NCBI GenBank assembly: GCA_031763025.1
Contig: JASSKH010000044.1
Span: 1,984,001-2,048,000 of the forward strand
DNA length: 64,000 nucleotides
DNA from: Macrocystis pyrifera
Taxonomy: Eukaryota > Sar > Phaeophyceae > Laminariales > Laminariaceae
Direction of reading: 5' to 3'
The translations under genes and the position numbers were made by a program. A model generated the notes under the pieces. That model was given only the letters and a program-made list of their open reading frames with translations. It did no database searches and was not told where the DNA came from. The number at the start of each line of letters is the position of its first letter. Within the stretch, counting starts at the first letter, position 1. Positions 1 to 64,000 of this stretch are shown piece by piece.

Positions 1-441
1 ATAATCAAAACATATGGGGCCGAGTCGGTACATCGCACCCCCGAGACAAAAAAAAAAGCAAAAATGCGTCCGTTTCGACCCTCAACATTTGTACCACGCT
101 TTGCGAAGCGTACCAAGACAAGAAAAACGAACGAAAAGCACAAAACACAAAAAAAGGTCGAACCCACCTCCGCCTCCTCCTCCTCCTTCTCCTGCTCCCC
201 CCCCTGAACATGCTCCCCTCTGTCCCTTCCCCAACGTCGCCGCCGCCCTCCCCCTGCCAGAGCCCCTCTCTCCCTCGATGCCACCCCCGCTGTCGTTGGC
301 GCTGGAGCTGCTGCCGCCGCCGCCGTCTCCCCTTCCCGGCGCACCCCGCCCCCCCCACCTTCCCCTATTTTTTACCACCGCGGCTTGAACGCCGCCGCCA
401 CTGAACTTCCGTTGCCGCGCCGGCCACGCCGCGCTGCCCGA
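1..441. other. Presumed intron 17 of the WDR62-like gene
   Basis: Sequence left of the exon 17 donor. It is pyrimidine-rich on the plus strand with CCG/CCT runs. Open frames here (Arg-run and Pro-run translations) are low complexity, and I see no convincing exon. Confidence 0.4.
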
Positions 442-447
442 ACTTAC

Positions 448-1089
448 CCTCAAGATTGCGGTGGCAGGTTCTTCTCGGCCTTCCCCTCTTACTCCCTGTT
501 CCTGTCTTTCGGGGCCCCCTCGGTCGTCTTCTTCGGCGGGCGTCGGTGGTGCCGGTGGCAACAGCAGCGGCGGCGGTGGCGGGGGCGACGCGGGCGATAT
601 TCCTCCACGGTTGTCCCCGCTCTCGCTCCCCCCGCCGATACCGTTACTGTTGCCGTTACCGTTACCGTTACCGTTACCGTTACCGTTACCGTTCCCGTGA
701 CCGTTCCCGCGACCGTTCCCGTGACCGTTCCCGTGACCGTTCTCGTTACTGTTACCGCTGCCGCTACCGTCATCGTTTCCGTTACCGTCACCACGGCCGC
801 AACTGCTGTCATGACCGTCACCGTCACCGTCACCGTCACCGCCAACGTTACCAACAATACCGTTACCGCCGTAATCGTTGCCCTGCTCTTCGCGGCGGCC
901 GGCCACAGCCGCCGCCGGCATCCCAACGTCTACTGCGGCAAGCACTATTTCACCACCATCGTCGGCATCGTCAACAAGACCCGATTCTCCCGCATCGCCC
1001 GAGGCGGCTGGTCGGTCAGAAGCTTGAGCGCTGCTCCCAGCCTCTTCTGCCATCGGCTTCGTGTGCGCCCACGCCGGGAGCTGGTATCG
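448..1089 (-). CDS. WDR62/MAPKBP1: WDR62-like candidate exon 17, disordered tail with coding hexamer repeat
   Basis: 214 codons open between acceptor GGTTTCAG and a strong donor GTAAGT (447-442). Starts RYQLPAWAHTKPMAEE, is acidic and Ala-rich, then has a long Gly-Asn alternation from a GGTAAC hexamer tract (about 646-790), then Pro and Arg/Glu. It would be part of the C-terminal disordered tail. Frame and phase fit; a separate gene is possible. Confidence 0.5.
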
Positions 1090-2929
1090 CTGAAACCTGG
1101 GCCAGCATAAAAATGTAACCAGAACACGTCGAGCGGGTTTAGGTGTAGGGGTGTAAGAGGCGTAGGGGGGGGGGGGGGGGGACTCATGTCATGCATGGCC
1201 GTAGTCGTATGACTATGGGTGGGAATGGGGGAGAGTAGGTACATAGGGGGGGGGTGGGTGGTGGGGGCTGTCTCTTAATACGCACGGGCGTGAAATAATA
1301 ACAAGAGAAAAATGAGAGGACATCATGCTCGTCTCCGCAAAAGAGCGTTCGTCGATCCTAACGTGCATCGTCGGTGCAAAACAGCCTCATCAGGGTGGGG
1401 GGGGGGGGGGGGGGCGTGAGTGGTACCAACAACCACCGGGGCAGTTTCACAAAAAGGTGGACGGAAAAAAAAAAAAGGACGCCAGGAGGTGCGGCCAGCA
1501 GTAGACGCAACAAAACTACCATCCACAGAGCACGCGCGATTAGGGAGGGGGCGAGGGGTGTACTCATATCGTGCATGGGTGTAGTCTTATTACCATAGAC
1601 CCTCGCATCCCTACAGTGCCGGGACGGAGCACGGAGGGAGGGGGGGGGGGGCGGTGATCGCAACGACGCCGGTGAAATAGATGAAAAATGTGCCCTGATA
1701 TATTTATCTCTCTCCCCATTCCCGCAACAATGACACGGAACAAAAGGCGTCACGTCGCACGCGCTCTTTCGCGCCGCAAAACAAATGTGCGCTGTTGTTT
1801 TCGGCGGCGGCAGGTGAAGGTGACGGAAGTAGTGCTCCCAAACTGGTGCTGCGAATCGCGGCCCTTCGTACGGTAAAGCGCTCTTTGCTGCCTCCACGCC
1901 CCCCTCCTAACCCCATGAGCACACCATCCCCCCCTCCCCTACAAGCCGGCTGCCAAGTTACGGGACCCGCCCGTCCCCGGAATGCCACCGTCCTCGGAAT
2001 GCCACCTCAACCCGCGTCTTACATACCGAAAATAAAATGTATTTACTTTTTTAGGGAGCAGCGACCTGTTAACCCTAGGCTTGTGCCGTGCCACCTCCGA
2101 CCCTCTGGACCCTCTGGTCCTTACCGTACCCCATACACCCTTAACTCCCCATCCCCCCCCGGTATACGACTACGGCCATGCATGATATCGAGTACACCTC
2201 CCCCCCGGCATTGTGGGGGCTGCGAGGGTCTATAGTCATACGACTACGGCTATGCACTGCATTAGTACATCGAGTACACCCCCCCACCCCCACCGGGCCC
2301 AACCCACCCAAGTACAAAATACAAAAATCGCCAAACTTGTTGCAGGTGCGTGCTTCGCGTGAGAAATTCCGTCCCCCCCCCCCCCCCCCCCTCCCCCCCC
2401 TCAAACCCGCCTCCCGTACATACCCCCCCCCTCCGAATAATGCTTTTGAGTGCTGACCGTTTCTCACCTGAGGCGCGCTTTCGCGTCCGCTTTCGCTTTC
2501 GCTTTCGCCTCGGTGGCGCCCTTAACATTCGAGGAGTTCGTAGTGGCATCCGTCAGTGCGGGAAGATGGCGGGAGGAGAGGGGGGGGGAAGGGGAGCGAG
2601 CACGAGAGTGGCGAGGCGTGTTAGGGTGATTGTTTTCCAATTCGAGGAGTTCTTAGCGATATGCGCCAGAGGGGGTAGAGGGGGGAGGGGGGGTACACAT
2701 GTCATGCATGGCCGTAGTCGTGTGAACATAAACCCTTGCATCTCTGGAGGGGGGGGGGGGCACGAGGTCAAGCGGCGTGTTTCGTTTGCCTCTTGTCCTT
2801 TGACAGGGGAAAGAGGGATGGGCACCACCCTCGTGCTTCTACCGTGGCGGCGGTAGAAAGCAAGAAGTCGCGGATCGTCTTATATTTCTTATAAGGGTCG
2901 ACCATGATCAAACCTTGCCCCCGGCAGCC

Positions 2930-2965
<36 letters not shown>

Positions 2966-4352
2966 CCCCCCCCCCTGTCCCTCATCCCGTCCAACACTTC
3001 TGCAGTACCCAAAACCACACGTAACCGAACCAAACCTTGGCAGGCGCCCGGACTCCATCACCACCAGCGTTCTCGCCACCACCACCGCCTCCACCGCCGA
3101 CACCCCTGCTCTCGTCCAAAGCGTTGCTAACCTGGGTGACCGGGTGCCCTCTGTCAGCTGAAGCGAGCTTCTCCGTCGTTGTCGCCTGCTTCCACCCAAC
3201 AATACAAAACGACAAAAGAAAAGCTGAAACAGGAATAGAAACAACTGTAAGGCATTCCTGAGATGGCCGGGTTTTTTTTTTTTTTTTCATTCAGCGTACC
3301 ATTCGCACCCTACACCCTCAGCATCAAAGTTGGCAACAGAGCAAACATACCGAATCAAAATCGAAATTTGAACGTTGAAAATCTCGAACTTGAAGAAGTT
3401 GATGATTTTGACAGAAGCTGAAAGCTCCCAACCGAAAAAACGAAAATTGAAAAAAAAAGAAGAAAAAAAAAAAAAAAGAAAAAAAAAAGAAAAAAGATTT
3501 GGATAATTCTTCGTTTTCTGGAAAGACACATCGCGTGCGCGGACGTCGCTGTCGCCGCAATGACCGCGACTACCCTAAATGTGTTTTATCGGCCTTTGGG
3601 ACTCACCACATCTATCGCAGAACTCGGCGAGCCAAGAATGCCGTCGCCACCAACACCAACACCACCAACACCACCACCAACACCAACACCACCACCAACA
3701 CCACCACCGCCACCGCCACCGCTGCCATCACCACCACCACCGCCACCACCAACACCAACACTTCCAACGCTTCCAACAGGAGCGCTGCCAACGCTTGCGC
3801 TAACGCTGCCGCCAGCAACGTTGTCGCTGACGCCCGCCCTTCCTCCCCTTCCGGCCCTCAGCTCGCACATGCGATCGCGCATGGATTGCTGCAGCTCCGA
3901 AGACAGCCGCCACACGAACATCACCCCATCGCCTTCATGCAATGATCAGAGAAGGTCGGGATGGGTGGGGATGGGGATGGTGAGGGGGGAAGAGGAGGGG
4001 GGGGGGTTCACTCATGCCATGCATGGCCGTAGTCGTATGACCATAGACCCTCGCATTCTTAGAATGACAGGACGGAGAACGTCGGATTTCCACGGGGGGG
4101 GGGGGGGGGGGGGGGGGGGGAGGGGGCAGAGATAAGCTAGCCGTAAGTCACACAGTACATATGGCGAAAACAGCGCCGGGTACTTCTATCATGATATTTT
4201 AACCGAGAAAAAAAAAGCACCTCGCGGGACCCGCGGCACAAACAACATTATAGCAGAAAACTTGCTAAGTGGACCTAACCAATCCCGTGTCACGCACCCA
4301 GCAACGTCCTTCAACCCTCTTGACGACTACGGCCATGCATGGCAACGAGTAC

Positions 4353-4390
<38 letters not shown>

Positions 4391-4795
4391 TTCCCCCCGC
4401 CCCCCCCCCCCTGCCTTCCCTCCTTCCCATCCCCTCAAAATCTCGATTGCAGCTCGAACAAAGCGACGCTCTCCTTCAACCCCCCCGTTCCCCCCCCCCC
4501 ACCCCGTCTCTGCTCCCCCCCTCCCGTCGTCTTCTCTGGAAGTGGCCACACCAGAAATTAAATCAATTCATTGATGCTGTCATCCATATGCAAGAAAATC
4601 CGCCTCAAAAGCGGTTCTTAGTGGGATGCAGCTCACCCTTCATGCGGCTCGCTCAACACCTCACGGCGCTTCGCGCTTGGTGCAGGCAATGTCCGCCTGG
4701 TCGGTGAAAACCCGACGTGCTCCGTTCCGGCATTGTAGAGATGCGAGGGTCTATGGTCATACGACTACGGCCATGCATGATAATCACTACACACC

Positions 4796-4845
<50 letters not shown>

Positions 4846-7800
4846 CTCCCGTCTTCTTCCCAATCCTTCAACTCCTCTAGAACGGCATCCATGACTTTGG
4901 TGGGGGAACTACTGGGAATTAGGTGGGGATAATATGAGCAGGATCTAGCGAAAGGATTCACACCTCAGATAGATCGTCCGTTGCCACAGTTAATGATCTA
5001 GATCTTTGATGGAAGATAGATCCCTGATCTGCATGATCTATACGATCTGGCTCACGTGGCTGGGTGGGAGCCGTAAAATCCATGATCTCGGACTTTCTTT
5101 CTGGATTGGATCTGTACTATACACATCCTTCGCAGTACCTCAGAACGGCATGTGGTATCTAGATGATCTAGATGACCTATCTGTAGATGATATAGATGGT
5201 CTAGATATCTATCATTAGATGATCTAGATCATCTATGTGTAGATGATCTATTACGGGGGGATAGTTAATAGGGCCTATGGTGTATATAAAAACCTATATA
5301 TGTACCTATTTTTAGTAACAATATTTGGTCCTATTTACTATGGTCCCCCGCAATAGATATCTATCCGTAGATAATCTATCCGTCCGAGGTGCGAAAGCGT
5401 TACTGCGGGCGAGCGATCACCTCCGGTTGAGACGAGCCGGCGGCCGTCCGGCGTGAACCTCACGCCCGTTGCAAGCTCGCTGTGGCCCGCCACCTTCGCA
5501 AGGCATGTTCCGGAGTAGAAGTCGAACAGCCGGATCCACTGCATCGTCATCGAAATTAGTTGCTCGTTGTCGTTAAATTCGCCATCGATATCGTTACCAT
5601 TGTCATCATCTTCGTCAGCATCAGCATAATAATCAGCACAATCATGTATTTATTTATTTATTTTTCATCGATATCGCTTTCGCCGTCGATATCGTTACCA
5701 TCATCATAATCTTCGTCAGCATCAGCATTATAATCAACACAATCATATGCACCATATATACAGTAGTCGTCATCGATACCATCATCGTCATCAGCATCGC
5801 CATAATCACCAGATTTTGTTTTAAGACACATCACTATCACCACAGTCGTCATACACATCATCACCATCACCATTGTAGTTCAAGACACGTCATTATCATT
5901 ATCGTGATCATCACCATACTCGTCATCTATATCATCATCACAATCGCCATCATGATGATCATCAGAGTTTGAGACCAGATACGAGGAGGCGAGCGAAAAC
6001 AGTACGAGCACACACACATAAATATATATATCTACGAAAACGTCATCTAACCTTATCAAAGCTACAGGCCGCCGCATACATCCCGGTGGGGTCCAGATCG
6101 ACCTTGAACAGCTCTCCCCCGGCGTCCCCTCTCCCCCCCCCTCTCCCACCGCCTCGTCCCACATGAACAGCGCCGCCACCACCGTCGCCACCTACCCCTA
6201 CCGCGCGTCCTACGACGTGGTCTTTCGAAGCTGTCGCTGCCTGTGCCGTGTTCGTTGTCGTGGTCGTTGCATCTGTCGATGGCGGCGACGGCGGCAGCGG
6301 CATCGAATCCTCCACCTTGTATGCCCTGACTGGTTTTCCGGAGGCGATGCTCCAGATGTTGAGACGCTTGTCCTTGGGATCGGTTGGAAGACGGGGAGTT
6401 TTAAAGGCTGTTTCTTATGCGGTTCGATTTCGAGCTTCAGATTTTGTATTGTTCGATCTCAACAACGATGAATGACCCTGCTTGTACAGTCCGAATATGC
6501 AAAATCCGACCGTATTTTTTTCGGCGGGCGGCGCGTCCCTCCGTGGCCAGACTACAGTCGGCTGGGGCGGGCTCGGGCCTAGAGACCAAGAGTTGCGCAC
6601 TCGGCGCGCACCTCTCCGTGGATACGCACTCGTAGACTACTAGACTACTGAGCATTTTGGATTTTTTTAGCTGCTGTCATCTGTGCAGTTTCCAAACAGT
6701 TTTCGCGTTTCCTTCCCATACTTCTTCTGCATATTCTAACTTTGGTACCATCACATTCATCACGATACATCTCTTAATCCTTGCGTCAATGCGCGAGCCT
6801 GTTAGGATCGCATCCATCTTGCCTACGTGTGCTTTACCCTTTCCTATTTATTTTTGCCATATGTGTGTCCCAAGAGGGGGGTGTTAGGGGACCGGGAGGA
6901 CGACGGGGACAAGGCGTTTTAAAAACACTTTCAGGGAAGCTCTCGGGACGGCCGGCGTGTACGCCTGTATCCACGTCGAAGATCCCAATTTACCATGCAG
7001 ACAAGTGAGCCCGTGCGAGCCCGTGCGAAACAGTTAAGAGTAAAACACGGAACTGCTGTTATCACACCCGCACTCTGCCACTTGCACTTTCCATTCGCTT
7101 CTCTTCCAGTTTCACGTGCCGGCATACCGTGCGGTTATCGGGCGGTTACGCGACACACGGTCGCCGTATTCGCCACTAACACCAACACTACACCATCCCC
7201 GCCCACCACCACTGCCATCTCCTACACCAACACCACCACCAACAACAGCGTTGGTACGTACACCAACTACACCAACATCAGCAACAACACCACCGACAGA
7301 CACTACCACCAACAGGCACTACCACCACCACCAACAGCACCGCAACCAACGCCAGCACCTACACCAACTACACCACCAACAACAACAATACTGACGCGTT
7401 CTACGATAGAGGTAGCAGATTTCCGCTAACATGTTTTTCTGAATGACGCGGGTTCCTTAACCCAGAATCGTCGGAGTGTCAATCTTGTTTCGAAAAATGA
7501 CGTTCTTGTACGCTTGGGACATGGCATTATTCATCGGGACGCAATTTGATTGTTGAAGTAAGCTTTCGGGTGAGGTATGGAGCTCCCTAAGTGAGGAGCC
7601 TCAGAAAATTTAGGGTGAACCCCTATCGTAGAACGCCTCCACTACCCGCACCCACATCAATCCCATCAGCAACAACCACACCCACATCAACATCAGCAAC
7701 AACTACAACCACCACCACCGCCACCGCCACCGTCGACGGTGATAGCACAAGCAACGCACCTGGCCGACGGTAACCATATACTTGTTCGTGGGGTCCACGT

Positions 7801-10740
7801 CCAGGCCGTAGATGGTACCCTGAGGGACGCTCACCGACTTGTACCTGGGGTGGTCACGGGGGTGGTATAGCAATGCACCGTACCGGTATCGTCTAGTGTA
7901 CGAAGTACAGCAGCATAGCTTATCATATAGTTTTAGTGAATCCTACTATATTTGGTTGACTGCTATCGTATACCAGGTACTATAGTGTCGTAGCGCCCAG
8001 AATCGTCGCGCATTCCAGGAACTGATCGTGGCGGCCATGACTTCTCGTATCGTGTGGGCGTGACTTATCGTGTCTTACGGCGTAGTATCGTATCGTATCG
8101 TACCTTGTAGACTATGCTCTGGGGAACGTTCGCCGACTTCTACCTTCTACCTGCAACGTTGGATCTTCTTGTTTTTAGAACGATGGGCGCTGTCTTCACC
8201 CCAGGATAGGCATGTCATTAGCCCTTGACGTGGAGCCAACCAACTAAACTGACGATTGTTCAGGCGTCTGTCCACCCGTAAGGTTCTACCCCTTACCTTG
8301 AAACGCCATACCACTATACACGCAGCACGGCTACGGTACGCTGCGGCATGCTATGGTACAGCGTGGCACGGTACCGGACGGTAAGACATGGTACGCTATG
8401 GCATGGTGCCGTCAAATCCCGTGCGGTAAGATAAGGTACGGTACTGTAAAGCATGGTGCAGTCAAGCACGGTACGATAAGGTCCGGTATGATACAATATG
8501 GTACGGTACGGCAAGGCAAGGTACTTCATGGTAGGATAATGTACGGTGATAAGTTCCGGTATGATACGATGCATATAACTATAGGTACTACGACCAGCGG
8601 TCGTCAAATTATCATAGCTCATTTTCTCGCCTGTTCACTTCGGGTCCTCGAACGCTGTTGAGCACCAGCGTCTTGTCACCTCCTGCCGAAATGAGCCTGC
8701 CCAATAGCGCATCGAACGACAAAACGAGGGCCCGCCACCCCCCCATTCGTTAGTTAGGTCATTCGCTCAGGCGTCACTTTGTTGTCGCCGCGTCGAAACG
8801 CTTCCATCCCCATCTCTCACAGCAAGGTCGTCGGAGTTGTGCAGCAAAAACAAATGCCGTGTGGTTAACCTTCCTCCCCAATTGCACGCAACTATTTCAC
8901 CACTGCAAAAACCATCCCACAGTACTTCCCAGTGTTTCTTCCCCAAAAAGAGTGCGTGAGATTGTAAAAGGGTCACGCTACGCCGTTTGTTTTCCCCACG
9001 CTACCACCGAAAAACTGTGCGTGCAATTGTAAAAGGGTTCACACATCGGACCGATCGTGATCTATCTATCTGATCTGTCTACAGATAGATCATCTAGTTC
9101 TTCACCTGCCGCTGTGAGAGGTTGTGCAGGATCTGCTTAGTACAGACCCAACCCAGGAAACATGCGCTAGATGGTGTAGAATATACGGGTCTCACCCGGC
9201 AATATGAGCTAGATCACACAAGACCGGGAACACATATTCCTCGAACGAGCTAGCTCATGAAACGTGAATTGATGATCTATCTGTCCCAGTTCAAAAGGAG
9301 TTGCATTACGCGCCTCGCTTCCCCCATGTTACCCCCCCCCCCCCCCCCACCTGCTTCCGCCGCTCCTTCTGCATTGGCGCCGAGTTATGCATCGTGTCAA
9401 GCGTGGGGGTTTCTTGTTTCGAGATCTTACGTTGGGTGTAGATCGATTTTATTTGCGTTGGTTTCGTGCTTGCTTGTTGGTTGGGTACGCCATTGGGGAC
9501 GCTCAGGTTTCTGGTTCTCGAGTCAACAGCTGGGCCGTTGTCGTCACGAGAACGGCAGCAACCGAGACGGCAGAAACTTCAACAACTGCCGCAGCAACAA
9601 CAACGACGGTGACGCACCAACATGAACACCACCAATACTGATGGATACGCGGACGCCAACAGCGACGGCAACAGCACCAACGGCAAGAGCAAACACTATT
9701 ACGGGGGACCATAGTAAATAGGACCAAATATTGTTAGTAAAAATAGGCAAATATATAGTTTTTTAAATGTATACCATAGGTCCTATTAACTATGGACCCC
9801 CGTAATATTAATACGACACCAACACCAACATCAGCACCATCAACACCAACATCGCCAGCAACAACACCAGCAACAACACCGACACCGCCGTCAACACCGC
9901 CAGTGACACAAACAGCACCAACGTCAACAACACGAACCAACATCAAAACCACCACCCCATTCCCGACGCCAGCACCAGCACTAACACCAACACCAACAAC
10001 GCTAACAACAACACCAAGAGCAAACAATCCACACATCAACCGAACCGTCTACCATCTCCCTCCTTTACCCCGTACGTACCTCTTTCCGTCTTTCGAGAAC
10101 TTCACAGCGGTAACGGAGCCAGTATGGTAGTCCAGAGTCTTCACCAGCGGGAAAAAGCCCGCCGCTACGTCCCTCGCAGTCCCATCCCCATCCCCAACCC
10201 CACCTCCGACCCCAACCCCCGCCACCAGTCCCGCCTCCGTATCCCCCAAATCCTCTTCTTGTCGCCCGTCCACCTGTTTACTACCGCCGCACTTAAAACG
10301 GGTCGAAGACGCGTCAAAAACTCGCACAAGACGATCGCGACTCGCCGATGCCAAAAGCACCAGAGGCCGTCGATCGTCGTCAGGGTTGCCCTCCGCTCCG
10401 CTACCGCCACCGCTGCCGTGGATACCTGTTGCTGAGGCCCTTCGAAGCAACAATCTCTGTACGGCTAGAGGGTCGAGCTGATCGATCGCCTCCCAGCTCA
10501 GCACCGGCTCCCCCGTCCCGGCCCCCACTCCCTCTCTATGAACCCCCGTCAAGCCACCACTGCCACCGACATCGCTTCCGCTTGCCCTGACAACGACTCC
10601 GCCTTTCGGGGACCTCGACTTGGTCTCCGAAGCGACAGAAGTAGCGGTAGCGGCAGAGGTAGCAGAAGCGTCGCCAAGCGTGGGGAGCATCATCGGGGAA
10701 TAGGACAAGCAAAGAACCTCGGCATCATGGGCTTCCTGTG

Positions 10741-10794
<54 letters not shown>

Positions 10795-12802
10795 CGTACT
10801 CATTGGTTGCTTGCCTTAGTCATTTGACCATTGACCACGTATCCCTCTCGAGACGGCGCATGAGGGGGGGTGCGTGGGTGGAGAAGAGGGGAGGGGGGGT
10901 GGAGGAGGGGCAGAACACGTACACGAAAGGATAAACCAGCAGGACCTACAGCGAACAACCAGCACAGCTACGTATAATCATCTAAATAAATCAAGCTGGG
11001 CTGCTTGCCTCACAAAGCAGAAACAGGTAACAAGGAAGTCCCCTACGTACGAAACGGGTTGTTCCGTGCGACGATAACGCCAACACGTCTCGTTGAAAAC
11101 CTCGACATCAGGCACGAAAGCCTCTCCGAAATGCGTCGCTCGCCTACAAGTGTGCGAGTCGTTCATCTTCTGGCATGACGACAAAGCATATCGACGTTCA
11201 ACCTTATCCACCGGTACGTCCTCTCCGACAAAAGCCACCACCACCGCTGTGAGCCGGGCGGGCTCGCGGCTTATGTCCGTCGGTGGCACAAAACAGTCAC
11301 GGCACTCTGTAATATGTACTACTTGTACCGAAGGGTATGGGGCCAAGCCATACCGTACTACAGTAGTTCGTACCATACGTTGCCAATCGGGTCCGCACCG
11401 TACCTTGCTGTATCATACTAGTGTAAATCGTACCGTGACATATGGTACTGTACCGTACCGTACCGTGATATGTCGTACCGAAGAGTACCGTACCATATGG
11501 TACCATATGGTACCGCATGGTACCGCACGCCGCGGTGCTGTGCATTACCGTACCATACCAAACTACACATTCCCATGATGACATGGCATTGCAGCATACG
11601 TGGCAACGTAGTATCTCTGTGGCGTAGCTTTGTGACCACAGAACTTGTATCTCTCTAGGATTGAAGAATCGGCACGGACACTGGTTGTGCTGGATGTCGA
11701 CGGGTAGAAAGAACGGTTTAATGTCAAGAAAACAACAACAACAATATCGGACCAAATAGTACCGTGCCATATTGTACCCTACCGTCCAGTGGTATATCGT
11801 ACCAAACCGTACCGTATCGTACTACATGGTACCGCACCGTACTGCACGGCACTGTACCGCACCTTACCATATCATACCAAATCGTACCGTACCAAATTGT
11901 CTCAAACCACACCGCACCATATCGTATCGAATCGTACTATATCGTACCAAACCGTACCATACCATATCACACCGTACCGTACCGTACCGTACCGTACCAT
12001 ATCGTACGACACGTTACCGTACCGTACTGCACGGACTGTACCGCACCACACCGTACCTTACCGTACCATATGGTACCGTACCGTACTAATTGTACCGTTT
12101 TATATCGTACCGTACCGGTCGACCTCACATTCAAATCTGTCGCACTTGAAAAAAAAAAAACAGCAGCTGTGAGATGGAGCATCCCATCGAAAATCATGTT
12201 TGCACAGCTAGGTATGATACTTCGATCGCCCGTGCTACGGGTTGTGTATTACGGGGGACCATAGTGAACAGGACCAAATATTTTTAGAAAAAATAGGGAA
12301 ATATATAGGTTTTTGTGTGTACCGTAGGTCCTACCTACTATGGTCCCCCGAAGGGGAGAGACCATAGTAAATAGTATGACATATTGTTAGAAAAAATTGG
12401 GAAATATATAGGCTTTTGTGTGTACCGTAGGTCCTATTTCTATGGTCCCCCGTAATAGTTTGTATGTATGTTTCATCAGCATCGTACGGCCCACGGCGTT
12501 AATTATCTGAGGTATGCCTTTGATACGCACCTGAGAGTGGGCCAGCTCCATCTCCGCCATGTCGTACACCCGAATATTCCCTCGCTTGTCTCCGCAGGCC
12601 ACCTTGTTGTTTCGTTTCGTTCCGTTTCGTTTCGACAGCGTTTTATTTTTTGTGAGATGCAAGAACGCGGCCAAGGCGGACAGCATACGAACACCAACAT
12701 CGGCAAGAGCAGCAGCAACGACAGCCACAAGACCAACAGTGACAGCAGTCAACAACAACATACAACGACAGCAGCAACAGCAGCGACACCCATCAACAAT
12801 AA

Positions 12803-12834
<32 letters not shown>

Positions 12835-14406
12835 ACAGCAACATCCACACTATCTACAAGCACAACAACAGCAGGAACAGCAACAAACAACATCAGCGAC
12901 AACAACAACAACAACAACAACGAACAACAACGAACAACAGCGCGTGCGTATCATGCACCAGCCATCACGGCAATATGTGCCACGCTTGTATGACTCGTAC
13001 ATCTCTAAAAACAACCAAAGCCGTAGCGGCACGAGCACGTCGTACGAGCACCCACCCCAACCCACAACCAACTACCGCATTAACATCACGAGAAAATCGT
13101 GCGAGCCCCCCCCCCCCTTCCCCCCAGCCATCAACACGCAAGCACGCACCTGCAAACCCTCAGGATGCACGGCAAGGCTCCGGGGGGAGCAGGACCACTC
13201 CGGCTTGTACGGCATCTCGGGGTCAAAGGTCCCCTGCGACAGGGTTCTCTCCTCGCTGGCCGCCTCCCCCTCCCCCCCCCCCCCCCCCCCCCCCCCTTCC
13301 CTTCCCGTCCCTCCTCTCCGCCTGTCTCGCCTTCCTCGCCTGCCTTGCGGCTCTTTCCTTGGCATAAACTCCTGGGTTTTGGTTGATATTTTGGGTTGAT
13401 ACGGGGATGTTTTGGGGCTATTCTACAGCAGTACCCTGGTAGTATTGTTTTTGATTTGTTCTTGGGTTATTCTGGGTCGTTTTGGGGTTCTTGATGATAT
13501 CAACATATTTTTTCGTTTGTCTTTGAAATGGTTTCGGGTTAGTATTTTTGGTTGGTTTGGGGGTGGTATTCGAGTGATTTAGGTCGGCTTTGGATGGTAT
13601 TCGAGTGGTTTCGTCGTGGATTTTGGAAAAAAAGCAGACTCAGTGTTAGCCGCGCCTACTCGCGAAATAAATGCGAACCAGGCTTCATGCAGAGGGGTAA
13701 GCTTGTTGAGATGATCCATGAATAGCGAGAAGCTCTACGACACAAAATAGTCCTGATCTTAACAGTTGTAGACAGCTACGCCGACACCATCGCCAGGATC
13801 ACTGTTGTGTATACATACGAAGCATAGACGTACATCTATATAAAATAAGTGACAAAAGTTTCCTAGGCTTAGGCTTCGCCACGAGCCACGGATACCTTCC
13901 CCGCATCCTCCGCTTCCTTCTCCTTCTTCCCCGCCTCCGGACTCCGCCTCACGAGCGGTTCTCAGTAGGATGCAGCTCACCCTTCACGCGACTCGCCGAA
14001 CACCTCACGGCGCTTCGCGTTTGGTGCAAGCAATGTCTGCCTGATCGATGAAAACCCGACGTGCTCCGTCCCGGCATGGTAGGGATGCGAGGATCTATGG
14101 TCATACGACTACGGTCATGCATGATATCGAGTACATCCTCCCCCCCCCCCCCCCCCCCCCCCTTCTCCTCCTATATCTCTTCCCTCCCCCCCCCAGCTTC
14201 AAGCCCCCCTTCCGTCAATCCCCCTCCCCGCGAGGGTCCATGGCCATACGACTATGGCCATGCATGATATCGAGTACACCCTCCCGCCTCCTCTGGTGTA
14301 AGCGATGTATGCCTGGTCGGTGAAAAATCGACGTGCTACGTCCCGGTATTGTAGGGGTGCGAGGGTCTATCGTCATGCGACTACGGCCATGCATGAAATC
14401 TAGTAC

Positions 14407-14446
<40 letters not shown>

Positions 14447-17400
14447 CCTCCTTCTCTTCCTCCTCTTCCCTCCCCCTCGTATCACCTCCTGAAGCAGTCT
14501 CCCCCGCGCTGTTCCCGAGGCCGGACCTCGCGGCTTCGCCTGTCGTTGTCGATCCGTTGCTCCCGTAGAGGACACGCAAGAGGTGCTTGCTGTAGACGTT
14601 GGACCACCTGACGAGGAATTTTGGGGGAGGGGGGGGGGGGGAGGGGGGGGGGGGGGTGTATGAGTTAACAACGCCAGAAAGGGACCATCACGACAGCTTT
14701 TTTGCAGCGGAAGGTGTTGTAGCTACATTGAGAGTCGCACATAGGGGCTACCACAGCTTCTTCTACGTGGAAGGCGGCCAGATTTTCGCATCGATTGAAC
14801 CCAGAGGTCCGTACTGAAAACTTGAAGCCAGGGATTCGCACCGTCGCGCACCGAAAATATCCGAAAAAGCGCTATATCCGGAAAAATGGAGTTTTTTTTC
14901 CGATTTGTTTTTTTCCCTGCAAAATATATATATATATATATTTCCGTCAAAATGTGCTTTACTGCCCTCCACCAGCGCAACGGTCAAGACTGTTTCACCA
15001 GCGTGAGTTCTGAGTGAGAGCTACTCTGCCTTAATGGCACGCGAGTTTACTAGCGATGCTACGAGTGTGTTGCATAATCCGGTAGTTGAACACACACGAA
15101 CTGTGGGCACACGCACAAATTATGCACTCACACAACTATGGATTACATGGACACGCACAGAGAGGTCATGGACACACACCGAACACACGGATGGACACAC
15201 GTGTAAGTAACATACATACAAATCACGAGCACATTCAAATAATGGACAAAACTCATATATCACGAGACACATACAAAATAGACGAATACATAAATTACAC
15301 ATACACAGGTAATAGACATACACAAAACATGGACACACACAATGAACAAACTGATAAAAGACATGCACGAATCATGGAAACAAAAAAAATAGAACGGACA
15401 CATACGTAACTCATGGACACTCACACAATTCATGGACACTTAGACCTATGCCAATGAGAACGCGAAGTATCAAGAAAAGGTTTGAATTCCAAAGATACCC
15501 GCCAAAACAAAACAGAACACGCTTCCTATGGGCACGTTTAGAAAAAAAAAAAGTTCCCAACTTTTGGAAAAGCCCGAAAAAAGCAAATCTGGGGCCGATG
15601 TTGGGCCAAGATCGGCTTGAGAAAGACTCAGGCCGATGTTTGGTTCGAAGCGGCGAGATTCCGAGTCCTCGACAGACATCGATCGACAAAACCAACGATT
15701 GCGTCATGAATTCTGAACGGAGTGCGCTCGTTAGGGGCTCCGACCCACCCTTGGGTCACCGTCATCACACAATGGCCAGTGACGTGTGGCGGGCGCTGGC
15801 CAGGCGTACGATAAAAAAACAATTAGCCGCTGGTGTGTACCAAACAGAAGACAAAATTTCTCGATCCGCCTCGAATGGCAAAATGCAGTTTTTTTTTTCA
15901 GGTTTGGGAGGATACCGCAGGACACCGCCGGCAAGCTCTCGCCCCCTAGAGCATGTATTCACTTTCTATCTTCGATGCCGTCATCTATACTCGTTGGCCT
16001 TGCCCGACACCAAGCGGGTTGGCCGTGGGCTAAGTATATATCGAGATCGAGCATCTATCGTCGCACGAGCTGATTTTTATCAGCGTGTTGACAATTTGCA
16101 ACGAGAGAACACAAAGTGCGCCGCCTGCAGCCGTTAGAAAAAAAAGAAGGAAAAATCAAACATGTTTTCTCTTTTTTCCCACAGCGGCGGCACGAGGATA
16201 TTTTCAGCTGTTTTTTATAGGCAATATTTTGGAAAAAAAACTTTCGAACTTCGCGTTGCCATTGGCATAGGTCTCACACATTTCATGGGCATACAATCAA
16301 GACCATGGTCACACACAAATCATGGACACATACACACAAACCAAGAACACACACATCATGGACACACACAACACACGCCGAGCATGAAAACAGACCTCCC
16401 CGAGTGTCCCTCGCTGCCTCCGCTAACTTTTCCGTCCAAGTGTCCCAGGTCCCAAATTCGCACGGTGTTGTCCGCTGAGCAGGTTACCATAGCCCCCGAA
16501 GGGATGTCTGGAGGAGGGGACGCGTTGTCTTCATCCCCAGATTTTGGTGCGCGTGCACGTGCTGCGATGAAAGTGCACCAGTCGTCACGTGGGCGTGGGG
16601 AGTGGGGGGGAGATAGCGCTGTTCACGATGGTGGTTGATTAAGGCGGTGATGATGGCGACGATTTCATGATGACTGGTGGCGATGGTGATGGTAGTGGTG
16701 ATGATGGTGATGATTATGACGATGGTGATGATATCGGCGATAGCGCTGATGTTCTACGGTCCATGACGAGTATTTGGTTGTGACGATCGCAATCGTTGAC
16801 GACACGAATCTTGCCCCGGGTGCAAAAAGAACGATTCAGCCGCTGATGATCACGAACAACGAACAATCATACCTAAAACAGGAAGTCAAAACTGGGAAAA
16901 AATAGGCAACAGGTAACAAAGGGAACCCCTCCCTCCTCCTCTCCGTCGCCTCCCTCCCCCCCCCCCTTCTCCCCCCCCTTGTCCTACGACTACGGTCATG
17001 CATCACATGAGTACACCTCCACCCCCAACCCCTCCCCCCTCCCTCTCCTCCCCACCCCTCCCTCCACCTACCACCCCTTTCCCATCCTCCCTCCCACCCC
17101 CACCTTTCCCGTCCGCTCACTCACCAGGCATCCTTTGCACGTCCCAGATGCATGCTCCGTGCGCCAAGAAAGAACGGTACTTCCCGATGCGCTGCGGGTC
17201 CGCCACGTCCCACACAAATAGACCCCGGTCCCCGTAGACGACAACCGCCTTCGTGCCGGTGGGATTGAGGCGGCACCCCAGCGCCGCGGGGTACCGAAGC
17301 CCTACCCCAGCCCCAGCCCCTACCCCTCCACCGGCCTCGAACCCGGAGACGCCCTCTGTGCTCCCGTCCCGCTCCGCCGCCACCCTTTCCCCCTCCCCTA

Positions 17401-20400
17401 TCCCCGCCCTCGCTTCCGCCTCGGCTCCCACCCCCACCTCGTTCTCCCTCCCTCCCGCCCCTGCCTTCGCCCCCCCCAACCCTAACCCCGGCCCCTTCCC
17501 CGCTGCAAGTTCCGCCGCATTTTCCACGCTCTCATATTCCGCCGCCTCGGACCCCCCCGCCGCCTCAGGTCCCCCGGCCGTAAATCCCGCCGCGTTAGAT
17601 TCCGCCGCCGCCGCCGCTGTATCAGATTCTGCGGCTGCAGTGGCGTCGGTAATTTCTTGCAACTCCCGGAGGGAGGTAATATTGGCACGGCCGAGGGGGG
17701 GTGGTCGGGGTAAGGTGGCGATGTACTGCAGGTCGGCCGCGCGGAAGAGTCGCACGAGCCCGTCGGCGCAGGCCGCTGCGAGGACCCCGCTGGAATGCAC
17801 CGACACGCCGTACGCGGAGGGGGCTTCGAGGGAGACCCATTGCTCCATAACGCCTCCTCTGTGGGGTCGGTTTTCGTGCGTGTGGTGGCGGGGTTAGGGA
17901 GAGGGGAGGGAAGGGGAGGGTGGTGAGGATTGTGGTGGTGTTGGTGTTGGCGATGTTGGTGGGAGGGGAGAGGGAAGGAAGGGGTAGGGTGATCATGATG
18001 GTGGTGTTGGTGGGGTGTACTCGATAGGAGAGATGTACTCGATCTCATGCATGGCCGTAATCGTATGACCATAGACCCTCGCATCCCTACAATGCCGGGA
18101 CGGAGCATGTCGGGTTTTCACCGACCAGGCAGACATTGCTTGCACCAAGCGCGAAGCGCCGTGAGGTGTCCGGCGAGTCGCATGAAGGGTGAGCTGCATC
18201 CTACTAAGAACCGCTTGTGAGGCGGACTTGCATATGGATGACAGCTTCAATGAGTTAGTTTAAATTCCGGTGTGGCCACTTCCAGAGACAGGGGGGGGGG
18301 GGGGGGTGTACTCATTATCATGCATGGCCGTAGTCGTATGACCATAGACCCTCGCATCCCCACAATGCCGGGACGGAGCACGTCGGGTTTTCACCGAACA
18401 GGCAGTTGGTGGGAGGGGGGGAGGTGATGGTGGTGGTAACGGTGGTGGTGGTGGAATGTGTGGTATTGGCATTGATGATGGTGGGTATTAGTGTTGATGG
18501 TTGTAATTTTCCACGTAAATAAGGCGGGGGTGGAGCGGCGGCGGTGACGACGGAAGGGCGTGCAGGGTAGGGAAATGTGGGGGAAAGGGGAGGCAGGAGA
18601 AGGGTTCGAGACTATGTAAAAAAACAAACATGTCACCCACTTTTTAGGACGACAGAAACGACAGCGATTGACGACCTCCAGCGAATAAAACGGAGCAAGG
18701 GGGATCGGTTGGAGCGATGTTGCTAGCACCCCCGCTTCCTAAATTGAGGGCCCCAATCGCAACGCCATATTCAACCGACCCATTGGGGAAACAATCAACG
18801 AGAAAAAAGTTTTGATTCTCTTCATTCCAGGAACCAAATTCCAGGGATTTTGTATGAGCTTCCCTGTGTGCAAGCGAAGTATATAACCACCGTAGGTTGA
18901 CCCTACTCACCGCGTGAAGGCGCACAACACCCCCTCCGAGGTGACGCAGAATACGCTGCCCGCCTCCCCCTTGGGCCCACCCTTCCCCGACGACACATCC
19001 ACGAAAGTAGCCTCCTTCAGCTCGTCGGCGATAGTGGCTGGCCAGCCCTCCAGGACAACGATGGCAGCTTTAATATCTCCTCCTCTTCCTCCTCCCCCCC
19101 CCTCCTCCTCCTCCTCCTCCTCCTCCTCCTTCTCCTTCTCCTTCTCCCCCCCCCTTTCTCCCCCTTCTCCTCCTCCTCCTCCTCCTCCTCCTCCACCACC
19201 ACCAAGGTGGCGACTAACGGCACCCGGAGCGTCACCCCCAATGGCGACGAAGCCCTTAACTCCACCCGACAGGGTCCAAAACTGGACGTGTCGGTCTCCG
19301 CATGTGACGAGACAGTCACCGTCAGAGGTGAAACCCAGGCTTCGTACGCGCTGCGGAATGCGGGCGCTAGCCACCTGTTAAACCCCGCGATTCGTGCCGT
19401 CGCGGTATGACATAAAACATTGCACCGGTAGTGGACGCGGCGTGTGTGACACAGCAGCGAATTTGATGGGGGGCGGGGTGGAAGGGAGGGGAGAGAGGGC
19501 ATCCCAAACAACGCATGAAAAGAAAAGTCCTGTCGTCCTTCCTCTCCCCCACACCTGCCACCCCACGCCCCTATCTTCCAAAAGGGCGAGATTCTCGTTT
19601 CATCCCCCCCGCCTCCCCGCCCCCCGCCTCCAAAACCCCCTATTGCTAGCAAACCCGTAAAATACCTGTCGAGCTTCGGCCATACCCCACCCAACGGTCG
19701 CTGGCGATGTGGGAGCCCGACCTTCATCTGGCGGTGGCGGCGGCGGTAGTGACGGTTCCGGAGGCAATAGTGGCGCGCGGGGGGGGGCGTCAGGATCCAC
19801 CCCTCCCTCTCCGGCGGTGGACGGTGAGGCGGACCGACCCGAGGATAGGATTGGCGTCGACTCGGATGCCAGACGAAGGTCCCAGACCTTTGGGTTGTGT
19901 TGTTAGGGGATGAGTTGGATGGGGTAGGGTTGGGTTAGGTCGGGCTACGTCTTTGTTTTGTTGCGTCTCGCGGGTTCTGCTTCCAGGAAAAAATCCGGTA
20001 CTCGTCTAATCCAAGTCCTCACCCTAAGGATCGACCCCTAACCTTCATCCACACAGGAGGGGAGGTCGAGGGTCTCGAGCGGGATCAGGCTCACATATGT
20101 CGACGATTATGAACGGCGACGACAACGACAACGACAGCGAGTAAGTAAGGCGACTACAGCATGACGGACCAATCTGAGGACCAACGCCCCAACGGGTAGG
20201 GTGGACCGTAACTGGACCAAGTCCGGCGGGAAGGCCTCATAGCCTCGGTTTTTGTTAGTGGGTGAGCTCGCGCAAGTCCCGCACTACCCGGGAGATATGA
20301 CTCTCCCGGGTGGCTATCTCCACCGCACCTGCTCCTCTCGGGGGTCAGGTCGGGTCAACGTGCCCAAACTCGAGGGGTAACAGCAGCCTGTTCTGATGTT

Positions 20401-23400
20401 ACAACGGGAGCTATGGGCTAAATTGACACACGACACGAAATTGGAACGTGGAAGTGTGGTGAGCTTAAGAATTATTTTCACCAATCCGCCGGAGGATGAA
20501 AAAAAAAAAAAAAAAACACGTATTTAACACGTAGCAAATGGCGACCATACATGGAATTATTTTTTGGGAAAAACTGCTTAGAAATAATGTGGCATAACAC
20601 TTTCAGGTGTGTAAGAAGAATTAACGGCGACGACAAAAAAAAAAGACGAAAAAGGGGACGCGGCTCTATCGTCCCCGTTTGAGGCAATCCAACGCATGCC
20701 GAACGAACGAAGTAACAAACACGCGAGATCATGGAACGAACAAAATTGTGCCTGGTAGGTGAAAACCGACGTGCTCCGTCTCGGCATTGTAAGGATGCGA
20801 GGGTCTATGGTCATGCGACTACGGCCATGCATGGCATGAGTACAACCCCCTCCTCCCCCCCCTCTCTCCTCACCCTCAACATCCGATCGTGTTTGAAACC
20901 CATCGTCACCAACCCGCCCCCGCTGAGCGTGAAAGCGACGCAGCCTACGCCGAAGCGATGACCTCCGGCTAGCTCCCGCAGGACCGTGCCCGTCTCGAGG
21001 CTCCAGACGGTAACGGAAGGGTGGTGTCCCCGTTCCCCCACCGCCAGCATGCCTCCATCTCTGGAGAACGCCAAGCAACTCACCGTGTTGCTCGCGCGAA
21101 AGTACCTAGCGAAGAAGGGAAGGGTTTTGGGGCAAAGCTTTCTTGCCGAACGAAACACACCGGTTGGTCGTCGGTCGATCAGCAGTTCGGTCGGTACTAA
21201 AAAGTGACCGTCCGATTTACCCATCGAAATTTGGATATCGACTAAGTGACCGGTAAATCGTAGCCGTCCCGGTCAAACACACATCGGCAATTGGCGATTT
21301 AAAGGAACCGACCAATTGGAACCGTCCGATCGACCAATCAACACTCAGCACTTGCAAGACCAGTCGGTGCTCAGGTCTCGAAGGAACGGACCAACCGTAA
21401 ACGTCCGATCGACTAATCGGTACCTAGCGATCGAAGGGACCAATCTATCGTAACCGTTCGATCCACCAATCAGCACTCAAAGATTTTAAACAACCGGCCG
21501 ACAGGAAACAGCCAACTCTGCGTCGGGTCGGCGTGCGCCACCGCACGGTGCAGAAACAAAGCGAACATCAAGCACGAGGGGTTTCTCTTACCTGGACTGG
21601 CGGTTTCTCCTAGGCTGGTAGATCACCACGATGCACCCGGCCGGGTATGCCACCTCGTCCGTTATGGGGTTCACGGCCAGAGCGCTGTTGTGCAAGCATG
21701 TCTGCATTTTAAAGTTGACGTTTGATGGTGGTGGTGGTGGTGGTGTGATTAGTGGTAGTCTTGGCGGTGTTGGTGTTGGTGTTGGTGTTGGCAAGGCCAC
21801 GTTTAGACGTTCTCCGCTCGCTGGGTTTGGCGGCGGCGCCTCTTCTTTCGGCGGGATCACCGAGGGGTGCTGTTTAGGGGGCTGCTGCTGTTCAGGGGGG
21901 GGCGCAGTACGGTCGCGCGGCCGCGCAAGGTCGAGCGGCGCTCGGGGGAGCGGCGTTTCGCGGGGTATACTAAAACGTAAAACCAAAGTACTTTAAAGAC
22001 CCGAAATGATGCCAACACTGCGTAGGCGTACATGAGTTACCCGGTACTATGAATAGATACTTGGCATCGTATATTCCAAGGGCAAGCCCGTACATACCAT
22101 ACCATGTGCAGTGCCTGATACAATATCGTTCCAGGTGCAAATGCAAGAGGGTTGTTCCACACCCTTGAAGCATGCAGAACCACCGTGCTTGCGCGTTCAC
22201 ACCTATATACCTGGTTACCGCAGTACGCCGTATGCCTACTATCAAACAAGCTTAAGCATACCGTCGGTACAGACAATTGACAAGCTGCACTTCTCATGGC
22301 CTCGTATTCGTATGACTTGGTTGCAACTCCTGCTGGGTTCATTCTACGAGTATGGCACGAACAAACCAACTCAGCAGAATGTCACGGACAGGGTAAGACG
22401 TATCGGTCGTAGCCTTCGGAACACGCATGCAAGGAAGGATACCTCTCAAAGTCAAGCATGAAAGTTCCCACCGGATCAGATATCGAGTCGATAGAGGTCC
22501 GCAGCATGGACCGTATTGACCTCTCCCCTCGAGCTGACCACGAGGACCTCCAGAATCGACCCGATCCCAGGTAAGGTCCTTGGAGGGGTGGACAGACCTT
22601 GATAATAGATCTTTATGGGGGTTTTGTGTTGGACGCCTGAAGTCGACCCTCCGACCCGAACCCTAACCCTAATCCTACCCCGAACCCTAATGCCAGTGGT
22701 CAGTGCTGGGATGCCGTGCTTGTTAATACTCTAGGTTGGCTCGGCCGGCGTGGATGCTGAGCTTGGGAAGGCTCTAGGTTGACTCGGGATGACTCGGGAT
22801 GCTGTGGCTGGGAAAGACTCGAAAGTTGATTAAGCCGCGTAAAACATACCCCTAGCCAATCAGAGTGCCTAATTAGCCACCCCAGGAAGATCTACTATCA
22901 AGGTTTGTCCACTACTGGGTTCTTGTGACCCCCTGCGGTGTTACTCTACAGTAATAACCTTGACCCTCTTGGGTCTGGCGATTCCTTGCTAAATACCAGG
23001 TACGATAAAGAACCCTGCTCGGCTTACGTCAGCCGTAAGGACGGCTGCAAGGGACCCTCGCTTAGCAACCTCTCCACGGCGACTTCTCCGCGACATCATC
23101 GGCTCTCACTACGAACATCCGCTTTATACTGGTGACCACCGTGGCATTCGAACCCACGAGTACGAACACAGGCTGGTATACACCAGGTACCAGGTACCAG
23201 GCACATACCTGTTACATACCCTGGTCCCTGTTACATACCAACAGCAGTCCCAACGCACTCGATTTCACGAGCACTCTGGCTAGTATCAGGATTGAGTGCA
23301 AATATGTGCGTACTCGTGGTACATGGTAGCCCGCTGGTGTGTGCGTACCTCTATCCTCTGGTCCTACAAAATATGAGTGCATCAGTCCACCTACACAGGC

Positions 23401-23806
23401 TAGAACAGCAGTACCAGCAGGAACGCAGGTAGTCGAGCCGACGGGTAGCAGAGTTTGATACTGCTGCTGTACTAGAGACGATGTCGCTCCAAAAATCCAA
23501 AATCAATGAAAGAGGGATCGCCAACAAACGAGAGCAGCAAACCTTTCCTGGCCTCGTCCCCTCTGCACCTTAGGCAGAGGCGCATCGCGCTGCAAAGAAT
23601 CAGCACTCATCCCACGCACGCCACCAACACCAGATCCAGCGCACCTGGCCGATGACTCTGTCCAGCGTCAACGCGGGAGAGCCAGCACCAATAGCAGAAG
23701 AAGCTGATCCAAAATACGATCCGGGCACATGACTACTCGACGAGGAAGAAGTAGCGGCGGAGCGTCCACTCGATTCTCTCCAGGAAGATGGTCTATACTT
23801 ACTCAT
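448..23806 (-). CDS. WDR62/MAPKBP1: WDR62/MAPKBP1-like WD40 scaffold protein, 17 exons, 3' end outside window
   Basis: Joining 17 exons from 23806 down to 448 gives 1508 codons in one unbroken frame. The exons follow the order of animal WDR62/MAPKBP1: VAYPAGC (about residue 67), TLPRP and WVSL in the middle, LLASASRDRL late in propeller two, and FVWRLSSE at the last blade. In animals these are MAPK-pathway scaffolds with two seven-bladed propellers and a disordered C-terminal tail that binds kinases; WDR62 also acts at spindle poles. The role here is inferred from family. The blade cores are conserved, but surface loops are expanded by Gly, Ala, Glu and Pro runs in exons 5, 6, 10 and 15. The start ATG at 23806 has an in-frame TAA three codons upstream. 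The reading frame is still open at the exon 17 donor, so the rest lies left of position 1. All introns are GT-AG except intron 11, which reads best as GC-AG. High confidence in family, moderate for exons 16-17. Confidence 0.92.
646..790. repeat. GTTACC hexamer tract inside exon 17
   Basis: Imperfect tandem GTTACC/GTGACC hexamers on the plus strand. A six-base unit preserves frame, so on the minus strand it reads as alternating Gly-Asn. In other frames it gives long Val-Thr or Arg-Tyr translations, which are artefacts of the repeat. Confidence 0.85.
1166..1240 (-). repeat. Poly(C)-tailed repeat family, copy in intron 16
   Basis: A G run (C run on the minus strand) directly followed by the family signature GTCATGCATGGCCGTAGTCG. 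Short 3'-end copy. Confidence 0.7.
1553..1650 (-). repeat. Poly(C)-tailed repeat family, copy in intron 16
   Basis: Carries the signature GTACTCAT, CATAGACCCTCGCATCC and GCCGGGACGGAGCAC. The G tract beside it is interrupted (GGGGGCGAGGGG). Confidence 0.7.
2160..2300 (+). repeat. Poly(C)-tailed repeat family, two tandem copies
   Basis: Two plus-strand 3' ends in tandem, each with ACGACTACGGC, ATGCA and GAGTACACC followed by a C-rich tract. Confidence 0.7.
2690..2760 (-). repeat. Poly(C)-tailed repeat family, short copy
   Basis: G-rich tract, then GTCATGCATGGCCGTAGTCG and a degraded CCTTGCATC segment. In intron 16. Confidence 0.65.
2930..2972. repeat. Poly(C) tract
   Basis: About 40 C residues with few interruptions, just left of candidate exon 16. 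No family signature is visible beside it. Confidence 0.8.
3036..3131 (-). CDS. WDR62/MAPKBP1: WDR62-like candidate exon 16 (residues 1263-1294)
   Basis: 32 codons, VSNALDESRGVGGG at the start and GVRAPAK at the end, Gly-rich between. Chosen because acceptor CACCCAG and donor GTTTGG both fall in phase 0 and join exons 15 and 17. There is no homology support in this disordered tail, so it is tentative. Confidence 0.5.
3607..3932 (-). CDS. WDR62/MAPKBP1: WDR62-like exon 15 (residues 1155-1262)
   Basis: Starts DGVMFVWRLSSELQQSMRDR, the closing blade and helix of the second propeller in this family. It continues into a long Gly/Val-rich segment from an imperfect CAACAC repeat on the plus strand. 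Donor GTGAGT, phase 0. Confidence 0.92.
4005..4125 (-). repeat. Poly(C)-tailed repeat family, copy in intron 14
   Basis: GGGGGG then CATGCATGGCCGTAGTCG, CATAGACCCTCGCATTC and GACGGAGAACGTCGG. A second, longer G run follows at about 4095-4121. Confidence 0.7.
4325..4412 (+). repeat. Poly(C)-tailed repeat family, copy with long C tail
   Basis: ACGACTACGGCCATGCATGG, GAGTACAC, then a C run of more than 30 bases. In intron 14. Confidence 0.75.
4540..4845 (+). repeat. Poly(C)-tailed repeat family, near full-length copy
   Basis: One of the longest copies. It starts with GGAAGTGGCCACACC and continues through TGCAAGAAAATCCGCC, GGCGCTTCGCGCTTGGTGCA and GAAAACCCGACGTGCTCCG. It ends with the ATGCATG signature and a C run of about 45. 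About 260 bp plus tail. Confidence 0.8.
4985..5250 (+). repeat. GATCTAGAT-rich repeat family, copy 1
   Basis: Contains CATGATCTATACGATC, GGGTGGGAGCCGTAAAAT and ends in repeated TAGATGATCTAGA units. Homologous sequence lies at 33040-33260 and, in part, at 9057-9215. Confidence 0.65.
5251..5353. mobile_element. Palindromic MITE (TTACGGGGG family), intron 14
   Basis: Starts TTACGGGGGG and ends TCCCCCGCAA, flanked by TA on both sides. Internal CAATATTTGGTCCTATTTAC matches the family consensus. Confidence 0.85.
5421..5538 (-). CDS. WDR62/MAPKBP1: WDR62-like exon 14 (residues 1115-1154)
   Basis: Encodes WIRLFDFYSGTCLAKVAGHS and ELATGVRFTPDGRRLVST, a near-canonical WD blade ending in GH and the D strand. 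Acceptor ATGCAG, donor GTGATC, phase 1. Confidence 0.93.
5560..5960. repeat. ATC-rich duplicated low-complexity tract
   Basis: About 100 bp around CATCGATATCGTTACCAT and CTTCGTCAGCATCAGCAT occur twice in direct orientation. Further CATCAT and ATC runs follow. It lies in introns 13 and 14, overlapping the region of exon 14's downstream edge, and encodes nothing recognisable. Confidence 0.6.
6052..6372 (-). CDS. WDR62/MAPKBP1: WDR62-like exon 13 (residues 1008-1114)
   Basis: Starts DKRLNIWSIASGKPVRAYK, has a Thr/Gly-rich loop, and ends GGELFKVDLDPTGMYAAAC and SFDK. Donor GTTAGA, phase 0; length exactly 107 codons. Confidence 0.92.
7180..7395. repeat. CAACAC/ACC microsatellite, intron 12
   Basis: Imperfect ACCAACACC triplet/hexamer array. 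Similar tracts occur at 3650-3780 (coding), 7640-7740, 9600-10020 and 12690-12930. Confidence 0.75.
7760..7844 (-). CDS. WDR62/MAPKBP1: WDR62-like exon 12 (residues 980-1007)
   Basis: Encodes YKSVSVPQGTIYGLDVDPTN and KYMVTVGQ, matching the animal block ending in YDMDVEPSWKY. Acceptor CACCCCAG; an alternative acceptor CCCTCAG would start it at 7819. Donor GTGCGT, phase 0. Confidence 0.85.
8283..8575. repeat. Degenerate GGTAC pentamer array, intron 11
   Basis: Dense imperfect repetition of GGTACGGTAC-type pentamers (plus strand), next to the proposed GC donor of exon 11. Loosely related TATCGTATCG motifs occur at 8080-8105. Confidence 0.7.
8631..8696 (-). CDS. WDR62/MAPKBP1: WDR62-like exon 11 (residues 958-979)
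   Basis: Encodes LISAGGDKTLVLNSVRGPEV. Acceptor TTGGGCAG. The only donor that keeps frame with the conserved start of exon 12 is AACAG followed by GCGAGA, implying a GC-AG intron. A GT donor eight bases earlier (end 8639) would need a shorter exon 12. Confidence 0.8.
9057..9245 (-). repeat. GATCTAGAT-rich repeat family, fragment 2
   Basis: Contains TACAGATAGATCATCTAG and TGTGCAGGATCTGC, related in inverted orientation to 4985-5250 and 33040-33260. In intron 10. Confidence 0.5.
9699..9805. mobile_element. Palindromic MITE (TTACGGGGG family), intron 10
   Basis: Full-length copy flanked by TA at 9697-9698 and 9806-9807. Directly after the right TA comes TTAATA, so the right flank reads as an element end plus a TTAA scar. 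Confidence 0.9.
10080..10735 (-). CDS. WDR62/MAPKBP1: WDR62-like exon 10 (residues 739-957)
   Basis: Starts EAHDAEVLCLSYSP, then a long low-complexity loop. It then encodes VLLASASRDRLVRVFD, a second Gly-rich loop, and TLDYHTGSVTAVKFSKDGK. Acceptor CTCCCACAG, immediately preceded on the minus strand by an about 50-nt C run. Donor GTACGT, phase 2. Confidence 0.93.
10743..10862 (-). repeat. Poly(C)-tailed repeat (variant) supplying the exon 10 pyrimidine tract
   Basis: An about 50-base G run then GTACTCATTGGTTGCTTGCC, TCATTTGACCATTGACCACG and TCGAGACGG. The same variant recurs at 29640-29712. On the minus strand the C run ends nine bases before the AG of the exon 10 acceptor. Confidence 0.8.
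11330..12115. repeat. Degenerate CGTAC pentamer array, intron 9, split by a LINE tail
   Basis: Hundreds of bases of imperfect CGTACCGTACC-type pentamers. The array is interrupted at about 11565-11748 by a LINE 3' end, with the repeat resuming on the far side. Open frames here are repeat artefacts. Confidence 0.8.
11565..11748 (+). mobile_element. LINE 3'-end fragment, inserted in pentamer array
   Basis: Plus-oriented 3' terminus: ATGATGACATGGCATTGCA, TTGAAGAATCGGCACGGACA, GGATGTCGACGGGTAGAAAG, ending in an AACAACAAC tail. Confidence 0.8.
12249..12455. mobile_element. Two tandem TTACGGGGG MITEs, intron 9
   Basis: A first copy (12249 to about 12352) runs directly into a second whose 5' end is trimmed (about 12353-12455). 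Outer flanks are TA at 12247-12248 and 12456-12457. Confidence 0.85.
12531..12602 (-). CDS. WDR62/MAPKBP1: WDR62-like exon 9 (residues 715-738)
   Basis: 24 codons: VACGDKRGNIRVYDMAEM and AHSQ, matching the family's GD-x-x-G-x-[IL]-RV-[HY] blade. Acceptor AACAAG, donor GTGCGT, phase 0. Confidence 0.9.
12690..12930. repeat. CAA/CAG triplet-rich tract, intron 8 edge
   Basis: Imperfect AAC, AGC and CAGCAA triplets upstream of exon 9 on the minus strand. Long Asn/Ser/Gln or Val/Leu translations are artefacts. Confidence 0.7.
13150..13233 (-). CDS. WDR62/MAPKBP1: WDR62-like exon 8 (residues 687-714)
   Basis: Short exon encoding GTFDPEMPYKPEW and PRSLAVHPEGLQ, the first strand of propeller two. 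Acceptor GTCGCAG, donor GTGCGT, phase 0 on both sides. Confidence 0.85.
13955..14161 (+). repeat. Poly(C)-tailed repeat family, intron 7 copy 1
   Basis: From GAGCGGTTCTCAGTAGGATG through CGGCGCTTCGCGTTTGGTGC and GAAAACCCGACGTGCTCCG to GATATCGAGTACATCC and a C run. Confidence 0.8.
14229..14446 (+). repeat. Poly(C)-tailed repeat family, intron 7 copies 2 and 3
   Basis: A short 3' end (14229-14283), then a second copy starting at GTAAGCGATGTATGCCTGG and ending in an about 37-base C run. A stepwise tandem insertion arrangement. Confidence 0.75.
15063..15440. repeat. ACACATGGAC minisatellite, left block
   Basis: Imperfect units around CATGGACACACAC. The same unit resumes at 16275-16385 on the far side of a TIR element. 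Confidence 0.65.
15443..16274. mobile_element. TIR element inserted in a minisatellite
   Basis: The ends are inverted repeats of about 28 bp (AGACCTATGCCAATG and CATTGGCATAGGTCT) with about two mismatches. Length is about 832 bp. It splits an ACACATGGAC minisatellite. No clear target duplication. Contains the 229-codon frame at 15448-16137. Superfamily not recognised. Confidence 0.65.
15448..16137 (+). CDS. Hypothetical 229-codon ORF within the TIR element
   Basis: ATG at 15448, inside the left TIR, to a stop at 16135-16137. It fills most of the element. The product is basic, starting MPMRTRSIKKRFEFQRYPP, with no domain, signal or catalytic motif I recognise. It could be chance or a decayed transposon gene. 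Inside intron 7 but on the opposite strand to the WDR62-like gene. Confidence 0.2.
   Translation: MPMRTRSIKKRFEFQRYPPKQNRTRFLWARLEKKKVPNFWKSPKKANLGPMLGQDRLEKDSGRCLVRSGEIPSPRQTSIDKTNDCVMNSERSALVRGSDPPLGHRHHTMASDVWRALARRTIKKQLAAGVYQTEDKISRSASNGKMQFFFSGLGGYRRTPPASSRPLEHVFTFYLRCRHLYSLALPDTKRVGRGLSIYRDRASIVARADFYQRVDNLQRENTKCAACSR
16275..16385. repeat. ACACATGGAC minisatellite, right block
   Basis: Continuation of the left block, ending within 45 bp of exon 7. Confidence 0.6.
16428..16561 (-). CDS. WDR62/MAPKBP1: WDR62-like exon 7 (residues 643-686)
   Basis: Contains MVTCSADNTVRIWDLG, the last conserved blade of propeller one. Acceptor TCGCAG. The donor is placed at GTTAGC because that keeps phase 0 into exon 8; a competing GTCTGT further on would break frame. 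Animal orthologs have about 40 more residues before the next motif, so a short exon in intron 7 may be missed. Confidence 0.8.
16640..16760. repeat. GAT-rich microsatellite, intron 6
   Basis: GGTGATGATGG-type triplets. No other content is seen between exon 7 and about 16970. Confidence 0.7.
16983..17060 (+). repeat. Poly(C)-tailed repeat family, short copy
   Basis: ACGACTACGGTCATGCAT, ATGAGTACACC and a C-rich tail, about 65 bp left of exon 6's donor. Confidence 0.7.
17125..17858 (-). CDS. WDR62/MAPKBP1: WDR62-like exon 6 (residues 398-641)
   Basis: Longest exon. Starts GGVMEQWVSLEAPSAYGVSV, with VLAAACADGLVRLF and ATLPRPPPLG, all clearly family. About 110 Ala/Gly/Glu-rich residues follow, then GLFVWDVADPQRIGKYRSF. 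Acceptor CCCCACAG; donor GTGAGT, phase 1. Confidence 0.93.
18010..18410 (-). repeat. Poly(C)-tailed repeat family, two tandem copies in intron 5
   Basis: A near full-length copy (18010-18290) ends GGTGTGGCCACTTCCAGAGA. A shorter one (18290-18410) with a 14-base G run follows directly. Both point minus, with the G/C tract at the left of each. Confidence 0.8.
18911..19374 (-). CDS. WDR62/MAPKBP1: WDR62-like exon 5 (residues 243-397)
   Basis: Encodes RVRSLGFTSDGDCLVTCGD and HVQFWTLSG, then a Gly/Glu/Lys run made by an in-frame GAG/GGA microsatellite. It then resumes conserved sequence: ADELKEATFVDVSSGKGG and SVFCVTSEGVLCAFTR. Donor GTGAGT, phase 2. A cryptic intron covering the microsatellite cannot be excluded. 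Confidence 0.9.
19666..19887 (-). CDS. WDR62/MAPKBP1: WDR62-like exon 4 (residues 169-242)
   Basis: Begins VWDLRLASES, the end of the blade started in exon 3. The rest is a Pro/Gly/Ser-rich loop with a run of six prolines from a CCG tract. Animal orthologs have only a short loop here. Donor GTATTT, phase 0. Confidence 0.85.
20745..20862 (+). repeat. Poly(C)-tailed repeat family, copy touching exon 3 donor
   Basis: GAAAACCGACGTGCTCCGTC, GAGGGTCTATGGTCATGCGA and ATGAGTACAACCCCC, with a CCTCCC tail reaching to within a few bases of exon 3. Confidence 0.8.
20874..21105 (-). CDS. WDR62/MAPKBP1: WDR62-like exon 3 (residues 92-168)
   Basis: Encodes two consecutive blades: NTVSCLAFSRDGGMLAVGE, HPSVTVWSLETG, and HRFGVGCVAFTLSGGGLVT. 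Acceptor TCGCTAG, donor GTGAGG, phase 0. A poly(C)-tailed repeat begins a few bases beyond the donor, inside intron 3. Confidence 0.93.
21160..21490. repeat. About 60-bp degenerate minisatellite, intron 2
   Basis: Repeated ACCGTCCGATCGACCAATC-like units separated by CACTCAGCACTT-like spacers, at least three to four rounds. Confidence 0.6.
21592..21701 (-). CDS. WDR62/MAPKBP1: WDR62-like exon 2 (residues 55-91)
   Basis: Encodes TCLHNSALAV followed by EVAYPAGCIVVIYQPRRN, the most diagnostic block of the family. Acceptor follows ATGCAG at 21702-21707. Donor GTAAGA, phase 2; the split codon AG/G gives Arg91. Confidence 0.93.
21702..23644. other. Intron 1 of the WDR62-like gene
   Basis: 1.9 kb between exons 1 and 2. 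It has a short interstitial CCCTAACCCTAAT stretch near 22665, duplicated CTAGGTTGGCTCGG/CTAGGTTGACTCGG near 22730-22790, and ACCAGGTACC motifs near 23180. No mobile element is recognised. Confidence 0.7.
23645..23806 (-). CDS. WDR62/MAPKBP1: WDR62-like exon 1 (residues 1-54)
   Basis: Initial exon. ATG at 23806-23804 with TAA three codons upstream in frame. The first about 40 residues are Ser/Ala-rich and look disordered. The exon ends LTLDRVIGQ, matching the family's first strand (L-[ED]-R-V-x-G). Donor GTGCGC, phase 0. The upstream stretch to 24190 shows no recognisable promoter element. Confidence 0.85.
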
Positions 23807-24190
23807 GTCGTATTATTCGACAAGGCTACCCGGGGCTGCCGGTTCCCTCGAGAGCGACGGAGTGCGCTGTTGTGTGTGCGGTAGTTCTACTGCTCAAGGT
23901 GCTCCATCTCTCGCTAGGTTTAAAAAAAAAGGAGTTCCATTCACTCCGAGGGGCGTACGACCAATAATTTGAGAAAGGGGGAAGGGGATGGTTCAGCCAA
24001 AGATGCGCTGGCAACTGGCAACCACGATCTTCTTGCCGTTATAGTTTAATTAAGGTCAATGGTTATAACACCACGAGTAACAACATGTAAAACATAAGAA
24101 ACGTCTATACCCCATACATACGTGTGTCCTATGACCATGATGCAGCTGTACTGCTGTACCATGGTATTGCGTAGGCTATTAATGCATTAT
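23807..24190. other. Upstream region of the WDR62-like gene
   Basis: No TATA box, initiator or known regulatory motif could be assigned. The promoter should lie here or further right if a 5' UTR intron exists. Confidence 0.3.
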
Positions 24191-24194
24191 ACAG

Positions 24195-24330
24195 TGTGTT
24201 ATCGCTGTGTCGTAGTCTGTGACCACAGAGCTCGTATCTTTCTAGGGTGAAGGATCAGCACGGACAACAGTGGGCTTGCTGGATGTCGACGAGTAGAAGA
24301 ACGCTTCAATGTGAAGAACACACACACTAC
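24195..24330 (+). mobile_element. LINE 3'-end fragment
   Basis: GTGACCACAGAGCTCGTATC, GAAGGATCAGCACGGACA, GGATGTCGACGAGTAGAAGA, with an ACACACAC-like end instead of AAC. Confidence 0.7.
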
Positions 24331-24756
24331 GTACATTTTCACAATGACCTGACATCATACAGAAGAACCCTTTTGCATATATATCTATCACGACGTACCA
24401 GGCACCTCGTAAACAACAATAACACGACCCTTGCCTCAGTAATAACACGAGAATTCAATATGCAACATCCTTGTACACACAGACTCATTTCGCTCAATGC
24501 CGAAAGCAAAATACTTGTAGATATACACATATGTCTGAACTAAAATAATTTCTTCCTGAAAAAACAGGCAAGCCTCTGAACTATATATATATATAACTTT
24601 TTGCTAATTAATATTCTTCAAATAAGATCCCGCCAGTACAACAGTACGACCTGACATACAGTAGCAGATCTTCGACACACAGCTTGACACATACATACAT
24701 ATCTCGTACACACTATTTTCGAATCTACACAAAAAGCCATATAAAATAAGATCTAG

Positions 24757-24912
24757 ACATTAAAACAACAGAAGTATAGCAAAAACAGCAGCATCAAGAA
24801 CTGTAACAGCAGCATTATTCACACTTAGAACCATACCATTAAAACGACAGAAGTAACAGAAACAGCAGCTGCTGCTCATCTCCGGAAGAATTATTCACAC
24901 TTATAACCATAT
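24757..24912. repeat. Tandem duplication, about 77 bp
   Basis: TTAAAACAACAGAAG, AACAGCAGC and TTATTCACACTTA recur in the same order in two adjacent units. The rest of 24330-25507 is AT-rich with no recognised content. Confidence 0.6.
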
Positions 24913-25507
24913 CTTCCTAAAAAATCAATAACACTCCATCAATCTATAAATATTTGTGAAATGAAAAGGTTTCAAAATGTTGCAACATCATATTAATATT
25001 CCTTGTTCGGGTTATATAGTATCAGTGCGCAGAATGATTATTTAAATTTGTCCTGTTGACCCGGGCAGCATCAAGGGGAGACGCTGGCCTATATCTTTGA
25101 CAAGGAATCACGTACATACATATAGAATACGCGCGTTCGGTTTATCACAATACTTGTAAAATTCGGTATAAAAATGGAATATATACGAGGCGTATTACGC
25201 AGCTTGCAAAGTTGAGTATCAACTATTAAATTAGTCGAACTCACAGCTGACGTATTTCAAAATTTATAAAAAAAATGTATGTCTGGGCTTTCATATCATA
25301 CCCAATGTTTTCGTGCGCCGGGCATATTGTGAAAGCAATACCAGGTACGTACTATTGATGATCTCGTCGAAGTCTCACGCATGCATTCATTCCATCAAGA
25401 GACCTCCCTTACTTGGTGGGAAAAGGGATTTGACCGGAGCGCCGCGCGGGGGCAAAACGTTTGCCGTACGACGCATATTAATATCAACACGCAGCAAGCA
25501 AGTACAC

Positions 25508-26169
25508 GTAGTGTTTGGGGTTTATTACGAGGTGTGGGGGGATCTATAGCCTCATTTCTTTTGTTTCGAATAGCCGCATCTTCGACCACCTTTTTCTGGC
25601 CGTTCGGGATGAACTTTGTCATCACCCTCCGACCATCTTGTGGTCTGCATATGCGACTATTCAGGGTGGGCTAATGTGATATGGGTAGAGTATTCATGGG
25701 CTATAGATATAGATAATACGTTGCAGTCTTGTAGTCGCACGAATACGTTTCCAAAGAATGGATTAACCCGGCGGATATTCCGTTAGTTGAGAGTAACGTT
25801 CTCTTAGGAATGTTCCCTAGGGCAGAAAACCCCTTAGACGAGAGTAATGTTCCTTAGCGCAGATAGGACCACAAAGTGAGATATTCTTATATTAGCAGAA
25901 GAACGATTGGTAGCCATAGGAAAGTTCTGTAGGCGTACATCAGATAAGAGGAATTTAGGAGAGCTTGTGGCGTGGGGTGGGACGAGTATATCTGGGCGTC
26001 GAGTCCCCCCCCCTACCTCTCACTTCTCTACCAGAGCACCTCCTCAGCTCTCGCCATCAATCAGAAGATCTAAATCAGAAGAAGCGAAGCACTGCTTTCC
26101 AGCTGCCAGAACAACCTGCGTCCCTTGCCACTACCCTTACCACTACCCTAGAGCGGGCTCCGCATCACA
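25508..26169. mobile_element. 5'-truncated LTR retrotransposon (internal end plus 3' LTR)
   Basis: 25508-25674 matches the internal 3' part of the element at 48047-49503. 25675-26169 is an about 495-bp LTR starting TGTGATATGGG and ending CATCACA. No 5' LTR or target duplication remains. Confidence 0.8.
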
Positions 26170-26539
26170 CTACAGTATGTTTTTCGACGACTGGGAGAGT
26201 GCAAACCCTCATGTTGTATCTGTGGAAAGATCTCGACGCCGAGCGATGCATCTTCTGAGAAGGAAACATATTCCTGGCATCGAACTTCAACAGCCGACAT
26301 ACATGAGTTATATTTTCGTTGTGTGTGCCACCTGGTGCCCCCCACATTTTTTTTAGCTACCGAAAAAAGAACGGCTCCGAAATACGTCCCAGGTGTGCCT
26401 TATTTTACGCGTTAACTTGTACCAAGTACCATATATTCGGTAAACAACTTTCAGACCGAGAGTGGAGACTGCATGCTGATAACAAACCCCCTCCCGGGCA
26501 CGAGTTTCCAGCACGAGTTTTTAGTACCAGGTATAAAGG

Positions 26540-26690
26540 AAGGGGGGGGGCACACACAGTGTCACACATAAAAAAACAGAGTGGCTCTGGAAATGTCTCG
26601 TCGAGATCCAGAGAATAGACGCCTCGCTCGGAATTTGCACTCTACTCCCTGTCGTCTAGAAAATCGGCAGTCGAAAATCCATCCGAAGGA
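26540..26690 (+). repeat. Unclassified repeat shared with 37050-37200
   Basis: GGGGGGCACACAC, TCGTCGAGA, TAGACGC-TCGCTCGG and a trailing GAAAATC-TCCG are shared in order with 37060-37200. A small two-copy family. Confidence 0.45.
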
Positions 26691-26977
26691 TTGTTCTATT
26701 CGAGGATAGTTAATAAGCTTTGGAAGTGTTTCCCTTTTGTCAAATTACTATGAATACTCGGGTACTCGCGAGCACTACCCGGCTGGCTAATGCCCGTGAC
26801 AGGCACGAGTAACCTTTATACTCACCGCGTATTTGGGGTCTGGGTACCCGTTGATTTACCTTGGAAATCCCGGAGATGTCAACTTATCATTTCCTTCGTA
26901 CATCACTTCCCCTAGATACATACGTAAATGCTTACTAGCCTTGATAATAAATAGTTTACCTAGGAAGGACCAGCCGG

Positions 26978-27315
26978 CGTCCCCGGTGGCTTGGTAGGTG
27001 GTCCGCGAGCCTGTCAAGATCAATTTCGTGAGTTCGAGTCTCACCGAGTGCATGCTCGTAGGGACTTTTTCTTGCATAAAATTGATTAGCGGAAAGCGCG
27101 AGAGCGTGAGCTAGCTGCACATTCGATGAAAATCGACGAGCAGTGGGAATGCTGAACCCTACGCGCGATAAAGACTAAAGGCACGTACCGGGGGGGAGAA
27201 GGGACGACACCTGTGACCACGGCTTGTCCAGAAGATCGTCGAGGGTGAAACCTCCTACGACTGGGCTGGAAAGTAAAAGTGATGATGAAAAAAAAAAGGA
27301 AAAAAAAAAAAAGGT
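26978..27315 (+). mobile_element. tRNA-derived SINE, copy 1
   Basis: The head GTCCCCGGTGGCTTGGTAGG resembles an A box. GTGAGTTCGAGTCTCAC forms a perfect T-arm with a B box. The body includes GCGAGAGCGTGAG and AAATCGACGAGCAGTGGG. The 3' end is A-rich. Confidence 0.8.
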
Positions 27316-29376
27316 AGTAAGTACTGTAACACCTGGTAATTGTGTGAAAAACGCGTTCTCTTCCAAGTGTGCACCACGCATTACGGAGCTACATGCGGTT
27401 GCTACGCGCCGCGAAATGTAACACTTGTGAAAACTTCCTGCTACTCGTACTATTGTGGTCCTGGTATGGAGGAACGAATGGGATGGGGGGGGGCGAGGAC
27501 CAAGCGAGACGTAGAGAATATATATGCCGACTGCTGTAGCACACGTTGATCGTGATTCGATAGGCGAAAGCGTGTGGAAACCACGGTGGGTTGCGGGCTG
27601 CGGTATCTGGGAAAAGGTAGTGACGGGAGACCACCCACATAAAAGAGCCGCGTTCATCGCCCCTCAAGCACGACGTGAGCGTATGTTGGTTTCGGAAGAA
27701 CCGCATGGAGACATGCCACCGAAAGGCTGCGAGCCGACATCAGGTAAACGCGTTCTGGGCCTCACACCGCAATCGCATACCTGAGCGCCTCATCACTGTC
27801 GGGGGGGTTTGGAGAATCGTACACGACGTTCCCACCCCCGATCAACTAGGCTAGGCTAGAAGTTTGGGGACAATAAGGAAGAGAAAGAACCCGCAGAAAG
27901 GAAACGAGTCAAGCGAGCGACGACATTGAGATAAGAGAAGGATACAACAAGCATGGGTGTGATCTCATGCCGCAGCAGAGAGGCCTCAAAGATCCCAAAC
28001 CCCCAACTATATACCGGTACGACTTAACCTACTACGTGATCAACAGTAATTTGAAACAGAAAAGAGGGGACGCCCGCAGGGGATCCCTTTTCGGGAAAGC
28101 CTTATTGTTGTACTGGGAGACAGTGATTTAGTATCACTCCATGAGCGATATCGCAGCTCCACAACAGCACGACGAAGTAGAACGAGGCTATTCATAGGAA
28201 AAACAGACCATCCCGCCCGCCCATCGCTGGTAGCGAGGTGTACCGTCGACAACGACATCCGTTTTGTTAGTGCCTATTTTACCGGGGTACCTACTCTCTG
28301 GGACGAGGTGCCGCGTTGATTGCCAGAGAAATAACGCGAGAGTACGTAGTGTAACCCTGGGTGAGAGTCTCCGGCTGGTCGCAGCAGGAGACGTCATTGA
28401 TCCCATATATACGAATTAACCTACTACCCGGTGTCACAACAGGAACTATGAACTGGAAATTACGAATTACAGAGAAGTTCGCATCTTCGGGAGAATGGAG
28501 CACGGGTGAAAATAGTGAGAGGACGGAACTAAATGCTTTAACCCTGCTTGATATATCATATCACATCATATGATACCACGCTGCCTGATAAGGTGTTTCC
28601 AGTGCAACATTATTGATAACAAAAAGGAAAAATGCGCTTTTACGACGCGATTAGCCATAAAACCTCACCACTAAATACTAGCAGTAGCAGCAACAACACC
28701 GGCTTTCACGGCGCGTATCCTCGCCCCCCCCCCCCTCCGCCCCCCAGCATTGTGCCAGCTGGAACAATTACGGCAACCTCACGCGGCCAAATCCACGCTT
28801 CGGAGCATGCCCTGACAAATCGATTCCCCACTCTATAAGGCCCCCTTCCCCCTGGAAAAAAAAAGTCTGGACGCAAACGGCAACAGTGACTGCCGTTATT
28901 GTCGGGCTTTGCTCAATGGGCGAACAAAAGCTGCCCGACGAAGCACCTCCCCCCTCGAAACAAGCGGCGAAACATCACCATTTCCCATTCCATCTCATGC
29001 ATCCTATCGGGCGCGCTCTTCCGGCAGAGAAAGACACAACATAACGTGCCTGCACCTCACTCCCTTCGATCACGGTCATGCATGACATAAATACCCCCCC
29101 CCCCTGTCCCCTATACGGCTTTCGCAGGGAGTTCTAGATGAGACATAAACTCTATTAACCCATAACGCCCCGCCTTGACCCCTCCCCTCCACCCTGCTCC
29201 CTGCCTCTGTCACAGGGAGTTCCAGATGAGAAACCAACTATATTATACAAACACGTTGCCTAACCCCGTCCCCCCCAAAAAAAAGCCACGGTACGTCGAA
29301 ACACCACCACCACCACCACGACCGGCGGAAGGGAAACAATGGTTGGACGCGACGGAAAGATAACTCTCTCTCCGAA
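27316..29376. other. Intergenic stretch downstream of the HACD gene
   Basis: No gene seen. It has a poly(C)-family remnant near 29070-29105 and two direct copies of CAGGGAGTTC-AGATGAGA (29133 and 29211). The HACD 3' UTR should lie in its right end; no polyadenylation signal is assigned. Confidence 0.5.
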
Positions 29377-29547
29377 TCAAGCTGCTTTCTTGGCAGCTCC
29401 CGCGTTTCGCTTCTTGAAAGCGTTACGCCGATTGGCCACCATATTCATGTACATGAACGGCGACCCGGGGATGTAGACAGCGAGAATCGCGACCGCGAGC
29501 CAGTAGGCTGGCACGGGTACGGGCCCCACGTTGATGGTGCCTTGGGA
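29377..29547 (-). CDS. HACD: HACD exon 5 (residues 188-243) and stop
   Basis: Last membrane segment PAYWLAVAILAVYIPGSP, then MYMNMVANRRNAFKKRN and the terminal AAKKAA. Acceptor CCTGCAG. Confidence 0.93.
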   Translation of the reverse strand, partial: SQGTINVGPVPVPAYWLAVAILAVYIPGSPFMYMNMVANRRNAFKKRNAGAAKKAA

Positions 29548-32500
29548 CTGCAGGAAAAAAGGATAGGGTGAGAGCGAGGGAGGGAAGGAGGGGAGGAAGG
29601 GAGAAGGGGGGAGAGAGCAGGAGGATGAGGGGGGGGGGGGGGGGGCGTACTCATTTGTTGCTTGCCTTAGTCATTTGACCATTGACCACGCATCCCTTTC
29701 GAGACGGAGCACCGTTCCTACTCCTTATAGAGACACCTCCAACAATTGGACGCTCATCACGTTGTTTCCATGTATTACATAGAAACTTTTTGCTAATCTT
29801 ATCCCCTTCCTGTTTGACCTCCTGTGGCCACCATCTATCTCCTAAGATAGCGATCGTTTTCTCGCTGCTTTTCATTGTATCAAGAAGGACGGATATAGGA
29901 TGAGTGAGGGAGGAGGAGGAGGAGGGGGGGGGGGGGGGGGGGGGGGGGTGTACTCGATAGGAGAGATGTACTCGATCTCATGCATGGCCGTAGTCGTATG
30001 ACCATAGACCCTCGCATCCCTACAAAGCCGGGACGGAGCATGTCGGGTTTTCACCGACCAGGCAGACATTGCTTGCACCAAGCGTGAAGCGCCGTGAGGT
30101 GTCCGGCGAGTCACATGAAGGGTGAGCTGCATCCTACTAAGAACCGCTTGTGAGACGGACTTGCATATGGATGACACTTCAATGAGTTAGTTTAATTTCC
30201 GGTGTAGCCACTTCCAGAGACAGCAATGGGAGCACTATGTAACTGCCTCTTGGGTGCCTTACCTTGAACACTACGTGATACGACCAATTCCCTTGTGCAG
30301 AGTGTTCTCTACTTCGCACAAATGATCTAACTCGACGACCAGCTGTGGGCGACCGCCAAAAAAAAAAAAAAAAAAAAAAAACGGTACCCTGGATGTCTAG
30401 CTCACGTAGTGAGCGGCATGTTTTACTGTGTCGTTGCCAACCGACGCCAACCCAACGGAAGGGATCAAACTTGAGGGGAGCAGAGAGATAATGAGGGAGA
30501 TTGAATGAGACGGAGACAGAGACTTGCATACCATTTTGGGAGCGCCAAAGAAAAACGCTCGTCTGATATCGTGCAACTTCGGAATGCCGATCAGCCCGGT
30601 CTTCTGACACCGCGCGATTTTAGGAGTTAGGAGCACCGGTAACTTAACCCCTTGAAAACTAAACACCCACGTTTTGGGTACAAACTACGTGGAATTCGAC
30701 AACGTTTTTTTTTTTTTTTTTTCCATCAGTCGAAGGAATAAGGCCTGTCTGACACCGTGCGGTTTCAGCGGCGCCGACAAGAAAGTCTAGTCGGTAATAA
30801 GTTAATTGACCGACCTCGGACACCACGGGGAAAGCGAAGGCTCACGGTTATACGTCCACTCGACGGAGAGGGACGCAAGAGCAAAAAAGTGTGAACCGGT
30901 GGGTGGGTGGGTGGGTGGGTGAATGAACGGCGGAGCGCTCCGACAGAAAAAGCACACTTGCCCTAGAACGAAAAGCAACGAAGGCAACAAAAACAACGAA
31001 CGTAGTCCAGCAATGACTGCACTCTTTCTCCATAACAGGAACAACAAGAAGAACAACACTCAACACCACCACCAACAAAAACAACAACAACAACAACTAC
31101 GAGAGCACCAGCAACATCAACACCAACACCAACAAACAACATAAACAAATCCATAATGGCTTACCTTGAGATCCGGGAGACCCGCCAACATGGTTAAGAT
31201 TTCGCCGGTGATGCCCGTGGGGTACAGGATGAAGAACAGCGAGTAGCGGAGGAAAAAAAGCACATACGGCGAGCTGCCCATCACACCAAGCGCGTAGAAC
31301 AGGTATCTGCGTTTTGAAAAAAAAAAAAAAAAAAAAAAAGTCGCGCGTATTCGCGGGACAGAAAAGGGGGGGACACAAACGAGAAAACACGAAAAACGTT
31401 TTCGCACAAAATAAAAACAAGACATCACGAACAGCCTTTGGTCATGTACTTCTTTTCTCGCACGTATTAGCGGACGCAAAGCGGGACACAAAAAAACCAG
31501 AGCTCACGAAGACATACGTAAATATTTTGTTTCGCGCGTATTAGCGGACAGGATGCCAAGGGGGGCACGATGGAGCAAGAAGAGCCAAGCAAGAGAGCGA
31601 CGACACAAAACGCAACGAGGGTCAGTCGTCAGATAACGCGCAACAATAGCACGGAGTCCGGGGCGTGGCACGATGCGGATGCAGGCGGGTTACAAGCAAC
31701 GGTTACAAGGAACCGCGCGAAATCCGTTGAACGAACAAGCAAAAAACACTGCCCGGGAGGATGGCAACAACGGCGAGGAGAGAGTAGCACAGACGGGGCG
31801 TAGGAACGACGAACAGCGCAAAATATTCATGAAAAAAATGGTTGCACACACGAAATGGCTGTCACTCTCGCTGCGCTGTGTATTTAGTATCTGGTACAGC
31901 AATACCGCACCGACTGCCGTCTCTTGTGCGTTCTGCAAACTACAGTAGTAAACCATTCTTCCGACACACTCACTGACATCCGCTGTCTGTGCGTACAAGG
32001 GGGGGGGGAAAGCCGAACGAACGGTTTCGCCCTGTTCCGAGCGTCATCAATTAGGGGGCATACAGACTGGTCTACTCATCCATAACAGTATTAAAATACT
32101 GCTGTACCAGCAGTTGTATGTACCTGCACCCCGGCAATGATATTGCATCTACTACAAGCACATGCCAGACACAATGGTCATACAATGGATGATGTGCAAA
32201 CTACTACGGTATGGTTGCTGGGATCGAAATTCGAAATAGGGAAAGTGAGAATCGAAAACCGAACTCGGAAGTCGAAAATCCCGAAACCCAACAGATGGAA
32301 GAGTCCCCAAATGGTACAGGACAGCACTATCAATAGTAGATAGACGGAAACGGACGGACTGACACACGCATACAAAATTTCTCCGTTTCTCCGGGAAAAA
32401 AGACAGGCCAGCGCGAAAATAGAGACAATCTGCTCCGGTTTCGCCATCTGTACGCAGGCGCGGGAGAAAGAAGCGGTCACTATTAATCCATCAGGTGTGT

Positions 32501-35500
32501 TCTGTCATGCTTGAGTACGCACGCTTTCCTTCCAGCAGCAGCCTTTCTGATCTCTTTGCGCCAACTGCATTCTGTGTCATTTCAGGATTATTCTTGTTTT
32601 TATTGTCTTCCTTCTCGTTTTCTGCTTCCGCTTGTGTTGATGCGGCGTTCTCGTACCCGGGGGTGCGCTGGCGATTCATTCACTTACTCTTCTACCCATG
32701 AATTTGCGGTCATTTCTTTTGCTTTCGGTATTTGTCGGTTTCAGCCTGTGACCACAGAATCAGTATCTCCCTACTGTAGAACAAACAATCAGGACATTGG
32801 GTGCGTACTGATGAAGCTGGGTAAAAAGGACGATTGAACGTGAAGACAACACGCACAGCGTGTTGGATATCGCATCGAAAGTGATCATGTGTCGAAATAT
32901 CGCATAATCGACAAACTCGTGTCGAGCGTGATTTGCCCTCCATTCTCTGCCCTCCCCCGTGTTTTGCACTGGCATACGTGTTGACACCAGACGAAAGCTT
33001 CTACGCCTCGCAGAAATCGCCGACTCCCACTCCACGACCTAGATTTTTCAGGGCAGATAGAATCCTGATCTACATGATCTATTAATAGCTGACGCCGGGT
33101 GGGAGCCGCAAAATGTGCATGGTTTTGAGAAAACGTTTTTCAGAGTTGGATTTGTGTCGTACAGATAGATCCTGCACATCATTTCAATACGGCAGGTTAG
33201 GATCTAGATGGTCTACTGCAGATGACCTAGATGATGGATGATCTAGATGATAGATGATTTAGGTCACGGTCTGTCCGATGTATGGAAGCTGCGATGTATC
33301 GAATATCAGAATTCGTATCGCATCGATAGAACTATCGAGATATCGTATCGACAGCTCCGTATCGACCTCGATCCTGTAACACCACCAGTCACGCACACAC
33401 ACCATCCCCGGAGCAACCCAAAAGCCACAACCCCTGCGTGTGGCAACATGTCACAGAAGCGCTCGCAAAGGCACGCGGAGGATCCTCATCCGTATCCTCA
33501 CCCTCGTCCGCATCATGATGGCTACTCTGACGGGAAAAAACGAAAACAGTGCTGAGACCTGCACCCGCTCTGGCGGCCGTCGGCAGTGGGGCGGTGATGC
33601 TGTTGCTAATTTCACACCAACTTTAGTGTGTTGTGTTCTTCACACTAAACCGTTATTTCTGCCCGTCGACATCCAGCACAACCAGTGTCCGTGCCGATTC
33701 TTCAATACTGTCCTAGAGAGATACACCGCAGTAGTACCTCATCGCCACACAGCATAGCCTAGTCAGTGCTGACGAGACAGGCTGTAATAATTATTCGTAG
33801 TGGAGGATCAAAGCAACCCAAGGAGAAACGATATAGATCAACAAAAAAAGACAAAATACTGAAACTGCATAAAATCGCACACAACCAACCAAACTAAGAA
33901 CGGTTGCAGAAAAATCACATGGTTGATGGCATGCCTCCCCGAGCCACCGGACGACTGACCCTGTGGCGCTGCTTCTAACTTTGAAACCCCTACGAGTATC
34001 CTACCTGGAATGCATTAACAGTTAAAAAATGACACCAGGTACAATGTACATACCATTGATATTTCCTATAACGAAAAAATACATCACCCATGATATCATA
34101 CCAGTTACGTGTTACATAAATTACCGTGCATATGACATGGCACCTGTGATTGTTGACGGTGCTGAAGCTGAATATAACCTGGTCCCTGGACGTTTTTTAA
34201 AAGAAACACAAACTATAATAGTCAACCACGTACATACTGCTGTATGCACGGAACAAAAATTATCAACGAGAAAAACGAGTGGTGGCTGGGCTTTCGTCTG
34301 TTCGTACATTCCGGTAGCGGACCACGTATGCGATACTCCAGATATATGCACCGTACTTGACACGTACACGAGCGGTAAAACAATGAGCAACATCAGGAGG
34401 GAGAGGAGGAGGAAGAGGAGAGCAAGAGCAAGAGAACGAGCAAGCACACGCACACGAGCAAGAGTAGGAGCACAAGCACGCAGAACGAGCGCGCAGCACT
34501 ACATCCTACTCACGCGGTACGCGAGCTGTCAAACAGTCAACAGGGGGAGGAGGAGGAGGAGTACCACACCACACCTTACTCCCGCGGTGAAACAATGAGC
34601 AGGGGGAGGAGGAAGGGGAGGAGGCGGGGGAGCAAGAGCACGAGCACGAGGAAGAGCGCGAGCAAGAGCCAAGAGTACTAGCCCGAGCCCGAGCAAGAGC
34701 ACAAACAAGCATACAAGCACCCGGACGCAGCACCGCACCTTACTCGTACGGTACTCGAGATGTGAAACATTCAGCAGGGGGTGGAGGAGGATCACGAAGA
34801 GCACGAGCAAGGGGACTATTAACATTGCGGGGAGCCACAGTAAATAGGATCAAATATTGTTCTTACGGGGGACCATAGTTAATGGGACCAAATATTGTTG
34901 GTAAAAAAATGTAAATATATAGGTTTTTATGTATACCATAGGTCCTATTAACTATGGACCCCGTAGTATTACGGGGGACCATAATAAATAGGACCAAATA
35001 CTGTTAGCAAAAATGGGTAAATATATAGGTTTTTATGTACACCATAGGTCCTATTAACTATGGACCCCCGTCATAGTAAAAATAGGGAAATCGATAGGTT
35101 TTTGTGTGTACCGTAGGTTCTATTTACTACAGGTCCTCCGTAATAGTACGAGCACTTGAGAAAGCAAGAGAACACACGCACGAGCACGAGCACGAACACG
35201 AGCATGAACACGAGCACCCTGGGGATCTCGACAGACGCCCAGCCTGCGATGCCTAACGCGAGGTGCAACAAGCCAGCGTGACACACTATTAATACTGGTA
35301 TTATACAATCAACATACACATACGTGTATCAGGTATCAGACGAAGTGCCAAACATAATACGCTGTTCTACATGTAGTTTTGCTTTTCGCCGTTTTTTGTG
35401 GGAAACCAAACAAGGACCCCCTACGTAAACTCGTACAGCTACTGCTGCTGTACCGGAAAGTCTCTTCAGTTTGATACAATATCTGGTGTATACATGCGTT

Positions 35501-38500
35501 TGGGGCGCGATGGTGAAAGCTACTGTTACGGGGGACCATAGTAAATAGGACCGAGTATTGTTAATAAAAATAGGGAAATATATAGGTTTTTGGGTGTAGC
35601 GTAGGTCCTATTTACTATGGCCCCCCGTTACTATGGTCTCCCGTAATAGTATTAAAAACACGAGGTACTAATGTTTGTACCAGTACATGAGAAGAGCCGG
35701 AAGGGCAGGAGGCTCACCGTGGAATTTCGACACACGCCCAGCTCGCGATACACAACGTGGATCCGATCTGTGCCTGGGTAGACGGCACGGCCCACAGGAA
35801 GCCCCACACCAGGGCGATCCTAGAAGCCACCTGCATCAGCGTTGTCAGCCATGGGGAGCGCACGACTCCTAGGAGCGCGTGTACCACCTGCGGTCACGCC
35901 AGACAGGGGAGAGAGTGAGCGAAAACTTCCACCACTACATTCTCCGGGGTTTCAAAGGGAAGCTATGACAAAACCCCCCCCGACGGCTATCGAATCGGCA
36001 CACACGAAGGTCAACGTCGGGGTCAAGGCTACGCTCAAGGTCAAGGGCATGGTTAAGGGTAAGGTCAAGCTAAATTTCAAGGTCAAGGCCAGGGTCAAGT
36101 TCAGCGCCTAAGCTAGCGTTGCGGTCAAGGTCACGGATGGGGTCAAGGACGAGAGTATGCTACTGTTGCCGTTAAGGTCAAGGCTAAGGTCAAGGTCAAG
36201 GTGTTAATGTCGAGGTCAAGGCCAAATTCAATTTCAACGTCAAAGGCTAATATAGCCGTCAAGCTCGAGGCTAAGGTCAAGGGCAAGGTCAAGGGTACTC
36301 TACTGTTGTGGTTAAGGTCGGGGCTAAGGTCAAAGGCAAGGTCAAGATCCAGGTCAATTTCAAGGTCGAAGGCTAAGGTTACGGTCAAGGCCATGGCCAA
36401 TGTCAAGGGTATTCTACTGTTGCGGTTGGGGTCAAGGGTACCGACAAGGTCAGGACAGGGTCAAGGTCAAGGCCTAGGGCACGGTCCATGACAGCGTGAA
36501 CGTCGTGGTCGTAAGCGTTGAGGGTGAAATTCGCTTCTACTACAGCACTGAAAAAGTGGTCCCCACTCTAATTCCAAGTAGTTTATCCCCCAAGCCATGG
36601 GTGAACTTCCAAAGGGGATAAGCGAAGTTTAACCCTTGTGCTCAAAACAGTGCAACCTTTATTCCAGTCAAATTTCAAGTAGCTTGAACCGAAAACGGGG
36701 ATGCAGCTGGGTATCAACAACGTCGGAAAAATGAAGGATCGCTTGGTTGTTAAATCAATACAACTACGAGAAGGTTCTGTATAGTTGGCACGAGCACGTC
36801 GCAGGTCGTACATGAGGGTCTTGTGGGCATAACCCATTTTGAGAACAAAGCTATTGCGAGTTGCGACCACAAATATTTTTATTAATTATTGGAAAGCCTC
36901 GAGTTCGCGTGAAATACGCTATCAGTCTTACCTGAAATGCAAGGTAATTTTTTTCAGCTCATGTTACTGCTGTCTACACGTCCCTTATATATCGTATCAC
37001 ACTATCACATCGGGTGATAAGACAACACACCCCCTGAGACGAATTTTAGACCCTGTTTCCTCTAAAACACGGGGGGCACACACGACGAAAATGGTGGCGT
37101 TGCAAAGGTTTCGTCGAGAAGGTTGCATAGACGCATCGCTCGGCGTACTCAGTACGCCCTCCCCGTTCTCGAGAAATTCAGCTTTTTGAAAATCGTCCGG
37201 GGGGGGGGGGGGGGGGGGGGGGGTGTTATATATTATCACCCGGTGTGATACGGTATTTACGATCAGGCTGGTAATCGATTTCCACCTCAACGGCACACTA
37301 CATGATGAACGAGGTCTGACCATCTGCGCAATGTGGGCGCACAGCAGAACGACTACCATCAGGTCCGGTTCTGCACATACCGTCCAACACCTCTTGGTTG
37401 CAGCTACGTAATTTCCATCGGATATGGTCTTGCATCACCTCTGTATCACCTATTTTCGTAGGGCTGTGACATGGCTGAACTTCTCGGCTATTGATGGTTA
37501 GTGCTAGGGTGTGGCGGACAGAGTAAGCCAACTATTAATATTAATAACTGATAAGTACCATGGTATATTTTTCTGGCACTTAATACAGGGGAACATACCA
37601 ATCTGTCCCTAGACATAGGAACCGTTTGTATACTAATACTGAATGAAGATCATCCTTATATCTAGATACAGAGTGGTGGTATTCAGAACCAATTACGGCG
37701 TCTAATCGTTGAGGGAAGACTGTTTTTTGGGTCCATCGTTGGGTTGGTGTGATTACCACCACTCTGTCCCATTATATAAGCACCGCTTTTACACTGGTTA
37801 TTAAAGCAAACTTTTCTTATATTCAGGGGTTGCAGGTTTTACTATTACGGGCGACCATAGTTAACAGGACCCACGGTGCACACAAAAACACCCATATATT
37901 TCCATATTTTTACCAACAATATTTGGTCCTATTTACTGCGGCCCCCCACGACACTGTATGCAGTACTATGTAGTTCAATGCCCCCCACTACCATCACTGG
38001 AAACAAAAAACACAATATGAGCCACAATATCTCGCCAGTCACGCACGCACAAACAAGCACGCAGAACTCCGATTTTTTTCCGCGCAAGCAAAAAAATTGC
38101 AATGCTTAAGCCAACTATTAATATTAATACTTAACTAACAACCACTCTTGCGCGACTTACAGTCAGCCAGCTCACAACTCGTCCCTTTAGACTATCCCAG
38201 CAGCGCTTCTTTTTCGTGCGGCCAATGCTTCTTTCTAACAGTCACATCTCGTTGTCGCCATTTTCTCCCTCTGGAGTGCAAGGACAAGGTTTGAGTAACC
38301 GCTTTGGGGGAGAAACTACTTGGAACTAGAGAAAAATGTAAGCCTCGTATTCGTGTACAGCACAGTGCAGCAGTGAAGGGGGCTGGAGAAGGTTAATCCG
38401 TTTAGGACTGCACTCCCGCTGGGGGCACAAATCCCCTGAAATTGTAGTCAAATATTTGTTTCCGTAGAGTGCACCACTAAAAGGGTTTAGGGCAAAAGGT

Positions 38501-41413
38501 TAAAGACACCGTAACGCGAATCCTTCGGGAACTCCAAAGGGATAGAAGTGACGAAACCGAAAACGACGATTACACCACGGGGTCACACGAAGAAGCTGAG
38601 GGGGCTGCTGGGAAAGAGGGGACGGGGGATGTGTCCGAAGTGCAGCCACCATAAGGAGGTGTGCACTTGTGTTGCATTGCCCACAAAATGTTATTTTAGG
38701 TGCAATAAAAAAATGCGAATACTATTGAAACCGGGGTTTGGCAGAGATCAGTTCCACAGAGGGTCTCTAGAGGCACTCTTCACGGTCACCGTGCTGCCCA
38801 CTGAAGGCCCCAAATGGCACAGGACGCTCAGAGGAACTCAATCAAGTCATGATAGAGCCTGCTATATGGTTGGTTGGCGCTTGGCCGTCCTAGGCTTGGA
38901 TAAATTCGGTTCATCGCAGCTTCAACGGCAGCTTCGGTCGAGGCAATTAGGCCGCCCGATTAGGCCATTTTCACGGTCGAGGTCCGACTCGAAGACCTTG
39001 TCGAAATTGCCCAGATTTCCGTGTGTGTGCTCGCATACAGCCAGTCATGTCATTTCCGCCTTGCGAAATTATGGATCGAACCTCCAGCTGCCACGGTCGA
39101 CATGAGAATGGTGCCTAAAAAATCACCAAAAACATGCACAAAACGGCCATCCTGCTCTCGCTTGTGCCGACAGTCGAAACACGCTTAAGAACTCCGTTTT
39201 CCGTCCCGATGCATATGCAGACTCGTGGTACGTGCTGGCCTTGCTAATACAGCAGCTATTGTATCCTTGGGAAGAGCAGCGGCAGAGCGACGGAGCATGT
39301 TCTAGGCTTCTGCTGCCGGGCTTAGACCTACCCAAATATCATATTAAAAAAAAACGTTACTAAAAAATTACAAAGGAAACTGGTCCGTACGACTTTGATA
39401 CGAGCATATTTTTTTCTACAGCAGCCAAAAATATACTTGACTTCAGTACAAGAAAATCAAATTCAAACGCCTGGAACAATATTTTATGCCCATTTTCAAA
39501 CTTTAGCGACGAGGTCCGACTGGAAGCAGGGCATATTTGATTGTACAATTGGCCAAATGAGTTTTTTTTGCGGGCAATGCAACACAGGTGAGGTGTGAGG
39601 CAAGCGCGCAATATCACGATATGTTGTACGCTTCCAAGCGTATCTTGCACGAAGTGTGCCGGGTATAGCAGATTGGTAAGACCGCTACTGCTCGTCGATT
39701 TTCATCGTATGTAGCTGTCTTGCGCTGTCGCGGTTTTCGCTCATCAATTTTTTATGCAAGAAAAAGTCCCTACGAGCATGCACTCGGTGAGATTTGAACC
39801 CACGAAATTGATCTTGATAGGCACGCGGACCAAGCCACCGGGGACGCCGTGAGTATACGTGGTACCAAACAAGTCCTCTACGCAACGACGGCACTTTAGG
39901 CTCGTGACTCGTGAGCATACATATCTGGTATGTATCTCTGTAGGATGAAGAATCGGCACGGACACTGGATTGCTGGATGTCGACGGGTAGAAACAACGGT
40001 TTAACGTAAAGAACACATACGGGTGAACCTGGTATAGCACGATGGCTGGTGCTGTACTATAAACAACATAGTGTTGTCTTCACTTTGAGTAGGAATTCGC
40101 GCCGCAGGATATTTGTAACTGTCGGCAACTTGTGTGTGTGTTGATTGATGGACGGCGCACGGCGTACGTCGGACGATTCAGGCACAACTCGATGGGGGTC
40201 CCTGCTGCAAACTACTGCTTCCGTGCGCAGATTGGTTATGCATTATCTGTCACGTGTCACACGGGAGAACACCATCTCGTGCACTACATATACCGGTATA
40301 CCTGATATGTTAAGTGATTGTAACACACAGCGGTTGGAATAAGTTGTAAATGCCGGTACATACCGCTAACTACCGGCTGGCTGCTGTACCAGTCAGTGTG
40401 ATCAACTGTAGTGGGCCACAGGTCACGGTGTACGGTGTACCGAAACTCCGAAAGCAGCGCTAAAACTCCACCCCCTGCTGTCGTTCGAGAAAGCAGGGAA
40501 GAAAAGTGATCGCTCTCGGTTAGGTGGGGGGGGGGAAGGGGCGAAGGTGCTCGCTGAACACTGAACACTGAACACAGGGGGCGGGTTTGGTGGCCAAACC
40601 GTCACCAGCGACAGCAGCAGTAGTGTATCGCATATGTATACCGGTTCTACGAGTACAGCAGTAGGATGTATACAGGTACCAGGTAAATATATGATACCAA
40701 ACGTTCAGAAGAGATGTCTTGCGCTTCATTTGGGACGGCGAGGTTTAAAACGTTCTTGCTTACGATTGCTGTTGCCGCCGACGCTGCGGCTGCTTTTTTT
40801 GTCGCTCTGCTGCCGCCGCTGCTGTTGCTGAGCTTGATTTGTTTGGTCATAATACATTCAAGTGCATTTTTGGCATCTATAAATAGACCGGTTGTACGGT
40901 TGTACGGCCAGTAAGTAGCAGTACTGCTGTGTACTCGCATCAGTACCGCTTGTATACACCTCGTGTACCAAGGCTTACCTGGTACCTGGTATTTGGTACC
41001 TGGTTCAGCAGCACGGAGACTTGCTTGGTCTGCTGAATGTCTACAAGTAGAAGAATATACAGCAATAGAAGGTACCGCCGTACATTCCATCATGCATAAA
41101 AGAGCTTCGCCGCTCGTATATACGACAACATAGGGGAGGGAACCGCGACGGATGCTTTCGACGAGACTTCGTACAACGCACACCACAACTGGCAAACGGT
41201 GCATACCCAGCAAACGGGCCACGGCAAGCGACCCACCTCCATGAGAGCTGCAGTCTGCACGGCCTGCAACACTTGCTCCACCTCGGAGTAAAGCACCTGA
41301 GGCTCATTCCTCCCTTCCATTACGTGTCGAATGCACGCAAAGAGCACAACGCCCCACCCAGAAGCGCACGCGACATTGTACACCACGAGGTACCCGTCCT
41401 TCAAGTAAGGCAT
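29377..41413 (-). CDS. HACD: Very-long-chain (3R)-3-hydroxyacyl-CoA dehydratase, five exons
   Basis: Joining 41413-41237, 35887-35718, 31306-31165, 30603-30532 and 29547-29377 gives 243 residues plus TGA, normal for PHS1/PAS2/HACD proteins. Family knowledge: an ER multi-pass membrane enzyme that dehydrates 3-hydroxyacyl-CoA to trans-2-enoyl-CoA in very-long-chain fatty acid elongation. Visible support: YLVVYNVACASGW in the first membrane segment, QTAALMEVVHALLGVVRSP, and YPTGITGE with the catalytic pair Tyr144 and Glu151 seven apart, as in yeast Phs1. The C-terminus KKAA fits a dilysine ER-retrieval signal. All four introns are GT-AG and in frame. The start is taken at 41413. An alternative extra first exon (41559-41587, MKMACLQRK) would add ten residues. 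Confidence 0.95.
29640..29712 (-). repeat. Poly(C)-tailed repeat variant, HACD intron 4
   Basis: G run then GTACTCATTTGTTGCTTGCC and TCATTTGACCATTGACCACG, the same variant as at 10743-10862. Confidence 0.75.
29920..30222 (-). repeat. Poly(C)-tailed repeat family, full-length copy, HACD intron 4
   Basis: G run (about 29922-29948), GTACTCGATAGGAGAGATGT, full body to GGTGTAGCCACTTCCAGAGA. Closely matches the copy at 18010-18290, which has lost its homopolymer. This is the rightmost member seen in the window. Confidence 0.85.
30532..30603 (-). CDS. HACD: HACD exon 4 (residues 164-187)
   Basis: KTGLIGIPKLHDIRRAFFFG, matching the family's KKTG loop. Acceptor GGTGTCAG, donor GTATGC, phase 0. Confidence 0.88.
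31165..31306 (-). CDS. HACD: HACD exon 3 (residues 117-163), active site
   Basis: YLFYALGVMG and LFFILYPTGITGEILT with Tyr144 and Glu151. Acceptor AACGCAG, donor GTAAGC, phase 0. Confidence 0.95.
32735..32860 (+). mobile_element. LINE 3'-end fragment, diverged
   Basis: CCTGTGACCACAGAATCAGT, GGTAAAAAGGACGATTGAAC and GTGAAGACAACACGC, recognisable but diverged. Confidence 0.6.
33040..33260 (+). repeat. GATCTAGAT-rich repeat family, copy 3
   Basis: CTGATCTACATGATC, GGGTGGGAGCCGCAAAAT and a TAGATGATCTAGATGA end, homologous to 4985-5250. Carries a TATTAATA scar at 33080-33087. Confidence 0.65.
33640..33770 (-). mobile_element. LINE 3'-end fragment
   Basis: CCGTCGACATCCAGCACAAC, TGTCCGTGCCGATTCTTCAA, then ACTGT inserted relative to other copies before CCTAGAGAGATACA. 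Confidence 0.75.
34826..35145. mobile_element. Cluster of TTACGGGGG MITEs (two full, two partial), HACD intron 2
   Basis: Partial copy to about 34861, full copies at about 34863-34976 and 34979-35073, and a partial copy to 35145, joined end to end through TA or GTA junctions. Confidence 0.85.
35221..35270 (-). pseudogene. Degenerate partial duplicate of the 3' end of HACD exon 2
   Basis: The minus strand reads GIAGWASVEIPR, against CIASWACVEIPR at the end of exon 2, with roughly 30 of 38 bases matching. The donor-side bases differ (CCCAGGGTGC versus CCACGGTGAG). It lies about 450 bp beyond the real donor, between MITEs. Probably a dead duplicate; alternative-exon use is not excluded. Confidence 0.5.
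35526..35645. mobile_element. TTACGGGGG MITE with duplicated right end
   Basis: Starts TTACGGGGGACC. The right end CCCCCCGTTA is followed by a second CTATGGTCTCCCGTAA. Confidence 0.8.
35718..35887 (-). CDS. HACD: HACD exon 2 (residues 60-116)
   Basis: VVHALLGVVRSPWLTTLMQV, ALVWGFLWAVPSTQ and SWACVEIPR. Acceptor ACCGCAG, donor GTGAGC, phase 2. Confidence 0.95.
36005..36485. repeat. GGTCAA hexamer minisatellite with higher-order period, HACD intron 1
   Basis: Dense GGTCAAGG/GGCTAAGG units. A CTACTGTTG marker recurs at about 36160, 36299 and 36413, giving a loose higher-order period of 115-140 bp. Confidence 0.75.
36990..37245. repeat. Element bounded by TATCACA inverted repeats
   Basis: Left TATCACATCGGGTGATAA and right TTATCACCCGGTGTGATA are near-perfect inverted copies about 210 bp apart. 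The inside matches 26540-26690 and includes a 23-base G run at 37199-37222. Confidence 0.5.
37845..37950. mobile_element. TTACGGGGG MITE, diverged, HACD intron 1
   Basis: TTACGGGCGACCATAGTTAA to GCGGCCCCCCACG. TA on the left; the right end is mutated. Confidence 0.75.
38545..39105 (+). other. Open frame with a Cys cluster, antisense in HACD intron 1
   Basis: 187 codons open from just after a TAG, with no ATG until residue 28. The early part reads KKLRGLLGKRGRGMCPKC and SHHKEVCTC, giving Cys-X2-Cys-X6-Cys-X-Cys, which could bind zinc. The rest has no recognisable domain. It may be a mobile-element fragment or chance. Confidence 0.2.
39686..39849 (-). mobile_element. tRNA-derived SINE, copy 2, 3'-truncated
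   Basis: Minus-strand copy keeping the tRNA-like head (ACCCACGAAATTGATCTTGA on the plus strand) and part of the body to CTGCTCGTCGATTTTCATCG. Confidence 0.75.
39930..40022 (+). mobile_element. LINE 3'-end fragment
   Basis: GTATCTCTGTAGGATGAAG, ATCGGCACGGACACTGG, GGATGTCGACGGGTAGAAAC, with an ACACATACG end. Confidence 0.7.
41237..41413 (-). CDS. HACD: HACD exon 1 (residues 1-59)
   Basis: ATG at 41413. Encodes MPYLKDGYLVVYNVACASGW through EVEQVLQAVQTAALME. Donor GTGGGT, phase 0. A good acceptor (CGGACAG) sits one base before the ATG, which is why an upstream coding exon is possible. Confidence 0.88.
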
Positions 41414-42132
41414 GCTGTCCGATCCGGTCGGACAGAAAAGCAGTGTTGGTGAGAGCATCACCTCCCGAAATCCTGGTACGAAGGTCCGAATCTACAGGCT
41501 TTGTCATGGCCGATAGGTCCGAATCCGCTCTTGCAGGCATCCGGGGCTGAACAATTACCGTTTCCGTTGCAAACACGCCATCTTCATGATGTGAAAACCT
41601 TGGACCTCGTTCTTACGTTTTAGGTTTCAGCACCATGCACACAACAGCAGACTCCCCAGTATCCACCCTAGCACACTTCCATCTCAGAGACCAATGGATA
41701 ACGCTGGCTTGACGATGACGCCGGAGGCCATAGCGGCGAGCAAGGTACGCCATGAACGGTCTCCACAGCAGCGCGGGCGCTGCCACTAGACAGTCGTGTG
41801 TGGAGTCGGCTAATTTTGTTTTTTGGTAGATCTTGTGCGTACGTTTCCACCAGTCTCGCCCTCTGACGGCCGCGCGTCTCAATCGGGTTGTGCTGCAGCC
41901 ATACACCACAAGTGCCCGAAAGATCCCCCCCCTTCTCCCACCAGAACCTGGTAGGATCGTGTGCGGTAGTTTCCCTCGTGCTGAGACGGCACCCTGGCCG
42001 CAGGAAGCTTTTAGTAGTCGAGGGTGAAAAAAATGTCTGTTTCCTCCCGCTCGGAACGATATTTGGTCTGCGGCTGCTCTGTCGGAACTTGAACAGAACC
42101 AACACTCAAACTGTCATACGAGTAGGCAAAAA
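41414..42132. promoter_or_regulatory. Candidate bidirectional promoter between HACD and the 42133 gene
   Basis: About 0.55-0.7 kb between two divergent coding starts, free of mobile elements. It may contain the alternative HACD first exon (41559-41587). No specific promoter motif was identified; the assignment rests on gene arrangement. Confidence 0.3.
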
Positions 42133-42428
42133 ATGTACTCACCCAAGTACACGCGAGTACGTGCGCAGCAGATGAGCCGGAGAAGACTAACCGAAGTTGA
42201 AAAAGAAACTACCATCACCATTGCACCAACCAACACACCAAACGCCGATCGATGTTTTTTTCCCGACAACTTGTTCACGTTTCATCAGGTCGGCATAGGG
42301 TCCCTGTACGCAGCAGACGCCGCATCTTCTCTGTGCGCGTCTTTCCTGGTGTCTCCGTTCATCACCATCGTGGACCGCTCGATCATGCAAAACGCAAGCG
42401 GCATGATGAAAATGGGCGACTCCATCAG
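42133..42428 (+). CDS. Unrecognised membrane-protein-like gene, first two exons
   Basis: ATG at 42133 opens an eight-codon exon (MYSPKYTR) ending at donor GTACGT (42156). Exon 2 runs 42289-42428 between acceptor TTTCATCAG and donor GTGTGA, and encodes VGIGSLYAADAASSLCASF, LVSPFITIVDRSIMQNASG and MKMGDSI. The Ala/Ser/Phe-rich stretch suits a membrane segment, and TIVDRSIMQNASG looks conserved rather than random, but I cannot name the family. No further exon is convincing before 64000, where mobile elements dominate, so the gene is very long or broken. Head to head with HACD. Confidence 0.45.
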
Positions 42429-43219
42429 GTGTGATACGGTAAATAAGACGTATTTGCGTATTTGTAACAATTTTATCAAAATCTGCCAGCCAGGGGGTAT
42501 GATCGTATAATATTTTATGCTCATGGCTCATGATTATAATACCAGGTACAATCAAGTGCCTCAAAGGGTATTCCTGGTTGGTGTCGTAGATACACCGGGG
42601 AAGCGGACAAAAAAACCCGAAAAAACTGAGTCAACTCCTGCACCGGTAGGTATACTTTTAAGCACATTTAAATGCGAGAACGCAGGAAAATAACTTGCTG
42701 CAGAGGACCCGTGGGGAAGTTGCAGAGAAACTTGCAGGAGACTTGGAGCAACCTTGGGGGAGATTGCGGCACTCTTCTTCCGTGGAGCAAGCACCCTTGG
42801 CACTTGAAACCTCCGAGCAACACGAGCAAGCTTCCAATTTACGATCAATATCAACCGCTAAATCGGCGGAAGTCACAGCTGATGACGTATAGAGTTAGTA
42901 GTTTGTTCACCCAGCAGGAGTGTACGAGTGTAATTAAACGATGTACCAGCGTACGGCGGTGATGATATGATTATTTTTATCATCAATCAAGGACAGGAGC
43001 GCATGTTTATTACCAGTATGAAACAAGCGTAACGACAGCCGTCGTTTATGTTCTTCCTGCAGTCAGCTAGGCTGACCGGTTCCAGCTCGTTACGATATCA
43101 TTATCGTATCCACTCATTTAGGTGGAGAATCACCGCGGACGTAAGCTGCGCTGGATGTGAGAGATGGGCGCGACAAAGAACCAGGCACACGACACAGAGA
43201 TACTATTAATACCTTGCTA

Positions 43220-43700
43220 CCAGTAGTGTAGTAGACGATACAATGACATGCCGTCATACTGGACATGACAGGCACGATATATGCATCTTCTATAAAAGAG
43301 AGAAAACGAAAGAAAACAAAAGAAATACAAAAACAAAGAAAAAAAGAAAACGAATCGAAAGAGAGAAAGGAAAGAAAGAGAAAAAAAAACTGTCGTGCGT
43401 CGTAGTTCGCCTCGGTGCGCTCCGCAACGTCGAGCTGCTTGCGCAGGTGCGTGACCTCGACCGCGGAGCCGAGCCAAGAGCCGGACTGCTGTCGCCCTGT
43501 TTCTCCGCCAGCTCAGTGGCCTCCGGCGAAACGCCCTAGGTCAAAGAAGAATCTCCCACTGCGCACTATTATCGGAGACGATCGGAATGTTGTCAACTCC
43601 GATTTTCATACTGACCAGAGCGTAGCGGGGGATGTCAGACACTCGAAAAAAAGCGCGCTAAAAAAAAAAAAACAACAACAACAACAAAAACAGTACGATG
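43220..43700 (-). mobile_element. LINE fragment with an inserted foreign segment
   Basis: LINE-matching parts are at 43240-43390 (GACAGGCACGATATATGC, GAGAGAAAACG) and 43627-43665 (GGGGGATGTCAGACACTCGA). Other copies have about 10 bp between these flanks; here there are about 236. Confidence 0.65.
43391..43626 (-). pseudogene. Captured coiled-coil-like exon fragment inside LINE copy
   Basis: The minus strand reads VEVTHLRKQLDVAERTEANY in one frame and ATELAEKQGDSSPALGSA in another, so a frameshift separates two coiled-coil-like parts. GC-rich, unlike its surroundings. No good splice donor at its end. Source gene unknown. Confidence 0.4.
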
Positions 43701-44524
43701 AACACACCACACGCTCTCTGTCTTCTGTATTTTGTCTGCGGTGTCGTCCACCCTGGTTTCAAGAAGTCACGGCGAACAAGCAATCAAACAAGCAGACAAG
43801 ACTAATTATTATGTACGAGTACAATCATCACTCTTCACTTGGCGTAGGTTTGTAAAACTACAGTTGTATATCTGATATACTATAAGTAAAAAAAAAAAAA
43901 AAAAAAAACTATACCTGGTAAGTAGCATGTGCGGTAGACAGGTGACCAACAGACGGACACCACATATATTTCATACGAGTATTACGTTTGCCTGATATTA
44001 ATATTAATTGTGGCAGTTAGCATTATTTTGCCTGGTGTGGCGTCCCGAGAGACTACGCTTTCGGACTGCTGTCGGCCTGTCTTCTTGTCCGTCCGTTTGT
44101 CTGTCAGTTTCCCCCTCTGTTCTGCCTATATATATTATCGGTCTGTCTGACAGCTGACTGTTAATTCCCGTACTGCAAAGATGATACCACACTATTTCTA
44201 AGTAAGATGTTCCTCAGCAGGCGGGTGGGTGCAGTTGTACATGCATGATGGGTGTTCAGCATGTATGACACTTTTTTTGTCTTCCTATTCTTTTTTAGAA
44301 TTCAGTGTATATTATCACCTTTATAGGCCGCTTTTTCTCTTGTGTTCGTTGCTGCAACGTTTTATCATAAATATAGCTCCATGTGCCGTACTGAGAAAGC
44401 GATAAGTCGTACGTAGAGGTGGTTGGTTCAGCTGGCGTAAACAGGACGGTTGGCTGCTCGAGACAGAGGTCGACCTCCCGAGTTAGGTCGTAGTGGCCCT
44501 TACGTCGTATTAGCCCTTTTTACT
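43701..44524. other. Intergenic, nothing recognised
   Basis: Holds an A run at 43888-43906 and TATTAATATTAATT at 43996-44009. No gene is supported. Confidence 0.5.
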
Positions 44525-44525
44525 G

Positions 44526-44630
44526 TTACGGAGGGCCATAGTAAATAGGACCAAATATTATTAGTAAAAATAGGGAAATATACAGTTTTTTTTGTGTACC
44601 GTAGGTCCTGTTTACTATTGTCCCCCGTAA
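44526..44630. mobile_element. TTACGGGGG MITE
   Basis: TTACGGAGGGCCATAGTAAA to TTGTCCCCCGTAA, with TA on the right. Confidence 0.85.
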
Positions 44631-44637
44631 TATTTAC

Positions 44638-44741
44638 TGTACTACAGTACGTATATACAGGAACTATATTATATATCATGATCTCCCGTACTACAATATA
44701 GTACGTATATACAGGAACTATATTATATATCATGATCTCCC
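44638..44741. repeat. Tandem duplication, about 52 bp
   Basis: GTACGTATATACAGGAACTA and TTATATATCATGATCTCCC occur twice in a row. Confidence 0.8.
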
Positions 44742-45124
44742 TCTAATTCCAAGCAGATTGTTCCCGAATCAGAAATATACTAGGTATCATATATCTTACT
44801 CTAATTCCAGGTAATTAGTTTGTCCCAGAACCAGGGAGTGAGAGTTGTTTTACTGGGATTAATAGTTTGTACTTCTGTACGTTGACGTTGATAGAATAGC
44901 AGCGATCGGTAGTAAATTGACAATCCTGTAGTCGGGTCTAGAGATGCAGCGTGGGAACTGCAGTCAACAAGAAAGAGCGAACGCTGCACGTACGTTACTG
45001 CCTGTCGGTGCACATAATGTCGCACGTAGAACGTGCTGTCTGGCTTGACACTGGCTGACACTACTGTCAATACATACCAGGTGTAATAGATCAAAAGTTC
45101 GAAACATTCGTTGTATTCGCCATG

Positions 45125-45208
45125 CGGCAATGTGCAGGATTGAAGGATCAGCACGGACACTGGTTGTGCTGGATGTCGACGGGTAGAAAGAACGGTTTAA
45201 TGTGAAGA

Positions 45209-45246
<38 letters not shown>

Positions 45247-45247
45247 G
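45125..45247 (+). mobile_element. LINE 3'-end fragment with long AAC tail
   Basis: GATTGAAGGATCAGCACGGA, GGATGTCGACGGGTAGAAAG, GTGAAGAAAAC, then about 12 AAC units. Confidence 0.85.
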
Positions 45248-46211
45248 TAGTACAATGCGCCTCAAAGTGGATCACTCACAAACACTGCTGTCCAGAGAAA
45301 AGAAAACCAAGGAAACCCCGAGATAAACCTACGCGCGAAGTCTACGTAGTAATCCCCTAATGTGCCTATCGGTACTTTTCCGGCTCGAATCTTTCAGGCT
45401 GAATCTTATGGGAGCCCGAACCGGAACACAGAACTGGCATGCACCTCTGTTTTTCGTATGGCACAGATTCGTATATCGAGTTTCGTCTTTTCCTATCTTC
45501 TGGTGGTTCGTGTGGATATGCCGAGGAGTTACCGCAATATTTGAATTCGGCGGACACGGCAGTACAAGTATCACACAGCAGTACAAGTACACAGCACCCA
45601 CGTATCCTGTTTGGTACCCGCCGGGTAACATGGGGCTTGCTTCCGCAGACTTGAGCTTCCTGGAATGGGTTGGCTTCCTTCGATGAAGGGTCCTCAAGCT
45701 TGGTATTAATAGTCTGCTGTATAACATCAAGGAGCAGCGCGTTGGCATATATTGCAGAAAGCTCAAGCACACAACGACGGCAACAGCCAAGAGCATGCGG
45801 TGTAGTCTGTTGTTCGCCATCACCGGAGCTTGGCGTCTCTAGCTACCGCTATATGCCGGGATACCGTGTCAGAGATACCGAGAGAGTACAGCAGTAGTAG
45901 CGATGATATGTACAAGTATTAGGCCCGCCGCGTTATGCCTCCTGCGTGAGGTTCAAAACCGGTTTCGGCCAGCTCTGGGACCGGACAGAACTGGTGTCTG
46001 GTTTCATCTGGTCAGTCCATTTCCGATCGAAATACAGAAAATACTTGAGAGATTTCTGTTTTTTGGCCATCAAGAAGATTCGAAAAATAAGTCGGATCTG
46101 GCACGAAATTCCTCCTGGATCTCCAACCACCCCTGTTTTGTTTTCCGGTTTCCGCTCCCATAATAAGAGTCAGCCAGAGCTGCAGTCCCGTTTTTGGGAA
46201 CAAAACTACTA
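45248..46211. other. Intergenic, nothing recognised
   Basis: Several open frames of 60-164 codons overlap on both strands, none with a domain. TATTAATA at 45704-45711. Confidence 0.5.
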
Positions 46212-46316
46212 TTACGGGGGTCCATAGTTAACAGGACCTATGATGTACATAAAAACCTATATATTTGCCTATTTTTACTAACAAAATTTGGTCCCGTTAA
46301 CTATGGACCCCCGTAA
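46212..46316. mobile_element. TTACGGGGG MITE, TTAACTA subtype
   Basis: TTACGGGGGTCCATAGTTAA to ACTATGGACCCCCGTAA. TA on both sides; the right TA is followed by TTAATA. Confidence 0.9.
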
Positions 46317-46719
46317 TATTAATACTTGAGAATTGGAGTGGGTTGTATCCCAAACGACGGGACTGCAGTCCTCAATCCACTCCGCTTGCTGCCCTTCCTT
46401 GCTCCAATCTTCCTTCTCAAATACACGCGAAGTTGTTGTTTACTCTGCTGTGGTAACCCTGTTTGAGGCTCTCCACTGTCCAGAGAGAACTATGGACCTT
46501 CAAAAAATGACGGGGGGGGTGGTATTAATAGTTGATTGCTACTGTCCCGAGTTGCCATGGAAGGGAGTGGCAGGAGGAGTCGTGCGGCATGCGCTTATCA
46601 CGATCCTTTCTACCCGAAGGTCTCCGGGCGCTCACGCTGCCCCTTTTATAGTACTGCGGTCCCGTTTCGGGGAGAAACCGAACTAGTTTATCCCAAGAAC
46701 GGGACCAAAAACGGGCCTT

Positions 46720-46802
46720 TAGTACCGCAGTCCCGATTTGGGGACAAACCAGTCTAATTCCAAGTGATTTGTCCCCAAAACGGGACTGCGGTACTAAAAG
46801 GG
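46720..46802. mobile_element. Second palindromic MITE family (GCAGTCCCG), copy 1
   Basis: AGTACCGCAGTCCCGATTTG and AAAACGGGACTGCGGTACT are inverted ends around CTAATTCCAAGTG. An additional half copy lies at 46650-46690. Confidence 0.75.
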
Positions 46803-46974
46803 TTAACTCGTTCGTACGAGCTCGTTCCCATATTTTAGCCCGTGGACACGGACAGGTGCGACAGCAGAGTCAAGCAGATGTAACGGGGAATCATGCAGGA
46901 GAACAGCAGTACCAGGTACAATAGCAGTGCGTTGCCAGGTGTGTGTGTTCCTTCACATCGAACCGTTCCTTCTG

Positions 46975-47262
46975 CCACTCGTAGGAGGTTTCACCCTCGA
47001 CGATCTTCTGGACAAGCCGTGGTCACAGGTGTCGTCCCTTCTCCCCCCCGGTACGTGCCTTTAGTTTTTATCGCGCATAGGGTTCAGCATTCCCACTGCT
47101 CGTCGATTTTCATCGAATGTACAGCTAACTCACGCTCTCGCGCTTTCCGCTAGTCAATTTTATGCAAGAAAAAGTCCCTATGAGCATGCACTCGGTGAGA
47201 CTCGAACTCACGAAATTGATCTTGATAGGCTCGCGGACCACCTACCAAGCCACCGGGGACGC
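46975..47262 (-). mobile_element. tRNA-derived SINE, copy 3
   Basis: Near full-length minus copy: AGGAGGTTTCACCCTCGACG to CCAAGCCACCGGGGACGCC. Confidence 0.85.
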
Positions 47263-47279
47263 CGGTATACATATGATAT

Positions 47280-47570
47280 GCAGCACAACCAGTGTCCGTG
47301 CCGATTCTTCAATCCTGTTATTACGGAGGACCATAGTAAATAACACCTACTGTGGTAGACACAAAAGCCTATATATTTGCCTATTTTTACTAACAAAATT
47401 TGGTCCCATTTACTATATTCCTCCGTACTATTAGAATTAATAGAGAGATACAAGTTCTGTGGTCACAAAACTACGCCACACAGATACTGCTGCTGTTGTT
47501 GTTTTCTTCAAATTAAACCGTTCTTTCTACCGATGTCGACGGGTAGAAAGAACGGTTTAATGTGAAGAAA

Positions 47571-47615
<45 letters not shown>

Positions 47616-47616
47616 C
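47280..47616. mobile_element. Inverted pair of LINE 3' ends split by a MITE
   Basis: A minus-oriented LINE 3' end (47280-47540), interrupted by a MITE at 47321-47427, meets a plus-oriented stub, GTCGACGGGTAGAAAGAACG, at about 47535. The stub ends in an about 39-base AAC run at 47573-47614. The two stubs form a hairpin around TACCGATGTCGACGGGTA. Confidence 0.75.
47321..47427. mobile_element. TTACGGAGG-type MITE inside LINE fragment
   Basis: TTACGGAGGACCATAGTAAA to TACTATATTCCTCCGTA. Left TA clear. To the right, CTATTAGAATTAATAGAGAG differs from the uninserted LINE sequence, suggesting a neighbouring scar. Confidence 0.8.
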
Positions 47617-50405
47617 CCGTCGACACCCGGCACAACCAGTGTCCGTGCCGATTCTTCAATCCTGGAGAGATACAAGTTCTGTGGTCACAAAGCTACGCCA
47701 CGGAGATACTACGTTGCCACGTATGCAATGCAATGCCATGTCATCATACTGCGTACGACAGGCACGACATACACATTCCGTGACCTAGAGAAACGAAACG
47801 AAACAGAGAGAAAAAACAAGAAAGAAGAAGAAGACAATTCGAAACAGAAAAATAAGCAAGAAAGAAAAAAACAAACATATATAAATATTTTTAGAAAAAG
47901 AATATACCTGGTATATACGAGTATATATCAACAAACCATCGTGCCCCCTCCGCAGGGGATCTGGCAGACACTCGAAAAGAACGAGCTGGAAAAAAAAGGA
48001 AGAAGAAGAAAACACTATTATAGTCGTCGTCAACAGAGTAAGACTATGTGATATGGGTGGAGTATTCATGGGCTATAGATATAGATAATACGTTGCAGTC
48101 TTGTAGTCTCACGAATACGAGAATAATCCAAAGAATGGATTAACCCGGCGGATATTCCGTTAGTCGAGAGTATCGTTCTTTTAGGAATGTTCCCTAGGGT
48201 GGATAACCCCCTAGACGAGAGTAATGTTCCTTGACGCAGATAGGACTACGAAGTGAGAAGTTCTTATATTTACAGAAGAACGATCGGTAGCCATAGGAAA
48301 GTTCTGTAGGAGTACATCAGATAAGAGGAATTTAGGAGAGCTTGTGGCATGGGGTGGGACGAGTATATCTGGACGTCGAGTCCCGCCCCCCTACCTCTCA
48401 CTTCTCTACCAGAGCACCTCCTCAGCTCTCGCCATCAATAAGAAGATCTAAATCAGAAGAAGCGAAGCACTGCTTTCCAGCTGCCAGAACAACCTGCGTC
48501 CCTTACCACTACCCTTACCACTACCCTAGAGCGGTCTCCGCTTCACATCTGGCGTCGTCGGCAGGGTCAGTGGTTGTTCTCAGCGAACACTCCCTCTTCG
48601 TAGTGTTTGGGTTTTATTACGAGGTGTGGGGGGATCTATAGCCTCATTTCTTTTGTTTCGAATAGCCGCATCTTCGACCTCCTTTTTCCTGGCCGTTTGG
48701 GATGAACTTTGTCATCACCCTCCGACCATCTTGTGGTCTGCGTATACGACTATTCAGGGTGGGCTAATGTGATATGGGTGGAGTATTCATGGGCTATAGA
48801 TATAGATAATACGTTGCAGTCTTGTAGTCTCACGAATACGAGAATAATCCAAAGAATGGATTAACCTGGCGGATATTCCGTTAGCTTTTGTTTCGAATAG
48901 CCGCATCTTCGACCTCCTTTTTCCTGGCCGTTTGGGATGAACTTTGTCATCACCCTCCGACCATCTTGTGGTCTGCGTATACGACTATTCAGGGTGGGCT
49001 AATGTGATATGGGTGGAGTATTCATGGGCTATAGATATAGATAATACGTTGCAGTCTTGTAGTCTCACGAATACGAGAATAATCCAAAGAATGGATTAAC
49101 CCGGCGGATATTCCGTTAGTCGAGAGTATCGTTCGTTTAGGAATGTTCCCTAGGGCGGATAGCCCGTTAGACGAGAGTAATGTTCCTTGACGCAGATAGG
49201 ACTACGAAGTGAGAAGTTCTTATATTCGCAGAAGAACGATCGGTAGCCATAGGAAAGTTCTGTAGGAGTACATCAGATAAGAGGAATTTAGGAGAGCTTG
49301 TGGCATGGGGTGGGACGAGTATATCTGGGCGTCGAGTCCCGCCCCCCTACCTCTCACTTCTCTACCAGAGCACTTCCTCAGCTCTCGCCATCAATAAGAA
49401 GATCTAAATCAGAAGAAGCGAAGCACTGCTTTCCAGCTGCCAGAACAACCTGCGTCCCTTACCACTACCCTTACCACTACCCTAGAGCGGTCTCCGCTTC
49501 ACAACTATGAACCAAGGGAAAAATAACAGGCAAACCAGACAAAGCACAAAGCATCCTCCAGGTAGCGGCAGCACTTTATGGTACGAATAGCACAGCCAGG
49601 GTCTCCCTGCTGGTCCGCCTGGTACTTTGCTACCCTGTCTGCCCCCTTCGTCCAGCGTTCGTCAACTATGCCCGGCCCCTTGGCGTCAGACAATACGAAA
49701 CAGGCAAAAAGCAGGCTCGTCATCCACCCACGCCACACGACTCTTTCAATAAGGCTTATCAATCGGAGAAAGGAAGAGAAAGAAAATAAAATGGGAAATC
49801 ACATCGGGTCAGCGCAAAAAACAAGAAAATAAAATGAAACAAAAATAAACTAAAACTAAAGGAAGACAAAGGAAGACTACGTTCGAACCAGCTGCATCAG
49901 TTGGTGGTACGAGTAGTATAGGCATGTTCTACTTCTTAGTCTGCCCGGTACCTTGCTACCCTGTCTGCCATCTCCTTCCTACTTTCGTCCACTGCAGTTT
50001 CCCTTCTACTCCTGTTCCCCCCCCTCTCCTCATTCCCTTGGTCGGGTTTTCTGCTACTCCTCTTTGTTGCCCCTCCTCCCCCCATTCCCTTGGACACCAC
50101 CCACGGCGGATGCGCGGCGCTGCCTATTCAGCTCAGCCTCAGCCTCGTGCCACCTCACCATGAACCGTTCGGCTGCTTCCAGGATCCCCCGGTACCACTT
50201 CCCCGCCTTTTTTGCAGCAGTGGGCCACAGCGCGGTCTCAACTCCAAACACCAAGGGAGCAAGTTCCGTTGACCCTTCGGTGGCTCGGAACTCCCTAAGG
50301 TCTTCGACTATGCATCTATGCCAAGTCTTAACCTGTCCGCCAGGTCTCGGGTTCTCCCCACCAGCCATCGTCCCGAACATTACCCGACTGGGTAATCGAT
50401 AGTAC
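47617..50405 (-). mobile_element. LINE copy a, interrupted by an LTR element
   Basis: Minus-oriented, 3' end at left. It is split by the LTR element at 48047-49503; uninserted sequence resumes at GAACCAAGGGAAAA. The right part encodes the C-terminus of the LINE protein (50054-50410) and ends near CCCGACTGGGTAATCGATAG. Confidence 0.8.
48047..49503 (+). mobile_element. Small non-autonomous LTR retrotransposon with a third partial LTR
   Basis: 5' LTR 48047-48547 and 3' LTR 49003-49503, both 501 bp, start TGTGATATGGG and end TTCACA. ACTA target duplications at 48043-48046 and 49504-49507. The internal part begins two bases after the 5' LTR with TGGCGTCGTCGGCAGGGT, a plausible tRNA primer site. 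AGGGTGGG precedes the 3' LTR as a short purine tract. No gag/pol coding. An extra LTR start (48768-48884) plus a repeat of the internal 3' end (48885-49002) sits inside. Strand is set by primer site to purine tract direction. Confidence 0.88.
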
Positions 50406-50410
50406 ATTGT
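50054..50410 (-). pseudogene. LINE protein C-terminal fragment (copy a)
   Basis: Reads LPSRVMFGTMAGGENPRPGG, QVKTWHRCIVEDLREF, GVETALWPTAAKKAGKWYRG and AAERFMVRWHEAEAELNRQR. The FG-x-x-x-GG...GGQ...W...C...EDL...F pattern resembles the tail downstream of the reverse transcriptase in some LINEs. The RT and endonuclease domains are absent through 5' truncation. Related fragments at 52134 and 58047. Confidence 0.6.
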
Positions 50411-50803
50411 TACGTAAGCAGTAAGCACAGCAGTCAGTACACAATTCAATGCCATGTCATCATGCTGGATATGACAGGCACAACAAACATATGCTACCAG
50501 GTGTGAAAGAGAGAAAACGAGAGAAAACAAAGAAAAAAAGAAAACATGTTGAAAGAGAGAAAGAAAGGAACAGGGAAAGGGAAGAAGAAAAAATATATAT
50601 ATCGTGCCTCCCCGCAGGGGATGTGGCAGACACTTGAAAAAAAGCGTGCTAAAGGAAAAAAAAAAAAACACCGCTGTACTTATAAACAAAGTGAGACTAA
50701 GAACCAAGGGAAAATAACAGGCAAACCGAAACACAAAGTACCATCCAGGTACGTAGCGGCAGCCGTTTGTGGTATGAGTAGCATAGCCAAGTTCTCCCTA
50801 CTA

Positions 50804-50908
50804 TTACGGGGGACCATAGTAAATAGGACCAAATATTGTTAGTAAAAATAGGCAAATATATAGGTTTTCGTGTGCACCGTAGGTCCTATTTACTATGGTC
50901 CCCCGTGA
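50804..50908. mobile_element. TTACGGGGG MITE at a site whose empty and scarred forms are in the window
   Basis: TTACGGGGGACCATAGTAAA to ACTATGGTCCCCCGTGA, with TA at 50802-50803 and 50909-50910. LINE paralogs show the same locus empty at 62079-62090 (CCCTACTAGGCTG) and scarred at 60202-60209. Confidence 0.95.
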
Positions 50909-51055
50909 TAGTCCGCTTGGGACCTTGCTACCCTGTCTGCCGTCTCCGTCCTGCGTTCGTTCGTAAACTGTGCCCCGCCCCTCGGCGTCAGACAATACGA
51001 AACAGGAAAAGCAGGCTCGTCATCCACCCACCCCGCACGACTCCTTTCTTGAGGC

Positions 51056-51892
51056 TGTAGCCAAAAGATACCAAGCCGTGGAGGTTTCAGTGTAATCGCA
51101 TGTGTGAGTGGAGCAGTGGCCGGGGATCCTGTGTGATGTCCCCTAGCCACCTGGCTCGTGGTCCGATGAGGATCACTCCGTGATAATACAAGCTCTAAGA
51201 ACAAGACTTACTGAGTGCGAGGCCAGCGAGACTGGTGGAGTCCCTCGCTGGAAGCCCTCTTGCTGATATCATCTGGCAGAGGCCATAATATCTAGATATT
51301 CGCGGAACTTCTGTTGGAGGAGTTTTCGGCTGCGGAGTATTGGGTCACAGCTGGGAAGGCAGTTGGCCCGTTGGACGGATCGAAACGGCTTGAAGCGCAC
51401 AGCAGGGGAGGACGCTCCGGGAGCTGGAGGACGCACAGGTCAGGCGGCAGTTTCTCCGTTATTACAGTAGAGTCCAGGTGGACTGCTGTGGATTATGGCG
51501 CACACGGCAAGCACGCCGCTGGTGGTAGGGGAGTCTCTGACTCCACCGAAATACGGAGAGGTGTGGACCGAGCAGGCCTCTCGTGTTTTTTACGCAGCGT
51601 ACCTCGATTATGAGGAACGGCTGCAGCCGTTCGTGTCGAGTGAACTCGCTTTGGGGGTGCTGTAGCCAAAAGATACCAAGCCGTGGAGGTTTCAGTGTAA
51701 TCGCATGTGTGAGTGGAGCAGTGGCCGGGGATCCTGTGTGATGTCCCCTAGCCACCTGGCTCGTGGTCCGATGAGGATCACTCCGTGATAATACAAGCTC
51801 TAAGAACAAGACTTACTGAGTGCGAGGCCAGCGAGACTGGTGGAGTCCCTCGCTGGAAGCCCTCTTGCTGATATCATCTGGCAGAGGCCATA
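51056..51892. mobile_element. TRIM-like element with identical 232-bp terminal repeats
   Basis: 51056-51287 and 51661-51892 are identical by eye (TGTAGCCAAAAGATACC to GCAGAGGCCATA), with 373 bp between. AGGC target duplications at 51052-51055 and 51893-51896 inside LINE copy b. A GGGGG tract precedes the right repeat. No TGG primer site directly after the left repeat, so LTR identity is not proven. Internal frames show no known domain. Confidence 0.7.
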
Positions 51893-52133
51893 AGGCTTAT
51901 CAATAGAAGAAGGGAAGAGAAAGAAATAAAATGAAGATCACAGAGGATCAAGCGCAAAAAAAAAAAAAAAAAAAAAAAACACAAATACGACCAAGGAAGA
52001 CCACGTTCGTTCGTACCAGCTGCACCAGTTGGCGGCACGAGTAGCATAGGCATGTTCTACTTCCTAGTCGGTCCGGTGCCTTGCTACCCTGTCTGCCATC
52101 TCCTTCCTACTTTCGTCCACCGCGGTTTCCCTT

Positions 52134-52560
52134 CTACCCCTCTTGTCCCCCCCATCCCCGCATTCCCTTGGTCGCGTTTCCTTCCACTCCTCTTGTTACC
52201 CCCCCTCTCCCCCCATTCCCTTGGACACCACCCACGGCGGATGCGCGGCGCTGCCTACTCACCTGTGCCTCATCCTCGTGCCACCTCACCATGAACCGTT
52301 CGGCTGCTTCGAGGATCCCCCGGTGCCACTTTCCCGCTTTTTTTGCTGCAGTGGAACACAGCAGTGCGGTCTCAACTCCAAATACCAAGGGGGCAAGTTC
52401 CGTTGACCCTTCGGTGGCTCGGAACTCCCCGAGGTCTTCGACTATGCATCTGTGCCGAGATTTAAACTGTCCGCCGGGTCTTGGGTTCTCCCCACCAGCC
52501 ATCGTCCCGAACATTTCCCGACTGGGTAATAGGTAGTACTTTGCTGTACAGGCAAACTTG
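52134..52560 (-). pseudogene. LINE protein C-terminal fragment (copy b)
   Basis: LPSREMFGTMAGGENPRPGG, FKSRHRCIVEDLGEF and AAERFMVRWHEDEAQVSRQR. Collinear with copy a, with substitutions and a three-base insertion near SAVEH/LLCSTAAKKAG. Confidence 0.6.
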
Positions 52561-52717
52561 GTACCTTGTGTATGTTTATCGAGACTGCTTTTTTTACGTT
52601 CCACTCTGACCGGAAATATAGTCTATGTTCATGCGATAATGTATAAATTAAAACGTTCTTATATTACCGGACAAAGTGGTTTCCTGGTATACTCATCTTG
52701 ACGTACCTGGTATAAGG

Positions 52718-53060
52718 CTTAGGTTGGGCAGGCGATTGGTTAAACTTTTACCAATACCGTAGCCCAACGGACTAAGACGTTTAACAAATGGCATCATGGA
52801 CACAGCAGCAGGACATGGGTCGTTGGTTGTGAGTTCGAATCCCACGTCCGCCGTGAAAATGCTTTGTGAAGAAAAGCGAGTTTCCTCATGTCAAGAATCT
52901 GAAAAAAATACTTCTGGATCCCCAAGAATTGGAACCGCGTGTTGGTGGCACGTGGACCCGTATATACGGTCCGTCCGTCCCAGTAGGGGCAGGGTGTTGT
53001 AAGGCTTAGATTGGGTAGGCGACCGGCTAACCTTTTAGCAACAACCCAACGGACCAAGAA
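52718..53060 (+). repeat. tRNA-like unit between direct repeats
   Basis: GCTTAGGTTGGGCAGGCGAT and GCTTAGATTGGGTAGGCGAC start two direct repeats of about 55 bp (52718 and 53001). Between them GTTGTGAGTTCGAATCCCAC is a clear B box/T-arm-like motif after TAGCCCAACGGACTAAGACG. Possibly another SINE; it does not fold as a complete tRNA by eye. Confidence 0.45.
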
Positions 53061-53137
53061 CTGCGGTCCGGTTTTGGGGACAAACCAGTCAAATTCCAGG
53101 TGTTTTGTCCCCGAAACGAGACTGCAGTCCTAAAAGG
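53057..53137. mobile_element. GCAGTCCCG palindromic MITE, copy 2
   Basis: ACTGCGGTCCGGTTTTGGGG and TTTGTCCCCGAAACGAGACT are inverted ends. More diverged than copy 1. Confidence 0.65.
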
Positions 53138-53165
53138 GTCTTCAGCACACCTGGTATTACTCGTA

Positions 53166-53276
53166 TTACGGAGGGCCATAGTAAATAGGACCTACGGTAC
53201 ACACAAAAACCTATATATTTACCTTCTTGTACTATTAATAACAATATCTGGTCCTATTTACCGTGGTCCCCCGTAA
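53166..53276. mobile_element. TTACGGAGG-type MITE carrying an internal TATTAATA scar
   Basis: Family copy in which the internal ACTAACAATAT reads ACTATTAATAACAATAT (scar at 53233-53240). TA at left 53164-53165. Confidence 0.9.
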
Positions 53277-53351
53277 AATAGTCAATTCCCCTTCTTATTT
53301 TTTCACGCAGACATTCCTCATCAAGGGGTTCAACGGCAGCAATTATTAGTA

Positions 53352-53456
53352 TTACGGAGGGCCATAGTAAATAGGACCTACGGTACACACAAAAACCTAT
53401 ATATTTATCTACTTTTACTAGCAAAATTTAGTCCCATTTACTATGGTCCCCCGTGA
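53352..53456. mobile_element. TTACGGAGG-type MITE
   Basis: TTACGGAGGGCCATAGTAAA to CTATGGTCCCCCGTGA, TA on both sides. Confidence 0.9.
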
Positions 53457-53644
53457 TAATAGTTGTTGCTGCTCTCGGACGCGGCCGAGGACTTTTTTGT
53501 TTTATTTCTTTCCTCGTGAGGTATTTGACATTTCCGTGCGTGTTGTTGAGATCGTGCGGAAGGACTTGGTACGTTTTCTCTAGGGCGGGGAAGAATAATA
53601 GTCGCACCACGCCTTTTTTTCTTCTTTTGCCCTTTGTTTGATCC

Positions 53645-54690
53645 TCCGAGATAGAGTTGCACCCCGTCTGACTGAGGACCGGGTACCCGGTGGCGGGTAC
53701 CCGGAACCGTCGGAACCGGAATCGTCCCGATCCAACTCACGGAACTGCGGGTATTTGCACCCCGGGTACCCGTCAGTTGTGGTATACGGAGCCCTCAAGA
53801 CTGGGGTATGGGTTGATTTATATATACACTGCTGTGCCCATAGACTCTCGTCTCTCGCCCCTGTCTGTCGCGGAGGGATTTGTCGCTGTAGTTAACTAAG
53901 TTGATTTTAGCTACGCTCGCGAGGTACGGCGGGGTACGGTTGCCTCTCTAAGAAGCGGAGCAACCCTAGCTGCACGATCAAGCCGACTGCCAGCGCGCGC
54001 GCCGCTGGTTTTGACGATTCGATCACATGGACGTGCGTTGCAACCTCGTGAAACATGATACCAGGCGATATAGGACCCACCGCATTTTTTGCGCGCTCGC
54101 GTGAACCTTCCGCGAAACGAGTAACATAAAAAAAAACAGTCAAGAATAACGACACTCCTTCATTATTTTTTCTTTGTTTCTGAATGTGGGTTGTTGTCAC
54201 ATGGTTTAATTGATGCAAGCTAATAAGCTTATATATTCGAAGGATTTCCCGATGACTTGACCAGCGAAATAAGGGTGGAAGGAAAATGGCACCGAGGATT
54301 GATCGCTTATGTTTAAGCTCCCCTCTCCCAACCTCTCCGCTCGATCCCACACAGAATATCCCACGTGCCTTCTGCCATATTTTTTCAGCATGGTTCATCG
54401 AGAGAGACGAAATGAAGTCTTGCCCTCCCACAGCCTTACCACGCTGCTGCTCACAGGCTGAAGGGGGAGTAAATAGTATATGGTAACCCGGGTACCCGGG
54501 TGCCCGGGTACTCGGGTACCGGTGTCCCGCTCAAAACCTAAAATGGGAGCAAAGTAGTGTCTGGTAACCCGGGTACCCGTGTCCGCCGGACCCCGGGTAC
54601 CCGGTTCCGGTTCCGTCTGGAACGCCTCCCACCCGGTCGCGTACCCGGTTCCAATTTTTGAGGCCGGGGTGCAACTCTACTCTGAGAACT
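53645..54690. repeat. GGGTACCC-rich inverted repeat pair
   Basis: 53645-53800 and 54480-54690 share AGAGTTGCACCCCG and GGGTACCCGG-rich stretches in opposite orientation (the latter ends GGGGTGCAACTCTACTCTGA). The 680 bp between include an unrecognised open frame on the minus strand (53907-54431). Confidence 0.6.
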
Positions 54691-54721
54691 TCTCACATTT
54701 TTTGTTCTTGCGCCCCGTTTG

Positions 54722-54850
54722 TGTGTTGTCTTCACAATAAATCGTCCTTTCTACCCAGCTTTATCAGTACGCTCACAGAAGTAGTATCCGGCCTGATTCC
54801 TTATCCTGGAGAGATACTAATTCTGTGGTCGCAGACTGTTTTTTGTGAGA
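54722..54850 (-). mobile_element. LINE 3'-end fragment, diverged
   Basis: GTGTTGTCTTCACAATAAATCG, CTTTCTACCCAGCTTTATC and CCTGGAGAGATACTAATTCT. Confidence 0.65.
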
Positions 54851-55857
54851 CAGAGAAAGACCAAAAAACAAAATTGAAAAAAAAACGCAAATTCAAGACT
54901 TCAAGGGTCAAGCAAGTGAAGTGCCAGCGTACCGGCTACGAGAACACAACAAGACAAGCAAGACCAGAAAACAATTAACATAAAGACAATAAAATCAAAT
55001 AAATTCTGCAATGGAACGTAGTACAAACGACGCGAGGAGATCAGGAAGGCTGGTGTTAATAGACGGCAAGCATACGTACTCAGGAAGGACAGATAGCTGC
55101 CGCACGGACGAAGCAACACGAAGGAGAGGAAGATACCGGCATGCTGACGGCGGGGCGGGGAAAGGAAACAAAGGGAGAGACAAGGCAAAAAAACAAGAAG
55201 GAAGAGAGACTGTACTTATGAAGAAAGTCTTGACGCGTGGGTTGATGACGAGCGTGGTTTGTTTATTTTGTACTGCCTGACGCATATTCTCCGGGGTTGG
55301 GGCACGATTGTCGAAACCAGGAAGGAGATGGCAGACAGGGTAGCAAAGTGCAGATCGACCATTAATAGTACGTAGAACCTGTCTATGCTAAACGTGCTAC
55401 AAACTTCTGCGGCTGCCTGGAAGGTGCTTTTTTTTGTCAAGCTTCGGTTTGCCTTGTATTTCCTTGCGCTGCGGCTGCCTGGATGGTGCTTTTTTTTTTG
55501 TCAAGCTTCGGGTTTGCCTTGTATTTCCTTGCGTTTTCAGTCTTGATCCGTTCATCTGTGGTGGTTTTTGTTTCTTCTGTTTCTTCTGTATTGTCTTGCC
55601 ACACCTCCTACGGGGAGGGGGGGGTGGACCACACTTTTCTTTCTCTTCTTTCGACTCGTTTTTCTTTGTTTCTTTCGATTTTTCTACATTTCATAGAATG
55701 TGTTCGTCGTTCCTGTCATGTGTGTGTTCTTCACATTAAGGGCCTTCTTCGCGAGAAACTTTTTTCAGGATGATCGAATAGGGAAAAAATGATTTGATTT
55801 GATTTGAATAGAATAGAATTTCGTTAATAATATGCCTTCGGGTCCTATCGAGGACTA
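54851..55857. other. LINE-related remnants without coding content
   Basis: 55225-55380 resembles the LINE region TGATGACGAGC-TGTTT-GTACTGCCTGACG and GGTAGCAAAGTGCAGA. 55410-55745 has a short duplication (GCTGCCTGGA-GGTGCTTTTTTTTGTCAAGC twice). No gene. Confidence 0.5.
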
Positions 55858-55962
55858 TTACAGGGGTCCGTAGTTAACGGGACCAAATTTTGTTAGTAAA
55901 AATAGGAAAATATATAGGTTTTTATATAAACCATAGGTCCTGTTAACTATGGATTCCCGTAA
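55858..55962. mobile_element. TTACGGGGG MITE
   Basis: TTACAGGGGTCCGTAGTTAA to AACTATGGATTCCCGTAA, TA on both sides. Confidence 0.85.
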
Positions 55963-56650
55963 TAGCGTAATTTGCTGAAGGGTTGAATAACGCACGAGGG
56001 TCAACGAACACCCGAGGGCAACCAACGAGGCGAGCGACGGCCCGCGTCCTCCCCGGGGCGCCACGGTCTGCGGCCGATTGTTTCTGCCGGCACCGCCGAA
56101 GAGGCTATCGCTCTTGGGATGTCTTGGGTGGCGTGCGCAACCCCAAAGCCCCACGCAGGCAGCAGCGACGAGGATACAGCGATTGAACTTCTGAGCGAAG
56201 TCGTGACCTGGTCGGTACTCGTGTGGTTTGCGAGGCAAAGAGGGAGGAAAAACTGGGTTTGCGACGGCCCTGTAAGTGTTTTAGGCGCCGCGGATGGTCT
56301 ACTCTGTGCTAGGGGTCGTCGGACCTCGCGCTGCGGCTGCTCCGGTGGCCCTGTCTCTCGGGAATGGTGGATCTCAGCTGTGAAGCAGTCGACGACACGG
56401 CTCAAGTTTTCGAGGCTTGCTTCGGTTTCAGGAGCATGCCACGTCGAGTTGGACAAACTCCCCAAATTGAATAACACGAAGAGCAAAAGAATTCCCAACA
56501 TATTTCTTTTCGAATTCATTTTTTTTTCGTTCGATTCGAATCTTAAGTTAAAACGCCTGCTTGGTGATCCACTTGTCGACCAATCATATACAAATCTAAT
56601 CAAACGAAAAAAATATTGGCGGAGTATCATAAAAAAAAAAAACTCGTTAA
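55963..56650 (-). other. Non-repetitive block with a possible secreted-protein ORF
   Basis: An open minus frame at 56001-56630 has an internal Met (MNSKRNMLGILLLFVLFNLG) followed by NSTWHAPETE, which looks like a signal peptide. About 160 residues follow without a recognised domain. A 206-codon plus-strand frame overlaps. Unconvincing as a gene without further evidence. Confidence 0.25.
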
Positions 56651-56654
56651 TACG

Positions 56655-56800
56655 GGCCCTAAACCGTTCTTTCTACCCGTCGAAATCCAGCACAACCAGT
56701 GTCCGTGCCGATTCTTCAATACTGCTGTCCTGTTATTAGAGAGATTCAAGCTCTGTACGAAGTAAAAAAACTGCGCCACAGCAGCAGAGATACTGCATTG
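56655..56800 (-). mobile_element. LINE 3'-end fragment with micro-insertions
   Basis: ACCGTTCTTTCTACCCGTCG, CAGCACAACCAGTGTCCGTG, with ACTGCTGT after TTCTTCAAT and an extra CAGCAG in CGCCACAGCAGCAGAGATAC. Confidence 0.75.
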
Positions 56801-56927
56801 TTTTGCAGTGAGCAGAGTAGACGCTGCGATGCCATCTCATCGTACTGGATATGACGGGCACGGCCTGTCGTTGCAGTGTCTACTATGCTTTACTGCATAC
56901 CACAGGTACCGATGTACAGCAGTACTA

Positions 56928-57033
56928 TTACGGGAGTCCATAGTTAATAGGACCTATGGTACACACAAAAACCTATGCATTTTACCTATTTTTACTAACA
57001 AAATTTGGTCCCATTAACTATGGACCCCCGTAA
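56928..57033. mobile_element. TTACGGGAG-type MITE inside LINE-like sequence
   Basis: TTACGGGAGTCCATAGTTAA to ACTATGGACCCCCGTAA, TA on both sides; right flank continues as TATCTCTGTGTCGTAG of a LINE 3' end. Confidence 0.9.
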
Positions 57034-57165
57034 TATCTCTGTGTCGTAGTTTTGTGACCACAGAGCTTGTGTTTCTCTACTGCTGTAGGATTGAACATTC
57101 GTAACGGGCGCTGGTTGTGCTGGACGCTGGATATCGACGGGTAGAAAATAACAGAGAACACACAC
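57034..57165 (+). mobile_element. LINE 3'-end fragment with a CTGCTG micro-insertion
   Basis: GTGACCACAGAGCTTGTGTT, then CTCTACTGCTGTAGGATTG where other copies read CTCTAGGATTG. Confidence 0.7.
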
Positions 57166-57960
57166 ATACATCTCGCCCGACGTTGGTTCGTCGTTCAGTA
57201 TTTGCTTGGGCTTGTTTTTCTTCTTTTATTTTTCTCTCTCCTGCGATATGTATCGTTTGTGTATATGTTCACACCAAACAGTCCTTTCCGAATAGTTGAT
57301 TCTTGTCGGCATCCAGCTCACCGGCCGTCCCGGTAGGCTAATAGTGCTGGCGCTCTCGAATCATACTAAGAGTTCGTACTGGGGTTTGAACCCCACGTGG
57401 TGGGTCGATTTTTGTAGTTTATTTGCGAAAAGAAAAAAAAATTGATCAACTGCTGAGAGCGCCCATCAACTTTTGTAGTAGCGTGGGTAGCCGCAAATTC
57501 GATGTGAGCCGGCGAGGGAAGTTCGTAGAAGGGCCGAAGTCTTGTCGCGATAAAAAAATGCCCTCCAAGGCAAGAACTGTAGCGCGAAGGAGGAAGAAGA
57601 ACCTGATTTGTGAACCCGGATGGATGTGAGTTACGACTTGGAAGGAGGGAGAGAAAGAAGGACGATCACGAAGCACGGGATCGGAAAACAAAAAACGGTG
57701 CGTCCGTGCCCGATTCTTAACACAAACTCTGTGGTAACGAAACCACGACACAGCGGCAGAAATGCTACATACATTACGTTGTGATAGTGCAGCAAAGCAG
57801 GGTAGACCGTGCACTTCCGTGTTCATCATACTGGGTACGTCATCGTGCTCGGGACGACAGGCACGTTAGAGAAGCTGCTTGGTAATCTGCGTATCGCACT
57901 TTAATACGCGATGGCTTTGCATTTGGCTACGTACGTACGTGATATCGTTGTCTTGCGATA
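57166..57960. other. Intergenic with a tRNA-like remnant
   Basis: Near 57330-57410, CGGTAGGCTAATAGTG and GGGGTTTGAACCCC suggest A- and B-box remnants, but a cloverleaf does not form. 57700-57850 is weakly LINE-like. No gene. Confidence 0.4.
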
Positions 57961-57964
57961 CCAT

Positions 57965-58046
57965 GTTGTTGTTGTTTGTTCTCTTCGTTCTTTCTACCCG
58001 TCGACATCCAGCACAACCAGTGTCCGTGCCGATTCTTCAATCCTAG
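57965..58046 (-). mobile_element. LINE 3'-end fragment, head to head with copy c
   Basis: GTTGTTGTTGTTTGTTC tail, TCTACCCGTCGACATCCAGC, TTCTTCAATCCTAGAGAG, then an abrupt switch to plus-oriented LINE coding sequence. Confidence 0.75.
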
Positions 58047-58459
58047 AGAGACATGGCGGACAGGTTAAGACTTGGCATAGATGCGTAGTCGAAGACCTTA
58101 GGGAGTTCCGCGCCACCGAAGGGTCAACGGAACTTGCTCCCTTGGTCTTTGGAGTTGAGACCGCACTGTGGCCCACTGCTGCAAAAAAGGCGGGGAAGTG
58201 GTACCGGGGGATCCTGGAAGCAGCCGAACGGTTCATGGTGAGGTGGCACGAGGTTGAGGCTGAGCTGAGCAGGCAGCGCCGCGCATCCGCCGTGGGTGGT
58301 GTCCAAGGGAATGGGGGGAGGAGGGGCAACAAGAGGAGTAGCAGAAAACCCGAGCAAGGGAATGCGGAGAGGGGGGGAAAGAGGAGTAGCAGGGAAACTG
58401 CAGTGGACGAAAGTAGGAAGGAGATGGCAGATAGGGTAGCCAGGTACCGGGCAGACTAA
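58047..58459 (+). pseudogene. LINE protein C-terminal fragment (copy c)
   Basis: Starts mid-protein at GGQVKTWHRCVVEDLREF, continues AAERFMVRWHEVEAELSRQR, and ends DESRKEMADRVARYRAD and a stop. This copy shows the likely native C-terminus. Confidence 0.6.
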
Positions 58460-59330
58460 GAAGTAGAACATGCCTATACTACTCGTACCACCAACTGATG
58501 CAGCTGGTTCGAACGTGGTCTTCCTTTGTCTTCCTGTTGTTTTTGTTTATTTTTATTTCATTTTGTTGTCTTCTTTGCGGTGACCCTATGTGATTTTCAT
58601 TTCTCTTCCTTTCTCCGATTGATAAGCCTTATTGAAGGAGTCGTGTGGCGTGGGTGGATGACGAGCCTGCTCTGCTTGTTTCGTACTGTCTGACACCGAG
58701 GGGCCGGGCATAGTTGACGAACGCTGGACGATGGTGGCAGACAGGGTAGCAAGGTACCAGGCGGGCCAGCAGGGAGATCCTGGCTGTGCTACTCGTACCA
58801 TAAACTGCTGCCGCTACCTGGAGCATGCCTTGTGCTTTGTTTGGTTTGACTGTTATTTTTACCTTGGTTCTTAGTCTTACTCTGTTGACGACTAGTGGTG
58901 TTTTCTTCTTTTTCTTTTTTTTTTCCAGCCCGTTCTTTTCAAGTGTCTGCCACGTCCCCTACGTGGGGGTACGATGGTTTGTTGCTATACTGAAGTATAT
59001 ACATATACCAGGTATATTTTTGTTTCTTTTTTTTTTATTTCTTTTCTCTTTCGAATTGTCTTTGTTTTTGTTTTTGTTTTTTCTCTTTGTTTCGTTTTTG
59101 TTGCTCTAGGTCATGGAATGTGCATGTCGTGCCTGTCGTACGCAGTATGATGACATGGCATTGCATTACATACGTGGCAACGTAGTATCTCTGTGGCGTA
59201 GTTTTGTGACCACAGAACTTGTATCTCTCTAGGTTTGAAGAATCGGCACGGACACTGGTTGTGCTGGATGTCGACGCGTAGAAAAGAACGGTTTAATGTG
59301 AAGAAAACAACAACAACAACAACAACAACA
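58047..59330 (+). mobile_element. LINE copy c, plus strand, AAC tail
   Basis: About 1.28 kb: truncated coding part (58047-58459), untranslated region with GCAGACAGGGTAGCAAGG and AAGTGTCTGCCACG, then the common 3' end and eight AAC units (59307-59330). Confidence 0.85.
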
Positions 59331-60055
59331 TGTACGTCTGTTCGTTGGGAATGCACGTACTGCTGTAGTTTGTGACCACAGAGAGTTCGACGGGTATGTA
59401 TACAGAAAGAACGGTCAGGACTGCACTCCCGTTTGGACACAACTTGCTTGGTATTGGAGTTAAATACCTGGCAGGTGCGTCTGCTGTGCAGTGCAGAACA
59501 CACAAGATAGCTGCTGTCTTTCATAGGGTGAAGAAAGCGCGGGCACTGCTGCTGCTGCTGCTGCTGCTGTACGTGCTGAATGTCGACCGGTACTCTGCAC
59601 GGCGGGTGGCTGGTGGGGTTGGAAATGGCAGTGTGGGGTGAAATGGACAACCAATTAATCGCGGAAGGGCAACATCAGCAACTATTATTAATACTACAAC
59701 AACAACGACAACGGCGGTAACAACAGCAAAGCAACAGCAGCAATACGTTACGGCGTTATTATGAGACCTGCATAGACATGATGCATACCACTATGTTCCT
59801 GAATATACAGATCGTGTTGATGTAGTATTAGTATACGAAACGTCCTAATGTTCAGGGACAAAGTGGTTTGTGGTTTCATATTTATAGTTCGCATATTCGT
59901 TTACTCTGAGGATGAACTACTGCTGTGTACTGCTGTATATACTATAATACCTGGTACCAGTACTCGGTAGTATCAAGGGTTCACACTGCTGTTTCCTCCT
60001 GTTGAAAACACAGACAGCACTACGTTCGTACAGGAGTAGCATCTTTCTCTTCCTA
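59331..60055. other. Intergenic with microsatellites
   Basis: CTG run at 59546-59571, a GCAGTCCCG-MITE half at about 59417-59470, and TATTAATA at 59686-59693. No gene. Confidence 0.5.
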
Positions 60056-60760
60056 TCTTCTATTGATAGGAGTCGTGTGGCGTGGGTGGATGACAAGCCT
60101 GCTTTGCTTGTTTCGTAGTGCCTGACGCCGAGGGGCGGGGCACAGCAGTTGACGAACGCAGGACGGAGACGGCAGACAGCGTAGCAAGGTCCCGAGCGGA
60201 CTATTAATAGTAGGCAGAACTTGGCTATGCTACTCGCACCACAAACTGCTGCCGCTACCTGGAGCGTGCTTTGTGCTTCGGTCTGCCTGTTATTTTCCCT
60301 TGGTTCTTAGTCTCACTCTGTTTATAAGTAGTTTGGTGTTTTTTTTTTTTTTTTGTATTTTTTTTTCTCTAGCGCGCTTTTTTTCAAGTGTCTGCCACAT
60401 CCCCTGCGGGGAGGCACGACAGTTTTTTTTTTTCCTGTTCTTCTTTCCTTTCTCTCTTTCGATTTTTTTTTTTTTTTTTTCTTGTTTTTGTTTTTCCTTG
60501 TTTTCTTCCGTTTTCTCTCTTTCCAGTTTCAATAGAATAATATGTATGTCGTGCCTTTCGTATCCAGTATAATGGCATGACATTGCATTTTCTACTTGCT
60601 TCATACGTAACAATGATGTAGTATCTCTGTGGCGTAGCTTTGTTTGTGACCACGTAGTAACTTGTATCTCTTCAGGATTGAAGAATCGGCACGGACACTT
60701 TGTGCTGGATGTCGACGGGTAGAAAGAACGGTTTAATGTGAAGAACACACAACACAGTAG
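60056..60760 (+). mobile_element. LINE copy d, plus strand, 5'-truncated, with scar
   Basis: From GTCGTGTGGCGTGGGTGGAT to GTGAAGAACACACAAC. Long T runs at 60338-60370 and 60461-60480. Contains TATTAATA at 60202-60209. Confidence 0.85.
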
Positions 60761-60890
60761 TAGCAGTGTCAGATTGAGGATCGAAATGGAAACACTGGTA
60801 CGTTGCTACGCTATGCACCCCGTTGCTACTATTTATACTGCTTGCTGTATGGTTGGAAAGTTTGGACCAAGATTATTCTTTGCCTGTAGT

Positions 60891-60964
60891 ACCGCAGTTC
60901 CGATTTGGGGACAAACTAGTCTAATTCCAAGTGATTTGTCCCCAAAACGGGACTGCAGAACTAA
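60891..60964. mobile_element. GCAGTCCCG palindromic MITE, copy 3
   Basis: AGTACCGCAGTTCCGATTTG and AAAACGGGACTGCAGAACT, with CTAATTCCAAGTGATTTG in the middle. Confidence 0.75.
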
Positions 60965-61214
60965 ACAGCTGTACTTGGTATTATATATTTTTTGTAGAAT
61001 AAAAAAACAACAGCAGTTGTGATATCGAGGATTTCGTCCAAACTCTCATCTTTGCAAGCTGCGCTGTGTGTTTATCAACATTTTATTTTGTTGAGGTCGC
61101 TTTTTTGTCTTTGCTTTTTTTTCCGGCTTGTTTTCGTTTGTTTCTTTCGATTTTTTTCTCTCTCTTTAATAGAATGTGTATGTCGTGCCTCTCGTAACCA
61201 GCACGATGACATGT

Positions 61215-61470
61215 ATGTGTGTGTTCTTGATATTAAACCAATCGCATTCAATCGTTATTTCTACCCGTCGACATCCAGCACAGCCAGTGTCCGTGCCGAT
61301 TATTCAATCCTATTCTTAATAATAGAGAGTTACAAGTTTTGCGGTCACAAAACTACGCCACATCAGAGATACTACGTTGTTTAGTTTATGCAGTACGCAG
61401 AGCAGACAACAACGCAATGCCATGTCTGTGTCATCATACTGGATACGACAGGCACGACATACACATTCTA
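61215..61470 (-). mobile_element. LINE 3'-end fragment of copy e
   Basis: CGTCGACATCCAGCACAGCC to ACAGGCACGACATACACATT. Has TATTCTTAATAATAGAGAG where others read CCTAGAGAG. Confidence 0.75.
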
Positions 61471-61478
61471 TGAACCGA

Positions 61479-61772
61479 CGTCCCCGGTGGCTTGGTAGGT
61501 GGTCCGTTCAAGTCTCACGGAGTGCATGCTCGTAGGGACTTTTCCTTGCATAAAAAAATGATGAGCGGAAAGCGCGAGAGAGTTAGCTACATTCGATGAA
61601 AATCGACGAGCAGAGGGAATGCTGAAATGAACCCTATGCGCGACAAAAAAATAAAGGCACGTACCGGGGGGGAGAAGGGACGACACCTGTGACCACGGCT
61701 TGTCCAGAAGAAGATCGCTGAGGGTAAAACCTCCTACGAGTTAGGCTGGAAAGTAAGAGCGATGATGAAAAA
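61479..61772 (+). mobile_element. tRNA-derived SINE, copy 4, with deletion in the tRNA-like part
   Basis: GTCCCCGGTGGCTTGGTAGG, then about 27 bases missing before TTCAAGTCTCACGGAG. Body intact to an A-rich end. It sits within LINE copy e, separating 61215-61470 from 61880-62275. Confidence 0.8.
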
Positions 61773-61779
61773 AAAAATG

Positions 61780-62275
61780 AAATGCAGGGAGATAACGAAA
61801 GGAAACAAACAAGCAAAAACGAACAAACAGAAAGCAAAGAAACAAATCAAAGAGAAAAAGGAAAGGGAAATGGAAAAGCAAAATATGTCGTGCCTTCCCT
61901 CAGGAGTTGTGGCAGACACTTGAAAAGAACGAGCTAAAGAATCAGCACCACTATTAATACATGCTACATACAAACAGATTAAGACTGAGAACACAGGGAA
62001 ATGACAGACAAACCGAAGAACAAAGCACCCTTCAGGTAGCCGCAGCAGTTTGTGGTGTTGGTAGCATAGCCAGGTTCTCCCTACTAGGCTGTCTGGTACC
62101 TTGCTACCCTGTCTACCGTCTCCGTCCTGCGTTCGTCAACTGACTGTGCCTCGCCACCGGAGAGGATGCGTCAGACAATACCAAACAAGCAAAGTAGGCT
62201 CGTCATCCACCCACGCCACACGACTCTTTTCGTAAGGACAAGGAGAAAGAAAGAAAGAAAGATAGTGTAATATGA
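61780..62275 (-). mobile_element. LINE copy e, internal part, minus strand
   Basis: GTCGTGCCTTCCCTCAGG, GTGGCAGACACTTGAAAAGA, and the empty MITE site CTCCCTACTAGGCTGTC at 62079. TATTAATA at 61952-61959. Confidence 0.8.
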
Positions 62276-62369
62276 TGAAAATCACGGAGGATCAAACGCA
62301 AAATGAAAAAGAACTCCAAAGGAAACATTGCACTGCTGTCTGCTCTGTTTGCTGCATAATGTTGGTATC

Positions 62370-62500
62370 TCTGACTATTAATAGCTGTGTGCGTAGTTTC
62401 GTGAGTCTGTAACTCTTCAGAATTGGAGAATCGGCACGGACACTGGCTTTGCTGGATTTCGACGTGCGTGGTGGAAAGAACGGTTCAATGCACAGAATAC
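62370..62500 (+). mobile_element. LINE 3'-end fragment with scar
   Basis: GTATCTCTGACTATTAATAG interrupts what reads GTATCTCTGTGGCGTAG in paralogs. Then ATCGGCACGGACACTGG. Confidence 0.7.
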
Positions 62501-62646
62501 AAACACACGATCGAACCACCGTTTTGTTTTTCCATCCTGTTTTCTTTTTCTTTTTTTTTTTTCTTTTTTTTTGATATTTTCGTTTGCCAATACGTCCAAC
62601 GAAGTCCGTATGTGTGCTCTTCATATCGAACATCCAACCGGTAATA

Positions 62647-62750
62647 TTACGGGGGGGCATATTAAATAGGACCTACGGTACACACAAAAACCCATATATT
62701 TCGCTATTTTTACCAACAATATTTGGTCCTATTTACTATGGCCCCCCGTA
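62647..62750. mobile_element. TTACGGGGG MITE
   Basis: TTACGGGGGGGCATATTAAA to TACTATGGCCCCCCGTA, TA on the left. Confidence 0.85.
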
Positions 62751-63011
62751 TTGGTACTGCTGTTGTGAAGAATAAGAATGCACACACACTCATGTATTTC
62801 TTCCCCACGATATGATGTGTGTTGCCAGTAATACCACTACCAGGCAGCTAATAATAGCTACCAGGTACCCTGCACCGATGACGTCCAGCACCCAACACAC
62901 ACACACAGACATGAGTGTCCGCGTATGTACGAATGCGTGGGGTTTGTTTCCCTAAACTGTCTCGGGTACCCGAATTTACTATTACGGGAGACCATAGTTA
63001 ATAGGACCTAC

Positions 63012-63356
63012 AGTACGTCCCCGGTGGCTTGGTAGGTGGTCCGCGTGCTTGTCAAGATCAATTTCGTGGGTTCAAGTCTCACCGAGTGCACGCTCGTCGG
63101 GACTTTTTCTTGCATAAAAAAAATGATTAGCGGAAAGCGCGAGAGCGTGAGTTAGCTAAATCCGATGAAAATCGACGAGCAGTGGGAATGCTGAACCCTA
63201 TGCGCGACAAAAATAAAGGCACGTACCGGGGGGAGAAGGGACGACACCTGTGACCACGGCTTGTCCAGAAGAAGATCGCTGAGGGTGAAACCTCCTACGA
63301 GTTAGGCTGGAAAGTAAAAAGTGACGATTAAAACAAGAAAGAAAACACAAAAAAAA
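63012..63356 (+). mobile_element. tRNA-derived SINE, copy 5, inside a MITE
   Basis: Full-length: GTCCCCGGTGGCTTGGTAGG, GTGGGTTCAAGTCTCACCG, GATGAAAATCGACGAGCAGT, to an A-rich end. TAC may be a short target duplication. Confidence 0.88.
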
Positions 63357-63396
63357 TGATACACACAAAAAACTATATATTTACCTGTTTTTACTA

Positions 63397-63501
63397 TTAC
63401 GGGGGTCCCTAGTTAATAGGACCGATGGTATGCACAAAAATCTATATATTTGCCTGTTTTTACTAGCAATATTTGGTCCTTTTTACTATGGTCCCCCGTA
63501 A
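63397..63501. mobile_element. MITE nested in a MITE
   Basis: TTACGGGGGTCCCTAGTTAA to CTATGGTCCCCCGTAA. Inserted at the TA of the host copy's ACTAACAATATT, with TA on both sides (63395-63396, 63502-63503). Confidence 0.93.
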
Positions 63502-63542
63502 TAACAATATTTTTTGGTCCTATTTAGTATGTTCCCCCGTAA

Positions 63543-63989
63543 TACCAGGTGTACGTGAAATAAATACTGCTTCAACCGCTGTATATCACACTGCTGTACC
63601 GATGCAATTTCATTGTACCCGTGTATTTTTCCTGAAATGTTTTTTTTTTCCTCCTCCAGCGTGACTGGAAGATTTCTTGCCACCACGAACTACCCTGCTA
63701 TGGACTGCGGCTCTGTCCCGCAAGACAAGGACTGTTTGATATTGGTATTAGTATACGAACACTCGTTGTGTTTCGGCCAAGAGTAGTATTGGGCTGTGCC
63801 ACTCTGTCCCGAAATATAAGACACATTTGGTTCAGCAATTAGTGTAAAACCGGTTGTTATATAATGGGACAAGAGTTGTATGGGCTATAGATCTGTAAGT
63901 ACCGGTGGCCTACTCGCAAGTATATCCATAAGTCCAAGAGGATTACAGCAGTAGTAAGTTTGGACTGAGAGTACAGCCTACGGCGATTA
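63543..63989. other. Intergenic, nothing recognised
   Basis: No supported gene. ACCAGGTG and CTGCTGTACC motifs as elsewhere. Confidence 0.4.
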
Positions 63990-64000
63990 TTACGGGGGAC
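63990..64000. mobile_element. Start of another TTACGGGGG MITE at the window edge
   Basis: TTACGGGGGAC after TA at 63988-63989; continues outside. Confidence 0.7.

What the first reader, a model, noticed from the sequence alone, without database searches (positions are those of the whole stretch)
50804..60209. One insertion site seen filled, empty and scarred within the same window
In LINE paralogs the site reads CCCTAC-TA-GG when empty (62079-62090). It is filled by a MITE with TA on both sides at 50802-50910. On the opposite strand at 60202-60209 it reads CCTAC-TATTAATA-GTCC. This shows TA target duplication and an excision scar of TTAA, i.e. two bases kept from each end (TTAC.../...GTAA). 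Tc1/mariner elements typically leave two to four bases from the ends, so the scar points to cut-and-paste mobilisation by a transposase of that group.
Basis: partly seen in the sequence, partly recalled or inferred. Interest (0 to 1): 0.9.

Follow-up and report, generated by a model that had tools for sequence, protein, structure and literature searches.

The report
Kelp transposon excision scars, genome-wide
A tiny mobile DNA element of giant kelp appears to have jumped into and out of the same letters of a repeated sequence many times, leaving a fixed eight-letter scar that is far commoner in this kelp's DNA than chance would give and so may serve as a record of past jumping.

Summary
The window lies in the giant kelp assembly. 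A 105-bp MITE (50804-50908, TA on both sides) sits in a repeat. The matching site in other copies reads TA (62079-62088) or TATTAATA (60202-60209, minus strand), with flanks aligning at 89% on both sides. A genome-wide census of the site gave 156 matches, 100 printed: 74 plain TA, 8 exact TATTAATA, 18 others such as CAG, CTAG and TTTAA. Filled and scarred copies scatter on the repeat's tree (9 scars need 9 changes, 8 fillings need 8), so the states are mostly independent events in paralogs, not one locus caught three times. TACTATTAATAGTA, the scar with both target half-sites, occurs 1104 times in the genome; its letter-reversed control 5 times. Among 20 possible end-retention products only TTAA is clearly enriched. 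Best reading: cut-and-paste excision by a TA-inserting, Tc1/mariner-like transposase. None was found; two family searches were weak. Hotspot re-insertion with footprints is known for plant Stowaway MITEs; scale and host look new. 'LINE' is unverified.

The parts
50802..50803 (+). left TA of the target duplication, filled site
50804..50908 (+). 105-bp MITE, ends TTACGGGGGACC...GGTCCCCCGTGA, about 27-bp inverted repeats
   Evidence: 105 copies of 80 or more aligned bases in the 356 kb held
50909..50910 (+). right TA of the target duplication
60202..60209 (-). footprint TA-TTAA-TA at the same site of a paralogous repeat copy
   Evidence: flanks 89% identical to the filled copy on both sides
62079..62088 (+). 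empty site CCCTAC-TA-GG in another repeat copy
49504..49735 (+). repeat copy with empty site (reads TG)
58648..58886 (-). repeat copy with empty site (reads TG)
55235..55466 (-). more diverged repeat copy with a mutated footprint at the same site (plus strand reads CATTAATA, about 55360-55367)
53233..53240 (+). TATTAATA inside another MITE copy (53164-53276) where most other copies read TA: insertion and excision nested in a MITE
37533..37546 (.). TATTAATATTAATA, readable as two footprints in a row
38116..38129 (.). TATTAATATTAATA, second such site, within a 23-bp match to the first
46317..46324 (.). TATTAATA abutting a MITE end: insertion beside an existing footprint
9806..9813 (.). TATTAATA abutting a MITE end: insertion beside an existing footprint

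Best explanation
The 105-bp element is a non-autonomous TA-inserting MITE with ends TTACGGGGG. It prefers the palindromic target TAC-TA-GTA. It moves by cut-and-paste: a transposase supplied in trans cuts a few bases inside the ends, so that four end bases (most simply TT from one end and AA from the other) stay with the flanks, and end joining leaves TA-TTAA-TA. The repeat's CTAC-TA-GTCC is close to the ideal target, so it has been hit and vacated repeatedly in different copies. Shown: TA flanks, target preference, scattered filled and scarred copies, one dominant TTAA product, genome-wide excess of scars carrying the target signature. Inferred: that a transposase (Tc1/mariner-like) makes the cut, the two-plus-two split, how the ends are joined, and that most TATTAATA sites come from this family and not from another with TT...AA ends.
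For: Census of the site: 156 genome matches, 0 for the reversed pattern; 100 printed: 74 TA, 8 TATTAATA, 2 TTTAA, 16 single others incl. CAG, CCG, CTA, TAA, CGAA, CTAG. TACTATTAATAGTA 1104 against 5 for the reversed palindrome. TA flanks: 98 of 121 exact TTACGGGG ends in 356 kb are preceded by TA; 48 of 65 copies with both ends recognised (of 103) have TA on both sides. Sites of the form TA-NNNN-TA with a paralog: TATTAATA 8 with mostly 6-bp-shorter paralogs, 1 same-length, 2 undecided, 73 without paralog, of 84; other such 8-mers 57 shorter, 403 same-length, 4 ties, 52 undecided, 1194 without, of 1710; Fisher 8:1 against 57:403 p = 7e-7. Target signature: 'AC' before the TA in 19 of 86 filtered TATTAATA half-sites against 135 of 2510, p = 3e-7; MITE flanks T .57, A .65, C .60 at the three preceding places, n = 124. 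Of 20 end-retention products tested only TTAA stands out, 114 strand-counts against 13.2. Tree of 36 copies: 9 scarred tips need 9 changes, 8 filled tips need 8. For 8 of 9 filled copies the closest MITE held is one elsewhere; L014 holds it in reverse orientation. L025 has a MITE beside a TATTAATA at this very site.
Against: No autonomous element or transposase was found: PF13358 gave 0 matches from 3 candidates (it rang in 3 control genomes), PF01359 gave 0 from 20 and rang in no control genome; no long element with these ends is in the 356 kb held. The 8 supporting sites read TA mainly in 5 (in 60202 itself 6 TA, 5 CA); the paralogs of the other three read CA, TG/TACA or AA. Fetched repeat copies came from queries carrying the scar or the MITE, so their proportions are biased, as is the MITE set (51 of 105 copies lie in loci fetched with one MITE). 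Support on the 240-bp tree is modest, and shuffled labels need 8.3-8.7 changes, so the scatter equals random placement. Other short products are mildly raised: TATATA 2.2-fold (also a microsatellite), TATTTA 1.8-fold. The count of filled copies under the same strict pattern did not complete (last try). About 12% of TATTAATA in the sample is expected by chance.
Confidence: 0.88

Rival explanations
1. TATTAATA is the preferred target, not a scar: the element is CGGGGG...CCCCCG and duplicates the central TA of TAT-TA-ATA, so TATTAATA sites are unfilled targets.
For: The letters fit exactly: TATTA-CGGGGG...CCCCCG-TAATA is what insertion into the middle of TATTAATA would give.
Against: At the host site uninserted copies read TA far more often than TATTAATA (74 to 8 of 100 printed), and paralogs of other TATTAATA sites are mostly 6 bp shorter (8 to 1). 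A target preference does not explain 1104 copies of TACTATTAATAGTA against 5 of the control, nor a 6-bp gain inside another MITE copy.
Confidence: 0.03
2. The MITE is lost without a transposase, by slippage or microhomology repair across its hairpin, pairing the TA in TAT[TA]C with that in G[TA]ATA, which also gives TATTAATA.
For: The element's ends are long inverted repeats and the 2-bp microhomology gives the same letters.
Against: Slippage should leave a range of hairpin remnants. In 264 kb 12 strings of 8-86 nt matched loose ends and none begins like the element, against 21 full-length copies with the same ends and 57 TATTAATA. That test sees only well-kept ends: BLAST finds 54 copies in the same 264 kb. 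The same site also shows CAG, CTAG and CGAA products.
Confidence: 0.08
3. The octamer at 60202 is chance mutation or ancestral sequence of the repeat and unrelated to the MITE.
For: A single case would prove little, and the 60202 copy groups with empty copies L059/L067 (support 0.83).
Against: The same 6-bp gain recurs at this site and elsewhere, with the MITE's target signature.
Confidence: 0.02

Closest known systems
Stowaway MITEs in Triticeae beta-amylase intron 4 (Mason-Gamer 2007, PMC1925063; passages read)
   Same: TA duplication, several independent insertions into and losses from one site, footprints of short end fragments, insertion next to an old footprint; one footprint is TACT...AGTA.
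   Different: One gene across many grass species; here one site across many copies of a repeat in a single genome, and a footprint counted genome-wide. Different end sequence.
Plant mariner-like elements Osmar5 and Ppmar2 in yeast (PMC9632168; passages read)
   Same: Staggered cut leaving 1-4 nt between the two TAs after excision.
   Different: Ppmar2 footprints are described as diverse; here one product dominates. Assayed there, inferred here.
Mariner-Tc1 MITEs of Ectocarpus (PMC12477816; passages read)
   Same: Brown alga; 17 Mariner-Tc1 families, 11,912 copies, most of them non-autonomous MITEs.
   Different: The words footprint, excision and mite were not found in that main text; no sequence comparison was made here.

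Membership tests
Tc1/mariner-type MITE | TA target-site duplication | tested here: met
   majority of 103 copies reads TACTA|TTACGGGGG...CCCCCGTAA|TAGTA; 98 of 121 exact ends preceded by TA, 48 of 65 copies with TA on both sides
Tc1/mariner-type MITE | terminal inverted repeats, too short to code for a transposase | tested here: met
   105 bp, about 27-bp inverted ends
Tc1/mariner-type MITE | excision leaving a footprint of 1-4 end bases between two TAs | tested here: met
   TTAA between two TAs, by comparison of copies, not by an excision assay
Tc1/mariner-type MITE | DDE/D transposase of an autonomous partner with the same ends | tested here: inconclusive
   PF13358 and PF01359: 0 matches, weak searches; no long element in 356 kb
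Stowaway | TIR beginning CTCCCTCC (recalled) | tested here: not met
   ends are TTACGGGGG
piggyBac | TTAA target duplication and seamless excision (recalled; also stated in the abstract start of PMC7351741 listed) | tested here: not met
   flanking repeat is TA; most empty sites read TA
PIF/Harbinger | 3-bp target duplication (recalled; TNA/ANT stated in PMC12477816 passages) | tested here: not met
   consensus flanks agree as direct repeat over TA only
LINE (host repeat) | reverse transcriptase | tested here: inconclusive
   10 of the 52 listed ORFs scanned, no RT domain; repeat boundaries not resolved

The most novel reading that the evidence does not exclude
The giant kelp genome keeps roughly as many empty footprints of this MITE family as resident copies (extrapolated from 200 kb: 102,000 TATTAATA, interval 62,000-150,000, about an eighth expected by chance, against 97,000 MITEs, interval 46,000-153,000). 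Excision would then be as common a fate as staying, and repeated sequences would act as recorders in which the footprint spectra of several TA-inserting families (TTAA, CAG, CCAGG and others) can be read and dated.
Probability: 0.5. Interest if true: 0.75.

Novelty: new member of a known kind. Interest (0 to 1): 0.6.

Why it matters
How MITEs reach huge numbers by a cut-and-paste route, and how often they leave again, is hard to read because a vacated site can look ordinary. Here the product is so regular that scars can be counted genome-wide and set against resident copies, and a multicopy repeat with a near-ideal target gives a replicated record. It also gives the ends and the expected product needed to find and test the transposase.

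Tried and rejected
Target-motif, slippage and chance readings were weighed and set aside above. An unbiased scan of indels in 356 kb gave 148 of 6 bp, 18 of them of the TA-X-TA form, TTAA commonest with 4: supportive but thin. An ungapped paralog test (of 86 TATTAATA sites 10 E, 1 E and F, 1 F, 72 none, 2 low complexity; controls 119 E, 60 both, 382 F, 1051 none, 134 low complexity, of 1746) contains self-like matches in AT-rich stretches and was replaced. One search left self matches in its counts and was used only to see examples. One search's own tally of TA at both ends was off by one base at the right end and was not used; one search replaced it. anchors on TA, so it shows target preference, not the duplication. 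No autonomous element among unpaired ends (13 unpaired, 102 pairings). PF13358 and PF01359: nothing. A second-family element with CC[AT]GG ends: two weak candidates. GTACTAN{1,8}TAGTAC (2571 against 706 control) was not used, because most strings were not printed.

Literature: searches of the held library; no paper on excision footprints in kelp was listed (one search showed 12 of 18, 8 of 9, 8 of 12). Papers were seen as listings or passages only; only open-licence PMC papers are held.
Full report
WHERE. The window is bases 1984001-2048000 of contig 134 of a 537,376,219-base, 223-contig genome. The giant kelp paper (PMC10498591, passages read) gives 537 Mb, 35 scaffolds plus 188 contigs and N50 13,669,674, which equals the length of contig 196. 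The genome is therefore very probably the Macrocystis pyrifera assembly, from a haploid female gametophyte.

THE THREE STATES. Filled, scarred and empty sites are as described, with small corrections: the MITE is 105 bp, 50804-50908, its right end is GTGA in this copy, and the empty string ends at 62088. The window holds at least three more copies of the site: two empty ones reading TG (49.5 and 58.6 kb) and one with a mutated footprint (55.2 kb).

CENSUS OF THE SITE. A search with the scarred copy gave 40 scored hits of 2978 candidates; 20 were fetched. Of these 20, 7 carry TTAA footprints (one mutated), 9 are empty and 4 have other inserts: CAG, TTTTA, TTGT, TTAT. This set is biased because the query carries the scar. 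The pattern TCTCCCTACTAN{0,14}GTCCGC does not favour any state up to 14 inserted bases: 156 matches, 0 for the reversed control, 100 printed: 74 TA, 8 TATTAATA, 2 TTTAA, 16 single others. So among the printed matches TA is the usual state and TATTAATA a recurrent exception. Filled copies fall outside this pattern and were not counted.

INDEPENDENCE. On a tree of 36 copies with the site removed, 9 scarred tips need 9 changes and 8 filled tips need 8, also with weak nodes collapsed. Shuffled labels need 8.3-8.7 scar changes on average, so the scatter is what random placement gives. Support values are modest. The scarred copy at 60 kb groups with empty copies (0.83); another scarred copy, L053, groups with the filled copy at 50.8 kb (0.91). 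Nine filled copies were compared: for 8 the closest MITE held lies elsewhere, and L014 holds it in reverse orientation. L025 has a MITE beside a TATTAATA at this site, and another TATTAATA 16 bp on where most other copies read TA.

GENOME-WIDE. TATTAATA: 19 against 1.9 expected in the window and 38 against 4.7 in 20 x 10 kb, where two AT microsatellite words are commoner. TACTATTAATAGTA: 1104 in the genome, reversed control 5. Where paralogs exist, TATTAATA sites are mostly gains of 6 bp (8 against 1, 2 undecided; all other TA-NNNN-TA 8-mers 57 against 403). The exception lies inside a MITE where other copies have TATTTTTA; in three of the eight the paralog does not read plain TA. Bases beside TATTAATA carry the MITE's own target signature even after removing host-repeat sites, MITE-abutting sites and doubles (19 of 86 against 135 of 2510, p = 3e-7).

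MECHANISM. Of 20 products keeping up to nine end bases, only TTAA is clearly enriched (114 strand-counts against 13.2). TATATA (2.2-fold, also a microsatellite) and TATTTA (1.8-fold) are weaker, and longer products show no clear excess. Strings of 8-86 nt with loose element-like ends numbered 12, none of them recognisable remnants, but the test sees only well-kept ends. The letters TTAA fit two plus two, three plus one or one plus three end bases. A cut two bases inside each end followed by joining of both overhangs is the simplest account; a four-base overhang annealing by its central TA with the last base replaced would also do. Three-base overhangs would rather predict TATTATA, which is near expectation (52 against 46.9). 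The 1-4 nt footprints of Osmar5 and Ppmar2 (PMC9632168, passages) are of the same kind.

OTHER FAMILIES. The same host site shows CAG, CTAG and CGAA products, one printed case each. Among 103 MITE copies, TA-flanked gains inside the element are CCAGG or CCTGG in 3, CCCGGG or CCCTGG in 2, CAG in 1 and TTAA in 1, beside other small insertions, and TACCAGGTA is 61 against 2.2 expected in 264 kb. Several TA-inserting families seem to have left footprints.

KNOWN OR NEW. Recurrent insertion and excision at one site with footprints is known for Stowaway in Triticeae (PMC1925063, passages). Ectocarpus has many Mariner-Tc1 MITEs (PMC12477816, passages). The kelp family, its fixed TTAA product and the genome-wide count were not listed by the nine searches named under Tried and rejected. 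I file it as a new member of a known kind.

LIMITS. Extrapolations rest on 200 kb. Tc1/mariner membership rests on duplication and footprint, not on a transposase.

Noticed in passing
window and L031-L050; MITE copies in L035, L015, L013: TACCAGGTA occurs 61 times against 2.2 expected in 264 kb, and TA-flanked CCAGG/CCTGG gains occur inside three MITE copies: probably the 5-nt footprint of a second TA-inserting family. Its flanks do not show the TAC signature.
   Followed up: partly
L043:2263-2730 and L012:2352-3074: Two candidate elements of 468 and 723 bp with CC[AT]GG inverted ends flanked by TA, possible sources of the CCAGG footprint.
   Followed up: no
window and L031-L050: TACAGTA/TACTGTA sites also carry the AC-TA target signature (29 of 134 half-sites), as expected for a CAG-leaving mariner with a similar target.
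   Followed up: no
window 49504-50398, 51890-52543, 58048-58875: The host repeat seems to hold two related sub-units (a second weaker copy of the site about 0.3 kb on), and several copies lie within 13 kb on both strands.
   Followed up: no
small contigs of G000 such as C12, C33, C57: Matches to GTACTAN{1,8}TAGTAC recur on small contigs in pairs about 2.85 kb apart, as if these contigs held copies of one repeated unit.
   Followed up: no
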